Source: an uncultured Kordiimonas sp.
GTDB taxonomy: Bacteria; Pseudomonadota; Alphaproteobacteria; Sphingomonadales; Kordiimonadaceae
Assembly (NCBI GenBank): GCA_947500295.1
Contig: CANMRM010000004.1
Coordinates: 311,663-375,662 of the forward strand
Reading direction: 5' to 3'
DNA length: 64,000 nt
In this document: positions 1-64,000 of the stretch, in pieces
Layout of the letters: each line of letters starts with the position of its first letter
Numbering within the stretch: the stretch's first letter is position 1
Translations under genes and position numbers: made by a program
The notes under the pieces: generated by a model
Databases searched by the model: none
The model's input: the letters and a program-made list of their open reading frames with translations, nothing else
Told to the model about the DNA's origin: nothing

Positions 1-1
1 G

Positions 2-289
2 AAAAGGCCGGTCGTTGTGGTTGGTCATTTCCCTTGGTATCGGCTTGTGGCTCAAACCGCGGGTCTGCAATCTTTTTGTCTGTCGCAAGAGGAAGTCGAA
101 GACCTTTCAAGGCCCGATTTATGGCACCGAAATCAGGAGTTCCTCAATTTTGTGTTGAGTGAGGGGGGCAGTTTTTTGCTTGCCACACCGCCGGCGCGCG
201 CGCGTTCGGGGTCCTGGTTTGAAAAGGAACTGCGCTATTTGGCTTCTTTTGAAGCAAAATTTATTTCACCGCGCTTCATCGGGTCTTGA
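2..289 (+). CDS. Hypothetical protein, C-terminal part (5' end outside window)
   Basis: The reading frame is open from base 2 to a TGA at 287-289, so the visible part is about 95 residues of a longer protein. An internal GTG at 17 could be a start, but the frame continues upstream with hydrophobic residues (VVVVGHFPWY), so a truncated gene is more likely. The sequence has an aromatic GHFPWY segment and an alanine/arginine-rich stretch (TPPARARSG). I recognise no family. The downstream bases up to 456 contain no convincing gene. Confidence 0.5.
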   Translation, partial: KRPVVVVGHFPWYRLVAQTAGLQSFCLSQEEVEDLSRPDLWHRNQEFLNFVLSEGGSFLLATPPARARSGSWFEKELRYLASFEAKFISPRFIGS

Positions 290-456
290 CGATTGTTGAC
301 CTGGGCTTTTATGAAGGAGCGGGTTTTGCAGGAGTGCCCAACCGCCGAAAGCCGACGCATCCTGTCTATAACATCAAAACCAAGACCTTTTGCTAACAGC
401 ATGGTTCTTCAGGACACAAGAGAGCGGTTGATGTCCGGTATATGGAGAGACATGTC

Positions 457-1110
457 ATGTCTACAGAAAGCATTAGCGGCGTCTACGACGCATTAATAAC
501 TTTCCTGAAAACCGAAGCGCGTCAGCTTCACAAAAAAGCCGATGCAGGTGAACAGAGCGCGGTTCTACGCCTGCAAGCCAATGCACCGGCTGTTATGGTT
601 GGCAGCGAAATTCAACGCAAGCACGCACTTGCCACAATCGCCCGGGAAATTGGCTTTCCTAACTGGAAGGCCGTTGTCGACTGTTTCGATGAAAACGCAA
701 CTGGAGACTTCGCTGCCTTCCTGCACCCCAAGCGATGCCATGTGTACTGGAACATATGGCTTGCGCATTATGATGAAGCAAAAAAGGTGCATGCTGACCA
801 TGGCGGTTACTTGTTGTCCTATGCAAGTCAGTTTTTGGTTGTGGAGGGTGACTACATAAGGTCACTGGGCTTGGACCCGCTTGATCCTCGTTGGGAGGCC
901 GTTGGTCGCGACTGGCATCAACCCAAGGATTATAGCGCGCTCGGAGTTTGCTCTGGAGATTGCGAAAGCCCATCTGCGTGTTGTGCGGCCCCAAGCCGTA
1001 GCAGCGTAGTCAAACGTTATGTCGAGGGCGGAAGGACCTGCCCTCGATTTGTCAAAATTGTTCCACATTTATTGTTCATGAAACATATATCAGCCTGCCG
1101 AACGCGTTGA
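457..1110 (+). CDS. Conserved hypothetical protein, probable 3' frameshift
   Basis: The start is set at ATG 457 rather than the in-frame ATG 442, because GGAGAG at 444-449 sits at ribosome-binding distance from 457. The N-terminal half is helical and has an RKHALATIAREIGFPNW segment like the short helical motif found in some glyoxalase-superfamily proteins. The middle (HVYWNIWLAHYDEA, HGGYLLSYASQFLVV, LGLDPLDPRWEAVGRDW) looks well conserved. After about residue 160 the frame becomes cysteine- and serine-rich and unlike a protein tail. The +1 frame from about 932 instead reads ARSEFALEIAKAHLRVVRP and stops at 1007-1009, so a single-base indel near 930-936 is likely. Function unknown. Confidence 0.6.
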   Translation: MSTESISGVYDALITFLKTEARQLHKKADAGEQSAVLRLQANAPAVMVGSEIQRKHALATIAREIGFPNWKAVVDCFDENATGDFAAFLHPKRCHVYWNIWLAHYDEAKKVHADHGGYLLSYASQFLVVEGDYIRSLGLDPLDPRWEAVGRDWHQPKDYSALGVCSGDCESPSACCAAPSRSSVVKRYVEGGRTCPRFVKIVPHLLFMKHISACRTR

Positions 1111-1125
1111 AATTAGAGGACGAAC

Positions 1126-2304
1126 ATGCGAACGATGCTCCTGGTCCTTGTCTTCATTTTATTGTCAGCCACAGAGAGTGCGCCTGAACTGCGGGTCCAT
1201 AAATCCAAGGCATACGGGGATTATTTTCGCCACTACCTTGAAAAGGAAGTGATCGATCGACAGGTTGCACAAGAAGTTGTTTGGAATGCTTTGTTCGCCG
1301 GGCGCTATGACTTTTTGCCAAAACTGGACCGCAGCAACCTCTGGCCGCTGGTCAGAGAGTGTGCAGTGGAAGGTGCGAGCCCTGTTGCTGAGCCCTTCGC
1401 TCGCGTGCTGAAGGAGGCGGCTTCCCATCGTGTGATGGCCTTCAATGAAGACCATTACGACCTGCGGCAGCGTTTCTTCCTATTGCAGAATCTGGAGGCC
1501 TTCTGGGCAGCAGGGTACCGGCATATTGGCTATGAGGCCTTATGGGCCGGAGAGCCGGGCGAAAACTTTGCAGAGACCCTTCACGCAGGCTTTTTCTTCA
1601 ATGAAGCCGTGATGGCTGCGACCATGAGAAAGGCGCGGGCGCTTGGTTTTGAAATCTTTGCTTATGAGAGCCAAGAGCGCATATATGCTGACACCGATTG
1701 GGCCGATGCCATGAATATTCGGGAAGCAGGTCAAGCAAAACGGATCGCCGAGTATATGTCCGGAGTGCCAGAGAATGAACAGGTTCTTCTTTGGGCTGGC
1801 GGGCATCATATTACCAAGCGAACGGATCAAACGTTGGAGGGCCGGTCAATTGTCTGGATGGCGGCACGCCTTAAACGTGATCATAAGATTGACGCCTATT
1901 CGGTTGATCTGACGAACTGTCAGTATTCGGCTGGTAATGAAAACGATCCGGCAAGAGGGTATGAGCAGGTTGATGGCAATTGGCAGGTAAGTAACTTGTT
2001 TGAGCAGTGGGGTGTGGACGCCCAGTTCCATCTGCCGGTGGTTGTCGATGGTTATACTCCGGATCGCTATCGGAAACATATCGGTCGGCAAACCGAGGTT
2101 CCCAGGGTCTTGCGCGAGCTTTCAGATACGCTTTTTGTGCAAGCGTTTGCCTCTGAAGAGCCAGAGACCGCGACCGCATATGATAGTATTTTGATGTTTC
2201 CCGGGGAAGCGCTGCCCCTGTATTTACCTGCCGGTGACTTCAAGTTGGAAGGCTATGGCTCGGATGGCACGCGCTTGGGTGCCATCGACATAACGGTTGA
2301 GTGA
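1126..2304 (+). CDS. Secreted ChaN/TIKI/TraB-superfamily-like protein
   Basis: A 392-residue protein with an N-terminal hydrophobic signal segment (about residues 1-18), preceded by GAGGA just upstream of ATG 1126. It has two separated acidic/histidine motifs typical of the Tiki/TraB/ChaN/EreA superfamily: FNEDHYDLRQ near residue 106 (Glu-Asp-His) and WAGGHHITK near residue 222. In that superfamily these motifs form a metal- or haem-binding site or peptidase-like active site. The protein is probably periplasmic. It is not obviously in an operon, since groES follows after a separate promoter. The superfamily call is by motif only and the substrate cannot be inferred. Confidence 0.5.
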   Translation: MRTMLLVLVFILLSATESAPELRVHKSKAYGDYFRHYLEKEVIDRQVAQEVVWNALFAGRYDFLPKLDRSNLWPLVRECAVEGASPVAEPFARVLKEAASHRVMAFNEDHYDLRQRFFLLQNLEAFWAAGYRHIGYEALWAGEPGENFAETLHAGFFFNEAVMAATMRKARALGFEIFAYESQERIYADTDWADAMNIREAGQAKRIAEYMSGVPENEQVLLWAGGHHITKRTDQTLEGRSIVWMAARLKRDHKIDAYSVDLTNCQYSAGNENDPARGYEQVDGNWQVSNLFEQWGVDAQFHLPVVVDGYTPDRYRKHIGRQTEVPRVLRELSDTLFVQAFASEEPETATAYDSILMFPGEALPLYLPAGDFKLEGYGSDGTRLGAIDITVE

Positions 2305-2340
2305 GAACGCCACTGGCACAAAAAAATAACCCTTTTGGGG

Positions 2341-2369
2341 TTGAACCGGGTGCACCAATCTCCTAAATA
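2341..2369 (+). promoter_or_regulatory. Promoter of groES-groEL
   Basis: TTGAAC (2341-2346) and TAAATA (2364-2369) are separated by 17 bp. Transcription would start near 2376, immediately before the CIRCE element. The -35 could also serve the heat-shock sigma factor RpoH, whose alphaproteobacterial -35 contains CTTGAA-like sequence; that part is inference. Confidence 0.6.
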
Positions 2370-2379
2370 CAGGCACGCA

Positions 2380-2406
2380 TTAGCACTCCATAGGGGTGAG
2401 TGCTAA
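2380..2406 (+). promoter_or_regulatory. CIRCE operator (HrcA-binding inverted repeat)
   Basis: TTAGCACTC at 2380-2388 and GAGTGCTAA at 2398-2406 form a perfect 9-bp inverted repeat with a 9-bp spacer, the exact CIRCE consensus. CIRCE is bound by the repressor HrcA and lies in front of groESL in many alphaproteobacteria. Here it sits just downstream of the -10 hexamer, where a bound repressor would block transcription. hrcA itself is not in the window. Confidence 0.95.
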
Positions 2407-2443
2407 CAAATCATATTCCGGTTTATCAATTAGGAGACAAACC

Positions 2444-2731
2444 ATGGCTTTTCGTCCGCTTCATGACCGTGTTCTGGTCAAGCGTCTTGAAAGCGAAGCT
2501 AAAACTGCTGGCGGCATCATTCTGCCAGACACCGCTCAGGAAAAACCTTCAGAAGGCGAAGTGATCGCCGTTGGCGCAGGCAGCAAAGCCGAAGACGGTG
2601 CTGTTACGCCGCTGGACGTTAAAGTTGGCGACAAGATTTTGTTCGGCAAATGGTCCGGCACCGAAGTCAAGCTTGACGGTGAAGACCTGCTGATCATGCA
2701 GGAAAAAGACATCATGGGCATCATCGAGTAA
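2444..2731 (+). CDS. groS: Co-chaperonin GroES
   Basis: A 95-residue protein of normal GroES length, starting [12 protein letters not shown] and ending in the conserved KDIMGIIE tail. GroES forms the heptameric lid of the GroEL folding chamber in the cytoplasm; the mobile loop region ([17 protein letters not shown]) is intact. The start at ATG 2444 has a GGAG ribosome-binding site at 2433-2436; a longer in-frame extension to 2396 would overlap the CIRCE operator and is rejected. It is followed by groEL after 60 bp. Confidence 0.97.
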
Positions 2732-2773
2732 CTGCTCGATACCCAGTCTCTCCATATATAACTTTAATTCTGA

Positions 2774-4444
<1,671 letters not shown>

Positions 4445-4472
4445 GCCACTTATCCATCTGTTCGAGCTGTTG

Positions 4473-4504
4473 GCCCCTCGGCGCTTTGCCGGGGGGCTTT
4501 TTTT
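4473..4504 (+). terminator. Rho-independent terminator after groEL
   Basis: A 10-bp GC-rich stem (4473-4482 with 4488-4497, one G-T type pair) closes a 5-base loop and is followed by seven T residues. It ends the groESL transcript; the next gene starts 38 bp further on. Confidence 0.9.
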
Positions 4505-4541
4505 GTTTACGCTACGTCGACTTCAAATATGGAGCGGCGTG

Positions 4542-5198
4542 ATGGCTGGGCTCGACCTGAAATCAATCGAAAAACAGTTCCGCAAAATCTGGAATCGATC
4601 CGCTTCCGGCGTGCTTGGGGACCTGCCTGAGTTTGATACTGACCTATGGCTGTCGCAGGCACTGGAAATCCTCAAACCGATCGCGATAGATGCGCCGCTC
4701 TTTCGCGAAACCGCGCCTGGCCTCAGGTTGCCGCTAGCCGGTGCCATAAATGTCATGGTGTTGTTTAAACTCCTGTCGGAAAAGAATATTTCGCCAGAGG
4801 AAATCAAAAGTCTGAGCGACAAAATTCTCAAGCTGGAAATCGATCGTTTTCCTGTCCTTGCAAGGCGCGTGTCTACATGGTTCCTGTTCACCAGCGTCGC
4901 AGCCAGGATGACCCGCCACTATGCAGACAGGTCAAACAAGGCCGATGAGCGACAATTTAAGCTGCAGTATGTAGATACAGGCGAGAATTCGTTTGGCATG
5001 AATATTACACAGTGTGCCATTTGTCGGTTGGCGGGTAGGCACGATATGAGTTCCATGGTGCCCTATATTTGTTCGATCGATGGCATGCTCTCTGAAATGC
5101 TGGGATGGGGATTGAAACGAACGCAAACAATTGCTGGTGGTGCCGAGCATTGTGACTTTGTCTTCCGAAAAGGTGCCCCAACGGAACTTGAGGCTTAG
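4542..5198 (+). CDS. L-2-amino-thiazoline-4-carboxylic acid hydrolase family protein
   Basis: A 218-residue cytoplasmic protein. The C-terminal part has the pattern typical of the ATC hydrolase family: an MNITQCAIC segment, a CSIDG segment, and GLKRTQTIAGGAEHCDF near the end. Characterised members hydrolyse 2-amino-thiazoline-4-carboxylate to S-carbamoyl-cysteine in some Pseudomonas cysteine pathways; most homologues are uncharacterised. The start is ATG 4542 with GGAG at 4531-4534; the longer frame would run through the groEL terminator. No thiazoline pathway partner gene is nearby, so the substrate is open. Confidence 0.65.
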   Translation: MAGLDLKSIEKQFRKIWNRSASGVLGDLPEFDTDLWLSQALEILKPIAIDAPLFRETAPGLRLPLAGAINVMVLFKLLSEKNISPEEIKSLSDKILKLEIDRFPVLARRVSTWFLFTSVAARMTRHYADRSNKADERQFKLQYVDTGENSFGMNITQCAICRLAGRHDMSSMVPYICSIDGMLSEMLGWGLKRTQTIAGGAEHCDFVFRKGAPTELEA

Positions 5199-5312
5199 AA
5201 GCAGCTTGTGTTTACGCGTAGCCGATCAGCCGCGCTCCAAACCATAGATGGCTTGCCATCCGTCTCGAAAGTCATAGAGTGGGCAAACTTTATTTATCTG
5301 TTGGGGACTCTG

Positions 5313-6257
5313 ATGCCTTTATATTTATTCAGTAAAACTCTCGCTGCTTCCATGTTTGTGGTCTTGTCGATTGAGGCCAGCCCCGTTGCCGCCACGGATT
5401 TTGACCGGGATACCGCCCTTGAAACTGTCAAAACCCTGGCAGCGGATGAAATGGGCGGTCGCGCCGCCGGTACAGAGGGTAATGCCATGGCACGCACGTA
5501 CCTGTTGGACAGAATTGCAGCCCTTGACCTTTCTCCTGTGGGCCCAACCTTCGAACATAGTTTTCGTTTCTCCCGGGATGTGGAGGGGCAGGATCCTGTT
5601 GAGGTGACCGGGACCAACCTGTTGTTCCGGATGGAGGGTTCGGCAAACAGTGAACGGACGATCGTCATTTCAGCACACTATGATCATGTCGGAACCCGGA
5701 ACGGTGAGATATATAACGGCGCAGACGACAACGCGTCGGGCGTGGCCGGTGTGCTTGCGATTGCTGAACATTTCAAGGCCAATCCCCCCGTTAATGATGT
5801 GATATTCGCCTTGTTTGATGCTGAGGAGATGGGCCTGCAGGGCGCTCGGGCGTTTGTACGCAACAAAGACCTCATCGATAGCAATATCGCGTTCAATATC
5901 AATTTCGATATGCTGAGCCGAAGCGACAAAAACGAACTGTATGTCGCCGGTGTTTTCCACCGCCCCGACCTGAAGCCCGTTGTTGAACGCATTGCGGGCA
6001 GTGTGCCAGTGACATTGCTGATGGGCCATGACGACCCGGCCCTGGGCAATAACGACTGGACCTTCTCGTCCGATCATGGGCCCTTTCACCGGGCCGGTAT
6101 CCCGTTTCTATATTTTGGTGTAGAGGATCATCCGCATTATCACCGTCCCTCGGACGAATGGGATACGGTGCCGACCGACTTTTTCCTCAGGTCTCTGGAA
6201 ACAGTGGTCACGGCCGCCAGCGAAATTGATGCTTCACTGAGTCTACTGGCTCAGTGA
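5313..6257 (+). CDS. Secreted M28-family metallopeptidase
   Basis: A 314-residue protein with an N-terminal signal peptide (MPLYLFSKTLAASMFVVLSIEASPVAA) when started at ATG 5313, which follows GGGGAC. Upstream in-frame starts at 5208 would add a non-hydrophobic extension before the signal. The metallopeptidase core shows the five M28 zinc ligands and catalytic residues: His in SAHYDHVG, Asp in GADDNASG, the Glu pair in DAEEMG, Asp in NFDMLSR and His in HPHYHRPSD. M28 enzymes are aminopeptidases or glutaminyl-cyclase-like enzymes using two zinc ions. Location is probably periplasmic; the peptide substrate is unknown. Confidence 0.88.
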   Translation: MPLYLFSKTLAASMFVVLSIEASPVAATDFDRDTALETVKTLAADEMGGRAAGTEGNAMARTYLLDRIAALDLSPVGPTFEHSFRFSRDVEGQDPVEVTGTNLLFRMEGSANSERTIVISAHYDHVGTRNGEIYNGADDNASGVAGVLAIAEHFKANPPVNDVIFALFDAEEMGLQGARAFVRNKDLIDSNIAFNINFDMLSRSDKNELYVAGVFHRPDLKPVVERIAGSVPVTLLMGHDDPALGNNDWTFSSDHGPFHRAGIPFLYFGVEDHPHYHRPSDEWDTVPTDFFLRSLETVVTAASEIDASLSLLAQ

Positions 6258-6468
6258 AACGCACCTGAAGAGCACACCATCTAAAGAAAGGCTGGATTTT
6301 TCCATCGCTTGACTATAGGGTTCCGGCGATTTGAACACAAAATCGTAACAGGGCTTATGATAAACACGCTCCATATCAATCGGTTAAACCGACTGCGACG
6401 ACGCTAAGGGACGGATTTAAAACCTTTGTTGTCCACGGCGCATGTGCGCCCTTGATATGGAAAAAGCG

Positions 6469-7032
6469 ATGTTCACGTTCGATCAGGAACGGATATCCGA
6501 TGCGGCGGATATCACCTCAATTCTCAATACTGTCTTTGGTGCGGATCGGAAAAAGAAAGCTTCCTATGCCTTGCGGCAATCTGTGAAGCCTGTTGATTCC
6601 CTTTGTAGGGTCGCCCGGCATGAGCACGGTATTGCTGCCACGGTTCGGTTTTGGCCGGTGACAGTGAGTGATTTGCTGACCGGAAAGGAAACCACTTCAC
6701 TGCTGCTGGGCCCTCTTGCTGTCCGTCCGGAATTTCAGGGATGCGGGATTGGCTCTCAGTTGGTTGATCACGCTCTGGAGTTGGCTGCAGGGCAGGGGCA
6801 TGAGCGCATTCTGCTTGTTGGGGAGCAGAACTACTACGAGCGTTTTGGATTTGTGCCCGTTTTGCCCAGTTTCATCACGCTGCCCGGGGGGCAGGACGCA
6901 CGCCGCCTGCTCGTAAAGCAGTCAGCGCGACTGTCATCCTTACCGGCGGTGGGGACGCTGACACCCTGGAAAAAGCAAAACTCGCTGGCGTTGCCGCAGG
7001 CCCAAAACCAGCAGCAGATGTATGCGGCGTGA
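6469..7032 (+). CDS. GNAT family N-acetyltransferase (YhbS-like)
   Basis: A protein of about 187 residues with the GNAT acetyl-CoA-binding signature LAVRPEFQGCGIGSQLVDHAL and the C-terminal NYYERFGFVPV element seen in YhbS-like members. Three in-frame starts exist (6442, 6457, 6469). The first lies inside a 14-bp palindrome (6437-6450) without a ribosome-binding site, while 6469 follows GGAAAA and gives a normal domain start. It transfers an acetyl group from acetyl-CoA to an unknown amine. The glutamine-rich tail (QAQNQQQM) is unusual. It is separated by 57 bp from the DUF1285 gene. Confidence 0.8.
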   Translation: MFTFDQERISDAADITSILNTVFGADRKKKASYALRQSVKPVDSLCRVARHEHGIAATVRFWPVTVSDLLTGKETTSLLLGPLAVRPEFQGCGIGSQLVDHALELAAGQGHERILLVGEQNYYERFGFVPVLPSFITLPGGQDARRLLVKQSARLSSLPAVGTLTPWKKQNSLALPQAQNQQQMYAA

Positions 7033-7089
7033 CACAGGCCTTTTCTTAAATGCCTTCAACGCCATATAATGGGTTGAGGAGACAAGAGT

Positions 7090-7686
7090 ATGTCGGACGC
7101 ACAGGTAAAACAGAGCTTTGATCTGTCAGAGTTCATGAAACAGGTAGGAGAGCAATCCTATCCGCCTGTCCATAAATGGAATCCTGATTTCTGCGGCGAC
7201 ATCGATATGCGTATCGCGAGTGATGGCACGTGGTTTTACATGGGAACGCCGATCGGCAGACAGAAGATGGTTCGCTTGTTCTCTTCCGTGCTGCGCAAAG
7301 ATGAAGACGGCAAAACCTACCTTGTTACGCCGGTCGAAAAAATTGGTATTACGGTTGAAGATGCCCCCTTTGTGGCAGTATCCGTTGAAGTGGCGGATGA
7401 CGGGGGGGAACAGTCTGTGTGCTTCACAACCAACGTTGGGGATCAGGTGGTTGCGGGGCCGGAAAATCCGATCCGTGTTGACGTCGACACGGAAACTGGT
7501 GAACCGCGACCCTACATTCTTGTACGTGACCGCCTGGAAGCCCTGATCTCGCGCAATGTCTATTATCAGTTGGTCGAGTTAAGTGACATAGTCGAGGCGG
7601 ACGGCAAAAGTAGCTGTTCAATAGAAAGCAGGGGCGTGCGTTTTTCGCTTGGTGAATGGCAATTTGGCGAGGGTGCGTCTGTATGA
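7090..7686 (+). CDS. DUF1285 domain-containing protein
   Basis: A 198-residue protein with the strongly conserved DUF1285 block PPVHKWNPDFCGDIDMRI followed by GTWFYMGTPIGR and LVTPVEKIGITVEDAPFVAV. The biochemical role of the family is not known. A GAGGAGA ribosome-binding site precedes ATG 7090. Its stop overlaps the start of the Nudix hydrolase gene (ATGA), so the two are translationally coupled; this order is common in alphaproteobacteria and suggests one transcript running to the tRNA nucleotidyltransferase. Confidence 0.9.
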   Translation: MSDAQVKQSFDLSEFMKQVGEQSYPPVHKWNPDFCGDIDMRIASDGTWFYMGTPIGRQKMVRLFSSVLRKDEDGKTYLVTPVEKIGITVEDAPFVAVSVEVADDGGEQSVCFTTNVGDQVVAGPENPIRVDVDTETGEPRPYILVRDRLEALISRNVYYQLVELSDIVEADGKSSCSIESRGVRFSLGEWQFGEGASV

Positions 7687-8306
7687 TCGAAAGCTGGATT
7701 AAACAGGCACTGTCTTCGCGCAATCCAGCGGCGCGCGGCGCGCGAAGCGATTTTGACCTCAACCGGGAAAGAGACGCCGACCACCTGTTGCAGGAACCGG
7801 TGCGCAAAGCTGCCGTACTTGTGCCCATAGTCACCTATGAAGACGATATAACGATCCTGCTGACAAAACGAACGGAACATCTGGCGAAGCATGCCGGCCA
7901 GGTCAGTTTTCCGGGCGGCAGCATCGATCCCGGCGACGAGAATGCCGTGGCAGCCGCCCTGAGGGAAGCCGATGAGGAAATTGGCCTGAGTGCAGATCAC
8001 GTCAATGTTCACGGCAGCCTGGATACCTATAGAACAGGCACCGGCTTCGAGATCACGCCTGTTGTGGCAACCATCCAGCCCGGCTTTTCGCTTCAGATTG
8101 ATGACGGTGAAGTTGCTGATGTTTTTGAAGTGCCATTTGACTTTATTATGGACCGGAGCAACCACCAGCGCCAAAGCGCGGTCTGGCGCGGCCGCCGCCG
8201 ACACTATTATGCCATGCCTTACGATGGTTATTTCATTTGGGGGGCGACCGCTGCTATGCTGGTTAATCTGGTTGATGTCCTTGAAGCCGCGCGTGAGGAG
8301 GCATGA
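7683..8306 (+). CDS. CoA pyrophosphatase-type Nudix hydrolase
   Basis: A 207-residue enzyme. The Nudix box is complete (GGSIDPGDENAVAAALREADEEIGL region, with the catalytic READEE core) and is preceded by the LLTKRTEHLAKHAGQVSFPGG segment typical of the CoA pyrophosphatase (NudL/YeaB) subgroup. Members cleave CoA or its derivatives to phosphopantetheine and adenosine 3',5'-bisphosphate using Mg or Mn. The start at 7683 overlaps the DUF1285 stop. It belongs to the DUF1285 - Nudix - membrane protein - cca operon. Confidence 0.88.
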   Translation: MIESWIKQALSSRNPAARGARSDFDLNRERDADHLLQEPVRKAAVLVPIVTYEDDITILLTKRTEHLAKHAGQVSFPGGSIDPGDENAVAAALREADEEIGLSADHVNVHGSLDTYRTGTGFEITPVVATIQPGFSLQIDDGEVADVFEVPFDFIMDRSNHQRQSAVWRGRRRHYYAMPYDGYFIWGATAAMLVNLVDVLEAAREEA

Positions 8307-8307
8307 A

Positions 8308-8685
8308 ATGGCCTTGCTGTTGAGAATTGTTCTGGTTTTAATCCCGATTGTCGCGGTGCTGGCGTGGTTGCGCTGGCGGATGAAGCGTGATCTCGATGAA
8401 GAAGTACGGCTTGCCGAGTTCAAACGATTGAAAATCAGCTTTGTCTGTTTGACGGTTGTCCTTTTGTTTGCTGGTCTCGGACTTCGGTTTCTGAACGATA
8501 CGTCTGGAAACGTTGATGAAGTCTATGTGCCAGCACGTGTGGAAAATGGTGTACTTATCCCCGGCAAGTTCGTGCCGAAAGAGGAACTGGAAGCGCAAAA
8601 CCCGAACCCGGCGAAGCCGCAGCCATCCCCAGAGGAGGATGATCCAGAGGGTGTGCCCGATGGGGGAGGGGCGGGTGCTTCTTGA
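8308..8685 (+). CDS. Small membrane protein, DUF6111-like
   Basis: A 125-residue protein with two predicted membrane segments (about residues 3-19 and 44-60) and a hydrophilic proline- and glutamate-rich C-terminus (NPAKPQPSPEEDD). It starts one base after the Nudix gene ends, with GAGGAGG upstream, and its end overlaps the start of cca by about 25 bp in another frame. Proteins in this position in alphaproteobacteria are usually labelled DUF6111; I assign it by position and topology rather than by a clear motif. Confidence 0.65.
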   Translation: MALLLRIVLVLIPIVAVLAWLRWRMKRDLDEEVRLAEFKRLKISFVCLTVVLLFAGLGLRFLNDTSGNVDEVYVPARVENGVLIPGKFVPKEELEAQNPNPAKPQPSPEEDDPEGVPDGGGAGAS

Positions 8686-9865
8686 GCCCCCGGCAGACTG
8701 GAGCCCTGCGTGGCTGACATCTGAGGTCTCCCGACAAATCATCTCCGCGCTTGGGAAAGAAAACGTGCGCTTTGTAGGCGGTGCCGTTCGGGACAGTCTC
8801 CTGGGCCAAACCGCCTGTGACATAGACATGGCAACAATACACAGTCCGGAAAAGGTCTGCGAATTGTTGCGGGAAAAAGGCATCAAAGCAATCGGAACGG
8901 GAATGCAACATGGTACGGTAACCGCCGTCTGGAAGGGGCATTCATGTGAAATCACGACACTGCGTCGCGACATGGAAACTGACGGCCGCCATGCCAAAGT
9001 TGCCTTCACGGATGATTGGCAGGAAGACGCCAAGCGTCGTGATTTCACCATCAACGCCCTTTATGCGACGGCAGATCGGCAGATTTTTGATCCCTTTGAT
9101 GGACTTGAGGACCTGAAGCACAATCGTGTGCGTTTCATCGGTGATGCGGAAACCCGAATCAGGGAAGACGCACTCAGGATTTATCGTTTTTTCCGTTTTT
9201 CCGCTCGTTTTGGAACACAGCTTGACGCGGAGGGTCTTGCTGCCTGCCGGGCCCGGTCCGCGGATGTCAGCGGTTTGTCGCGCGAGCGCGTGCGCGACGA
9301 ACTACTGAAGCTTTTGTCGGTATCCGATCCGAGACCGTATGTAAAACAGATGGCCGCCATCGGCATTTTGCCAACAATCGAAGGCTCACTCCCTTCTCTG
9401 GTCTGCTTTAACGGTCATGTCGCAAAAGAACTGAATGTTGGTGGCAAGACGCGCTCTGTGACAAAATTGTCTGCTTTGTATGCCGACTGTTCAGTAGATG
9501 CCATTGCTCATTATTTCAGGCTGTCCAACAAGCAAGGAGACTTCATGCGATCCGTTCGGGCAGTCCTGCAGGTATTGACAGAAAAGGCTCCGATTGGATA
9601 CTTGCTCTATCGCTATGGTACACCCGCCCTGCGCGAAGCACTGGCTGTGTATTCGGGCGACAATCGTAGCATTCTGGTTGAAGAGGCAGGGAATTGGGAC
9701 CACCCCGGGTTTCCCGTTTCAGGTAAGGATTTGTTGGCGCGCGGATTCGTCTCGGGAGAAGCGTTGGGTAAAGCTTTAGAGGTGCTCGAGCAGCGCTGGA
9801 TTGACAGTGGTTTCAAGCTCTCGCGTAAGGAATTGCTGCAGGACATGCCGCTTCCGCCACCTTAA
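8660..9865 (+). CDS. cca: CCA tRNA nucleotidyltransferase
   Basis: A 401-residue class II nucleotidyltransferase that adds or repairs the 3' CCA end of tRNAs. The head domain has FVGGAVRDSLLG, the catalytic DIDMA acidic pair and the RRDFTINALYA motif, followed by RIREDALRIYRFFRF and RERVRDELLKLL of the neck. The start could be ATG 8660 or the in-frame GTG 8675, which follows a GGAGGGG sequence. It overlaps the preceding membrane-protein gene and closes the operon. Confidence 0.93.
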   Translation: MGEGRVLLEPPADWSPAWLTSEVSRQIISALGKENVRFVGGAVRDSLLGQTACDIDMATIHSPEKVCELLREKGIKAIGTGMQHGTVTAVWKGHSCEITTLRRDMETDGRHAKVAFTDDWQEDAKRRDFTINALYATADRQIFDPFDGLEDLKHNRVRFIGDAETRIREDALRIYRFFRFSARFGTQLDAEGLAACRARSADVSGLSRERVRDELLKLLSVSDPRPYVKQMAAIGILPTIEGSLPSLVCFNGHVAKELNVGGKTRSVTKLSALYADCSVDAIAHYFRLSNKQGDFMRSVRAVLQVLTEKAPIGYLLYRYGTPALREALAVYSGDNRSILVEEAGNWDHPGFPVSGKDLLARGFVSGEALGKALEVLEQRWIDSGFKLSRKELLQDMPLPPP

Positions 9866-9938
9866 ATAAAAACTGTTTATTGCCCCGGTGGGAATGCAAA
9901 ATCAAAGCTAGGTGCGTAATTCAGCAGGAAATTCATTA

Positions 9939-10775
9939 ATGAAAACACTTGTTGCCTCTGGGCTGATTGTCCTTTCGTCCTTTAACCCTGCCAACGCCGT
10001 TGTGATCAGGCATGACAAAACGGACGACGCTTACACATTGGAGCAAGGGCCGCGGGCATTGGCGGATATGCGCCATGAAGGCCATGGTGTTTTGATTGCA
10101 CCGCAATGGGTTGCCACCGTTGCGCACACTGTTTTTTATGATTACCGCGGCAAGACAATTACGCTCGGCAATGTGGCATATGAGATCGAAGCCGTCATAT
10201 TCCATCCCGGCTACACTAAACCAGCGGAAGGGCTTTTTACAGGACATTCAAGTCCGTCGCAGGCCTATTTGCGCAGCAATCACGATATTGCCCTGGTCAA
10301 ATTGAAGCAGCCTGTCATCGGCGTGGAACCGGCAACCCTTTACCGCAGTGACCAGGAAGCCGATCAAGAGTTTGCTTTTTTCGGGAAGGGGAAAACCGGT
10401 ACCGGCCTAACGGGACAGATAGACGGACCGGCACGTGGTGTGTTGCGTCGTGCGACAAACACCGTGGATTCTGCACAGAATCAGTGGCTGTATTATGACT
10501 TTGATAAGGGAAATGAGGGCCTTCCGAACGAGGGCATGCAGGGAGCTGGTGATAGTGGAGGTGCCGTTTTTGCCAGAGTTGATGGTCAGGAACAAGTAAT
10601 AGGTCTTGTCTCGTGGAACTTATATGACGGAGATATTGCCGACTTTAAAGGAGGCCTCTATGGGATGTCCGGTGCGCTGGTGAGGCTATCCTATTATGCG
10701 AACTGGATAGACGATGTGCAGGGCTGGAGTACAGATAAATTGCTAACCCTGCACAACAAGATCAAGGAACCCTGA
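9939..10775 (+). CDS. Secreted trypsin-like serine protease (S1 family)
   Basis: A 278-residue protein with a signal peptide (about residues 1-21, ending NPANA). The catalytic triad of the chymotrypsin fold is visible: His in VATVAHTVF, Asp in NHDIALVKL and Ser in GAGDSGGAVF. ATG 9939 is preceded by CAGGAA. It has no PDZ domain, unlike the DegP-type protease elsewhere in this window, so it is probably an exported or periplasmic digestive or processing protease. It stands alone, with convergent genes downstream. Confidence 0.88.
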   Translation: MKTLVASGLIVLSSFNPANAVVIRHDKTDDAYTLEQGPRALADMRHEGHGVLIAPQWVATVAHTVFYDYRGKTITLGNVAYEIEAVIFHPGYTKPAEGLFTGHSSPSQAYLRSNHDIALVKLKQPVIGVEPATLYRSDQEADQEFAFFGKGKTGTGLTGQIDGPARGVLRRATNTVDSAQNQWLYYDFDKGNEGLPNEGMQGAGDSGGAVFARVDGQEQVIGLVSWNLYDGDIADFKGGLYGMSGALVRLSYYANWIDDVQGWSTDKLLTLHNKIKEP

Positions 10776-10829
10776 GGGTCGGGGAACCCTGATCGGTTAG
10801 TCTTTTACAGCCTGTGAATAAGCTACGGC

Positions 10830-11414
10830 TTAGCGGCCATTGTTGGATTTGTTGAGTTTTTTGTCCTGCCAGTATTTGGTGCCACGCAGTGTCGCCTGAA
10901 GGGCAAGGCCAGCTTTGTTATATTGGTAAACATTGACCTTTTTACTGAGCGTGCTGGCGCCTGAGAGTTCGCCGCCCTTGTCGCCAGAATTAGCGGCAGC
11001 ATCGGCCTCGCCGGAGAAATCCCAGCCTTCTTCAACAAAGTCGTTAAAGGCTTTTTGATCGTGAAAGACGAATATCGCCCGGAAATCCTTAATGCCCAGG
11101 CCCAGCCCAAGTCCGACCGTGCCCATTCGCATGAAGGTTTCTTCACCGGTAATCTGGTTTTTGGCGACACCCTTGCCACCACCGCCGGAAACAAAAACAA
11201 CATTCACACCGACATTTGAGAAAACGGCATAGCCGACAGAGTTTTGCACTTCGAGCCGTGTTTCAGGGCGGTCTCGATAGAGGCGTTCCATCACCTCCTG
11301 GCGCATCTCAAGAATTTCAACGCGTCGCTTTTCGCTTTTGTCTGCAAGCGCAGCAGGTGCCGCCAGCACAACGGACATAATGCCAATGATCAAATGTCGA
11401 GTAAGGGAAGCCAT
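10830..11414 (-). CDS. SYLF (YSC84-related) lipid-binding domain protein
   Basis: A 194-residue exported protein with a signal peptide (about residues 1-24, ending APAALA). The body has the SYLF/YSC84 pattern: VGYAVFSNVGVNVVFVSGGGGKGVAKN, GTVGLGLGLGIKDFRAIFVFHD and KAFNDFVEEGWDFSGEADAAA. The domain binds phosphoinositides in eukaryotes; bacterial members are secreted or periplasmic proteins of unclear function. It lies downstream of hemF on the same strand after an 85-bp gap and may have its own promoter. Confidence 0.85.
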   Translation of the reverse strand: MASLTRHLIIGIMSVVLAAPAALADKSEKRRVEILEMRQEVMERLYRDRPETRLEVQNSVGYAVFSNVGVNVVFVSGGGGKGVAKNQITGEETFMRMGTVGLGLGLGIKDFRAIFVFHDQKAFNDFVEEGWDFSGEADAAANSGDKGGELSGASTLSKKVNVYQYNKAGLALQATLRGTKYWQDKKLNKSNNGR

Positions 11415-11499
11415 AGTATTTCCTCAAATTAAACTGCAGGACAATCAGCCAGTGAAATAAGACAATTTTACGGCGTTCCCAGAGGTGATCACGCCTTTG

Positions 11500-12381
11500 T
11501 TATGGCCATTTTGCCATCGGCGGCAGGGACATCAATATCGCTTCGACATTGCCACCGGTTTTCAGACCAAAGGTCGTGCCGCGGTCGTAGGCAAGATTGA
11601 ACTCTGCATAATGCCCGCGGTAAACCAGCTGCGTTTCGCGCTCATCGTCAGTCCAGGCCTCATTCATGTGGCGACGCACCAAGGCCGGATAAATGCGGTT
11701 AAATGTACGACCGACGTCCTTGGTGAAGGCGAAATCCGCCGCCCAGTCCCCGGATGAGAGCTGATCATAGAAAATGCCACCTTCACCGCGTGCCTTGTTC
11801 CTGTGGGGAATGTGAAAATATTCATCGCACCATTTTTTGAAGCGTTCGTAATAGTCATCGCCGTGTCGGTCGCAGCATTCCTGAAGTGCGGCATGAAAGT
11901 CTGTGGTGTCGTCAGCGTTTGGAAGAGGTGCGTTGAGGTCGGCCCCGCCACCGAACCAGTTTTTTGTGGTAACGATAAAGCGTGTGTTCATATGGACCGC
12001 GGGCACGCGAGGACTGTTCATGTGTGCAACCAGCGATATGCCTGTTGCAAAAAAGCGGGGGTCTTCAGACGCACCCGGAATATTCTTGGCAAATTCTTCA
12101 CTAAAAGAACCAAAAACCGTCGAGATGTTGACACCAACTTTTTCAAATACGCGTCCGCCCCGCATGAGAGACATCACGCCGCCGCCGCCCGGAGCTCCAT
12201 CCGACTGGTTTGTCCGGTCCCAGCTTTTGCGCTCAAAGCGCCCGGGCACGCGGTCAGATAGTGGGCCTTCGTTTTCGTCTTCAAGTGCTTCGAAGCTGTC
12301 GCAAATCTGGTCTCTCAGGGATTGAAACCATCCTGCGGCATCTTTTTTTCTCACCTCTATTTCCATGTCTGTTCCGCTCAT
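11500..12381 (-). CDS. hemF: Oxygen-dependent coproporphyrinogen III oxidase
   Basis: A 293-residue enzyme of the normal HemF length. It converts coproporphyrinogen III to protoporphyrinogen IX by two oxidative decarboxylations using O2, in haem biosynthesis in the cytoplasm. Family segments include [21 protein letters not shown], the active-site region [32 protein letters not shown] and [17 protein letters not shown] near the C-terminus. Its start lies one base after the trmL stop, so the pair is an operon. An aerobic haem enzyme fits the nearby cytochrome bc1 operon. Confidence 0.96.
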
Positions 12382-12382
12382 T

Positions 12383-12853
12383 CTACTTTTTACCTGCCAA
12401 TGTGAAGCCGTCCGTTTGCCGCAAGGCCTCGCCAGCTACCATGGCGGCTGCGACCGCCACATTCAAAGACCTTACCTCGCGGTGCATGGGGATAGTGATC
12501 CTCGCACTTGCTGCCTCATGCACAAATTCCGGTGCACCTGATGACTCGCTCCCCACCATCAGGACGTCGTCTTTATGAAAGTCGAAATCGACATAAGACT
12601 TGGCACTTTTTGTTGTCAGTAGCACCAGTCGGCCCCCTGAATTCCCTCGCCAACTTTCAAATGCATCCCAGTCAACATGATGGTGCAGGGTCACGTGGTC
12701 TGCATAATCCATAGCATAGCGTTTGACAGCCTTTGCAGAGAAAGGGAAGCCACAGGGTTCAATCACATGCACCGGCATACCAGTGCATGCGCCAAAACGC
12801 AGCAATGTGCCTGTATTCGGGGGCTGATCAGGTTGAAAAAGGGCGAGATGCAT
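12383..12853 (-). CDS. trmL: tRNA (cytidine(34)-2'-O)-methyltransferase TrmL
   Basis: A 156-residue SPOUT methyltransferase of the TrmL (YibK) type, which methylates the ribose of the wobble base of tRNA-Leu species. The start is set at 12853 ([19 protein letters not shown]), matching the family N-terminus; a 12-residue extension to 12889 looks spurious. The C-terminal knot motifs are [13 protein letters not shown] and [19 protein letters not shown]. It is followed immediately by hemF on the same strand. Confidence 0.93.
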
Positions 12854-13138
12854 GGAGCGGACCCTATAGCGCGAAGCCGTGACAATCAACGGCTTCTCCC
12901 GGCAGGTGCATAATTTACCAATTTTTTTGATTTTGACAGTATAAACGCTTGCCTCTTGACGTTCGGGCGACTAAACCAATTCCAATTTGCCGGAGCGGTT
13001 TTGGGGCTGACCGGCACCCTTTCAGTTGGCTACTGCGTCCCTGTGACGCGGGTCTGTTCTGGAAGGGGGCGATAGAATAGGGTCCGCGCCCAATGGCGTA
13101 TGGGCCTTTAATATCATCTTCCTGTCAGGGAACATTAA

Positions 13139-13693
13139 ATGAGCACACTCGAAAACACTCATCATGAAGAGGACGGTGTCACCCGTCGTGATATGATTCA
13201 TGTCGGTGCCGGCGTTATGGCCGGTGTTGGCGCTGTTGCCTCTCTATGGCCATTCATCGATCAGATGAACCCGGCCGCCGACACACTCGCTCTTGCTTCA
13301 ATCGAGATCGACATCAGTCAGATCGATACCGGGTCTGCGATCATTGTAAAATGGCGCGGTAAACCGGTTTTCATTCGTCATCGGACTGCTGAAGAAATCT
13401 CGGAGGCCAATGCTGTTGCCGTTGCCGATCTGATCGACCGTCAGACCGACGAAGAGCGCGTCCAGGCAGGCAAAGAAGAATGGCTTGTAGTGATGGGTGT
13501 TTGCACACACCTTGGTTGCGTGCCGCTTGGTACAAAAACCGGTGAAGAAAAAGGCGACTATGGCGGATGGTTCTGCCCTTGTCATGGATCGCACTATGAT
13601 ACATCCGGCCGTATCCGGAAAGGCCCGGCACCCAAGAACCTTGAGGTGCCCGAGTATGCCTTCCTGACTGATACAACGCTGAAAATCGGGTAA
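13139..13693 (+). CDS. petA: Ubiquinol-cytochrome c reductase Rieske iron-sulfur subunit
   Basis: A 184-residue Rieske protein. A twin-arginine TRRDMI motif (Arg16-Arg17) precedes a hydrophobic anchor (about 22-40), as expected for Tat-dependent membrane insertion. The 2Fe-2S ligands are CTHLGC (122-127) and CPCHGS (146-151). It passes electrons from quinol to cytochrome c1 in the bc1 complex. It is the first gene of petABC, 11 bp before petB. The 285 bp upstream contain a TAGAAT hexamer at 13073-13078 but no convincing -35. Confidence 0.97.
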
Positions 13694-13704
13694 GGGGACA
13701 GATT

Positions 13705-14973
13705 ATGGCTGAATGGAAAGCTGCAAAGCCCGAAAACAAGGTACTTGGATGGGTGGAAGAACGCCTGCCGATCCTGTCGCTGGTCAACAATGTTGTGGGC
13801 CCTGACACCCCAACACCGCGCAACCTGAACTACTGGTGGAATTTCGGCTCACTGGCAGGATTGATGCTGGTGATCCAGATTATCAGTGGTGTGGTCCTGG
13901 CCATGCATTATGCCGCAACTACAGGCGTTGCATTCGACAGTGTTGAACGCATCATGCGCGACGTGAACTATGGTTGGCTCATTCGCTATATGCACGCAAA
14001 TGGCGCCTCCTTCTTCTTCATCGCTGTGTATATCCATATTTTCCGGGGGCTCTACTTCGGCTCCTACAAGGCGCCACGGGAAGTGCTGTGGATGCTGGGT
14101 GTGGTTATCTTCCTGTTGATGATGGCAACAGCTTTCATGGGCTACGTGCTGCCTTGGGGACAGATGTCCTTCTGGGGCGCAACCGTGATTACCAACCTTT
14201 TCTCGGCCATACCGATGGTGGGTGAAAGCATTGTACAGCTGCTGTGGGGTGGTTTTTCTGTCGACAATCCGACACTGAACCGGTTCTTCAGCCTGCACTA
14301 TCTGCTGCCATTTGTGATTGCCGGTGTCGTGATCCTTCACCTGTGGGCGAAGAAAATCTCTGACAGTGGCAACCCTCTGGGTATTGACGTGAAGTCAAGC
14401 GCCGACCAAATTCCGTTCCACCCGTTCTATACGGTTAAGGATGCTTTTGGTGCTGGTGTCTTCTTCTTTGTCTTCGCCATGTTCATTTTCTATATGCCAA
14501 ACGCACTTGGCCATCCGGACAACTACATCCCGGCCGATCCGCTCGTAACACCGCCAAGCATTGTGCCCGAATGGTACTTCCTGCCGTATTATGCGATCCT
14601 GAGGTCTATCGACTTCCCGCTTGGCATTCCCGGTGTATTTGAACTGGTTGACGCGAAGCTTCTCGGTGTGTTGGCGATGTTCGCCTCCATCCTTGTGTGG
14701 CTGTTGCTGCCATGGCTTGACACTTCGAAAGTCCGGTCCGGCAATTTCCGTCCGCTGTTCAAATGGTTCTTTGCCTTCCTGGTGGTCGATATGTTTATCC
14801 TCACCTGGCTTGGTGCGCAAAAACCAGAGGGTAACATCCCGCTCTACGGTAAAATCGCTACGGCATACTATTTCGCCTACTTCCTGGTGATCTTGCCGGT
14901 GCTGAGCCGCAAGGAAACGACGCTTCCGCTACCGGAAAGCATTTCCAACCCAGTCCTGAAGCCTGCGGAATAA
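13705..14973 (+). CDS. petB: Cytochrome b of the bc1 complex
   Basis: A 422-residue polytopic membrane protein. The haem-ligating histidines are in the second and fourth helices (AMHYAA and [40 protein letters not shown]). The quinol-oxidation PEWYF motif is present at [17 protein letters not shown]. It holds haems bL and bH and carries the Q-cycle. It lies between petA and petC with about 11 bp on each side, so the three are cotranslated from one mRNA. Confidence 0.98.
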
Positions 14974-14984
14974 GGGGTATCATC

Positions 14985-15773
14985 ATGAAACTCGTAAAGA
15001 ATATCGCGATTGCCCTGACGCTTGGTACAGTTGCCCTTACTGGCGCAAATGCAGCCGACGCAGGAAAGCATCCTCTGCAGATAGACTGGTCATTCAGCGG
15101 TCCGCTTGGCAAATTCGATCAGGCCTCGGCACAACGCGGCTGGCAGGTGTACAAGCAGGTTTGCTCCAGCTGCCATGGCCTGAAATATTTCCGTTTCCGC
15201 AATCTGGCGGACATTGGATACGGCGAAGACATGATCAAAGCATTCGCCGCCGAGTATGAAGTGCCCGGAGATGTGGATGACTTTGGTGACCCGACTGTGA
15301 GACCAGCGGAACCGAAAGATGCATTCCCTAGCCCGTTTCCAAATGAAAATGCGGCTCGTGCTTCAAACGGCGGAGCCCTGCCACCTGATCTGTCGCTGAT
15401 CAACAAAGCGCGGCACGACGGTGCAAACTATGTATACAGCCTGCTGGTTGGTTATGACGATGCGCCCGCAGATTTCGAGCTTGGCGCGGGCATGAACTAC
15501 AACCCCTATTTCAAGGGTAGTCAGATCGCCATGGCTGAGCCCCTGTTTGAGGGCGCGGTGGATTATGAAGATGGCACACCTGCCACTCAGGAACAGATGG
15601 CAAAAGACGTTGTCCAGTTCCTGATGTATGTTGCCGAGCCTTCATTGGAAAAACGTCATCAGATGGGAATCAAGGTTTTGATCTTCCTGGCACTGCTGAC
15701 CATTCTTCTCTATATTTCGATGAAGGTAATCTGGAAGCCGGTCAAAGAAGGCAAAAACTTCTACGACGAGTAG
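14985..15773 (+). CDS. petC: Cytochrome c1 of the bc1 complex
   Basis: A 262-residue protein with a cleavable signal peptide (about 1-23, ending GANA), the covalent haem-binding CSSCH motif at residues 60-64, a likely axial-methionine segment (GAGMNYNPYF) and a single C-terminal membrane anchor (IFLALLTILLYISMKVIW). It receives electrons from the Rieske protein in the periplasm and reduces soluble or membrane cytochrome c. It ends the petABC operon, followed by a strong bidirectional terminator. Confidence 0.97.
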   Translation: MKLVKNIAIALTLGTVALTGANAADAGKHPLQIDWSFSGPLGKFDQASAQRGWQVYKQVCSSCHGLKYFRFRNLADIGYGEDMIKAFAAEYEVPGDVDDFGDPTVRPAEPKDAFPSPFPNENAARASNGGALPPDLSLINKARHDGANYVYSLLVGYDDAPADFELGAGMNYNPYFKGSQIAMAEPLFEGAVDYEDGTPATQEQMAKDVVQFLMYVAEPSLEKRHQMGIKVLIFLALLTILLYISMKVIWKPVKEGKNFYDE

Positions 15774-15793
15774 TCACAGGAATAAAACGTTCG

Positions 15794-15824
15794 AAAAAGC
15801 CCTCAATTTTTGGGGGCTTTTTTT
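15794..15824. terminator. Bidirectional terminator between petC and MazG-like gene
   Basis: A 12-bp stem (15794-15805 with 15811-15822, one G-T pair) with a 5-base loop. It has an A run on the left and a T run on the right, so it can end both the petABC transcript and the convergent minus-strand transcript. Confidence 0.9.
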
Positions 15825-16134
15825 ATTTGATGTGACTGCCGGTGCCATCGCCTTTGGGCAGCCAGCGGCGTGCTCGGTTTTCGGCCATCTTGCCGGTAAC
15901 TTCCTTATCCAGGTCCAGGCCCAGTTGCTGCATCAGGCGAAACAACAGAATAGTGACATCAGCGGCCTCTTTTCCGCTTTCCTGAATGTCGCCATTTTTC
16001 ACGGCCTCACGCAGTTCGGCAAGTTCTATGGCGGCACGATCAACGAGTACGGTAGCATTGCTGACAGGACCAAAGGTCTGTTCCGCCCAACCCGCGATTG
16101 ATTGCTGCGTTTCAGGACCATTTTCTGATCTCAT
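15823..16134 (-). CDS. MazG-like nucleotide pyrophosphohydrolase
   Basis: A 103-residue all-alpha NTP pyrophosphatase-like protein. It carries acidic helix motifs expected for Mg binding: AIELAELREAV and GKEAADVTILLFRLMQQLG. MazG-type enzymes hydrolyse (d)NTPs to the monophosphate and pyrophosphate. The start at 16134 is preferred over 16146 because GGAG lies seven bases upstream of it. It is the last gene of a minus-strand run after the methyltransferase. The cellular substrate is not predictable. Confidence 0.78.
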   Translation of the reverse strand: MRSENGPETQQSIAGWAEQTFGPVSNATVLVDRAAIELAELREAVKNGDIQESGKEAADVTILLFRLMQQLGLDLDKEVTGKMAENRARRWLPKGDGTGSHIK

Positions 16135-16151
16135 ACCGGGCTCCATTTATT

Positions 16152-16913
16152 TTAATTGATTGGTGCCGCCAACATCTGGATTGGCATCGACACAGCAAAA
16201 GACCTGCCGGCATAGGTGGATGCGGCGGCTTGCTCTATTTCACTAATCTTTTCGCTCACTTCAGGATCGGCGACGGCAATCTTGTATGCGGACCAAGTCT
16301 CGACAAAGGCCATAAACTGTTCAAATGTCCAGTCGACGTCGATCGAAAATTTCGGCGTTTCGAGGAGCTTGAACGGAAACTGAATTTCGTCAGGTCGGTA
16401 TCCGCGCATGATGATGCGATTGCCCTCAGCCCAGAAAGGGTCGACAAGGTTTTTTATCGGTTCCAGAACCTGTCCAGCAAGTGCTTCGTCGACCTCGGGC
16501 CAAACATATGCCCATGCACAAAAGAGCGCCCCGGGTTTGGAAACGCGCCGCACCTCCGGCCAGAAGCGGTTGAAGTCGAACCAATGAAGGGCCTGCGCGA
16601 CTGTTACCAAGTCAAATGTGTCGTCTTCAAAACCGCTGTCTTCTGCCGAGGCCGCCGTGTAACTGATGTTGGGTGCAGCAAAACCTTGAGCGACTTGTTC
16701 TTTGCTGAGGTCAGTCGCGCAAACCTTTTCAAACCGTGTGGCGAGAGAACGGGCTGCCTGTCCGTTTCCTGTGGCGCAGTCCCAGGCGACCTGGCGTCCC
16801 CTGCAATGAGAAACGATCCAGTCAAACAGAGGCTCCGGATAGCTTGGTCTGCTATCCGCGTATCCTTCTGATCGTTGACCGAAAGTAGCGACATTGGAAT
16901 TGGAGGTGGCCAT
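16152..16913 (-). CDS. Class I SAM-dependent methyltransferase
   Basis: A 253-residue protein of the methyltransferase type 11 group. Motif I is WDCATGNGQAARSLA, followed by the acidic VCATDLS strand, and AEDSGFEDDTFDLVTVAQALHWFDF gives the post-motif region typical of the group. It uses S-adenosylmethionine; the substrate is unknown. Its start overlaps the stop of the PAS-domain gene (ATGA), which indicates translational coupling. Confidence 0.85.
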   Translation of the reverse strand: MATSNSNVATFGQRSEGYADSRPSYPEPLFDWIVSHCRGRQVAWDCATGNGQAARSLATRFEKVCATDLSKEQVAQGFAAPNISYTAASAEDSGFEDDTFDLVTVAQALHWFDFNRFWPEVRRVSKPGALFCAWAYVWPEVDEALAGQVLEPIKNLVDPFWAEGNRIIMRGYRPDEIQFPFKLLETPKFSIDVDWTFEQFMAFVETWSAYKIAVADPEVSEKISEIEQAAASTYAGRSFAVSMPIQMLAAPIN

Positions 16914-17470
16914 CAGGGACGTGCTTCATAATTGATGATGCAATTGCTTGGTGCGCCGGCGCCGAGGTCCATGTAGTGCAGGTCCCTGATATGCTGGCCT
17001 TTCCGATCACTGACGTCGCGGTCGCCCAGGTTTCCGGCTGGCCGTCTGCCATATCCGTACGCCAGCATATGGTTGACATCGCCGTCATCATCACAAATCG
17101 GGAACTGCATGGTTTCAAATAAATATGTTGCGCCGGAGCGAGTCGTTATGACGTCACCGATATAAGCCCCGCAGGGCGTTCCAAATACAGTTTCGTGATA
17201 CAGGTGCATCAGCGGTTTGAATTCATCCGCTATGATATCATAATAGTTGACACCGGAGCCGGTGAGGCCTGAAAGGCGTTCCATTTCCGTGCCGACAAAC
17301 TGGAGCGTCAGGTCATGCTTGCCGCGGTATTGGAAAATCGCTGTTTGCGTCAGCAACGCACCCAGCGTCGAGGGGCCACAACTTTTCCGGGCAGGCAGAA
17401 ACGGATGATTAGACCTGGGAAGCGACTCCCAAACGGTCAGAAATTCGTCGAAATTTTCCGTTTCTTTCAC
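16913..17470 (-). CDS. PAS_5-type PAS domain protein
   Basis: A 185-residue single-domain protein that resembles the PAS_5 family common in alphaproteobacteria: an N-terminal LPARKSCGPSTLGALL segment followed by a PAS-like core (LTLQFVGTEMERLSGLTGSGVNYYD, TTRSGATYLFETMQFPI). No kinase or other output domain is attached, so any sensory output would need a partner. It lies 80 bp after the MarR gene on the same strand and is coupled to the methyltransferase. Function unknown. Confidence 0.7.
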   Translation of the reverse strand: MKETENFDEFLTVWESLPRSNHPFLPARKSCGPSTLGALLTQTAIFQYRGKHDLTLQFVGTEMERLSGLTGSGVNYYDIIADEFKPLMHLYHETVFGTPCGAYIGDVITTRSGATYLFETMQFPICDDDGDVNHMLAYGYGRRPAGNLGDRDVSDRKGQHIRDLHYMDLGAGAPSNCIINYEARP

Positions 17471-17550
17471 ACGGACTCCTTAAATTACAGCCCATCATTA
17501 TCATGTGCTGTCGCTTATACCCCCGGTAGAATAGCATGACGGCTTTTCAG

Positions 17551-18039
17551 CTATTTTTCAATTTGCGATAGTACAGCAGTGCGTTCCTGCTCGTCGACAA
17601 TGTTAAGCAGCACTTCCCAAAACCCTGCCACGGCATCAGGTCCCGCGGTTTTGTATGCATCGGCCACGCGATTTCGTTGTGTGTCGAACAACCGTTTTTC
17701 GAATTCCTGACCTTTGTCGGTCAGAAACAAGAGGCGCTGCCGTCGGTCCTCGGCACCGGTTTTTTGCAAGATGTAACCTTCATCCACCAGTTGGCCCAAA
17801 ACTCGGGACAGGCTTTGTTTGGTGATGCGCAACAATTTTAACAGGCCCGAAACTGTGGTGCCCGGGTTGCGGCCCACAAAATACAGGACGCGGTGATGAG
17901 CCCTGCCGAAATTTGACTCTGCCAGAATGACATCTGGGTCCCTGGTGAAATCCCGGTAGGCGAAATACAACAGCTCTATTCCACGGCGCAATTCTTCTTC
18001 GCGCAGATACAAATTTGAATGGGGCAGTTTTCGTTGCAT
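17551..18039 (-). CDS. MarR family transcriptional regulator
   Basis: A 162-residue winged-helix regulator. The recognition region is GTTVSGLLKLLRITKQSLSRVLGQLVDEGYI and the wing is AEDRRQRLLFLTDKGQEFEKRL, both classic for MarR. These proteins bind DNA as dimers and usually release it on binding a small ligand. It is divergent from ilvE across a 160-bp region, so control of ilvE and of itself is plausible. This MarR-ilvE arrangement recurs in alphaproteobacteria. Confidence 0.88.
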   Translation of the reverse strand: MQRKLPHSNLYLREEELRRGIELLYFAYRDFTRDPDVILAESNFGRAHHRVLYFVGRNPGTTVSGLLKLLRITKQSLSRVLGQLVDEGYILQKTGAEDRRQRLLFLTDKGQEFEKRLFDTQRNRVADAYKTAGPDAVAGFWEVLLNIVDEQERTAVLSQIEK

Positions 18040-18091
18040 TCAGGATCAACCAATTGTCATCGTCAGGGCGCCAATATTTATGGCAGCTTTA

Positions 18092-18120
18092 TTGACACAA
18101 TAGGGGTGCGCTGATACGAA
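18092..18120 (+). promoter_or_regulatory. Possible ilvE promoter
   Basis: A perfect -35 TTGACA (18092-18097) is followed after 17 bp by TACGAA (18115-18120), a weak -10. It lies in the divergent region between the MarR regulator and ilvE, 80 bp before the ilvE start, where a regulator could act. The -10 is too weak for more than moderate confidence. Confidence 0.4.
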
Positions 18121-18200
18121 GATCAAGAAAAATAAGATACCACGCAGTGGGTGTCAGGGACCCTGCCGCAGGTGCATATCACTCAGTTTGGAGAAGTATC

Positions 18201-19073
18201 ATGGCGGCGTTGCCATATGACGACCGAGACGGCTGGATTTGGATGGACGGGGAATATAAGCCGTGGCGCGACTGTAACGTCCATATTTTGACCCATGCGA
18301 TTCATTACGGTGGTGCGGCATTTGAAGGCCAGCGTGCATACAATGGCACTATCTTCAAACTTCAGGAGCATACTGACCGTTTGTTCAAATCGGCGGGAAT
18401 TCTTGGCTATGAAATTCCATTCACTAAAGATGAAATCAACGATGCCTGCAATGAATTGCTGGTGAAAAACGGGTTTGTTGATGCTTATTGCAGGCCAGTG
18501 GTCTGGCGCGGCAGTGAAATGATGGGCGTTTCTGCACAGCAAAATACCATCCATGCAGCTGTGGCGGTTTGGGAGTGGCCTTCATACTTTTCCCCGGAAT
18601 CAAAGTTGCGTGGCCTGAGGCTCGATATTTCTGACTGGCGGCGTCCGGCCCCAGACACGGCACCTACCGACGCCAAGGCGTCAGGGCTGTACATGATTTG
18701 CACCATGTCAAAGCACTCGGCGGAAGCCAAAGGGTTTGATGATGCCCTGATGTATGATTACCGGGGGCAGGTGGCGGAAGCTACGGGAGCCAACATCTTT
18801 TTTGTTCAAAATGGTGAGCTGCACACACCGACACCGGACTGTTTTCTTGATGGCATCACCCGCCGCACCGTGATTGATTTGGCGCACAAGAGACAAATCA
18901 AGGTGATTGAGCGGGCAATCATGCCAGAGGAAATGGCGGATTTTGAACAGGCGTTCCTGACCGGGACCGCTGCAGAGGTTACGCCACTCTCGGAAATTGG
19001 GCCTTACCGTTTTGAAGTTGGCGAAATTACCAAAACGCTGATGTTTGACTATGACAAATTGGTGCGTTCGTAG
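18201..19073 (+). CDS. ilvE: Branched-chain amino acid aminotransferase
   Basis: A 290-residue class IV PLP aminotransferase. It catalyses the last step of leucine, isoleucine and valine synthesis, using glutamate as amino donor. Visible features are HILTHAIHYGGAAFEGQRAY, the PLP-lysine segment SGLYMICTMSKHSAEAKGFDDAL, EATGANIFFVQNGELHTPTPDCFLDGITRRTVI and FLTGTAAEVTPL. The start is ATG 18201 with GGAGAAG upstream; longer starts would run into the promoter. It pairs functionally with ilvBNC and leuA near 55-61 kb. Downstream is a terminator shared with a convergent regulator gene. Confidence 0.95.
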   Translation: MAALPYDDRDGWIWMDGEYKPWRDCNVHILTHAIHYGGAAFEGQRAYNGTIFKLQEHTDRLFKSAGILGYEIPFTKDEINDACNELLVKNGFVDAYCRPVVWRGSEMMGVSAQQNTIHAAVAVWEWPSYFSPESKLRGLRLDISDWRRPAPDTAPTDAKASGLYMICTMSKHSAEAKGFDDALMYDYRGQVAEATGANIFFVQNGELHTPTPDCFLDGITRRTVIDLAHKRQIKVIERAIMPEEMADFEQAFLTGTAAEVTPLSEIGPYRFEVGEITKTLMFDYDKLVRS

Positions 19074-19098
19074 CCCCAACAAAAAAAGTCAATTAAGG

Positions 19099-19131
19099 CC
19101 CCGCAACGTTAGTTCGCGGGGTCTTTTTTTT
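19099..19131 (+). terminator. Terminator after ilvE
   Basis: CCCCGC (19099-19104) pairs with GCGGGG (19116-19121) and is followed by a run of eight T residues (19124-19131). The structure overlaps the last codons of the convergent XRE regulator gene. Confidence 0.85.
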
Positions 19132-19525
19132 CGCTGTCCCGAATGGCGTGTACAAGGTCGGTCAAGGCCTGGCGCAAGCTGGTGGGTTGCAGCGTGTTGA
19201 TCTCCGGCATAACGAAATCAAGATCATCCAGTCGCCCCCTGAACAGCTCCTCGCTGGGTGGAAGGCCCTGATAAAAATAGCCGACGTCGACTTTCAATAT
19301 GTGCGCAAGCAAAAACAAACGCCCGGCGCTCACCCGATTGCTGCCATTTTCATACTTCTGGAGTTGTTGGTAGGAAACACCAAGAATTTCGCTTATCTCT
19401 TGTTGCGAAATCTGCAATTCACGACGGCGTTCTCGTATACAGGCACCTACATGCTTGTCCACTATGTCAGCTTTGCGGGCAGAACCCGCTTGATCCAAGA
19501 CAGGTGTGGATTTGGCAGTTTTCAT
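19109..19525 (-). CDS. XRE-family helix-turn-helix regulator
   Basis: A 138-residue regulator. The HTH is IRERRRELQISQQEISEILGVSYQQLQKYENGSNRVSAGRL (about residues 30-70), followed by LFLLAHILKVDVGYFYQG, the form common in alphaproteobacterial Cro/CI-like regulators. The C-terminal 50 residues are variable. Its gene end overlaps the ilvE terminator. Upstream, between it and bamD, lies an 8-bp perfect inverted repeat (19643-19666) that could be its operator. Targets are unknown. Confidence 0.85.
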   Translation of the reverse strand: MKTAKSTPVLDQAGSARKADIVDKHVGACIRERRRELQISQQEISEILGVSYQQLQKYENGSNRVSAGRLFLLAHILKVDVGYFYQGLPPSEELFRGRLDDLDFVMPEINTLQPTSLRQALTDLVHAIRDSEKKDPAN

Positions 19526-19642
19526 AAGCTCAATCTCATGTCCTTGATTATCGCACTAAGCTGGTATGTATTCTTCATTGGCGGGTGTGGCTTCCTGTGC
19601 TAGAGAAACGCAAGGAGCCAACAATAGTACCCGCGTGCAAAT

Positions 19643-19666
19643 ATTAGTATAGTTATTGATACTAAT
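19643..19666. repeat. Perfect inverted repeat, candidate operator
   Basis: ATTAGTAT (19643-19650) and ATACTAAT (19659-19666) are exact reverse complements separated by 8 bp, in an AT-rich stretch between the minus-strand XRE gene and bamD. The symmetry fits a dimeric HTH regulator. No T run follows, so it is not a terminator. Confidence 0.5.
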
Positions 19667-19742
19667 GGTTGTAACAGGGTGTGACAATAAATTTTGGGTC
19701 TTGTTTACACAGCGACCCTTGCGACCGGAGTTTTGGGCAAAA

Positions 19743-20552
19743 ATGCGTTCCAATTGGCTTAAGCAATCCATGATAGGGGTATCTTTGTTAGGACTCGCCG
19801 CTTGCAGTTCAAGTGGCGATGAAGACACATACATCGCGCGCGATGTAGAGGTCCTTTATAACCTGGCTCACGATAACCTTGATCGAGAAAGATACAGATT
19901 TTCAGCAGCACTGTTCGACGAAGTTGAGCGGCAGCACCCATATTCGGTGTGGGCCCGGCGCGCACAACTCATGGCCGCTTATTCGGCATACATGAGTAAC
20001 CAGTATGATGATTCCGTGCTGGCGGCACAGCGCTTTCTGCAGCTTCATCCGGGTAACGCGTCGGCTCCCTATGCCTATTATCTTATCGCTCTGTGCCACT
20101 ATGAGCAGATTTCAGATATTGGCCGGGACCAGGCGAAAACCGAAGAGGCTGAGTCCGCCCTCATTGAGGTAATTCGCCGCTTTCCGGAATCTGAGTATGC
20201 GCAAGACGCGCAGCTAAAATTGAACCTGACACATGATCATTTGGCGGGAAAGGACATGGAAGTCGGTCGCTTCTACCAGAACCGTCAGGAATATTTGGCC
20301 GCAACGCTTCGTTTCCGTCGTGTCGTCGACAGGTTCCAGACAACAAGTCATACCCCTGAAGCCCTGCATCGCTTGGTCGAGAGCTATCTGGCGCTGGGTA
20401 TGGTGGATGAAGCGCGGTCAACTGCGGCCGTTCTCGGCGAGAATTTTGGCGACACAAAATGGTACCGTTACAGCTATTCGCTGATAATAGATGGTCGGAC
20501 AGCGCCTGAAGCGCAAGGTGGCTCGTTTCTGTCAGCCTTGTGGCCGTTCTGA
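19743..20552 (+). CDS. bamD: Outer membrane protein assembly factor BamD
   Basis: A 269-residue lipoprotein. The signal ends in the lipobox LAAC (Cys about residue 20). The mature part is a chain of TPR helices (AHDNLDRERYRFSAALFDEVERQHPYSVWARRAQL; FLQLHPGNASAPYAYYLIALCHYEQI; EVIRRFPESEYAQDAQLKL). BamD is an essential part of the BAM complex that inserts beta-barrel proteins into the outer membrane. The start at ATG 19743 gives a normal lipoprotein signal. recN follows after 21 bp, the usual bamD-recN-ligA order. Confidence 0.95.
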   Translation: MRSNWLKQSMIGVSLLGLAACSSSGDEDTYIARDVEVLYNLAHDNLDRERYRFSAALFDEVERQHPYSVWARRAQLMAAYSAYMSNQYDDSVLAAQRFLQLHPGNASAPYAYYLIALCHYEQISDIGRDQAKTEEAESALIEVIRRFPESEYAQDAQLKLNLTHDHLAGKDMEVGRFYQNRQEYLAATLRFRRVVDRFQTTSHTPEALHRLVESYLALGMVDEARSTAAVLGENFGDTKWYRYSYSLIIDGRTAPEAQGGSFLSALWPF

Positions 20553-20573
20553 TATTCAACTAGGGGAGGCAGG

Positions 20574-24616
<4,043 letters not shown>

Positions 24617-24661
24617 CAGCTGGCATAGGCTTGCCGCTGTCATGGGGTAGGGAGGCTGTGC

Positions 24662-25624
24662 ATGGCTCTAAAGCTGTTGCAGGTGATGGCACCAATCGCT
24701 GCTGAAACCAATGTCCGCAAAATTGCCGAGCAGGAAGGCGTCATCTCATTTTACAAAGAGTGTGAAACCGACGATGAGCACGTTGTATTCAGCCTTTTGA
24801 CAGATTCGTCGCATCGCCAGGCCTTGATCGACTCCCTGCAGGAGTTGACAGCTTTGTCTCCCCGTTTCCGTATCAACATCCTGCCGGTTGACACCACCAT
24901 TCCGGCAGCAGGTTCTACAAGCACAGCCGATACACGGGAAGAGCTCAAAGCAAAAATGGCGCAAGGCGCGCATCTGGACTTCAACTATCTGCTGCTCACT
25001 TTTCTTTCAACGCTGGTGGCGCTGATTGGGCTGTTGCAGGACAATATTGCTGTTGTGATCGGCGCCATGGTCATTGCGCCGTTCCTCGGGCCTAATCTCG
25101 CCTTTGCTTTTGCTACGTCGCTCGGCAACCGGTCCCTTATGGTGGAAGCCTTCAAAACCGGCACCATTGGTGTGGGATTCGGGTGTCTGATTGGCGTATT
25201 GTTCGGCTTCTTCTGGGGAAGCGTGCCGGCAAGCGAAGAACTGCTGGCCCGTACAACCATTGGCCTTGACGGGGTCGCATTGGCCGTTGCGTCGGGCGTG
25301 GCCGGAGTTCTGTCACTAACGTCAGGTCTCTCCATGACGCTGGTGGGAGTAATGGTTGCCGTGGCAATCCTGCCACCAGCTGCTACTTTTGGCTTCATGG
25401 CTGGAGCTGGCGAATTGAAACTTGCCTACGGTGCTTTGCTGATGGTGTCAGTAAACATTGTTTGCGTTAACCTTTCCGGTCTTATGGTTTTCCTCGCTAA
25501 GGGGATCAAGCCACGACGCTGGTTCGAGCGACGTATGGCAAAGCCCTTCGTTCTGGGGGGAATTGTTGTTTGGTCAGTGCTTCTGGTAATTTTGGTCGTT
25601 GCCATTCGAAACCCGTTGCTGTGA
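24662..25624 (+). CDS. TIGR00341 / DUF389 family membrane protein
   Basis: A 320-residue protein with a soluble N-terminal region (about residues 1-100) and a run of membrane helices from about 105. The conserved core is ALIGLLQDNIAVVIGAMVIAPFLGPNLAFAFA, followed by GVLSLTSGLSMTLVGVMVAVAILPPAATFG, both hallmarks of DUF389. The biochemical role is unknown. The start is ATG 24662 after GGGAGG. It is 45 bp after ligA on the same strand. Confidence 0.88.
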   Translation: MALKLLQVMAPIAAETNVRKIAEQEGVISFYKECETDDEHVVFSLLTDSSHRQALIDSLQELTALSPRFRINILPVDTTIPAAGSTSTADTREELKAKMAQGAHLDFNYLLLTFLSTLVALIGLLQDNIAVVIGAMVIAPFLGPNLAFAFATSLGNRSLMVEAFKTGTIGVGFGCLIGVLFGFFWGSVPASEELLARTTIGLDGVALAVASGVAGVLSLTSGLSMTLVGVMVAVAILPPAATFGFMAGAGELKLAYGALLMVSVNIVCVNLSGLMVFLAKGIKPRRWFERRMAKPFVLGGIVVWSVLLVILVVAIRNPLL

Positions 25625-25851
25625 CAGACTAGCCATTCGGCTTGAAGCAAATGCACTCACGCAATTGTATCCATATGTAACAAAATGTAATGACACTTGT
25701 GAATAGCTATGCGTTTTATGCATATCTAGTGTGCGATTTTCTCCTCTACTAGCCTCCATTCTTGCATCCTATATAGGTGCCAGCAGCGCGAAGGCTGCGA
25801 GTTACTTAACGTAACTGGTTAATGATTCAGCGAGTATTGAGGAGCCAGACC

Positions 25852-26088
25852 ATGGCACGCAAACAACAAGAGATCGAATTGATCGCAACAAACTCATTCA
25901 TGGGCCTGCTGGCAAGCAAAAACCAGATTCCAGGCGTTGTCGGCGTTGAAGCTGCACCGGAACTGCGCCGCACTGGGCGTCTGTTTGAGGTAGTTGGCCG
26001 CAAGGAAGCCAAATCCAAGGTTTCATTCCGGATCGTTCGTCCATCCAGTTGGGGTGGCAACGTAGACGGCGGCGCGTTCGCCCACTAA
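25852..26088 (+). CDS. Unidentified 78-residue protein
   Basis: A small basic protein with a good GAGGAG ribosome-binding site at 25838-25843, nine bases before ATG 25852, and its own very strong terminator downstream, so it looks like a genuine monocistronic gene. The sequence has no signal peptide or membrane segment. The ends are MARKQQEIELIATNSF and SSWGGNVDGGAFAH. I recognise no family. The 227 bp upstream are AT-rich and carry a 6-bp inverted repeat (25800-25805 with 25811-25816); no clear promoter could be assigned. Function is unknown. Confidence 0.7.
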   Translation: MARKQQEIELIATNSFMGLLASKNQIPGVVGVEAAPELRRTGRLFEVVGRKEAKSKVSFRIVRPSSWGGNVDGGAFAH

Positions 26089-26123
26089 AACTGTTGGGGT
26101 CGACAGGGTCGGCACCTGATCAG

Positions 26124-26157
26124 AAAAAAGCCTGCAGATACGTCTGCAGGCTTTTTT
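26124..26157. terminator. Strong bidirectional terminator with TACG loop
   Basis: A perfect 15-bp stem (26124-26138 with 26143-26157) closes a TACG loop, a UNCG-type tetraloop in RNA. A runs on one side and T runs on the other let it serve both the 78-residue gene and the convergent prmA transcript. Confidence 0.95.
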
Positions 26158-26164
26158 GTTAGCG

Positions 26165-27088
26165 TCAGCTTGTTAGTTGAAGGGCGCTCCATTCACCGCT
26201 CTCTTCGGATTTGATGAGCTGTAGTCCCTGATCCTGATAGGCTTGCATGACTTCGCTCTGTTGCGTGATGAGCAGGCCGGAGAGGATAAGAACCCCGCCC
26301 GGGGCCAGTGCCGCCACGATGTCGCTGGCCATCGCGACGAGGGGGCCGGCAAGAATGTTGGCAATGATCACATCGTATGGAGCTTCACTCTGGAGCTCGG
26401 CATCGTCCAGACCATCTGCTGTCTTGAAAGCGACCCCGGGTATTCCCGGTTTGAATTCGCGTATTGGCACTTTGTTGATGCTTGCGTTTTCGACTGCAAC
26501 ATCAGTGGCAATCGGGTCAATATCGGTGGCGGTGCCGCTGGCTGCAGGCCACAGTTTGTTTGCCGCCAAGGCGAGCACACCGGAGCCGGTGCCCAGATCA
26601 AGAAATTTGCCTGGCGATATGTCACTGCCCAATGCGTCGAGCAGGGCTAGACAGGCCGCGGTCGTTTCATGCTTGCCGGTACCAAATGCCTGGCCCGCAT
26701 CAACTTGCAGATTGACGAGGTTAGCATCAGCCTTGTCTGCATCGTGGGCACCAAACACAAAAAACCGCCCCGCCTGCACGGGGGCCAGCAGCTTTTGGCT
26801 CTCACTCACCCAGTCGCGGTCCTCAACAGGACCGAATGTATGGTGCCATTGAAGAAGCCCCGCTTTATCAAGGAGTTCCTTGACAAATTTATCGGTGGGC
26901 CGGCCATCAAAAAAGATATCGATTTGCCACAGATCGCTGTTTGGCTTCTCAAAGCGAGATAGTGTCGGCGGATCTATACCGTAAAAATCTGACAGGCTTT
27001 CGAGCGTGATTTCGAGCTGTGGGGCGCGATCGTTTTCAAGGTCACCGCTGAGTTTCCAGCCAGGTTCTGTCATGGTGTCTCTTTTCAT
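26165..27088 (-). CDS. prmA: Ribosomal protein L11 methyltransferase
   Basis: A 307-residue SAM-dependent enzyme that methylates ribosomal protein L11. The SAM-binding motif is FLDLGTGSGVLALAANKLWPA, with upstream AFGTGKHETTAACLALLDAL and downstream YDVIIANILAGPLVAMA (the NPP-like catalytic loop). Its ATG overlaps the uvrD stop (TAATG), so it is coupled to uvrD; an alternative ATG at 27073 follows AAGAGA and would shorten it by five residues. It ends at the shared terminator. Confidence 0.93.
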   Translation of the reverse strand: MKRDTMTEPGWKLSGDLENDRAPQLEITLESLSDFYGIDPPTLSRFEKPNSDLWQIDIFFDGRPTDKFVKELLDKAGLLQWHHTFGPVEDRDWVSESQKLLAPVQAGRFFVFGAHDADKADANLVNLQVDAGQAFGTGKHETTAACLALLDALGSDISPGKFLDLGTGSGVLALAANKLWPAASGTATDIDPIATDVAVENASINKVPIREFKPGIPGVAFKTADGLDDAELQSEAPYDVIIANILAGPLVAMASDIVAALAPGGVLILSGLLITQQSEVMQAYQDQGLQLIKSEESGEWSALQLTS

Positions 27089-29475
27089 TATGCGGGACGT
27101 ACAAATCGGTCAACCACACGCTTGGTGCCCGCCTTCTCGAAGGCGACCAGCAATTTGTTACCTTCTACGTCTTCGACCATGCCGTAGCCAAATTTGTCAT
27201 GAAACACGCGCTCTCCCACCGCAATATCACTGACTTTTTGGCTGGTTTTTTCGCTGGCTGAGCCGGAAGTTGATGGCATGTCGATCGTCACCGAACGCTT
27301 GCGGCGCGATATCTTATCGCCGTAGCTGGCTCCGGAGCTTGAAAAGCCACCGCTTTGGCGGTTTTTGGCCCGGGCCCAGCCGGGGCCGTATTTGTCTCCG
27401 GACGAGGTGAAATAGCCTTCATCCGACCAGTCCTCGTCAGAGCCCCAGCCACCGCGGTTCGAACGCGCACCATAGAGGCCTTGCGCCGATTCCATTTCAA
27501 TATGATCTTTTGGAAGTTCTTCAATGAAGCGGCTGGGCAGGCTGGACTGCCATTGCCCGAACACCTGCCGGTTGCCGGCAAAATAGATGTAGGCTTGCTG
27601 TTTGGCGCGTGTAATGCCGACATAGGCAAGGCGGCGTTCTTCCTCAAGCCCTTTGGCGCCGCTTTCGTCAAGGGCACGCTGGTTTGGAAAAACACCTTCT
27701 TCCCAACCCGGCAGGAACACATGATCGAACTCCAGGCCTTTTGCAGAGTGCAGCGTCATCAGGGACACTTTTTCGCGGCTGTCGTTGCTGTCGTTTTCCA
27801 TTACGAGCGAGATGTGTTCCAGAAAACCCGCGAGGTTTTCGAACTCGCTCATCGCCGAAACAAGTTCCTTGAGGTTGTCCAGCCGTCCAGGGGCATCGGC
27901 GGATTTATCATTTTGCCACATTTCCGTGTAGCCGGATTCCTCAAGAACAATCTGCGCCAGTTCGCTTTGGCTTTCGCTTGCGACCATGGACCGCCAGCGG
28001 TCGAAATCGTTCATCAGTCCTGAAAGCGACTTTCGGGCCGCTGCCCTGAGTTCATCAAGCTCCAGAATTTGAAGTGCTGCGCGTGACATGGAAACGCCGT
28101 GAGCGCGCGCAAGATGATGAATTTTCTGAACTGTGGTTGCACCAAGCCCGCGCTTGGGCACATTGATGATCCGCTCAAATGCCAGATCGTCGTCAGGCTG
28201 TGCGATCACCCGCAGATACGCCATGGCGTCCCGGATTTCGGCGCGTTCGTAGAAGCGTGGGCCGCCGACAACCCGGTAGGGCACGCCGAGGGTTATCATG
28301 CGTTCCTCGAACTCGCGTGTCTGGAACCCTGCGCGGACAAGGACCGCGATTTCGCTCAGGGCGATATCTTTGCGCTGCAGATTTTCAATATCCTCGCCGA
28401 TTGACCGCGCCTCTTCAGGTGCGTCCCACACGCCTTTTATCTGCACCTTCTCGCCGTCGCCGCTGTCGGTCCACAATTCCTTGCCGAGCCGCCCTTCGTT
28501 GGCTGCAATAAGCGCGGACGCCGCCGCAAGAATATGCCCGGTGGAGCGATAGTTCTGCTCAAGCCGCACTACTTTTGCGCCCGGGAAATCTTCAGAAAAG
28601 CGAAGAATATTGCCGACTTCGGCTCCGCGCCATCCATAGATGCTCTGGTCATCGTCGCCAACACAGCAGATATTGCGCTCAGCCTGTGCCAATAGTCTGA
28701 GCCACAGATATTGCGCGACATTGGTATCCTGATACTCGTCCACGAGAATGTAGCGGAACTGTCTGTGGTATTCGGCAAGGACATCAGGGTTGCTTTGGAA
28801 GAGCGTGATGACATGCATAAGCAGGTCGCCGAAGTCACAGGCATTCAGGACCTTCAAGCGCTCCTGATAGGCTTTGTAGAGCTCTCCGCCCAGCCCGTTC
28901 GCGAAGGCATAGCTCTCCCCAGATGGCACTTTCTCAGGCGTCAACGCCCGGTTTTTCCAGCGGTCGATCAGGCCCGCGAGGGTTCTTGCAGGCCACCGTT
29001 TGTCGTCAATATTCTCTGCCTGGATAAGCTGCTTCAACAGGCGGATCTGGTCATCGGTATCAAGAATGGTGAAATTGGATTTCAGCCCTGCGAGTTCTGC
29101 ATGACGCCGCAGTATCCGTACGCAGATGCTGTGGAAGGTGCCAATCCACATCCCCTCGACGGGTCTGCCGATCACCCGTGCCACCCGGTCCTGCATTTCC
29201 TTGGCGGCTTTGTTGGTGAAGGTGACCGACAAAATGTTCCAGGGTGCGGCGCGGCCCGTTGCCATAAGATGGCCTAACCGCGTTGTCAGAACACGGGTTT
29301 TGCCCGTGCCGGCGCCGGCAAGTACGAGTACAGGCCCATCTGTTGCCAGCACGGCTTCTTTCTGCGGTGCGTTCAACCCATCCAGATAAGGCGGTTCCCC
29401 CGAAACCTGGGCAGGTGCCGGCGTTGCCTCGTGGGCCATGTCTAAATCATCAAGGTCGAAGGGATCTGCAGTCAT
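27088..29475 (-). CDS. uvrD: UvrD/PcrA-type DNA helicase
   Basis: A 795-residue superfamily 1 helicase. The motif order is LNAPQKEAVLATDGPVLVLAGAGTGKT (Q motif and Walker A), ILSVTFTNKAAKEM, DEYQDTN (Walker B), GDDDQSIYGWRGA, VRLEQNYRST, LMTLHSAKGLEFDHVFLPGWEEG and RRLAYVGITRAKQ. The C-terminal tail has the KFGYGMVEDVEG - KRVVDRFVRP module typical of UvrD/PcrA. The enzyme unwinds DNA 3' to 5' in repair and replication restart. It lies between the ClC gene and prmA on the minus strand. No LexA box is seen in the 74 bp upstream. Confidence 0.95.
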   Translation of the reverse strand: MTADPFDLDDLDMAHEATPAPAQVSGEPPYLDGLNAPQKEAVLATDGPVLVLAGAGTGKTRVLTTRLGHLMATGRAAPWNILSVTFTNKAAKEMQDRVARVIGRPVEGMWIGTFHSICVRILRRHAELAGLKSNFTILDTDDQIRLLKQLIQAENIDDKRWPARTLAGLIDRWKNRALTPEKVPSGESYAFANGLGGELYKAYQERLKVLNACDFGDLLMHVITLFQSNPDVLAEYHRQFRYILVDEYQDTNVAQYLWLRLLAQAERNICCVGDDDQSIYGWRGAEVGNILRFSEDFPGAKVVRLEQNYRSTGHILAAASALIAANEGRLGKELWTDSGDGEKVQIKGVWDAPEEARSIGEDIENLQRKDIALSEIAVLVRAGFQTREFEERMITLGVPYRVVGGPRFYERAEIRDAMAYLRVIAQPDDDLAFERIINVPKRGLGATTVQKIHHLARAHGVSMSRAALQILELDELRAAARKSLSGLMNDFDRWRSMVASESQSELAQIVLEESGYTEMWQNDKSADAPGRLDNLKELVSAMSEFENLAGFLEHISLVMENDSNDSREKVSLMTLHSAKGLEFDHVFLPGWEEGVFPNQRALDESGAKGLEEERRLAYVGITRAKQQAYIYFAGNRQVFGQWQSSLPSRFIEELPKDHIEMESAQGLYGARSNRGGWGSDEDWSDEGYFTSSGDKYGPGWARAKNRQSGGFSSSGASYGDKISRRKRSVTIDMPSTSGSASEKTSQKVSDIAVGERVFHDKFGYGMVEDVEGNKLLVAFEKAGTKRVVDRFVRPA

Positions 29476-29549
29476 AAGGGCTTCATAGCACCCTTATCAG
29501 GGAGGGCAAACAGAAGCTTGAGGAATTTATGACTCTATCAAATTTACCA

Positions 29550-31352
29550 CTATGTGATGCGGTTCATCGACCGATCCTGACCGTGTGTCTCGAGCAGGGC
29601 ACGCGTATACTCTTTCATCACGTCGCGGTGCCTGATCAGGCCGACAACAACATCTTTTTGACTTGGAGAAACAACCGGCAATGCTTCTTCACCAGAGCGA
29701 TCCAGTCGCTTGAGTGCAACTTCCAGAGGTTCAGTTGTTTTGATCAGATTCCCGACTTCCCGGGTGAATTCTCCAACAAGACGGTCCCGTTCCTGGCCTG
29801 TTTCAAATACAGAGGCGGGCATCTGATTGAGCGAAAGGACACCGGAAATTTTACCGGTTTCGTCTGTCACGACGAGTACGCCGCCACCTTGAACGATCAG
29901 GAGTTCCCTCGCTTTTTCAACGGTGTCTGTGTCCCGGATGGTGAAAAAGTCTCGGCTCATATGTTCGCCAACAGTTGCCGACTTAAGAAGGTAGGTGGCT
30001 CGTCCGCCTTCAAGCTGAAGGCCTCGATGCGCCAGTTGCATCAGGAAGAAAGAGCGCTGATAAAAGATACTTGTCACGACGCTGGCGATGGCCGACGCGA
30101 TCATGACCGCAATGGTGACATTATAGTCGCCGGTAATTTCGAAGACGATCAGGATTGTCGAGATGGGCGCTCCCAGTACGGCAGATGCCACCGCCCCCAT
30201 GCCGACAACGGCATAGAGCCCGGGCGTCGATGCGAGTTCAGGAAAAACACTGCCCGCGATAATGCCGAAAGCGCCGCCGACCATCGCACCCACAAAGAGT
30301 GAGGGGCTGAAGACACCACCCCCAAATCGGCCAGCGTAGGAAACAACAGTTGCCGCCATTTTGGCGACAATCAGGGCAAGCAGCAGGGGGAACGCATATG
30401 TGCCGTTGAGCGCATGGCTTGTCGCCTCATACCCAATACTCAGTACTTCGGGATACAGCAGAGCCATGGCACCGATGATCAAGCCGGCGATGCCGGGTTG
30501 AAGCCAGATTGGGATGGCTTTCCATCTGTCCCGCATCTGGTCCGCCCATCGCAAACCGGCCATGAATGTGACGGCCGCTATGGCAGACGCAATACCGAGA
30601 ATGAGGAATGCCGGAAATTCCCAAAAGCTTGTTATGAAATAGTCGGTAGTTTCAAAAGCAGGGAAGTTGCCGAGGTGTATCCGGCTGACGACGGTCCCGG
30701 CGATGGCAGCGATCACGATCGGTGCAAATGTCTGCAGGGCATAGTGACCAATGATCACCTCAAGAGCGAAAAACACGCCTGCTATCGGTGCGTTAAAAGA
30801 CGCCGCAACTGCTGCAGCCACACCGCACCCAAGCAGTGTTCGGGCTGCTGCCGGATTAAGTTTCAAAGTCTGGGTAACGACGGACGCGAGGGTTGCGCCA
30901 ATGTGCACGGCCGGGCCTTCGCGCCCCATCGAGGCGCCGGTACCGAGCGACACGATTGTCGCCGCAGCGCTCAGGGTGCCATCTTTCAGGTCAACACGGC
31001 TGTCTCGCAGCGCTGAGGCTTCAATGACATTTGAAACCCCGCTGGTTTGGCCGCGATCGTGAAACCTGAGCAATTGTCCAACAACAAGGCCACCTGCGAC
31101 AGGCACAAACAAAAGGTGCCACCAATCCAGGTTGCTGGCACCGGTTGCAAGCGTAGCACCGTCAACGCCAAAAGTTTGTGTTAGCAGCCAACTGATGGCC
31201 AGATAGAACGCAATGGCCGCATATCCCACGATGACCCCCACCAACACCGCCAGCAGAGATATGGCGCCGAAGCCATATCCGCCCGAGCGAAACAGACGGG
31301 CGCGGATGCGCCGCATCAGTTTTGAGTAGGGGGAGCGTCTTTGCCGAGCCAT
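29550..31352 (-). CDS. ClC-family chloride channel/transporter with CBS domains
   Basis: A 600-residue membrane protein with about ten to twelve hydrophobic helices. Typical ClC segments include SLGTGASMGREGPAVHIGA, which contains the gating glutamate of the GREGP motif, FNAPIAGVFFALEVIIGHY and GGGVFSPSLFVGAMVGGAFG. The C-terminal cytoplasmic part (about 455-590) has two CBS motifs that normally bind nucleotides. It probably moves chloride or another anion, perhaps with proton exchange. It is divergent from the AsmA-like gene. Confidence 0.92.
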   Translation of the reverse strand: MARQRRSPYSKLMRRIRARLFRSGGYGFGAISLLAVLVGVIVGYAAIAFYLAISWLLTQTFGVDGATLATGASNLDWWHLLFVPVAGGLVVGQLLRFHDRGQTSGVSNVIEASALRDSRVDLKDGTLSAAATIVSLGTGASMGREGPAVHIGATLASVVTQTLKLNPAAARTLLGCGVAAAVAASFNAPIAGVFFALEVIIGHYALQTFAPIVIAAIAGTVVSRIHLGNFPAFETTDYFITSFWEFPAFLILGIASAIAAVTFMAGLRWADQMRDRWKAIPIWLQPGIAGLIIGAMALLYPEVLSIGYEATSHALNGTYAFPLLLALIVAKMAATVVSYAGRFGGGVFSPSLFVGAMVGGAFGIIAGSVFPELASTPGLYAVVGMGAVASAVLGAPISTILIVFEITGDYNVTIAVMIASAIASVVTSIFYQRSFFLMQLAHRGLQLEGGRATYLLKSATVGEHMSRDFFTIRDTDTVEKARELLIVQGGGVLVVTDETGKISGVLSLNQMPASVFETGQERDRLVGEFTREVGNLIKTTEPLEVALKRLDRSGEEALPVVSPSQKDVVVGLIRHRDVMKEYTRALLETHGQDRSMNRIT

Positions 31353-31532
31353 TTGTTTCCTGATCGCGTTTGCGAAAATGAAAATTTTTCACAGAGTCTT
31401 CAAAGGTTTGCTCGCACCTTAGCCATCAATGATCTAAAGGTTAAGTGAAAATCGGTCGTATATTTGCCAAATTCATCATGCTAATAATTGGCTGTCGCGG
31501 CGCTTCGGCCGCTTTGATTGATAGGCCCGACT

Positions 31533-34500
31533 GTGAAGAAGAAAACAGTTTCCTTTTTTCTGTTTGGATTGCTGACCCTTCTGCTCGTGTCGATTTCGGT
31601 CACGCTCTATGTCATAGACTGGAACAAGTACCGGGACACATTGGCCTCACTTGCGACCGACAGGCTGGGTGTGCGGGTGGAGCTCGCGGGGGACCTGAGC
31701 CTTGGTTTCCTGCCGCGTCCTACTGTTTCTGCCCGGCTTGTCCGCCTGACGCCGGGCCAGGCTGGCTTCAACGACGCCATTGCCACCGCAGACCGAATTG
31801 ATATGCACCTCGGCCTGACGGCCTTGATGACAGGCTCACTTGAGTTGCAAAGCCTCGCTTTTGACGGCTTGACGGCAAGCCTGCTGGAAACGGACGAGGG
31901 CTGGACAATCGAAGGATGGCCGACAGGTGACGGCGAGGCGGGTGCGCCAACCCTGTTGTCCCTGGACCGATTCAGGATCAACAGTGGCACAATCAATGTG
32001 CGACCACTCGCTGGAGAGACGGTGTCCCTTGAGGGCCTGGATCTGTCGCTCGCGGGGCGTTTGCCCATGGGGCCCCTGGACTGGGATGGCTCCGCAGTTG
32101 TCGCGGGCCGCAATGTGGTGGTTTCGGGCCGGGTCGCGCCGACGCGGTCTGAAGAGGCGACATCCTTGAAAGCCACCGTTTCGGTGGAAGATAATACGCT
32201 TGAATTCTCCGGCCGCGTCAAACCGGACGGCGCCGTTCGCGGCAGGTTTCAGGCGAGCGGCAGGGATATCAACACTCCCCTTGATTTTCTTGAAGCAGCG
32301 TTTGGGGCCACAGCTGCGCCCGCGCTGCCCGCTCTCGCATTTGACCTGGACCTTCAGGTCGACAGGGACTCCAGAGGTGTAAGTCGCCTGATATCCCGCC
32401 GCGCCAGTTTGGGCAATACACGGGGTACCCTCGATTTGACACTCGCGGACAATGCCGAAAAGCTGCATGTCACGGGCACGGCCTCGCTGGGCGCAGTTCC
32501 GCTGGACACATGGTTGGCTGACCTTGCCGGCCCTGCCGCCGAAAACAGCGCCGATGATGCTCCTGCGGCAAGCCCTCTGACCGGCAGTATCGATATCTCT
32601 GTTGAAGCCGTGGAATTGCGCGGCAGGCAGATCCAACAGGTGGCGACCAGCCTGCGTTTCTCTGACACCGGCATGCAGGTAAGCGAATTCTCGGCGCTGC
32701 TTCCCGGTGCATCGCGGTTCTCCTATGTCGGGCAAGATGCGAGCGGCGGCACCGTTCAGTTCCAGTCAGGGGGGCTGCAGGAGATTTTAGGCTGGGCCGG
32801 AGTTGAAACATCAAGCGCTGTGCCTGCGGGCCGCCTCACAACGGCTAATTTGCGGGGCCGGCTGAACCTGACGGAAACTGCATGGATCTTGAGCGAACTG
32901 ACGGGCGCCATTGATACGTCCACACTGCTGGCTGAAGTTTCTGGCAGCATCCAGCCCTTTGCGCTGGGTGAGATCATAGCATCGGTAGACACACTTAACC
33001 TGGACGCATATTGGCCCGATCCGGAGTTTCAGGGCGGCGGCGAGCCCGTGCCAGCTCTTCCGCCCGTGGCTTTTCAACTGGATGCGGAGAAGCTGCACTG
33101 GCTTGGACAGAATTTCACCGGCGTGCGGTTTGCTGGTTCTGTCGGCAACGATGCAATTGCTGTCTCTGACGTACAGGCCAGGCATTTCGACGGCGATATA
33201 TCAGGGTCCTTTGCTGCGCAGTTTTCGGAAGACCGTGCGCTGCAGGACCTCGCCGTGTCACTCACCTATTCAGATTGGCGTTTTCCTGTACTTGAAAGTC
33301 TGGCGCCCGACGCAGGCCTACTGTTGTCGAATTTTACGGGCAACCGGCCAGCTTCCGGCGGGCTCGAGGCAAATGGTCCGGCGAGCGCGCTTCAATCGCG
33401 CGTTACCCTCAACTCTGACGCAGCCTCGTTTGATTTTGCCGGTGCTATCGACGTTTCAGCGATGCGCGGCCGCCTTCAAGGTAGCCTGTCGCTCCGGAAC
33501 GTAGCTGACATGACGCATCGCATGGGCATCTGGAAAGCGGCCGATGGTCATCTTCTGCCGATATCCAGCAACCTGACAATTGATGGCGCTCGAGAGAGGT
33601 TTAGCTACACAGCCACCGGCGATTTTGCGGCTAGCCAGTTTTCTGCGTCAGGTGACTATTCATCGACTGGTATCACTCTTGTTGCTTCCATTTCTGCTGG
33701 TCCTGACCAGCAAACCGGCCTTGACGCGGTTGTTCAGCAAGCTGGTCTTCCTGTTGACACGTCCCAGCCGCGCCGAGCGCGCTTCAGCCTCGTTTCCGGG
33801 GAGGAGAACTGGTCGCTGTCGGACATCGACATCCGTAATGGAAACATGGCGATAGCTGGAAACCTTCAACGCGGCGCAGAAGCAATCAGCGGTGGCCTGA
33901 TTGTCCAGGAATTCGACATGTCGACGCTGGCGGCAAACAACGACAACCAAGGTCGGGAAATGAATGTGCCACCTGGTGCCGTTTCTCTGGACCTTCGCAA
34001 CATTCGTTGGTTTGGCCAGAGGTTGACAGCGCCTGCTGCGGGCTTGAATGCGGACGGCGAGACTGCAACCTTTACTTTAGGTGACGGCGCAACGCTTAAT
34101 GAAAACCCGATTTCAGTAGACTTATCATTTCAGGAACGCAGCGGCCTGGTGGCGGCAAAGCTTGATGCCGCGAGTGTGGATATCGCACGGTTGGCCCAGG
34201 CTGTTGGGGCTTCAGGTGCTTTCTCCGGCTCTGCCGCCGCGCAGCTCGACCTCACAGCAAATCTCAAGGCAGAGAGCAGCCTGGTTTCGACGCTTTCAGG
34301 CCAGGGGCGATTCGAAGGGGGTGCAGGCTCCCTGTATTTCATGGCCGTGCCGGAATTGATCTCAACCATCCAGAACGGCGATAGCGCAGCAAGCTTTCTG
34401 GGCGGAATAGGGTCACTTTTAAGGTCCGGAACAACTGATTTCGCACGCATTGAGGGATCTTTTCAGATCGACAGTGGCGTCGCGCTTGTCGATGCGATTG

Positions 34501-34913
34501 TCGCGGAGGGCGATTGGGGCCAGCTGGAACTTGACGGGCAGGTAAATATTCCAGATGACTATATCAATATGTCCGGGGAACTGGCTCTGGCGCGCCCGCA
34601 GGATGCTCCGGTGCTGCCGGTGGTTTATGAAGGTGCCCTGTCAGCCCCCAATGTACGCTGGACCAGTCGTGCCTTGGAGCGTTTTGCCATAGCCGGTATT
34701 GAACGGCGCCTCCGAACCCGATTGTTTGGTGAACTCGAACAGGCGCAAGGTGGGGAGGGCGCGCCACCAAATCCGGGTGCAGTTGTGAGTGAGCTCGCTG
34801 CCGGGCTTCTGGCGAGGCTGAAAGCTCGACAGGAAGAAAAGCGCCGGGCTGCTGAAGAGGGTAAAAACCCTAACGAAACCGACTCTCAAGGGACTGAAGG
34901 ACAAAGGCCCTGA
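31533..34913 (+). CDS. AsmA-family protein
   Basis: A very large protein of about 1,126 residues with one N-terminal membrane anchor (VSFFLFGLLTLLLVSISVTLYVI) and the AsmA start signature IDWNKYRDTLASLATDRLGVRVELAGDLSLGFLPRPTV. The body is beta-rich repeat sequence, and the AsmA C-terminal block (ASGAFSGSAAAQLDLTANLKAESSLVSTLSGQGRFEGG) is at about 890-930. AsmA-like proteins bridge the inner and outer membranes and transport or balance lipids. GTG 31533 fits the membrane anchor best; TTG 31518 is an alternative. Its end overlaps the convergent RHH gene by 44 bp. Confidence 0.88.
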   Translation: MKKKTVSFFLFGLLTLLLVSISVTLYVIDWNKYRDTLASLATDRLGVRVELAGDLSLGFLPRPTVSARLVRLTPGQAGFNDAIATADRIDMHLGLTALMTGSLELQSLAFDGLTASLLETDEGWTIEGWPTGDGEAGAPTLLSLDRFRINSGTINVRPLAGETVSLEGLDLSLAGRLPMGPLDWDGSAVVAGRNVVVSGRVAPTRSEEATSLKATVSVEDNTLEFSGRVKPDGAVRGRFQASGRDINTPLDFLEAAFGATAAPALPALAFDLDLQVDRDSRGVSRLISRRASLGNTRGTLDLTLADNAEKLHVTGTASLGAVPLDTWLADLAGPAAENSADDAPAASPLTGSIDISVEAVELRGRQIQQVATSLRFSDTGMQVSEFSALLPGASRFSYVGQDASGGTVQFQSGGLQEILGWAGVETSSAVPAGRLTTANLRGRLNLTETAWILSELTGAIDTSTLLAEVSGSIQPFALGEIIASVDTLNLDAYWPDPEFQGGGEPVPALPPVAFQLDAEKLHWLGQNFTGVRFAGSVGNDAIAVSDVQARHFDGDISGSFAAQFSEDRALQDLAVSLTYSDWRFPVLESLAPDAGLLLSNFTGNRPASGGLEANGPASALQSRVTLNSDAASFDFAGAIDVSAMRGRLQGSLSLRNVADMTHRMGIWKAADGHLLPISSNLTIDGARERFSYTATGDFAASQFSASGDYSSTGITLVASISAGPDQQTGLDAVVQQAGLPVDTSQPRRARFSLVSGEENWSLSDIDIRNGNMAIAGNLQRGAEAISGGLIVQEFDMSTLAANNDNQGREMNVPPGAVSLDLRNIRWFGQRLTAPAAGLNADGETATFTLGDGATLNENPISVDLSFQERSGLVAAKLDAASVDIARLAQAVGASGAFSGSAAAQLDLTANLKAESSLVSTLSGQGRFEGGAGSLYFMAVPELISTIQNGDSAASFLGGIGSLLRSGTTDFARIEGSFQIDSGVALVDAIVAEGDWGQLELDGQVNIPDDYINMSGELALARPQDAPVLPVVYEGALSAPNVRWTSRALERFAIAGIERRLRTRLFGELEQAQGGEGAPPNPGAVVSELAAGLLARLKARQEEKRRAAEEGKNPNETDSQGTEGQRP

Positions 34914-35100
34914 TTGCACCCGACAACGACCCGGCTCTTGCTTCGTCGAGTTGGCGCACAAGCTCATTGATCGACACGTTGCGATCCTCCGCAATCTGGC
35001 GCAGATGACGCCAGAAACAAGCTTCCAGAGAAATAGAGGTCCGGTGTCCCGCGATGGTTACCGAGTGTTTCTTGAGCTTCGCATCTTCAAGGTCAATCAT
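34870..35100 (-). CDS. Ribbon-helix-helix domain protein (RHH_4-like)
   Basis: A 76-residue protein whose sequence KHSVTIAGHRTSISLEACFWRHLRQIAEDRNVSINELVRQLDEARAG followed by LSGAIRAFVLQSLE matches the small RHH_4 group common in alphaproteobacteria. It is started at 35100 (MIDLEDAK); a longer frame to 35223 reads through a probable promoter and is rejected. Such proteins are presumed DNA-binding, but their targets are unknown. Its last 44 bp are antisense to the end of the AsmA gene. It is divergent from alkC. Confidence 0.82.
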   Translation of the reverse strand: MIDLEDAKLKKHSVTIAGHRTSISLEACFWRHLRQIAEDRNVSINELVRQLDEARAGSLSGAIRAFVLQSLESRFR

Positions 35101-35182
35101 GCTGAATGGGTCGCACCATAAGGGGCAGACCGTCAAGGGAATTTCCTCTTGTATTGAACCCCGAGTTGAATAAAGTGGGTGA

Positions 35183-35197
35183 GAACAAAAAAAGAAC
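35183..35197 (+). promoter_or_regulatory. LexA (SOS) box before alkC
   Basis: GAAC at 35183-35186 and GAAC at 35194-35197 are separated by exactly seven A residues. This is the direct-repeat LexA box of alphaproteobacteria (GTTC-N7-GTTC on the other strand). It lies 16 bp before the alkC GTG start, and a possible -10 (TAAAGT, 35171-35176) lies just upstream of it, so LexA binding would block transcription. Confidence 0.8.
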
Positions 35198-35213
35198 AAA
35201 TGCGAGGTGCGAC

Positions 35214-36338
35214 GTGGAACCATTCAAGGAATTTATCAATTTTCGTGTGATAGAGACATTGGGAGATATCTACAAACGTGTCTGGCCTTCGTTTGACCGG
35301 GATCACTTTGTAGAAAATGCGTCGCGTTCGCTGGCTGACCTTGAACTCAAACAGCGTGTTTTACAGGTGGCCACTTCGCTCAACGGGACGTTGCCCAGCG
35401 ACTTTGATGAAGCCACCAGGATATTGCTGGCTTCCCTGCATCCCAGTGAAGATACGGACCGCGATGGCATTGAGTTTGGGCCAGAGGGCGCCAACAATTG
35501 GGCGGTCTGGCCACTAACAGAACTGGTGGTCATGCGAGGGTTTGATCATCCCGAAGCGTCTTTGGCGGTCCTCAAGGAAATGACCAAGCGGTCTTCATCC
35601 GAGTTTGCAGTCCGTCCGTTTCTGGCTGAAAAGCCTGATGTTGCGCTACCGATTTTTTATGAGTGGGCGAGCGATCCGAACAGACATGTCCGGCGTCTTG
35701 CCAGTGAGGGAAGCAGGCCCCGGCTGCCATGGGGCATGCGCCTTCAATCTTTTGTCGAGAACCCTTCACCACTTTTGCCTATTCTTGAAGCTCTGAAAGA
35801 CGATCCCGAAGAGTACGTCCGGCGGTCTGTTGCCAACAACCTCAATGATATTGCCAAAGACCATCCGGATCTTGTTGCAGACCTTGCAGCCAGTTGGCTT
35901 CAGGGTGCTTCCAGGAACCGCCAACGGCTTGTGAAGCATGCTTGCCGCACTCTCATCAAGAAAGGGCACCCGGGTGCCCTGGGTGCCTTTGGGTATGGAC
36001 CGGTTGAGCCGAAAAAAGCAGCGCTGTCTGTGTCGACGCCGACCGTTACGTATGGCGGTGCGCTTGAGTTTGAACTGTCACTTGATGGTTTGCCCTCCGG
36101 CGGCAATCTAATGATTGATTATGCCATACATTTTGTGAAGGCGAACGGCGAGCTGGCACCCAAAGTGTTTAAATGGAAAGATATGCAATCAATTGGGTCT
36201 ACGAAGCTAAAAGCGGAACGCCGCCATGCCATCAAGCCCATAACCACAAGAAAATACTACCCCGGTCGTCACATGATCGAGATCATAGTCAATGGAAGCT
36301 CCATCGCGCAGGCTGATTTCGAGTTGCTGATGCCTTGA
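35214..36338 (+). CDS. alkC: AlkC-type 3-methyladenine DNA glycosylase
   Basis: A 374-residue HEAT-repeat protein of the AlkC/AlkD superfamily. Helical repeats (RRLASEGSRPRLPWGMRLQ, EYVRRSVANNLNDIAKDHPDL, VKHACRTLIKKGHPGAL) are followed from about residue 265 by an Ig-like C-terminal domain (LSVSTPTVTYGGALEFELSL to YYPGRHMIEIIVNGSSIAQADFEL), which marks AlkC rather than AlkD. The family excises alkylated bases such as 3-methyladenine and 3-methylcytosine. GTG 35214 is chosen for its GAGG site at 35204-35207 and because the longer frame crosses the LexA box. The CpeT-like gene follows after 33 bp. Confidence 0.88.
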   Translation: MEPFKEFINFRVIETLGDIYKRVWPSFDRDHFVENASRSLADLELKQRVLQVATSLNGTLPSDFDEATRILLASLHPSEDTDRDGIEFGPEGANNWAVWPLTELVVMRGFDHPEASLAVLKEMTKRSSSEFAVRPFLAEKPDVALPIFYEWASDPNRHVRRLASEGSRPRLPWGMRLQSFVENPSPLLPILEALKDDPEEYVRRSVANNLNDIAKDHPDLVADLAASWLQGASRNRQRLVKHACRTLIKKGHPGALGAFGYGPVEPKKAALSVSTPTVTYGGALEFELSLDGLPSGGNLMIDYAIHFVKANGELAPKVFKWKDMQSIGSTKLKAERRHAIKPITTRKYYPGRHMIEIIVNGSSIAQADFELLMP

Positions 36339-36371
36339 TGCAGCAACAAATCTGCTGGGGAGATTTTGAAA

Positions 36372-37040
36372 ATGACGTTGAAGGCAGTTTGCTCCTTATT
36401 TGTCGCCATTGTTATCGCTTCTGGGGCTTCCGCGCAGGGCAAAACGGCCCTCGATGAGCTTGCCGGGATGCTGGCGGGAGAGTTTGAAAGCAGGCGGCAA
36501 ATGCAGGAAGACCTTGACGCCGGATTTGCTGATGGCAAGCGCCACTATTGGGTAAACAGGACGTTCCAGCAGGTTGAAGCCCCCAAAGTTGGTTCACATG
36601 TCTTTGTTGCGACGACCGAATATAATTTTAACCGCTGGATATTTGACTTTAACGAGTTCTATGTGTGGACGCTGCAGGGGGCGGACAGCCCCGGGCAGAT
36701 CATCATGAGACCCTTGCGGTTCAAGGAGCAGGAGAAAAAGCTACCGTTTGCCCGCGAAGCCTGGAAGTTGGCGGGTTTTGGTCCGGACGACCTTGAGCCG
36801 GCGCGCGGCGGTGGTGCCTGCACAATCATTTGGACACGTACCGAAGGGGGGTTCAGGGGTGAAAGTGAGCCTTGCAGGGTTATGTCCACGACAAAGGACA
36901 AAATGCTGGATTGGGAGTGGCGGTTTGATCTCTCACCGCAAGCGCTTTTTGTTGAATTTAATGGCCGCGACGAGACCGGGGCTTCCCTCGATGGTACGGA
37001 TGGCATGACACCTTACCGTCTGGACAGGGTTGCTCCCTAG
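36372..37040 (+). CDS. Secreted CpcT/CpeT-like protein
   Basis: A 222-residue exported protein with a signal peptide (about 1-20, ending ASA). The mature sequence (LDELAGMLAGEFESRRQMQED, HYWVNRTFQQVEAP, QIIMRPLRFKEQEKK) resembles the CpcT/CpeT (DUF1001) chromophore lyase fold, which in cyanobacteria attaches phycocyanobilin to phycobiliproteins. This organism shows no phycobilisome genes, so another ligand or lipocalin-like role is likelier. ATG 36372 has GGGGAG nine bases upstream. It may be cotranscribed with alkC. The family call is tentative. Confidence 0.5.
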   Translation: MTLKAVCSLFVAIVIASGASAQGKTALDELAGMLAGEFESRRQMQEDLDAGFADGKRHYWVNRTFQQVEAPKVGSHVFVATTEYNFNRWIFDFNEFYVWTLQGADSPGQIIMRPLRFKEQEKKLPFAREAWKLAGFGPDDLEPARGGGACTIIWTRTEGGFRGESEPCRVMSTTKDKMLDWEWRFDLSPQALFVEFNGRDETGASLDGTDGMTPYRLDRVAP

Positions 37041-37046
37041 GCCTTT

Positions 37047-37511
37047 CTATTCGTCCGGGATGTCTTCCGGCGCCCAAATGCACAGACCGCGAGGGTTGTA
37101 GTCCACGCCCATGCGCCGGTACATATGAATTGTGCGGACATTGGTGGTTGTGATCGTCCATTTGACGTGCACACCTTCTGACCGCCCAAGGTGGCCGATC
37201 GCAAGCAGCAGTTTTTTGCCAATACCGCGACCACGGGCACTCGGTCGAACAAAAAGATCGTCGATTTCAATCAGATTTTCGCCGAACCAGATATGAAACC
37301 GGTGAAAATAGGTAACGATACCCGCGATCTGACCATCAAGTTCGGCCACCATAATCTCGAATTTGGATGTGTCGCCAAATGCAGCGCTGGTAAAGGTGGC
37401 TTCATCTATCTGCAGATAGTCATCAAGCCCTTCATGCTGTGCCAGTTTGCGAACAAGTTCGTAGCAGCCGACAGCATCTTCCCTGACAGCTGGCCTGATC
37501 ACATAATCCAT
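37047..37511 (-). CDS. GNAT family N-acetyltransferase
   Basis: A 154-residue single-domain acetyltransferase. The acetyl-CoA-binding motif is LFVRPSARGRGIGKKLLLAIGHL, and YNPRGLCIWAPEDIPD is the C-terminal strand. The N-terminus (IRPAVREDAVGCYELVRKLAQHE) has the usual beta1-alpha1 form, like diamine/amino-acid acetyltransferases of the Ats/SSAT group. The acceptor is unknown. It lies 6 bp from the convergent CpeT-like gene and 76 bp downstream of the fumarase gene on the same strand. Confidence 0.85.
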   Translation of the reverse strand: MDYVIRPAVREDAVGCYELVRKLAQHEGLDDYLQIDEATFTSAAFGDTSKFEIMVAELDGQIAGIVTYFHRFHIWFGENLIEIDDLFVRPSARGRGIGKKLLLAIGHLGRSEGVHVKWTITTTNVRTIHMYRRMGVDYNPRGLCIWAPEDIPDE

Positions 37512-37586
37512 TGGCTTTCCCCCATGTTTTTACCATGACTTGACCCAAGCCACTGGATACCACATCAGGGTTGCCTTGGCACCCGA

Positions 37587-39197
37587 TTAAACATCCTTGA
37601 AAAAGTCGTTGCCTTTGTCATCGACCACGATAAAGGCAGGGAAGTCTTTGACCTCGATCTTCCAAACGGCTTCCATGCCCAGGTCCTCGAAGTCCAGCAC
37701 TTCAACATGTGTGATGTTGTTTTTTGCCAGAATGGCGGCCGGGCCGCCGATTGAGCCGAGATAAAAGCCACCATTTTCCTCACAGGCCTTGGTGACGGCA
37801 CGTGAGCGGTTGCCCTTGGCGAGGCTCACCATCGATCCGCCGAGCTTCTGGAACGGACCGACATAGCTGTCCATACGGCCCGCCGTTGTGGGGCCAAAAC
37901 TGCCTGAGGCATAGCCTTCCGGAGTTTTCGCCGGGCCAGCGTAATAGATGATGTGATCCTTGAAATAATCGGGCATGGCACCGCCGTCTTCGATCATTTG
38001 CTGAATACGGGCATGGGCAAGGTCACGGGCAACCACGATGGTGCCTGAGAGCGCCAGACGTGTCTTGATCGGGTACTGACCGAGCGTTTTGAGGATTTCA
38101 GGCATTGGCTGGTTGAGGTCAACCTTCACGACTTCGCCTGAAAGGTCACCGTCAGTCACCTCAGGCATATATTTAGCCGGGTCGGTCTCAAGCGCTTCGA
38201 GGAACACACCTTCACCAGTTATCTTGGCCTTGATCTGCCGGTCTGCGGAGCAGGAGACGCCGATACCCACCGGCAGGCTGGCACCATGCCGGGGCAGGCG
38301 GATCACACGCACATCATGGCAGAAATATTTGCCACCAAACTGAGCGCCAATACCCATGTTCCGTGTCATCTCCAGGACTTGCTCTTCCATTTCGGGGTCA
38401 CGGAAAGCACGGCCTGTTGCATCGCCTGTGGTCGGCAGGCTGTCCAGGTCCCTTGCCGACGCTTTTTTGACTGTTGCAAGATTTTGCTCCGCCGACAAAC
38501 CACCAATCACAATTGCCAGATGATAGGGAGGGCACGCCGAGGTGCCGAGCGTGCGGATTTTTTCGTCAAGGAAGGCCAGCATGCGGTCTTCGCGAAGCGT
38601 TGCAGGCGTTTGCTGGAACAGGAAGGTCTTGTTAGCGCTTCCTCCGCCTTTGGCCAGGAAAAGGAATTCATATTCATTGCCGGTTCCGGCGTAAATGTCG
38701 ATCTGGGCCGGGGTATTGTTTTTGGTATTGGCTTCCTTGTACATGGACAAGGGTGCCATCTGGCTGTAGCGCAGGTTCGTTTCCGTGTAGGTGCGCATGA
38801 CACCCTTGCTGATCGGTGCGGCATCGTCGCCGTCGGTCCAGACGAATTGCCCCTTTTTGCCGACAACGATGGCAGTGCCGGTGTCCTGACATCCGGGTAG
38901 CACGCGTCCGGCCGCAATATTGGCGTTTTTCAGGAGTTCGGTCGCGACAAAGCGGTCATTGTCGCTGGCTTCTTCGTCTTCCAGAATATCGGCCAGTTGC
39001 TGCAGGTGGCCGGGTCGTAACAGGTGGGCGATATCTGACATTGCTTCCCGCGTGAGCAGTTCAAGCGCTTCGTCCTCAACCTTCAGGACCGTCTTTCCCT
39101 CCACATCCAATACCGATACATGATCGGAAGTCAGCTTGCGATAGGATGTTTGGTCGTCGCCCAGTTGGAATAGCTTTGTGTATGTCCAGTCCGACAT
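37587..39197 (-). CDS. fumA: Class I fumarate hydratase (iron-sulfur)
   Basis: A 536-residue fumarase of the oxygen-sensitive class I type, which uses a [4Fe-4S] cluster to interconvert fumarate and malate in the TCA cycle. Cluster cysteines are likely in [21 protein letters not shown] and [10 protein letters not shown]-terminal segments are [32 protein letters not shown] and [20 protein letters not shown]. The start is ATG 39197 ([15 protein letters not shown]); the extended frame to 39308 would overlap the end of sspB. Gene symbol by class; the family members FumA and FumB cannot be separated here. Confidence 0.93.
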
Positions 39198-39273
39198 CGT
39201 GTTGGCCCTTGCGTTTAGAGAAAACTGTCTGTCAGACGACAGTATCTGGTTGAAAGCCCTGTCCGGGCAATAG

Positions 39274-39903
39274 TTACTTTTTGCGGAAGGCATCCAGCGC
39301 AACGACATTGTCGCGCGCGTCTTCAGGCCGTTCTTCAGACTGTTCTTCAGACTGATCTTCAGGCTGTTCTTCCGGCGCTCCGGTCGCGGCTTCTGAGTCC
39401 TGCGCTAACTCCGGGCCCGCGGCGCTTGCTGCGGTTTCTTCGTTTGTTGCGGCCTCGTTTGTGTCCGGGAGGAACATGGCATCCGTGTCTTCAGCGGGCG
39501 CTGTGATCTCTTCCTCGGCAGCTTCCTGCGCAGCGACGTCAACGTCGCTTTCATCGTGAAACTGCAGTGCAAACTGTACGCTCGGGTCAACAAACCCGAC
39601 GATGGCGTCAAAAGGAATGACCAGGTGCTCAGGTTTCTGGTTGAAGGACAGGCCGATCTCGAACCGGTCGTCATGAATTTCGAGCCCCCAGAATTTGTGC
39701 TGCAACACAATCGTCATTTCGTCCGGGAAACGGCTAACCAGGTGGGCAGGAATGTTCACACCCTCAGCCTGGGTCTTAAAGGCGATGTAGAAGTGATGGT
39801 CGCCCATCAATCCGTCTCTTGCGGTGTCGAGAAGAACATTCTTCACGACGCTCCGCAGAGCATCCTGTACTTTGGCATCATAATCGATATGGCTGTCAGT
39901 CAT
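39274..39903 (-). CDS. sspB: SspB, ClpXP adaptor protein
   Basis: A 209-residue adaptor that delivers ssrA-tagged proteins to ClpXP. The folded domain (about 1-115) starts [18 protein letters not shown] and includes [46 protein letters not shown] long acidic linker with repeats such as [18 protein letters not shown] follows, and the ClpX-binding tail is [10 protein letters not shown], conserved in alphaproteobacteria. The upstream 311 bp to the next gene hold its promoter region. It is followed by fumarase on the same strand. Confidence 0.93.
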
Positions 39904-40214
39904 TACTAAGGCTCAGCAGTTTCACACACCTGACGACCTTATAAACGCTGAAAAAGCTGCCGTGAAGGCTAAACCTTGTTGAAAGTGATAATGTTTGGCT
40001 TAGTTGGATTTGCCGCGCGGCGAGTTGGCATCGCAGACGCCCTTCAATCTGGCCTGTGTGACTGTGATGCATGAGAGGCACCACTGCTGCGGCATTGCCC
40101 GGAAAAATCTCTTGCAATGTTTATAATATTACATAACACAATGACGCCATGCCCCCTGAATGGTAGCTTTTTCGTACATCAGGAGGATAGAGCCGAAATT
40201 GGGAGGGTTGACTG
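39904..40214. promoter_or_regulatory. Divergent intergenic region, sspB / metallo-hydrolase
   Basis: This 311-bp gap has no supported gene. It contains an exact TATAAT at 40122-40127 on the plus strand with only a poor -35 (TTGCCC at 40095-40100 is 21 bp away). A start near 40134 would serve the first metallo-hydrolase. GGGAGGG at 40201-40207 is the ribosome-binding site of that gene. Confidence 0.45.
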
Positions 40215-41660
40215 GTGAAAAAGTGTCTGGTGTTTCTGGGTGTGCTGTTACTGTGGATGGTGCCGGCCCATGGTGGCCTGAGCGCGGATGACAAGCAGCA
40301 ACTCGTGGACCGCGTCGTCGCGGCTTATGGTGGTGATGCGCTGCTGAGCCTGCCGAGGTTGGCATTTGAAGACCGTACCCGCAGATTGCAGTTTGGTCAA
40401 AGCGTGCGTCCGGACGAAATTGACCTCACACCCTATCGGGCTTCCATTGTGATAGATTTCGAGAATAACCGCAAAAGCTGGCGGTCCGCCGCCTGGTTTG
40501 GCAGCGAGAGATACACCCAGAACCAGTTTTTTGACGGCAACCGGGGTGTCAGCCTGAACCACACGGCGCGCACGTTTGCTGAGGATGCAGGCCTGAGTTT
40601 CGCGCGGGCGGACAGGTCGCTGTCCTACACACTCGACACGGTGCTGGTTCGCCTGCTGCACGGTGCAGCGCAAGATGCCCGCTACTCCGGAGATGTGTTG
40701 CTTGGCGGTGCCTTGCACCATATGCTGGTGTTTCAGGCAGACGGGCACCCACAAATGACCCTGTTCATCAACGCGGAAACCGCCGTGATTTCCAAAATGA
40801 CGCGGCCGCACTGGATGGAAGGAGCGGTCCATAGTTATCGATTCAGCAGGCATGAACGGCGGAACAACATCCTGTATGCGGCAGACACCTATGTGCTCAG
40901 CAGGGGGCAACCCAGAACCATCACCGTCAGCCGGGAGGTCAATCTCAATCCTTCTATGGATGGTTTGTTCGATATTCCTTCCGGCTATGAAGAGGAGGGG
41001 GCCGGCATCGATTTTTCCGAGATGAAAGCAGAAGAGATTGGCGACGGCGTCTATATCGCGGGCCAGAACTGGGGTTTTTCCCTGTTCGTTGATGAAGGCG
41101 ACCATTTCATTGCAGCTGGTGGTTATGCCGGTTTCACAGACAGATACGAGGCTGTCACGTCGCTCGTCGGCGAGGACAAGCCTGTCAGGTATTTTATCGT
41201 CAGCCACCACCATCTCGACCATATGGGCGGCATGCAGGAAATCGCCGGGCTTGGTGCAACGTTTGTTGTTCACCGGAGCCATCTGACGTCTTTGCAAGCC
41301 CGCCTCGACCAGCCGGTTGCAGAATCAGAAGTCGTCCTGATCAGCGACGAACGCGCAGCTCTAGGCGCGCGGGTTCAGGTTGTTGATGTGCCATCCGCCC
41401 ACGCCAGTCACAACCTGACAACCTATGTTCATGATGACGGCAGTTTTTTTTCCGCCGACATGTTTTTCTCGCGGCAACAGCAAGGCGGTGTACGTGCCAC
41501 TGCGGCGCTTGCCGAAACCCTCAAGCGGCTCCGGGTCGCCCCTCGGCAATTTGTGGCGGCCCACAGCAGTCGCCCTCTGTCGCTCCAGGACCTGACAACC
41601 GCAGTTGGTGAAGACAGGCCTGACAGGTGCCCGGAAAGCTGGACTATCTGTACCCCATAA
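40215..41660 (+). CDS. Secreted metallo-beta-lactamase-fold hydrolase, copy 1
   Basis: A 481-residue protein with a signal peptide (about 1-20). The first 270 residues form an N-terminal domain starting DRVVAAYGGDALLSLPRLAFED. The MBL domain carries HHHLDH at residues 331-336 and the further ligands AHASH, SADMFF and AAHSS, so a dinuclear metal site is complete. GTG 40215 has GGGAGGG eight bases upstream. The enzyme is probably periplasmic; the substrate is unknown. The next gene is a paralogue of the same length and domain order. Confidence 0.85.
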   Translation: MKKCLVFLGVLLLWMVPAHGGLSADDKQQLVDRVVAAYGGDALLSLPRLAFEDRTRRLQFGQSVRPDEIDLTPYRASIVIDFENNRKSWRSAAWFGSERYTQNQFFDGNRGVSLNHTARTFAEDAGLSFARADRSLSYTLDTVLVRLLHGAAQDARYSGDVLLGGALHHMLVFQADGHPQMTLFINAETAVISKMTRPHWMEGAVHSYRFSRHERRNNILYAADTYVLSRGQPRTITVSREVNLNPSMDGLFDIPSGYEEEGAGIDFSEMKAEEIGDGVYIAGQNWGFSLFVDEGDHFIAAGGYAGFTDRYEAVTSLVGEDKPVRYFIVSHHHLDHMGGMQEIAGLGATFVVHRSHLTSLQARLDQPVAESEVVLISDERAALGARVQVVDVPSAHASHNLTTYVHDDGSFFSADMFFSRQQQGGVRATAALAETLKRLRVAPRQFVAAHSSRPLSLQDLTTAVGEDRPDRCPESWTICTP

Positions 41661-41912
41661 CAGGGCTTTCGGCGGCACCACGCATTCTAGAATCCGCATG
41701 CCATGGCCCGGGCACTGGCGTGCCGCCAAATCAGTATCGGTAATATTATATTATTTCATTTCATCGTGAGTGCTGCCCCACTCACCGCAAAGCCATTGTG
41801 AGCCCCCCGCTTCCTCCTAGCCTGAGCGTCTTGATGGGTTGGGTGATGGCGCTGAAAAGACAGGTTTCTGTCTCTCGTCAGTGTGCCCAACAGTTGGAAG
41901 GGGATTATTAAT

Positions 41913-43358
41913 ATGTCGACTAAATATATTCTGGCGGCAGGCAGCCTCGTTTTCGCAGCGCTGCCTGCCTGGGCAGGCCCGGCTGAAGACGCCTTGATTG
42001 ATAAGGTAGTCCAGGCCTATGGCGGTGAGGCGGTTTCATCTGCTCGTTCACTAATCATACGAAATCACAACAAGATAATACCGTTTGGCCAAAGCGCGGG
42101 CCCGGATGTTCTGGATATCAGCGACGGGCGCACTGAGCTCGTGATAGATCTTGAAAACCGCCGGAAAAGCTTCTCGAGCTGGAACAAAAACCGGGCGGGC
42201 ACATTTTTGACCCAGACAGTGTTTGCTGATGATGCGGCCTATACGCTGGATCATGTGAACAAGACCCGTGCCGCTAACCAAAATGCTGTTTTCGATGCCA
42301 TTGGCGGAGGCACGGTCAGAAGCGTGGACCTCACGCTCGTCTACGTGCTTCTGGATAATCGGGATCAGGCACAAGCGGCTGGATCCAGTGTGATCAAAGG
42401 CACCCCCCACAGTGCACTGACCTTCCCTATGGAAGGAAGCCCGGACCTGACAATCCACATCAACGACCAGACCGGATTGATAACGCGAATGACGCGGGAA
42501 AATGCTCAGTTTGGTACGCTCAGCTACAATTTTTCTGATCACGTAAGCGACGGCGGCGTCATGTATGCCACACAGGCAAACTTCCAGATCGCCGGGCAGG
42601 CAAACACCTTGTCGGTATTCCGTGAAATAGCGGTCAATACAGCGACTGACGCAATGTTTCCTGACGGGGATGGCTACCGTGAGGCCGGTGCTCAAATTGA
42701 CCGGAGTGAAATGACAGTTCGTGATCTGGGGCAAGGCATCTTCTATGTTGGGCAAAACATCGGTTTTTCCATTTTTGTTGATGCCGGAGACCATTATGTG
42801 GCGTCCGGCGGATACGCAGCTCTTACCCAGCGCTTTGAAGCCCTGCAGGAGCACACGGGCACGGAAAAACCCCTGCGTTATCAGATCGTTACACATCATC
42901 ATTCAGATCATGTTGGTGGTATGGGCGAAGCAGTAGCCTTGAACGCCAGTTTGATAACCGTTGCTGAGCATGTCGCGCCGATACAGGCCTCACTGGAAAG
43001 CCCGTTGGCGGATGATCGCTTTATGCTCGTTGATGGCCGCGCCACTCTGGCAGGCGGCAAAATTGAAGTCTTCGATATCGGGACAGCCCATTCCAACCAT
43101 TATCTGCTGGTTTATTTGCCCGAATTGAACCTGGTATTTAGCGCAGACCATTTCAGTACGGCGCTTGAGGAAGGCTTGCCTCCTGCCAACAAAAACATGA
43201 CAACTTTCCGCACAGCGGTTGAAGCGCTCAATCTGGACATTGACGGTTTCCTCGGGGCGCATGGTCCGCGCATGCTTACTATGTCTGATTTGCGGCGCGC
43301 TACGGACGGCTACCGGGAAGTGGTCTGCCCAAACAACGCCGCGATCTGCTCGAACTAG
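41913..43358 (+). CDS. Secreted metallo-beta-lactamase-fold hydrolase, copy 2
   Basis: A 481-residue paralogue of the preceding gene, with a signal peptide (about 1-21, ending AWA), the same N-terminal domain (DKVVQAYGGEAVSSARSLII) and an MBL domain with HHHSDH at residues 328-333 plus AHSNH, SADHFS and GAHGPR. All expected metal ligands are present. The start is ATG 41913 after GGAAGGGGA. A 252-bp gap with AT-rich sequence separates it from copy 1, so it may have its own promoter. The divergence between the copies suggests an old duplication. Confidence 0.85.
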   Translation: MSTKYILAAGSLVFAALPAWAGPAEDALIDKVVQAYGGEAVSSARSLIIRNHNKIIPFGQSAGPDVLDISDGRTELVIDLENRRKSFSSWNKNRAGTFLTQTVFADDAAYTLDHVNKTRAANQNAVFDAIGGGTVRSVDLTLVYVLLDNRDQAQAAGSSVIKGTPHSALTFPMEGSPDLTIHINDQTGLITRMTRENAQFGTLSYNFSDHVSDGGVMYATQANFQIAGQANTLSVFREIAVNTATDAMFPDGDGYREAGAQIDRSEMTVRDLGQGIFYVGQNIGFSIFVDAGDHYVASGGYAALTQRFEALQEHTGTEKPLRYQIVTHHHSDHVGGMGEAVALNASLITVAEHVAPIQASLESPLADDRFMLVDGRATLAGGKIEVFDIGTAHSNHYLLVYLPELNLVFSADHFSTALEEGLPPANKNMTTFRTAVEALNLDIDGFLGAHGPRMLTMSDLRRATDGYREVVCPNNAAICSN

Positions 43359-43918
43359 CGGCACCAGACCATATGTGATGGGGGTGCGCCCCGATCACAA
43401 ACTCTGCTATTGGTGGGAGAGAATGGGCCGTTCTGTTGCTAGGTGGCCCAAGCCCCACCTGAAGGCGTCAACCCTCAGGAATTGAGATAAATGTAGTTTA
43501 CAGTGACAGCTTACGCTGCAACTGCCAACTCGACAGGATTGTCGTTAGCATTTATTTTAAGGTGGCCCATCACGGCGGTGCCATCCCGGGCGAAAGACAA
43601 ACAACTTTCGATACACGTCGATCCTGGTTCGCCCCCATCAGCAAGGATCAGACCTTTGTCTGACCTTTTGTCTGGTCCTTCCTGGTGGAGGCGCCGGGCA
43701 CTGCCCCCGGGTCCGCAATACGTACTCACTGCGTCGTTTATCGCCATAGCTGGCAAGCCAGCCCCTTCTATATAGGGTGTGTTCAGGCAAAATAGAAGTC
43801 AGATTATTAACTTTCCCAATCGGATCACAGCCACCCCATAGATGAGGGTAGTACAGCTTACTCTTTGTTTTTCTTGATTTTTTGATGTTACTACCATTAC
43901 GCTGCCGTCGGGGACACC
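43359..43918. other. 560-bp gap with several inverted repeats
   Basis: No gene is supported here. Short frames on both strands lack ribosome-binding sites and family similarity. Several hairpins are visible: GGGG/CCCC at 43381-43392, AGGTGG with CCACCT near 43440-43460, AAGGATCAGAC (43643-43653) with GTCTGGTCCTT (43670-43680, one G-T pair), and GGTAGTA (43847-43853) with TACTACC (43889-43895) just before the BLUF gene. The region could hold a small RNA or only terminators and operators; I cannot decide. Confidence 0.4.
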
Positions 43919-44407
43919 TTGTTGAGTATACCAAAAAGAGAGCCGGCTTCCGTGCATCAGCTTGCCTACATCAGCGCTGCAGCGCCCTCGGTGGGAGAAA
44001 AAGAGCTCTCGCACATCCTGAAAAGTGCTCAAAAAAATAACACGTCAAATGCCATAACCGGTATTCTGATGTTTCATAACCAACAGTTCCTGCAGGTGCT
44101 TGAAGGTCCAAAAGATGCTGTTGAAGCCTGTTTCACGCGTATCAAGTCAGACGCGCGGCACAGGAGCATTATCAAGCTTTTTGACGAGCCCGCGGACGAG
44201 AGATGCTTTGCCGAGTGGAGCATGGCCGTGTTCGGTTTGGCGAACTGCGAGTCCAGCCTTAGGGAACAACTTTTAGACCTTTTCGAGCTACGCTCGCATC
44301 CACGATATGATGACCTGCAAAAAAACAAGGTCATCGGCGTATTTGTCGACACTTTCCTGGCGGATATGAACAGGTTCGGCGACCTGCTTGACCTTCCCAA
44401 AACCTGA
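43919..44407 (+). CDS. BLUF-domain blue-light photoreceptor
   Basis: A 162-residue protein in which a BLUF domain takes up about the first 105 residues. The flavin-site residues line up with AppA: Tyr in QLAYIS, Asn in NNTSNAITGIL, Gln in FLQVLEGP, and Trp/Met in FAEWSMAVF. FAD binding and blue-light sensing are expected. About 55 C-terminal residues form a short helical extension with no enzymatic output domain, so it must signal through a partner. TTG 43919 follows GGGGAC; GTG 43952, directly before the domain, is an alternative. Confidence 0.9.
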   Translation: MLSIPKREPASVHQLAYISAAAPSVGEKELSHILKSAQKNNTSNAITGILMFHNQQFLQVLEGPKDAVEACFTRIKSDARHRSIIKLFDEPADERCFAEWSMAVFGLANCESSLREQLLDLFELRSHPRYDDLQKNKVIGVFVDTFLADMNRFGDLLDLPKT

Positions 44408-44533
44408 GCCATTTTCCTGATGAAAGCGCTTGCCTGCATGTCCGGCGTCAGCAATAACATGTAGCGGCGGACAACTGTCCCGGGCTGCCTGGTTGCGGCT
44501 GTGGCAGCGACGGAATTTTCAACTGGGGGCTAT

Positions 44534-45328
44534 ATGGAACAGTATCTAGATTTGCTGAAGCGCGTAAGAGAACAGGGCACCTTCCGTGGTGATAGGACCG
44601 GCACTGGAACCTACAGCGTTTTTGGCCACCAGATGCGGTTTAACCTGCAAGACGGTTTTCCCGTTGTGACGACTAAAAAGGTGCATTTGCGGTCCATTAT
44701 TCACGAACTACTGTGGTTTGTGGCCGGCGATACAAACATCAAGTACCTGAAGGAAAATGGCGTTTCCATTTGGGACGAGTGGGCGGACGAAAATGGGGAC
44801 TTGGGCCCCGTTTACGGCCACCAATGGCGCAGCTGGCCCACCCCTGACGGCCGAACCGTTGACCAAATCAAAAATCTTGTTACCCAGATCAAGACCAACC
44901 CCAACAGTCGCCGCCATATTGTTTCAGCCTGGAATGTTTCTGAGGTAGACGATATGGCCTTGCCGCCTTGCCACTGTTTGTTCCAGTTCTATGTCGCTGA
45001 TGGCAAACTGTCCTGCCAGCTGTATCAGCGCAGCGCAGATGTGTTTCTGGGCGTACCTTTCAACATTGCCTCCTACGCGTTGTTGACCCATATGGTCGCG
45101 CAGGTGTGCGACCTTGATGTGGGTGACTTTGTGCACACGTTTGGTGACGCCCATTTGTATTCCAATCATATTGAGCAAGCCGATACCCAGTTGGCGCGGG
45201 ACCCGTTGCCGTTACCAAAGCTTGAACTCAATCCGGACGTTAGGAATATATTTGCATTTACCTACGATGATATCCGAATCGAAGGGTATGAATCGCATGC
45301 TCTGATAAAGGCGGCTGTCGCTGTCTGA
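44534..45328 (+). CDS. thyA: Thymidylate synthase
   Basis: A 264-residue enzyme, the same length as the E. coli protein, that makes dTMP from dUMP using methylene-tetrahydrofolate. The catalytic cysteine is Cys146 in [30 protein letters not shown] near the N-terminus and [10 protein letters not shown] and [24 protein letters not shown] are family blocks. ATG 44534 follows CTGGGGGC; the longer frame from 44501 is less likely. Dihydrofolate produced here is recycled by folA, located 2 kb downstream beyond a sensor kinase gene. Confidence 0.97.
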
Positions 45329-45388
45329 CGATCCCGACGCCCATAGGTGATACTGGCGCGGGGCCAATAGTATCGCGAAGGGGCACCC

Positions 45389-47284
45389 GTGTTCGGAGCA
45401 CGTGAGATTAATTACCGTCAGTTGTCGTTGCTCAGCCTCATCGTGTTCACGGGGCTGTTCCTGACCGGTTTTATCGTTAACGAGGTATATCGCACGGCTG
45501 TCAATGACGCTCGAAACGAGTTTCGCGATGCGTCTTCCCGGTTTTTGGCGCGGGTTTCGTCCGAGCTTACCAACCTAAACGCTTCTGTTACCCGTTTTGC
45601 GGATGTCTTTGCCCTTACCGGCGAACCGGATGGTGGTGCCCTCGCAGAATTGGTCGACAGCTATACGTCCATCAATCCTGCTTCCACAGTAACAACTCTT
45701 CTCGTTGTTGGCGCTGATACCCTGGAAGAGCGAAACAAAGTCCTCACACTGATCAGGGATATCAACCCCGGTCCTCTTGGGCCAATGGGAGCCCTGACTA
45801 ACCAAGACACCAATGAAGTCAGTTATTATCTTACATACTTTGGTGCTCGCGAAGCCGATGTATCAACAGATGGCGGTGCAGCGCTTCTTGGCTTCGATTT
45901 GGCTACAATAGACAGCTACAGGAGCCTGTTCAATCGCTCTCTGGCGGTCGGGCAAACAGATTTTGCGTTGATCAATGAGCGGCTCAGCCCTGCCGCAACC
46001 GAAACCGGCAAGCTTGTGATTGCAAGCCCCTTCCGGGCGGACATTGGCGCAGCATTTCTGGTGGAAGTTATCCATCTGGATGTCCTTGTCGACACTTTTG
46101 GGTCCCAGTTTCGATATGTGGGTGACGTTTTGTTTTCGACTGCCGAAGCTTCCCAGACCGCCGCTCTTTCCGGGCAGCCGGTTATTGTATCTGTTGGATC
46201 GTCGCCAGACCCGGATATTGTGCCCTCTGCGGGCGCCTGGACGTCCAGCATTTCTTTGAACGTTGGCCTTGGCGGACTGGAGGTCACCGTTGTGGCGAGC
46301 GCTGAAGCCTACGACGTCAATTATCAGAATGTCGTGCGGGCAGCCCTGATTGGTCTCTTGATCACCGGTGTACTGGCTTTCCTCGCCTACGATCAGATTC
46401 GGCGCGCGAACCGGGTCGTTGAGATTGTCAATCGTCGCACCAGAGCACTAAAGGAAGCGCACTCCGAGCTCGAAAACCACTATAAACTGCTTCAAAACCT
46501 TAATAGTGATGTCGAAGACGCTCGCAAGGCCGCAGAAGCCGCCAACCTGGCGAAGTCAGAGTTTCTCGCCACCATGAGCCATGAACTACGCACACCGCTT
46601 AATGCGATACTAGGCTTTTCCGAGATTCTCGAGACAGAAACACTGGGCCCGATCGGCGACAAACGGTATGTCGATTACGCGCGCGATATCAATAGCTCCG
46701 GCAACCATCTGCTCAGCATTATCAACGACATCCTGGACTTGGCAAAACTGGAGGCCGGCCGCGTAAAAATTGAGAAAAAGCCCTTTGAACCCAGACACCT
46801 GGTCGAAAGGGTGATTGGATTGCTCGGTCATCAGGCAGAAGAAAAGGATCTGGAACTGACATTTGATGTAACGGATGACATGCCGCAATTCATTCAGGGT
46901 GATGAGTTGCGCCTGCGACAGGTCCTGATCAATCTGGCGTCCAATGCCATTAAATTCACGTCCAGTGGGTCCGTCAGTATTCGTATGCATCCCAAACCGT
47001 TTAAGAACGGCGCCGCTGCATGGGTGTTGGAAGTTCAGGACACGGGGATTGGTATTCCTGAAGACAAGCAGTCCATTTTGTTCGATCGGTTCACTCAGGT
47101 CGACACAACCCACGCAAGGCGACATGGTGGTGTAGGGCTCGGACTGGCAATTTGCCGGGAACTGGTGGACCGGATGGACGGTATGATCAGTGTTCGCAGT
47201 ATCCAAGGTGTCGGAACAACGATCCGGGTTCAACTACCGCTTGACGTTTCAGAGGGCGATGATGATGATGGCGCGCTTATTTAA
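45389..47284 (+). CDS. Membrane sensor histidine kinase
   Basis: A 631-residue kinase. Membrane helix 1 is at about 11-30, a periplasmic region of about 285 residues with a CHASE-like look follows, and helix 2 is at about 317-335. A coiled linker leads to the H-box (FLATMSHELRTPLNAILGF, His398), the N-box QVLINLASNAIKFT and G-boxes DTGIGIPEDKQ and GVGLGLAICRELV. GTG 45389 is preceded by GAAGGGG. No response regulator gene is adjacent, so the partner is elsewhere. It lies between thyA and folA, which may be coincidental. Confidence 0.9.
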   Translation: MFGAREINYRQLSLLSLIVFTGLFLTGFIVNEVYRTAVNDARNEFRDASSRFLARVSSELTNLNASVTRFADVFALTGEPDGGALAELVDSYTSINPASTVTTLLVVGADTLEERNKVLTLIRDINPGPLGPMGALTNQDTNEVSYYLTYFGAREADVSTDGGAALLGFDLATIDSYRSLFNRSLAVGQTDFALINERLSPAATETGKLVIASPFRADIGAAFLVEVIHLDVLVDTFGSQFRYVGDVLFSTAEASQTAALSGQPVIVSVGSSPDPDIVPSAGAWTSSISLNVGLGGLEVTVVASAEAYDVNYQNVVRAALIGLLITGVLAFLAYDQIRRANRVVEIVNRRTRALKEAHSELENHYKLLQNLNSDVEDARKAAEAANLAKSEFLATMSHELRTPLNAILGFSEILETETLGPIGDKRYVDYARDINSSGNHLLSIINDILDLAKLEAGRVKIEKKPFEPRHLVERVIGLLGHQAEEKDLELTFDVTDDMPQFIQGDELRLRQVLINLASNAIKFTSSGSVSIRMHPKPFKNGAAAWVLEVQDTGIGIPEDKQSILFDRFTQVDTTHARRHGGVGLGLAICRELVDRMDGMISVRSIQGVGTTIRVQLPLDVSEGDDDDGALI

Positions 47285-47317
47285 GCGCTCCATTAGGCTT
47301 ATGCATCGGACCCTTCT

Positions 47318-47803
47318 ATGACCGTTTCCATGATAGTTGCAATGGCATCAGGCAATGTTATCGGCATCGAAAACAAATTGCCCTGGCATCTTTCTGCGGA
47401 CCTTAAATATTTTAAGTCCGTGACGATGGGCAAACCCATCATCATGGGCCGAAAGACGTTCGAATCGATTGGCCGTCCGCTCCCGGGAAGGCGCAACCTT
47501 GTGATTACGAGGGATACCGCTTGGTCAGCAGACGGTGTGGACGTGTTCCATACGCCGGAAGCAGCGCTTGCAGCGGTGTCCGGAGTTGACGAAGCCATGG
47601 TGATTGGCGGGGCCGAGATTTATGCACTTCTGCTGCCATTCACTCACAAGCTCTATGTTACAGAGGTGGCGCTGGACGTAAAAGGGGACGCGCATTTTCC
47701 TGTGATCGAGGTCGGCGACTGGAGGGAAACCAGTCGCGACAGTTTTGATGCAGAAGACACGCAGCCGGCATATTCCTTTGTTACCTACGAGCGCTGCGCT
47801 TAG
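47318..47803 (+). CDS. folA: Dihydrofolate reductase
   Basis: A 161-residue enzyme that reduces dihydrofolate to tetrahydrofolate with NADPH. Family motifs are IVAMASGNVIGIENKLPWHLSADLKYFK, GKPIIMGRKTFESIGRPLPGRRNLVITR and VIGGAEIYALLLPFTHKLYVTEV. The catalytic acidic residue is the Asp of LSADLKYF. It works with ThyA in the thymidylate cycle. Its stop overlaps the convergent apbC stop by 4 bp. Confidence 0.97.
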   Translation: MTVSMIVAMASGNVIGIENKLPWHLSADLKYFKSVTMGKPIIMGRKTFESIGRPLPGRRNLVITRDTAWSADGVDVFHTPEAALAAVSGVDEAMVIGGAEIYALLLPFTHKLYVTEVALDVKGDAHFPVIEVGDWRETSRDSFDAEDTQPAYSFVTYERCA

Positions 47804-48891
47804 CTGACGTGCATTGCTACTTTCTCTGCAATGGCCTCGTAAGCGGCTTTCGCCGGGCTCTCGCCTTCCTGCGCCATGACAGGTGTGCCACTGTCGGCAC
47901 TCAGGCGCACATCCATTTCCAGTGGAATGCCGCCAAGGAAGGGGCAACCAAGCCGGTTGGCAGTTTCTTCCGCGCCGCCATGCCCAAATATGTGGCTTTC
48001 GCCGCCGCAATGCGGGCAAAGAAAGCTGGTCATGTTTTCGATGATGCCCAGAATAGGAACATTGACCTTCTCGAACATCGCCAGACCTTTGCGGGCATCA
48101 ATGAGTGCCAGGTCCTGAGGTGTCGAAACAATCACGGCCCCGGTTAGCGGTGCCTGCTGCACCATGGTCAGCTGCACATCTCCTGTGCCGGGCGGCATGT
48201 CGACTATCAAAACATCAAGTGGCCCCCATGCCACGTCGCGCAGCAACTGCTGGGTTGCCCCCATTACACGAGGACCACGCCAAACAACAGGCTGATCAAC
48301 TTCTATCAAAAAGCCGATCGACATGAGTTTCAGGCCGTGCGCGATCAGCGGCTGAATAATTTTGTTTTTGGTCTCCGGTTTTGCGTCCAGTCCGGTCAGC
48401 ATGGGAAGGGACGGACCAAAAATGTCAGCGTCCATGATGCCGACGCTAAAGCCGCGGTCCCTGAGGGCGATCGCAAGGTTGACCGAGGTTGTGGATTTTC
48501 CGACACCGCCCTTTCCGCTGGCCACGGCAATAATATGTCGTACGCCCGGGATTTCGGTGGGGGTGGGGGGCGCCTTGGGAGCCGGCGAGAGGGTTGGTGC
48601 CGGTTTCACCTGTCTAGGACTGCCGGTTGCCGGGGCTTTTTTGGGAGTGGACGTAACAACAACGTTTGCCGAAGTTACGCCAGACAACTTCTGAATTGCG
48701 CTTTCAATATCCGAGCGTAGCGCCGCAGCATTTTGTGGCAGGTTCGTACCAAAATCCAGAACGATGCCCACCTGATCACCATCCACAATGACGGCACTGA
48801 CGATTTTGGCGGTGACAATGTTCTCATCGCTGCCGTCTACAGAGAAGGATTCCAGCGCTTTTTCGACATTTTTTTTCAGGTTTTCGTTCAT
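47800..48891 (-). CDS. apbC: Iron-sulfur cluster carrier ATPase ApbC/Mrp
   Basis: A 363-residue P-loop protein. The deviant Walker A is IAVASGKGGVGKSTTSVNLA, the switch regions are GIMDADIFGPSLPMLTG and VDMPPGTGDVQLTMVQ, and the cluster cysteines are in NMTSFLCPHCGGESHIFG (CxxC). The N-terminal about 90 residues are a DUF59-like domain followed by a proline-rich linker. It assembles or transfers 4Fe-4S clusters, which fits a genome with class I fumarase and Rieske proteins. It is divergent from hflK. Confidence 0.93.
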   Translation of the reverse strand: MNENLKKNVEKALESFSVDGSDENIVTAKIVSAVIVDGDQVGIVLDFGTNLPQNAAALRSDIESAIQKLSGVTSANVVVTSTPKKAPATGSPRQVKPAPTLSPAPKAPPTPTEIPGVRHIIAVASGKGGVGKSTTSVNLAIALRDRGFSVGIMDADIFGPSLPMLTGLDAKPETKNKIIQPLIAHGLKLMSIGFLIEVDQPVVWRGPRVMGATQQLLRDVAWGPLDVLIVDMPPGTGDVQLTMVQQAPLTGAVIVSTPQDLALIDARKGLAMFEKVNVPILGIIENMTSFLCPHCGGESHIFGHGGAEETANRLGCPFLGGIPLEMDVRLSADSGTPVMAQEGESPAKAAYEAIAEKVAMHVS

Positions 48892-49056
48892 AAATTGCTC
48901 GTCACATTCTCTTTTCAGCGCAAAACACGTGGATTTTGGCCCAACATCATTGCAGGTCCGGTGTCGCTACCATATATAGCTAATCAACATAGTTCGGCTT
49001 TCTATATAGAGAGCCTGTACAATTTGTCACGTCCGTGACGCCCGAAGGAGTAAAGT

Positions 49057-50130
49057 ATGCCCTGGCAAAATAATGGTGACGGCGAGCGCCCCAATCCGTG
49101 GGGGAACGGCCAGCGCGGCGGCGGTGGCCGCGGCGGCGGCAACGAACCCAACATCGACGAGGTTATCCGCAAAGGTCAGGAAAAACTGAGAGGCGCGCTG
49201 CCAGGTGGCAAGGGCGGTGTATTTCTGATTTTGCTCGCGGCATTGGTTATCTGGATGCTCAGCGGTTTTTATCGTGTCGAGCCCAACGAGCAGGGCGTCG
49301 TGTTACGGTTTGGTGAGCGTACAATCCTGTCTGACCCCGGTTTGCACTGGCATTTGCCATATCCCGTTGAAACTGTTGAAGTTCGCGGCGTTACCGACGA
49401 AAAAACCACGTCGATCGGTATCACCGGCAGCAGCTCGCGCCGTTCAGGCGGGCTGGGTGAAAGCCTGATGCTGACGCAGGACGAAAACATCGTTGATGTG
49501 CGTTTCAATGTGGTCTGGCAGATCAAAGACCTCGGCAATTACCTGTTCAAATTACGTGACCCGGAAGGCACCATCAAAGCCGTTTCGGAGAGTGTCATGC
49601 GTGAAATTGTCGGTCAAAACCAGATTGTGCCGATCATCACCACAGCCCGCGAACAAATCCAGCAGCAGGCTCTGGAGCAAATCATCGAGACACTTGACAG
49701 CTACGAAAGTGGTGTGCGTGTCCTGCGTGTTCAGATTATTGAATCTGAAGCGCCAGAGGCGGTCAAGGATGCCTTTCTGGACGTACAACGAGCTGAAGCT
49801 GACCAGCAGCGCTCTCGCAATGAAGCAACCCGCTACGCCAACGAGGTTATACCGCGTGCTCAGGGTGAAGCCGAACGCATGCTTCAGCAGGCCGAAGCAT
49901 ACAGGGCGCAGACGGTTGCCCGCGCCGAAGGTGAGGCTGCTCGCTTCACGTCAGTTTACAACGAGTATATCGCTGCAAAAGATGTGACCAGAAAACGAAT
50001 GTATCTGGAAACGATGGAGCACATTCTCTCGGGAATGGACAAGATCATTCTTGATGGTGATGCAGGCTCGGGCGTCGTGCCATACCTGCCGCTGACTGAA
50101 CTGAATAAATCCAAAAGCGATGGAGAATAA
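49057..50130 (+). CDS. hflK: HflK, membrane protease regulator subunit
   Basis: A 357-residue SPFH-domain membrane protein. A Gly-Arg-rich cytoplasmic N-terminus (NPWGNGQRGGGGRGGGN) precedes one membrane helix (GVFLILLAALVIWMLSGFY) and the SPFH/band-7 domain (EQGVVLRFGERTILSDPGLHWHLPYPVETVEV). With HflC it forms a large complex that regulates the FtsH protease. AGGAG precedes ATG 49057. hflC follows after 3 bp. Confidence 0.96.
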   Translation: MPWQNNGDGERPNPWGNGQRGGGGRGGGNEPNIDEVIRKGQEKLRGALPGGKGGVFLILLAALVIWMLSGFYRVEPNEQGVVLRFGERTILSDPGLHWHLPYPVETVEVRGVTDEKTTSIGITGSSSRRSGGLGESLMLTQDENIVDVRFNVVWQIKDLGNYLFKLRDPEGTIKAVSESVMREIVGQNQIVPIITTAREQIQQQALEQIIETLDSYESGVRVLRVQIIESEAPEAVKDAFLDVQRAEADQQRSRNEATRYANEVIPRAQGEAERMLQQAEAYRAQTVARAEGEAARFTSVYNEYIAAKDVTRKRMYLETMEHILSGMDKIILDGDAGSGVVPYLPLTELNKSKSDGE

Positions 50131-50133
50131 GTC

Positions 50134-51009
50134 ATGAACGTCAAATCCATTGCAGCAATAGTCACTCTTGCTTTGATCGCCTTTGTTGCGGCCAGCAGCC
50201 TCTATGTCGTCAATGAACGCGAACAGGCCATCGTGGTCCAGTTTGGTGAGCCAAAAGACACTGTTCCGGATCCCGGACTGCACTTTAAAAAGCCTTTTAT
50301 CGAGCAGGTAATTTTTATCGACAAGCGCATCCTGAGCCTCGATATTCGGCCCCAGGAAGTGCTGGCAAGCGATCAGCGTCGTATCCTTGTTGATAGTTTT
50401 GCCCGGTATAAAGTGGTTGATCCTTTGAAACGCTATCAGGCCGCAGCTACCGACCGGATCGCAAGCGACCTCCTTGAGGGTATCATGGTCTCCACCGTGC
50501 GCGACGTGCTGGCAAGCCAGCCCATGCAGAGCATAGTATCGGGTCAGCGTGCGGAACTGATGGCGCAAATCAGTTCTCTAACCAACCAGCGGGCTGCTTC
50601 GATTGGCCTTGAAGTTGTTGACGTGCGCTTGAAACGTGTTGATTTGCCGATCGAGAACAGCCAGGCGATTTTCCGTCGCATGGAAACCGAGCGTCAGCAG
50701 GAAGCTGCTGAAAAGCGCGCTGAAGGTGAGCGTGACAAGGTCAAGATTACTTCAGACGCAGACAGGCAGGTTGCCGTTCTCGTTGCAAATGCCGAACGTC
50801 AATCGCAGATCATTCGGGGTGAAGCAGACGGCCGCGCGGTCAAAATCTTTGCCGAAGCATTTGGCAAGGACGAAGAGTTTTTTGAATTCTACCGTACCAT
50901 GCAGGCCTATCGTGCAGCGCTTGGTAAGGATGACACACGGCTTATTCTTTCACCGGATAGTGAATTCTTTAAGCTGTTTGTGAATTCCCAGGGCGGTCAA
51001 AATAACTAA
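50134..51009 (+). CDS. hflC: HflC, membrane protease regulator subunit
   Basis: A 291-residue SPFH protein with an N-terminal anchor (AAIVTLALIAFVAASSLYVV) and the sequence EREQAIVVQFGEPKDTVPDPGLHFKKPFIEQVIFIDKRILSLDIRP of the band-7 domain. The helical region (ETERQQEAAEKRAEGERDKVKITSDADRQV) is typical of HflC. It pairs with HflK and FtsH in the membrane. It is tightly spaced after hflK and before the DUF2065 gene. Confidence 0.96.
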   Translation: MNVKSIAAIVTLALIAFVAASSLYVVNEREQAIVVQFGEPKDTVPDPGLHFKKPFIEQVIFIDKRILSLDIRPQEVLASDQRRILVDSFARYKVVDPLKRYQAAATDRIASDLLEGIMVSTVRDVLASQPMQSIVSGQRAELMAQISSLTNQRAASIGLEVVDVRLKRVDLPIENSQAIFRRMETERQQEAAEKRAEGERDKVKITSDADRQVAVLVANAERQSQIIRGEADGRAVKIFAEAFGKDEEFFEFYRTMQAYRAALGKDDTRLILSPDSEFFKLFVNSQGGQNN

Positions 51010-51036
51010 CTATAGTTGACCAAAGAGGGGCTTGTT

Positions 51037-51231
51037 TTGGACTGGTCGCTTCTGGTTGTAGGGCTGGGCCTCGCTCTCTTTTTGGAGGGCGCGGCCTACG
51101 CGCTTTTACCGGAAAGGATGAAATCGCTGCTTATCGCAATGCTCGAACAACCCGCCGCAAAGCTGCGGGGCGTGGGCTTGACCATGGCGATGATTGGTGT
51201 AGCCATTGTATGGCTCGTACAAGGCGTGTGA
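51037..51231 (+). CDS. DUF2065 small membrane protein
   Basis: A 64-residue protein with two short membrane helices (SLLVVGLGLALFLEGAAYALL and GVGLTMAMIGVAIVWLVQG) joined by the ERMKSLLIAMLEQPAAKLR loop, the DUF2065 form. TTG 51037 is preferred because AGAGGGG at 51024-51030 gives ideal spacing and the residues match the family N-terminus; the TTG at 51016 has none. It lies between hflC and the DegP-like gene, its usual place. Confidence 0.85.
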   Translation: MDWSLLVVGLGLALFLEGAAYALLPERMKSLLIAMLEQPAAKLRGVGLTMAMIGVAIVWLVQGV

Positions 51232-51291
51232 TCGGATTTCGCCTCGCGACAGTAGAAAATGAGTAACGAGTTAACAAAAAGGAGAGGTGCA

Positions 51292-52806
51292 TTGCGCACT
51301 TACTTTACAAAAACAATAGACCAGCGAGCACTTGCTTCGCCTATGAAAGCGCTCCTTGCGGCGCTGCTGGTTGCCGCAATGGCGGCCACCTTGGTTCCAG
51401 CAGTACGCGCGGATGACAGGCCTGATACATTTGCGGATCTGGTTGAAAATTTGTCGCCTGCAGTGGTGAATATTTCAACGGTTCAAACAATAGAGCGCCG
51501 CGGCAACCGGCGTATGCCGCAAATTCCGGACGGTATGCCCTTTGAAGAATTCTGGGAACAATTTCGTGACCGGTTTGAAGAAGATGAAGAGCCTCGTCAG
51601 GCCCGGTCTCTTGGTTCAGGATTTGTCATAGACAGATCAGGCATTGTCATTACCAACAACCATGTGGTGGAAGGGGCGGACGAAATTACCGTGTCATTCC
51701 CGGACCGTAGCGATTACACCGCTGAGGTCATCGGCCGCGACGCGTTGTCAGACCTTGCGGTTTTGAAAATCAATCACGAAAATGGCGATGACTTTCCATT
51801 TGTTGCATGGGGCAATGACGAAGCCACACGCATTGGCGACTGGGTCATTGCGATCGGTAACCCCTTTGGCCAGTCCGGCACGGTAACAGCAGGCATTATT
51901 TCCGCCCGCAACCGCAGCATCGGTAACGCCAACGATGTGGAATTCATTCAAACCGATGCATCAATCAACCGCGGAAACTCAGGTGGTCCGCTGTTCAATA
52001 TGGAAGGTGAAGTGATTGGTGTGAACACAGCGATCTTCTCGCCGTCCGGCGGCAATGTGGGTATCGGCTTCTCTATTCCGTCAAACCACGCGAAGAACGT
52101 TGTTGAGCAGCTGCAGGAACACGGCAAGGTGCGCCGTGGTTGGCTCGGTGTGGGCATCCAGCCGCTTACGGAAGAGATCGCTGAAACGCTTGGCCTCGAT
52201 ATCGAAGAAGGTGCGATGATCACGCGTGTTGAACCTGATAGCCCGGCGGACGCAGCCGACCTTCAGGAAGGCGATATCATCATTACCTGGGATGGCCAGG
52301 AGGTGATCGACTCTGCAAGCCTGAGCCGCCTCGTGAAGCGCACGCCAATCGACAAGGCTGTTGACGTGGTCATCGTTCGCAATGGTGACCGCGAGACGAT
52401 ATCAGTCCGCACTGGCGCTCTGCCGGACGAGCTTGCTCTAATCGCGCCCGATGAAGAAGACGGCGATAACGAGCGTGACCGTGGACGCGATCGTTCTGAC
52501 CGTGAACTCACGGAAGGTATGGAGCTGTCTCCATTGAATGACAGCCTGCGCCAACGCTTTGATATTGACGAAGAAGTCGACGGCGTTGTGATCGTACGGG
52601 TATCTCGCCGCAGCAACGCATACCGTGCCGGTATCCGCGCCGGTGCCGTGATTGTGCGAGTTAACCAGCAGCGGGTTGAAAGCCCTGGCGACGTGGTTGA
52701 TCTGTTTGACGAAGCGGTGGATGAAGGTCGGGACCGAGTTCTGGTGCTGATCAATCTGCGCGGCAATACAGTTCACGTGCCACTGCGGCTGGAAACAGGC
52801 GAGTAA
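51292..52806 (+). CDS. Do/DegP-type (HtrA) serine endoprotease
   Basis: A periplasmic protease-chaperone of about 504 residues. A signal segment (ALLAALLVAAMAATLVPAVRA) precedes the trypsin-like domain with His in ITNNHVVEGADEI, Asp in DALSDLAVLKI and Ser in RGNSGGPLFNMEG. Two PDZ domains follow, separated by an unusually charged linker (EEDGDNERDRGRDRSDREL). TTG 51292 follows GGAGAGG; ATG 51259 is the in-frame alternative without a good site. It degrades or refolds damaged envelope proteins and ends the hflKC operon with its own terminator. Confidence 0.93.
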   Translation: MRTYFTKTIDQRALASPMKALLAALLVAAMAATLVPAVRADDRPDTFADLVENLSPAVVNISTVQTIERRGNRRMPQIPDGMPFEEFWEQFRDRFEEDEEPRQARSLGSGFVIDRSGIVITNNHVVEGADEITVSFPDRSDYTAEVIGRDALSDLAVLKINHENGDDFPFVAWGNDEATRIGDWVIAIGNPFGQSGTVTAGIISARNRSIGNANDVEFIQTDASINRGNSGGPLFNMEGEVIGVNTAIFSPSGGNVGIGFSIPSNHAKNVVEQLQEHGKVRRGWLGVGIQPLTEEIAETLGLDIEEGAMITRVEPDSPADAADLQEGDIIITWDGQEVIDSASLSRLVKRTPIDKAVDVVIVRNGDRETISVRTGALPDELALIAPDEEDGDNERDRGRDRSDRELTEGMELSPLNDSLRQRFDIDEEVDGVVIVRVSRRSNAYRAGIRAGAVIVRVNQQRVESPGDVVDLFDEAVDEGRDRVLVLINLRGNTVHVPLRLETGE

Positions 52807-52827
52807 GCAACGCGTATAAGGTTATGG

Positions 52828-52854
52828 AAGGGTCGCTTCGGCGGCCCTTTTTTT
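52828..52854 (+). terminator. Terminator after the DegP-like gene
   Basis: An 8- to 9-bp stem (52828-52836 with 52841-52849) closes a TTCG tetraloop and is followed by a run of seven T residues. It separates the hflKC-htrA transcript from the convergent serB. Confidence 0.92.
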
Positions 52855-52870
52855 GTCCCGTCGCGCCTGA

Positions 52871-53770
52871 TTAAACCGCCGCAAACTCGTCGAAGCGGTA
52901 CCCTTGAAAATAGAGCAGGGTTGTCAGGTCTCCGTTGCGAACGGCGGCATGTGTGGCAGCGGCAGTTTTGGGTTTGGCGTGGTAAGCGATGCCGAGCCCG
53001 GCCGCTTTCAGCATCGGGATGTCATTGGCGCCGTCACCGACCGCCAAAACCTGCTCATTCAGGAGTTTCCTGTCCGCGCAATAATCCTCAAGCGCTTCAA
53101 GCTTTGCCGCGGCGCCGCAGATTGGTTCAGCAACAGAGCCTGTTAAAACATCATCTGAAATTTCGAGAATGTTGGCGCGCGTGTCGTGGAAGCCGATGGT
53201 GCTGGCAACGCGCTCTGTGAAAAAGGTAAACCCTCCGGATACAAGGGCGGCAAATGCGCCGCCCGTCGTCATGGTACGTACCAGCTGTCGCGCACCCGGC
53301 ATGACTGTGATGCGTTCCTTGTAGCAGATTTCCAGGGCTTCCACGGAGAGCCCTTTAAGGAGGGCAACGCGTTCTTTAAGCGCCGCTTCAAAATCGAGTT
53401 CTCCGCGCATGGCCGCTTCCGTGATTTCGGATACTTGCTCTTTCATGCCAACAAAATCAGCGAGCTCGTCAATGCACTCAACAGTGATCATCGTCGAATC
53501 CATATCAGCAATCAGCATTGATTTTCGCCTATGGTGGCCATTCGGTTGCAAGCACCAGTCTATGGTCGCGTAGTCCAAAAGCGTTTCGCTGACGCGTTTG
53601 CGAGATTGCTGCAGGTCCTCAGTTTCAGCAAACACGTCGATGGCTCTGCCAGCGTGCAGCACAAGAGTTTCCGGCACGCGGGCCCCCAGTGCTGCCGAGG
53701 CATCTCTTGTCGCTTTTTCGAGATCATCTTCAAGGCCGGGGTTGACGGCAAGGGTCAATACAATGTCCAT
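52871..53770 (-). CDS. serB: Phosphoserine phosphatase SerB
   Basis: A 299-residue HAD-family enzyme that makes serine from phosphoserine. Motif I is DMDST at residues 89-93 (nucleophile Asp89), with VTVECIDELADFVGMKEQVSEITEAAMRGELDFEAAL after it, motif II in ALVSGGFTFF and motif III/IV around AVGDGANDIPMLKAAGLGIAYHAK. The N-terminal about 80 residues are an ACT-like domain. It starts only 27 bp from miaA on the other strand, so the two promoters must overlap. Confidence 0.95.
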   Translation of the reverse strand: MDIVLTLAVNPGLEDDLEKATRDASAALGARVPETLVLHAGRAIDVFAETEDLQQSRKRVSETLLDYATIDWCLQPNGHHRRKSMLIADMDSTMITVECIDELADFVGMKEQVSEITEAAMRGELDFEAALKERVALLKGLSVEALEICYKERITVMPGARQLVRTMTTGGAFAALVSGGFTFFTERVASTIGFHDTRANILEISDDVLTGSVAEPICGAAAKLEALEDYCADRKLLNEQVLAVGDGANDIPMLKAAGLGIAYHAKPKTAAATHAAVRNGDLTTLLYFQGYRFDEFAAV

Positions 53771-53797
53771 TGAAAATCCGATACAGAAGTCAGGCGA

Positions 53798-54745
53798 GTG
53801 AGCCGGAAATTGAAACGAGCCCTTTTTATTGCAGGTCCCACGGCAAGCGGCAAGTCAGCTTTTGCGTTGAAAGCAGCCGCCGCTTACGATGGTGTTATTA
53901 TCAATGCTGACAGCATGCAGGTTTACCGGGACCTGAGTGTCATAACGGCTTGTCCAACCCTCGAGGAGCAACAGCAGGTGCCACACCGGCTGTATGGCTT
54001 TCTTGACGCGACAGAAGTCTGCTCTGCCGCTTTCTGGGCAGAAAAAGCCATGGAGGAAATCCGGTCGACCTGGTCTGCCGGCAAGCTTCCCATTTTGGTG
54101 GGGGGAACAGGCATGTATTTCAAGGTCCTGATTGATGGCATCGCAAAAATCCCCGATATCCCGGCTGACATCCGGTCTGCTGTCCGGCAGGAATGCAAGG
54201 CCAGCGGTCCGGAGGTTTTGCATGCGGAACTAACACGCCTTGACCCCACTATGGCGGAACGGCTTGCTCCGGGCGACAGCCAGCGGATCAGTCGCGCGAT
54301 TGAAGTCGTGCGGGCCACAGGAATTCCCTTGAGTGAATGGCAAAAGAACACAGAAGAGGGGCCCATGTACCCGTTTGATGTTGAGGGCGGTATCGAGAAG
54401 TATGTGTTGTTGCCCGAACGCAGCGAGCTCTATGCACGCTGCGATCGCCGGTTTGATTTGATGCTGGACTGTGGCGGCCTTGATGAAGTCCGGGAATTGG
54501 CGACCAGAAACCTACCCACTGAATTGCCGATCATGAGAGCATTGGGTGTACCGTCTTTGATGGCCCACCTGGCTGGCGAGATGACGTTGCAGGACGCTGT
54601 AGAGCAGGCGAAGATGCAGACACGCCGGTTTGCAAAACGACAATTAACCTGGTTTAGAAACCAGTTTTCCCACTGGAAAACCCTAAACGCGCAATATTCG
54701 GAAAGGTATTTTGACAAATTCGTTACTAAATTATTCGAAAAATAG
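53798..54745 (+). CDS. miaA: tRNA dimethylallyltransferase MiaA
   Basis: A 315-residue enzyme that isopentenylates A37 of tRNAs reading codons starting with U. The P-loop is FIAGPTASGKSAFALKAA near residue 15; NADSMQVYRDLSVITACPT and LVGGTGMYFKVLIDGI are further family motifs, and the C-terminal KRQLTWFRNQ block is present. GTG 53798 is the first codon in frame. The gene is followed by a 262-bp structured leader before ilvB. Confidence 0.95.
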   Translation: MSRKLKRALFIAGPTASGKSAFALKAAAAYDGVIINADSMQVYRDLSVITACPTLEEQQQVPHRLYGFLDATEVCSAAFWAEKAMEEIRSTWSAGKLPILVGGTGMYFKVLIDGIAKIPDIPADIRSAVRQECKASGPEVLHAELTRLDPTMAERLAPGDSQRISRAIEVVRATGIPLSEWQKNTEEGPMYPFDVEGGIEKYVLLPERSELYARCDRRFDLMLDCGGLDEVRELATRNLPTELPIMRALGVPSLMAHLAGEMTLQDAVEQAKMQTRRFAKRQLTWFRNQFSHWKTLNAQYSERYFDKFVTKLFEK

Positions 54746-54746
54746 G

Positions 54747-55007
54747 TTGACCGAGTAATTATCGTACAATAAAAGGGGTTTTGACGGTGCCTCGCCAGCC
54801 TGCGGCACCGTCGGAGGCCTGATAGCCCAAAGCAGGCCTCAACTGTGACGAGACCCACCCCGGGGGCGCTCTTGGAGCGCCCCCAATTATTATAGGGAGT
54901 GTGGCGCCCTGGAGGCGCCCTTACTTGTTTTAGGGGGTGAGTAGCGTCTGGCGGGCTGGCGGAAACCATATATATGTAACGTGTTTGAACAATGTGAGTG
55001 AAACCAG
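54747..55007 (+). promoter_or_regulatory. Structured leader of the ilvBNC operon
   Basis: A likely promoter (TTGACC 54747-54752, 17 bp, TAAAAG 54770-54775) is followed by four hairpins: 54783-54791 with 54804-54812 (9 bp, perfect), 54814-54821 with 54833-54840 (8 bp, perfect), 54862-54871 with 54875-54884 (10 bp, perfect, 3-base loop) and GGCGCC at 54903-54908 with 54914-54919. A 16-codon frame starts at GTG 54845 and ends with two TTA leucine codons (54887-54892), but it has no clear ribosome-binding site. Attenuation of the operon is possible. Confidence 0.55.
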
Positions 55008-56801
55008 ATGACTGCATCGATGGCAAAGACCCGTGAAAAACCGGTCGCCGCGACGAAGTTGAGCGGCGCCCAGATGATCCTCAAAGCTTTGACGGACCTC
55101 GGTGTCGAGGTCGTCTTTGGTTATCCAGGGGGGGCCGTGCTGCCCATCTATGACGAGCTGTTCAAGCAAGATAAAATCAAGCATATTCTCGTGAGGCACG
55201 AACAGGCTGCCACGCATGCCGCTGAAGGCTATGCGCGGGCGACCGGCAAGCCGGGTGTGGTACTGGTGACGTCTGGGCCGGGGGCAACCAATGCGGTGAC
55301 CGGCCTGACGGACGCAATGCTCGATTCCATTCCGATGATCTGCCTGACAGGGCAGGTTGCGCGCCACCTGATTGGCAATGACGCGTTTCAGGAGGCAGAT
55401 ACTGTTGGTATCACGCGGCCTTGCACGAAGCACAATTACCTTGTCAAAGACGCAGCGGATATCGCGAACGTGTTTCATGAAGCCTTTTATGTTGCCACCA
55501 ACGGCCGGCCGGGGCCTGTGGTCATTGATCTGCCCAAGGATGTTCAGGTTGAAGAAGCAGAGTATCTGCACACCGGGCACGGTGAACATCGCACTTACCG
55601 CCCGCAGCTTGAGGGGGAAGAGACAGCAATACGAGAAGCCGTTCGGTTGATGGCCGGCGCCAAGCGCCCGATTTTATATACGGGCGGCGGCATCATCAAT
55701 GCTGGACCTGAAGCCTCGGAGCTGTTGACGGAACTGGCTCATATGACGGGCATGCCGGTTACCAGTACTTTGATGGGCCTTGGGGCGTTTGCCGCAAGTG
55801 ATAAACAGTTTCTTGGTATGCTGGGAATGCATGGCACCTGGGAAGCCAACCATGCGATGCACGATTGTGACGTGATGGTTGCGCTGGGCGCCCGTTTTGA
55901 TGACCGGGTCACCGGTCGGATCGATGCCTTTTCCCCTGGATCAAAGAAAATTCACGTCGATATCGACTTGTCGTCCATCAACAAGAATGTTGCCGTTGAT
56001 GTGCCGATTGTGGGTGATGCAGCGCATGTGATGAAACGCATGATCGATATCTGGAAAGAAGAAAACTATGCTTCCGAGCAGCCCTCGCTTGAAGGTTGGT
56101 GGCAACAAATAGACACATGGCGTGAAAAACAATGCCTGGCGTACGAGGACAGTACAGCGCATATCATGCCGCAGAAAGCTCTTGAACGCCTGCAGGCCCT
56201 CATAAAGGACAAGGACCCGATAGTTTCCACCGAGGTGGGCCAGCATCAAATGTGGGCTGCGCAGTTTATTGAGTTCGAGAAGCCAAACCGGTGGCTTACG
56301 TCTGGCGGCCTCGGAACCATGGGGTATGGGCTGCCAGCCGCAATGGGTGCTCAGATCGCGTTTCCGGACCGGTTATGTATTGATGTGGCGGGCGAAGCCT
56401 CGATCCAGATGAATATCCAGGAACTTGGAACCATCGCGCAGTATAATCTGCCGGTAAAGGTTTTCATCCTGAACAATGAGTTTATGGGCATGGTCCGTCA
56501 GTGGCAGGACCTGAGCTATGAAGGTCGTCGTTCTGAAAGTTATTCGGCGTCGCTGCCGGACTTTGTTGCCCTGGCTGCGGCTTACGGCATCAAGGGCCTG
56601 AAGGTGGAAGATCCTGCTGACCTTGACGCCGTCATCACCGAGATGGTTGAGACGGATGGACCGGTTATCGTGGACTGTCGTGTTGCAAAGCTGGAAAACT
56701 GTTTTCCGATGGTGCCTGCTGGCGCAGCCCACAACGAGATGATGCTCTCCGGGGACGGAATCAGCAAACCAAAAGACGCAGAAGCGCTGGCTGTGGTATA
56801 G
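55008..56801 (+). CDS. ilvB: Acetolactate synthase large subunit
   Basis: A 597-residue ThDP enzyme that condenses pyruvate to acetolactate (or with 2-oxobutyrate), the first common step of valine, leucine and isoleucine synthesis. Domains are the N-terminal pyrimidine domain ([16 protein letters not shown], with the catalytic Glu in [18 protein letters not shown]), a central domain, and the C-terminal pyrophosphate domain ([17 protein letters not shown] and [12 protein letters not shown] to ILNNEF). The Mg motif reads G-E-A rather than the usual G-D-G. It is followed after 32 bp by ilvN. The leader upstream has several hairpins. Confidence 0.96.
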
Positions 56802-56833
56802 ACACCTGCCGCCACAATACGGATATCAGACTC

Positions 56834-57346
56834 ATGAAAGAACAAGGCACAGTTGCAACGCACACGATCAGCGTTGTTGTTGACAATGAAGCGGGCGTAC
56901 TTGCGCGCGTGATTGGCCTGTTTTCGGGCCGTGGATATAACATCGAAAGCCTCACGGTGGCTGCTGTGGACAGGAATGACAGGCGGTCGCGGATCACCGT
57001 TGTTACCACCGGCACCAGGATGGTGATCGAACAGATCAAGGCCCAGCTCGACCGGCTTGTGCCGGTGCAGAAAGTTGCAGACCTGACCATGGAAGGGCCG
57101 CTTATCTCGCGCGATTTGGCGCTGGTGAAGGTTTCGGGAGAAGGCGAAAAACGGGTTGAGGCGCTGCGGCTTGCCGATGCGTTTCGCGCACGGGTCATCG
57201 ATAGCACCAAGAGCAGCTTTGTCTTTGAGCTGACGGGATCAGCCAGCAAACTCGACGCTTTTGTTGATCTGATGCGGGATTTAGGGCTCGTGGAGGCGGC
57301 GCGTACAGGCGCGGTCGCACTTTCGCGCGGTGAAACAGGGCTTTAA
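56834..57346 (+). CDS. ilvN: Acetolactate synthase small (regulatory) subunit
   Basis: A 170-residue regulatory subunit with an N-terminal ACT domain (HTISVVVDNEAGVLARVIGLFSGRGYNIESLTVAAVD) and a C-terminal ALS small-subunit domain (GPLISRDLALVKVSGEGEKRVEALRLADAFRARVID). It activates IlvB and confers feedback inhibition by valine. The length is that of the IlvH class. It lies between ilvB and ilvC in the same operon. Confidence 0.95.
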   Translation: MKEQGTVATHTISVVVDNEAGVLARVIGLFSGRGYNIESLTVAAVDRNDRRSRITVVTTGTRMVIEQIKAQLDRLVPVQKVADLTMEGPLISRDLALVKVSGEGEKRVEALRLADAFRARVIDSTKSSFVFELTGSASKLDAFVDLMRDLGLVEAARTGAVALSRGETGL

Positions 57347-57397
57347 GCAGAAATTTTTAATGTATTGGCGCAGGGCGCGCCGGAACTTAGGGAATGA

Positions 57398-58420
<1,023 letters not shown>

Positions 58421-58448
58421 CCGCCTTTGGGCGTGGGTCAAACACATT

Positions 58449-58480
58449 AGGGCGGCCATCTCCTGAGGCCGCCCTTTTTT
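58449..58480 (+). terminator. Terminator after ilvC
   Basis: A perfect 9-bp GC-rich stem (58449-58457 with 58467-58475), a 9-base loop and a run of T residues to 58480 end the ilvBNC transcript. Confidence 0.92.
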
Positions 58481-58515
58481 GTGGACGATAACGGCATTAT
58501 TGTTAATGTCCCGCC

Positions 58516-59085
58516 ATGGCTGATTTATTACCCTTGATGACCGAACGCTTGCTCTTGCGGTCCTTCCGTCCGAACGATGCTGCCGCCTTTCATGGCTGGC
58601 GCAACGAAGAGGAGGTCGCACGCTATACGCTTTGGGAATTTCCATACCCCATGGCAGCGGCAAAGGCTTTCTGCCAAGAACAAGCGGCGCTGCCGCCGTT
58701 TCCGGACGGAGAGTGGTATCAGGTGCTGATCGAAGAACGCGAAAGCAGCGAGCCTGTTGGTGACATCGGTGTTGGCAACGCGCTGGAGCTCATGGCGCCG
58801 GGGGTCATCTCAATCGGTTACAGCCTTAGTGAGCGGGTGCGTGGCAGGGGGTATATGACGGAAGCGCTGATGGCGCTTTTGCCTGCGCTTGTGGAGGGCC
58901 TCGGCAATCATGCTTTCCATGCTGAGATTGATGCCCGCAATCCAGCGTCAGGCCGCGTCTTGGAAAAGCTGGGCTTTCAAGCCGGTTTGCTGCAGGAACG
59001 GCGTACCTTCGTAAAAGGCGAATGGTGTGACGAAATCGAGTACAGCCTTCAGGTTGACGAGATGGAATACGGCAACAATGAATAG
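58516..59085 (+). CDS. RimJ/RimL-type GNAT N-acetyltransferase
   Basis: A 189-residue GNAT protein of the ribosomal-protein acetyltransferase type. The N-terminus (MTERLLLRSFRPNDAAAFHGWRNEEEVARYTLW) and the acetyl-CoA-binding region (IGYSLSERVRGRGYMTEALMALLPALV), then the terminal NPASGRVLEKLGFQAGLLQERRTFVKGEWCDEIEYSL, are characteristic. The acceptor is unknown. It stands between two branched-chain amino acid loci with a terminator before it. Confidence 0.88.
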   Translation: MADLLPLMTERLLLRSFRPNDAAAFHGWRNEEEVARYTLWEFPYPMAAAKAFCQEQAALPPFPDGEWYQVLIEERESSEPVGDIGVGNALELMAPGVISIGYSLSERVRGRGYMTEALMALLPALVEGLGNHAFHAEIDARNPASGRVLEKLGFQAGLLQERRTFVKGEWCDEIEYSLQVDEMEYGNNE

Positions 59086-59122
59086 TTTCTTCTGTGACTA
59101 TTTGAAATAAAATTTCCCAAAA

Positions 59123-59152
59123 TTGGTTCTTGCGCAAATAAAATAATATGAT
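59123..59152 (+). promoter_or_regulatory. Possible promoter of the leuA leader
   Basis: TTGGTT (59123-59128) and TATGAT (59147-59152) are 18 bp apart in an AT-rich stretch, 43 bp before the leader ORF. The -10 is good and the -35 is fair. Confidence 0.45.
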
Positions 59153-59194
59153 AATTCTTGCATTCTATGAATTTTACGAGGACCAGAGCGAAGC

Positions 59195-59359
59195 ATGACC
59201 ATGCCTCGACATCGGAACACGAAAGCCCGCGCGGTTGCGAAAGCAGCGTCTGCGACAGAGGCTGACACGCGCCTGATACTCTTCGGTGCGACGGTGATCC
59301 TGTCTTCTCTCCTGCTACTTGACCGCCTACTAGATGCGGGCCGACTAGTTGGCCCTTGA
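59195..59359 (+). CDS. Leucine-rich 54-codon leader ORF upstream of leuA
   Basis: A short ORF from ATG 59195 to TGA 59357-59359, 92 bp before leuA, with GAGGA at 59178-59182. Residues 27-54 contain ten leucines, including SSLLLLDRLLDAGRLVGP, and four of the leucine codons are CTA. The N-terminal half is basic. Regulatory leader peptides for leucine operons have a leucine-codon cluster in this position. The hairpins begin inside its last codons. It could instead be a small single-helix membrane protein, since residues 27-42 are hydrophobic. Confidence 0.6.
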   Translation: MTMPRHRNTKARAVAKAASATEADTRLILFGATVILSSLLLLDRLLDAGRLVGP

Positions 59360-59398
59360 GCACAACGGCAGAAGCGTATGAACGCTTCGGTGCTTAAG
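59323..59398 (+). promoter_or_regulatory. Overlapping hairpins at the end of the leuA leader
   Basis: Three alternative structures are visible. CCGC (59323-59326) with GCGG (59336-59339) spans two CTA codons. GGGCC (59338-59342) with GGCCC (59351-59355) overlaps it. CTTGAGCAC (59355-59363) with GTGCTTAAG (59390-59398, one G-T pair) encloses a perfect hairpin of GAAGCGT (59371-59377) with ACGCTTC (59382-59388). Mutually exclusive pairing near Leu codons is the logic of attenuation. The last stem lacks a T run, so the mechanism may not be intrinsic termination. Confidence 0.5.
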
Positions 59399-59451
59399 GG
59401 AACAGCCTGAAGTTAAGTTCAATCGTTCATAATAAAATTTGGGAATATATC

Positions 59452-61008
59452 ATGTCACACCGTGAACAGGACCGTGTGCGGATTTTTGATACTACATTGC
59501 GTGACGGCGAGCAGTCGCCGGGCGCCTCCATGACATTGGAAGAAAAACTGCGTATTGCAGAACAGCTTGAGGCCATGGGAGTTGATGTTATCGAGGCCGG
59601 GTTTGCGATTGCGTCAAACGGAGACTTCGAATGCGTCCGGCAAATCGCAGAGCGTATCAGGAACTCAACCGTTTGCTCCCTGGCGCGAGCAGCCCTTGGA
59701 GATATTGATCGTGCGGCGGAAGCCATCAAGCCGGCCAGAAGCGGCCGCATCCACACCTTTATCGCCACAAGCCCGCTTCATATGAAAGTGAAGCTACAAA
59801 TGGAGCCAGATGCGGTTCTTGATGCCATTCATCAGTCGGTAAGCCATGCCCGGCGCTTTACCGACGATGTTGAATGGTCGGCGGAAGACGCCACGCGGAC
59901 GGAAACAGATTTTCTGTACCGAGCCGTTGATACAGCGATCAGGGCTGGTGCAACGACAATCAACTTGCCGGATACTGTTGGTTATGCCACGCCGGACGAG
60001 TATGGCCAGATGTACCGGGACGTGATCAAAAACGTCTCAAACGCAGACAAAGCCGTGTTTTCCACCCATTGCCACAATGACCTGGGCCTGGCTGTTGCCA
60101 ATTCGCTTGCGGGTGTCATGGGTGGTGCCCGGCAGATAGAGTGCACCATTAATGGTATTGGCGAGCGCGCGGGTAACGCCGCAATGGAAGAGGTCGTCAT
60201 GGCGCTGAAAACACGGGCTGATGCCATGCCCTTCCATACCAATATCGTGTCGACAGAGATATCCAAGGCAAGCAAGCTCGTGTCTCTCGTTACCGGCTTC
60301 AGCGTGCAGAACAACAAAGCGATTGTCGGTGCCAACGCTTTTGCGCATGAAAGTGGTATTCATCAGGACGGTGTGCTCAAAGCCGCTGAAACATACGAGA
60401 TCATGACGCCCGAGTCTGTTGGTGTGACCAAAACCACGCTGGTTCTGGGCAAGCTCTCAGGCCGGGCTGCTTTCGCGGACAAATTGAAAGAACTTGGTTA
60501 TGAGCTCGGCGACAACGCTTTTCAGGATTGTTTCCGTCGCTTCAAGGAACTGGCCGACCGTAAAAAGACCATTTACGACGAAGATATTGTTGCGTTGGTA
60601 GATGACGAAGTCGCCACGTCAGAAAACCGGCTGCAGGTCGTTGCCTTGAATACACATTCTTCTTCAAGCGGCACGGCGGTCGCAGACCTGACCATGAAAA
60701 TTGATGATGAAGAAAAGAAAACAGTCGTTTATGGTTCGGGCCCGGTCGACGCTGTTTTCAATGCGATCAAGGAACTCGTGGAATTCGACCCCCATTTGGT
60801 GCTGTTTCAGGTCCACGCGGTAACGCATGGCACGGACGCACAGGCCGAGTGTACCGTTCGGCTTGAAGAGAACGGCCGTACCGTCAATGGCCAGGGCGCG
60901 CACGAAGATACTGTGACTGCCGCTGCGCGGGCCTATGTTGCAGCTGCGAACAAGCTTCTTGTCAAACGCGAGAAGACGATGCCTGACCCTATCGTGGCGG
61001 CGGGGTAG
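59452..61008 (+). CDS. leuA: 2-isopropylmalate synthase
   Basis: A 518-residue enzyme that condenses 2-oxoisovalerate and acetyl-CoA, the first committed step of leucine synthesis. The TIM-barrel domain has the RIFDTTLRDGEQSPGASM motif (about residues 10-27) and the metal-binding STHCHNDLGLAVANSLAG segment, and the C-terminal regulatory domain (about 390-510) is the leucine-sensing LeuA dimerisation domain. The ribosome-binding site GGGA precedes ATG 59452 by eight bases. It is preceded by a leader ORF and hairpins and followed by a hairpin terminator. Confidence 0.97.
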   Translation: MSHREQDRVRIFDTTLRDGEQSPGASMTLEEKLRIAEQLEAMGVDVIEAGFAIASNGDFECVRQIAERIRNSTVCSLARAALGDIDRAAEAIKPARSGRIHTFIATSPLHMKVKLQMEPDAVLDAIHQSVSHARRFTDDVEWSAEDATRTETDFLYRAVDTAIRAGATTINLPDTVGYATPDEYGQMYRDVIKNVSNADKAVFSTHCHNDLGLAVANSLAGVMGGARQIECTINGIGERAGNAAMEEVVMALKTRADAMPFHTNIVSTEISKASKLVSLVTGFSVQNNKAIVGANAFAHESGIHQDGVLKAAETYEIMTPESVGVTKTTLVLGKLSGRAAFADKLKELGYELGDNAFQDCFRRFKELADRKKTIYDEDIVALVDDEVATSENRLQVVALNTHSSSSGTAVADLTMKIDDEEKKTVVYGSGPVDAVFNAIKELVEFDPHLVLFQVHAVTHGTDAQAECTVRLEENGRTVNGQGAHEDTVTAAARAYVAAANKLLVKREKTMPDPIVAAG

Positions 61009-61022
61009 CCTCAAAAGCAAGG

Positions 61023-61056
61023 GGAGCGAAACACCTGTTTCGCTCCACACTATTTT
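61023..61056 (+). terminator. Hairpin after leuA
   Basis: A perfect 10-bp stem (61023-61032 with 61037-61046) with a 4-base loop lies just after leuA. The T-rich tail is weak (CACACTATTTTA), so it may be an imperfect terminator or act for the convergent gene. Confidence 0.6.
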
Positions 61057-61089
61057 AGATCGATCGCCCTTTTGAACGATTGAACGGGC

Positions 61090-62259
61090 CTAGTTTCCAA
61101 TCATCTTTTTGCAATAGAGCAGCGCGACGTTTTTGGGCCTGTTTTCCAATGCCGCATCTTGTGCTTCCGTCATTTCAAATGCAGAACGCACACCAGCGTG
61201 ATATTTGTTGGAACCGTCACCACCTTCGCCGGAATGCCGCGTCGCGGAGCCGCTTTTTGGAACATTTGCCCAGCCAATGCCGTCACCCACGTAGTTTCGG
61301 CCGAAAAACCCCGTTATCCGGCTATATTGGTGCCCATGATCTCCTGTCTGGTCGTCCTGCAGTGAACCTGCCGACCTGAGGCCGTCGGTGTCCTGGTTTT
61401 GCCCGCTCTTGTCAATGCCTCTAATGAAGCGCCCGTATGCCGGGGAATAGTCGTTCCAGCCAGCAGGGCATGATGGGGCATCAAACGCCATGACGGACCC
61501 GGGTGGCGTAACATAATAGTCAGACACAACCTGAGGAAACGCTATCGCAAGTGAGGGGCCGCTGGTGTTTATCGAAATGAAACCGGCTTCGTAGGTCAGT
61601 CTGCCCACGCCGTCAGTCTCAGCAACGTCAGGGTCTGATCTCGTGCAGTCAATTTGAATATTGGAGTTGGTAATATCCGGTTGGGCCGCCACGTCCACAG
61701 CGTTGTTGTTGGCAACCATAGATTCTTCGCAGGTGTAGTTTTGACTTCGAACACCAAAATACTTGAGAGTGCCGTCGTGCGTTGAGTCGACTTCAAAATG
61801 GATAAACTGCGAGTGCTCTCCATTGGGGGTGAACTTGATCTTTATGTCTTTGCGAGACATGTCGATACACTGATTCCATGCCGAAAGTGCGGGCACACTG
61901 AGTGTTTGCGCTTCTTCATAGAGATCACTTTTGGACGATGCGAAGGACTCATTGTCGTCGCACCAAGCCTTCAACCGGGTACGTTGCTGGCTGCTGTTGT
62001 ATCCGCCAGAACCGCTGCCAAATCCAAAAATGGATGCGCTTGCGCGAGCAACGGCGCTGTCACTTGCTGAGTTGAAGTCGATTCCACAATAGCTGTGCCA
62101 TTTGTAGGCGATGGCATGTTCGGCGCTTTGATACTTCGCAATGTTGGTTATGCCATGCTGTAACAGAAGGTCACAGCTGCTCTGCGCCACCGCCGCTGTG
62201 CCACAAACCAAACCGACAATCAGGTTGGTAAATACCAGCATAATTCGTCTGAGCCTCAT
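61090..62259 (-). CDS. Secreted protein with tail-collar-like C-terminus
   Basis: A 389-residue exported protein with a signal peptide (about 1-26, ending AVAQ) and eight further cysteines, which suggests disulfide bonds. The N-terminal part (27-250) is unrecognised. Residues 251-389 resemble phage tail-fibre collar domains: PPGSVMAFDAPSCPAGWNDYSPAYGRFIRG, then DDQTGDHGHQYS (the usual His-rich metal-binding turn) and the terminal NRPKNVALLYCKK. No phage genes are nearby. ATG 62259 has AAGGGAG upstream. It could be a surface-exposed binding protein; I cannot name its target. Confidence 0.7.
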   Translation of the reverse strand: MRLRRIMLVFTNLIVGLVCGTAAVAQSSCDLLLQHGITNIAKYQSAEHAIAYKWHSYCGIDFNSASDSAVARASASIFGFGSGSGGYNSSQQRTRLKAWCDDNESFASSKSDLYEEAQTLSVPALSAWNQCIDMSRKDIKIKFTPNGEHSQFIHFEVDSTHDGTLKYFGVRSQNYTCEESMVANNNAVDVAAQPDITNSNIQIDCTRSDPDVAETDGVGRLTYEAGFISINTSGPSLAIAFPQVVSDYYVTPPGSVMAFDAPSCPAGWNDYSPAYGRFIRGIDKSGQNQDTDGLRSAGSLQDDQTGDHGHQYSRITGFFGRNYVGDGIGWANVPKSGSATRHSGEGGDGSNKYHAGVRSAFEMTEAQDAALENRPKNVALLYCKKMIGN

Positions 62260-62645
62260 TCCAGTTCTCCCTTGATCGCTACCGGACTAAATCTGCATTT
62301 CGTATGAACTCAGTTTCGATTTTATCGGTGCCCGAGGGATTGAGGCTGTGACAACGATCACGTTCTCGCAGACGAACCCGCGAAGGGAGAAAACTCCTTC
62401 GTCATTGCCAGATCGGCGACTGGCGGAATGTCACCGCTTAAAAGATCAAATTTTCTAAAAATTTCGGGTGCTTATCGACAAATAACCACTCGATACGGTA
62501 TTTGTTGGCGCAGGAACCACAAAAAAATCAAAATCTTGTGTGGAACTGATGCGTCAAGGCTTGTGTCCGGGCTGTAAGTGGCCCATAACCAGCAAGAGAT
62601 TCCCAATTGGGGTAACTGATTTTTCTAGAGTTTGAGAGGCGCTAA
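62260..62645. other. 386-bp gap before mreB
   Basis: No gene is supported. It contains a near-palindrome (CGAAGGGAG and CTCCTTCG, about 62379-62400) and the perfect CCCAATTGGG at 62602-62611, which lies 35 bp before mreB. GAGAGG at 62633-62638 is the mreB ribosome-binding site. I could not assign a promoter with confidence. Confidence 0.35.
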
Positions 62646-63680
<1,035 letters not shown>

Positions 63681-63745
63681 GGTAACATCCAAACATGTTG
63701 GCCCTCTAACTGAAGAACAGGGGAGGGGTTAGACTGAACCCGACC

Positions 63746-64000
63746 ATGCAAACAACTGGCGTTTCTGGCCGGGGAGCTCGTTTTAAGCGAGTTGCCCGTG
63801 GTAGGGACGCTTTTTGGCTTTACATGGCGATCGCGCTGGCCTTGCTCGCACTGGAAGTTTTTGGTTCGGGCGTTCCTCGCCAGATCAGGGGGTATGCCAA
63901 CGATTTGGCTGCACCGCTTCTATCATTGCTGGATGGACCAATTCGCGCCACACAGGCGGGGCTGGAACGTGTTGCAGGCGTTGGTGACATATATTCGGAA
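63746..64000 (+). CDS. mreC: MreC, N-terminal part (3' end outside window)
   Basis: The first 85 codons of a gene that runs off the window. A basic N-terminus (RGARFKRVARGRDAFW) leads into a membrane helix (LYMAIALALLALEVFGSG) and then PRQIRGYANDLAAPLLSLLDGPIRATQAGLERVAGVGDIY, which matches the start of MreC. MreC is a periplasmic scaffold of the elongasome and partners MreB. ATG 63746 is 17 bp from the strong GGGGAGGGG, so an in-frame CTG at 63734, closer to it, cannot be excluded. Confidence 0.85.
   Translation, partial: MQTTGVSGRGARFKRVARGRDAFWLYMAIALALLALEVFGSGVPRQIRGYANDLAAPLLSLLDGPIRATQAGLERVAGVGDIYSE

Follow-up and report, generated by a model that had tools for sequence, protein, structure and literature searches.

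A conserved leucine-codon leader with a covarying hairpin at its stop codon precedes leuA in Kordiimonas and is widespread in Alphaproteobacteria

We found that the short open reading frame (ORF) in front of leuA in an uncultured Kordiimonas sp. is part of an element that, by sequence comparison, is conserved among relatives. It is a leucine leader similar to the actinobacterial LEU element and widespread in Alphaproteobacteria, and the analogy with the enteric leu leader, drawn in the original prediction, is partly right. The leader most likely regulates leuA, the first dedicated leucine-making gene, in cis, and we lean, with moderate confidence, towards a leucine-sensing leader working by translational attenuation.

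The window, the 64,000-nucleotide stretch of DNA that we analyzed, places the end of the ORF 92 nt before the leuA ATG at 59452 (Table 1). The encoded LeuA scores 700.8 bits against TIGR00973 leuA_bact (cut-off 598.7) and contains the Pfam domains HMGL-like and LeuA_dimer. The gene order read from translations is ilvB-ilvN-ilvC-GNAT-leader-leuA, with GNAT and LeuA identified also by Pfam. These coordinates and family matches bear out the predicted 54-codon ORF at this distance, and a recount returned the expected ten leucines, four of them CTA, within its final 28 codons, the terminal Leu codon occupying 59345-59347. Using 40 long window ORFs (16816 codons) as the background for the proposed check of CTA usage, we found that Leu makes up 9.4% of codons and CTA 3.3% of Leu codons, so that the leader is enriched; the chance probabilities of its Leu and CTA counts are 1.4e-4 and 2.1e-4, respectively, as single-site figures uncorrected for scanning.

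Table 1. Features of the leuA leader region (window coordinates)
Feature	Position	Strand	Basis or remark
Operator-like palindrome TTGAAATAAAATTTC, upstream of leader	59102..59116	+	genome pattern search
AT-rich promoter-like stretch (candidate)	59123..59155	+	similar stretches in relatives by eye
Leader ORF	59195..59359	+	54 codons, TGA; peptide end ...LLLLDRLLDAGRLVGP-stop
N-terminal block KARAVAKAA (relatives: KAKAIAISR)	59222..59248	+	in 18 of 19 leaders by loose pattern
Leucine codon cluster, 10 Leu codons (4 CTA)	59273..59347	+	codon count
Stem 1, GGGCCGA-CUAG-UUGGCCC, abuts P2	59338..59355	+	predicted; Kordiimonas group
CGA-CUA (Arg-Leu), terminal Leu codon fourth before stop	59342..59347	+	tail counts
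Hairpin P2 (CCCUUGAGCAC...GUGCUUAAGGG)	59353..59400	+	leader stop inside 5' arm; covarying
Leader stop codon TGA, within P2 5' arm	59357..59359	+	relatives: TGA, TAA or TAG
Spacer and leuA ribosome-binding region (TTTGGGAA)	59401..59451	+	complementary to Leu-codon segment class-wide; weakly in order-level set
leuA, 2-isopropylmalate synthase	59452..61008	+	TIGR00973, Pfam

To compare relatives, we searched 40 genomes, the source genome among them, for LeuA and found it in 34 at E 1e-100; 33 of the loci have upstream DNA, and one (L018) ends at a contig edge before the gene. Leader and hairpin precede leuA at 30 of the 33 loci, with 28 clear cases, one of them (L017) outside the first pattern, and two diverged ones, with tails RLIRA-stop (L031) and RLTDP without a stop in the arm (L285). 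A recognisable leader was absent in genomes G028, G034 and G037 (loci L286-L288), and their LeuAs are the most divergent of the set (52-56% identical). The peptide ends in G-R-L-I-G-P-stop in most of the clear cases and in R-L-S-C-P, R-L-S-R-P or R-L-T-R-P in other families. This tail is frozen as nucleotides, in the form CGA (Arg), CUU or CUA (Leu), two codons, Pro and stop: in 21 order leaders, Arg is always CGA (21/21), Pro always CCT (21/21), Leu CTT in 13 and CTA in 8, and the tail Gly is GGC in 20 of 20. Synonymous differences in the tail are one third of those in leuA (pS 0.25 versus 0.76), and by this comparison the tail is under nucleotide-level constraint.

Hairpin P2 is formed by the arms 59353-59363 and 59390-59400 (CCCUURAGCAC pairing with GUGCUUAAGGG) and has an inner stem, 59371-59377/59382-59388. 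The proportion of paired cells is 98.9% in 25 sequences and 98.5% in 46. In the larger set, 6 of 10 pairs show double changes, and neither any of 500 shuffles nor any slid version reaches its covariation score. The leader stop alternates among the three stop codons with the pairing preserved, and 133 of the 143 scored elements have an in-frame stop in the arm. Stem 1, pairing 59338-59344 with 59349-59355 (GGGCCGA/UUGGCCC), is weakly supported and has no double changes among relatives. A 68-nt piece is predicted to fold at -28.4 kcal/mol, compared with an average of -19.6 for its shuffles (z -3.1; 1 of 200 as low). Longer pieces are unremarkable (z -1.5 and -1.4), and no consensus structure beyond stem 1 and P2 was found in 18 Kordiimonadaceae leaders. 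The proposal of a leucine leader in front of leuA is thus upheld by the suggested alignment: tail and P2 persist, P2 covaries and much of the leader drifts. The amino acids of an N-terminal block are kept as well.

The enteric leu operon leader leuL (Rfam RF00512) has a CTA-rich Leu-codon peptide and hairpins before leuA. The leader studied here shares the Leu-codon peptide, the CTA richness and the hairpins but has no T-run, and its stop codon lies inside the last hairpin. Three overlapping hairpins had been predicted at the ORF end; hairpins are predicted there, but the overlap of stem 1 with P2 is just 3 nt, so the two do not form a clean, mutually exclusive pair. A final stem devoid of a T-run, also predicted, was confirmed: none directly follows P2 in the window, and five or more T within the 8 nt after P2 were counted for 1 of 24 hairpins at order level and 3 of 98 at class level. 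We rejected an enteric-type terminator/antiterminator pair on the short overlap, the absence of double changes in stem 1 and the rarity of T-runs. Searched with Rfam 15, the window region matched nothing even at E 1, and 20 class loci had no match that reached the gathering score. With no intrinsic terminator, no Rfam match and the stop in the last hairpin, the enteric leuL layout of the original prediction is not supported.

To see how far the element extends, we searched the class with structural models. A model of 25 sequences matched 48 of 385 class genomes, 43 of the matches being before leuA and five away from it (L084, L090, L091, L096 and L097). A covariance model of 46 sequences matched 116 of the 385 (a few of them false) and, in the phylum, 52 of 299 genomes, with just two matches outside the class, both weak; the one of these that was read is not before leuA. 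Among the loci read next, 85 of 91 are before a leuA, which is type II in 11 of them, and six are not (L186, L192, L194, L199, L200 and L220). The downstream leuA was judged by LeuA motif or by eye in the 48 and 91 loci, and one locus (L095) is in both counts; L065, with its leuA in place, was left out of the element set for a contig-end coordinate shift. Weak matches of model R2 fall outside the loci read, e.g., in G105, G163, G195, G212, G236, G261, G351 and G365. A close LeuA is found in 193 class genomes, of which 106 have an R2 match (co-location was seen for part), and 20 of the other 87, inspected by eye, comprise about 7 with a diverged variant and 13 with no recognisable leader. The R2 E-values are 3e-11 for Methylobacterium bullatum, 8e-8 for Sphingomonas parapaucimobilis and 4e-4 for Phaeobacter inhibens; Paracoccus denitrificans and rhizobia have, by eye, more diverged Leu leaders. 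At two loci from Paracoccus and Phaeobacter (L252 and L253), the likely leader start lies a few bases past a -10-like box, and the transcript may be leaderless. At another alphaproteobacterial locus (L194), a tail like that of a leuA leader (CTACTCCTAATCCGCCTCTGA) lies, by eye, upstream of a cupin-like ORF and not of leuA.

Across the class, 133 elements have a stop in the arm, and in every one of them codon -4 from the stop is Leu (CTT in 121, CTA in 12); codon -5 is Arg in 88 (CGA in 87), Leu in 44 and His in 1. Near-duplicates were retained in these counts, and the 10 of 143 elements without such a stop were left out. This invariance is partly built in, because the models by which most elements were found contain CGACUUA; the order-level loci were located by way of LeuA. 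Outside the order, some class leaders contain few Leu besides the terminal ones. The leader also stands before a divergent type II (leuA_yeast-like) LeuA, as at L074, L095, L140, L145, L175, L178, L198, L202, L205, L206, L207, L209 and L275, S. parapaucimobilis being among the carriers. "Type II" is a working label: one example is above the TIGR00970 cut-off and the window LeuA is above that of TIGR00973, and the two kinds are related, as the window LeuA matches TIGR00970 far below its cut-off.

We computed duplex energies between the 26 nt before P2, holding the terminal Leu codons, and the stretch from P2 to the leuA start, and compared own-species with other-species combinations in two sets cleared of near-duplicates (35 elements, and 68 of 75 in an independent set). 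Own-species duplexes averaged -21.5 against -16.9 for other species (z -8.3, 0 of 5000 permutations, n=35), and the independent set gave z -6.1 (0 of 5000, n=68); with the target cut to the last 25 nt before the leuA start, the values were -6.0 and -5.2. Reversed, shuffled, distant-leader and coding-region controls ranged from z -1.9 to +0.6, the -1.9 coming from the reversed control of the second set, and a neighbouring leader stretch gave -2.7 and -2.2. The predicted probability that the Shine-Dalgarno pairs with the Leu-codon segment is 0.57 in own and 0.41 in chimeric combinations (98 elements). Covering the terminal Leu codon raises predicted Shine-Dalgarno accessibility from 0.30 to 0.50 in 35 elements, with a change above 0.2 upwards in 16 and downwards in 1. 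No support was found for pairing of the P2 loop with the first 30 nt downstream, the only kind of pseudoknot tested (z -1.8 in 98 class and -0.1 in 24 order elements), or of the P2 3' arm with downstream sequence.

The class-wide own-species complementarity points to translational attenuation and not to enteric-type termination; among the options named in the original prediction, it is translational control that the wider class suggests. A ribosome would translate the short leader ORF and, with ample charged Leu-tRNA, reach the stop inside P2 and depart; P2 would then close, and the preceding Leu-codon segment would pair with the leuA ribosome-binding region and keep leuA translation down. With Leu-tRNA scarce, the ribosome would wait at the terminal Leu codons, which in many cases follow the slow codon CGA, and hide the segment from pairing so that leuA could be translated. 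Leu codons such as CUC-CUU would themselves be the anti-Shine-Dalgarno. We infer the stalling, the response to leucine and the direction of control from sequence and modelled folding, and our confidence stays moderate because the predicted accessibility also rises when other parts of the leader are covered (to 0.43 ten codons upstream and 0.41 at the stop). In translational attenuators of the erm/cat type, a stalled leader ribosome keeps the downstream ribosome-binding site from sequestration. The leuA leader would resemble these in that a stalled ribosome frees the downstream site and differ in that the signal would be a shortage of Leu-tRNA and that a hairpin separates the two pairing segments.

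In the window's own group, the pairing step is weakly supported. The 26-nt test was null in the order-level set (z -0.9, n=24); other combinations gave -2.3 to -3.0, next to a shuffled control of -2.1 and, in another test, a reversed control of -2.65, and the last 25 nt before the start gave -2.3 and -2.5. Predicted accessibility there did not change when the terminal Leu codon was covered (0.39 to 0.38). As read from the alignments, the Kordiimonas order retains the sensor and P2, and its output may be another one. Such an output could be transcription attenuation without an intrinsic terminator, where the position of the leader ribosome decides on a Rho-dependent or paused-polymerase stop before leuA. 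The stable structure of P2 and stem 1 about 50 nt before leuA would suit this reading, but T-runs after P2 are rare and the class-wide complementarity with the ribosome-binding region would be left without a purpose, and we consider it unlikely.

The N-terminal block of the leader behaves in the reverse way to the tail (pS 0.78, pN 0.29, in a KAKAIAISR-like block picked out with a loose pattern, a selection that by itself lowers pN). The apparent constraint on its amino acids makes translation of the ORF probable, and some of the peptide may be of importance. A role of the ORF product as a small membrane peptide, or as a leader peptide with two functions, the hairpin being secondary, would agree with this basic, conserved block followed by a Leu-rich stretch. 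We nevertheless find it improbable that this is what the ORF is for: the tail is conserved as nucleotides down to its CGA and CCT codons, a covarying stem contains the stop, the association of the element with leuA is kept and many leaders from beyond the order show, by eye, no evident block.

Among described systems, the LEU element that precedes leuA in Actinobacteria (Seliverstov et al. 2005, PMC1262725) comes closest. It has a leader with a Leu run whose codons pair with the leuA Shine-Dalgarno, together with a pseudoknot. Both elements have a Leu-run leader ORF before leuA and neither has the parts of a classical attenuator; pairing of the Leu codons with the leuA Shine-Dalgarno is supported in the alphaproteobacterial class and weak in the window's order. 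LEU differs in having been described for Actinobacteria and with a pseudoknot, to which the alphaproteobacterial sets lend no support. Mutations of the leuA leader in Streptomyces coelicolor are summarised there as behaving unlike classical attenuation, which we count against an attenuation model for the leuA leader. Binding of a regulatory protein has been proposed for LEU in the same source, and a protein site made of P2 and the CGACUUA segment would fit their strong nucleotide conservation, but the P2 loop and much of the P2 sequence are variable, an in-frame Leu codon is what stays most constant and species-specific pairing can account for the segment in much of the class, so that we give this explanation little credence.

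Actinobacterial leader tails resemble the alphaproteobacterial ones (Microbacterium GLLLLSCRDESSD, Nonomuraea GLLLSCRGGGL), and in Microbacterium (L280) a Leu run and CTTAGCTGCC are immediately followed by a hairpin (by eye). The stop was seen, by eye, past the 5' arm of the hairpin in four actinobacterial loci but is inside the arm in the alphaproteobacterial leader. Model R2 marginally found the leaders of Microbacterium (E 0.037) and Nonomuraea (E 0.33) in the right place and without P2; the same search had a chance match at E 0.51 and did not report those of Tsukamurella and Nocardia. LeuL1 of Streptomyces lividans (MRFGLLLLSCRGEGL) is a leucine leader peptide of leuA with 15 residues and a leaderless transcript (PMC8079986). 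It has, like the alphaproteobacterial leader, no typical Rho-independent terminator, and its type of ending, LLLLSC, also closes several alphaproteobacterial leaders before P-stop; its 15 residues, leaderless transcript and actinobacterial host set it apart. We tentatively suggest, as a possibility we still hold to be doubtful, that the leuA leaders of the two groups could be one ancient leucine switch, with Leu codons as the anti-Shine-Dalgarno and a hairpin between, kept while the enzyme was swapped between two divergent LeuA kinds and rewired to another output in lineages such as Kordiimonas.

Beside the leader, leuA may also have a transcription-factor site. The palindrome TTGAAATAAAATTTC has 33 matches in its own genome (4.27 Mb, up to 2 mismatches), the exact one only at the leuA leader, and the only match with 1 mismatch is upstream of leuC (L222 from position 1501), a name backed by a protein family match; because no other site this close exists, the sequence suggests an operator of a leucine regulon. 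Of 17 loci tested within the genus, 13 contain the pattern (T/G)TGAAATAAAATTTC, and its strict form was present in 0 of 5 loci from other genera. A promoter scan gave 3 hits, no improvement on the 2.4 expected from shuffles. Elsewhere in the window, the region upstream of ilvB (54746-55007) has two GC-rich hairpins, possibly a separate control element, and 43422-43801 (-) is an ordinary alphaproteobacterial tmRNA gene, also matched by the permuted tmRNA model.

We found no account of the leader in Alphaproteobacteria in the literature searched, which did not extend to Vitreschak et al. 2004, and a word search of PMC2864571 gave no mention of leuA. A control element matched in 116 of 385 sampled alphaproteobacterial genomes, a few of the matches being false, is without a matching Rfam entry. 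If the proposed mechanism is true, the codons that sense leucine would themselves be the anti-Shine-Dalgarno sequence. The question of common descent versus convergence arises because the layout fronts two divergent LeuA kinds and is similar to the LEU element of Actinobacteria.
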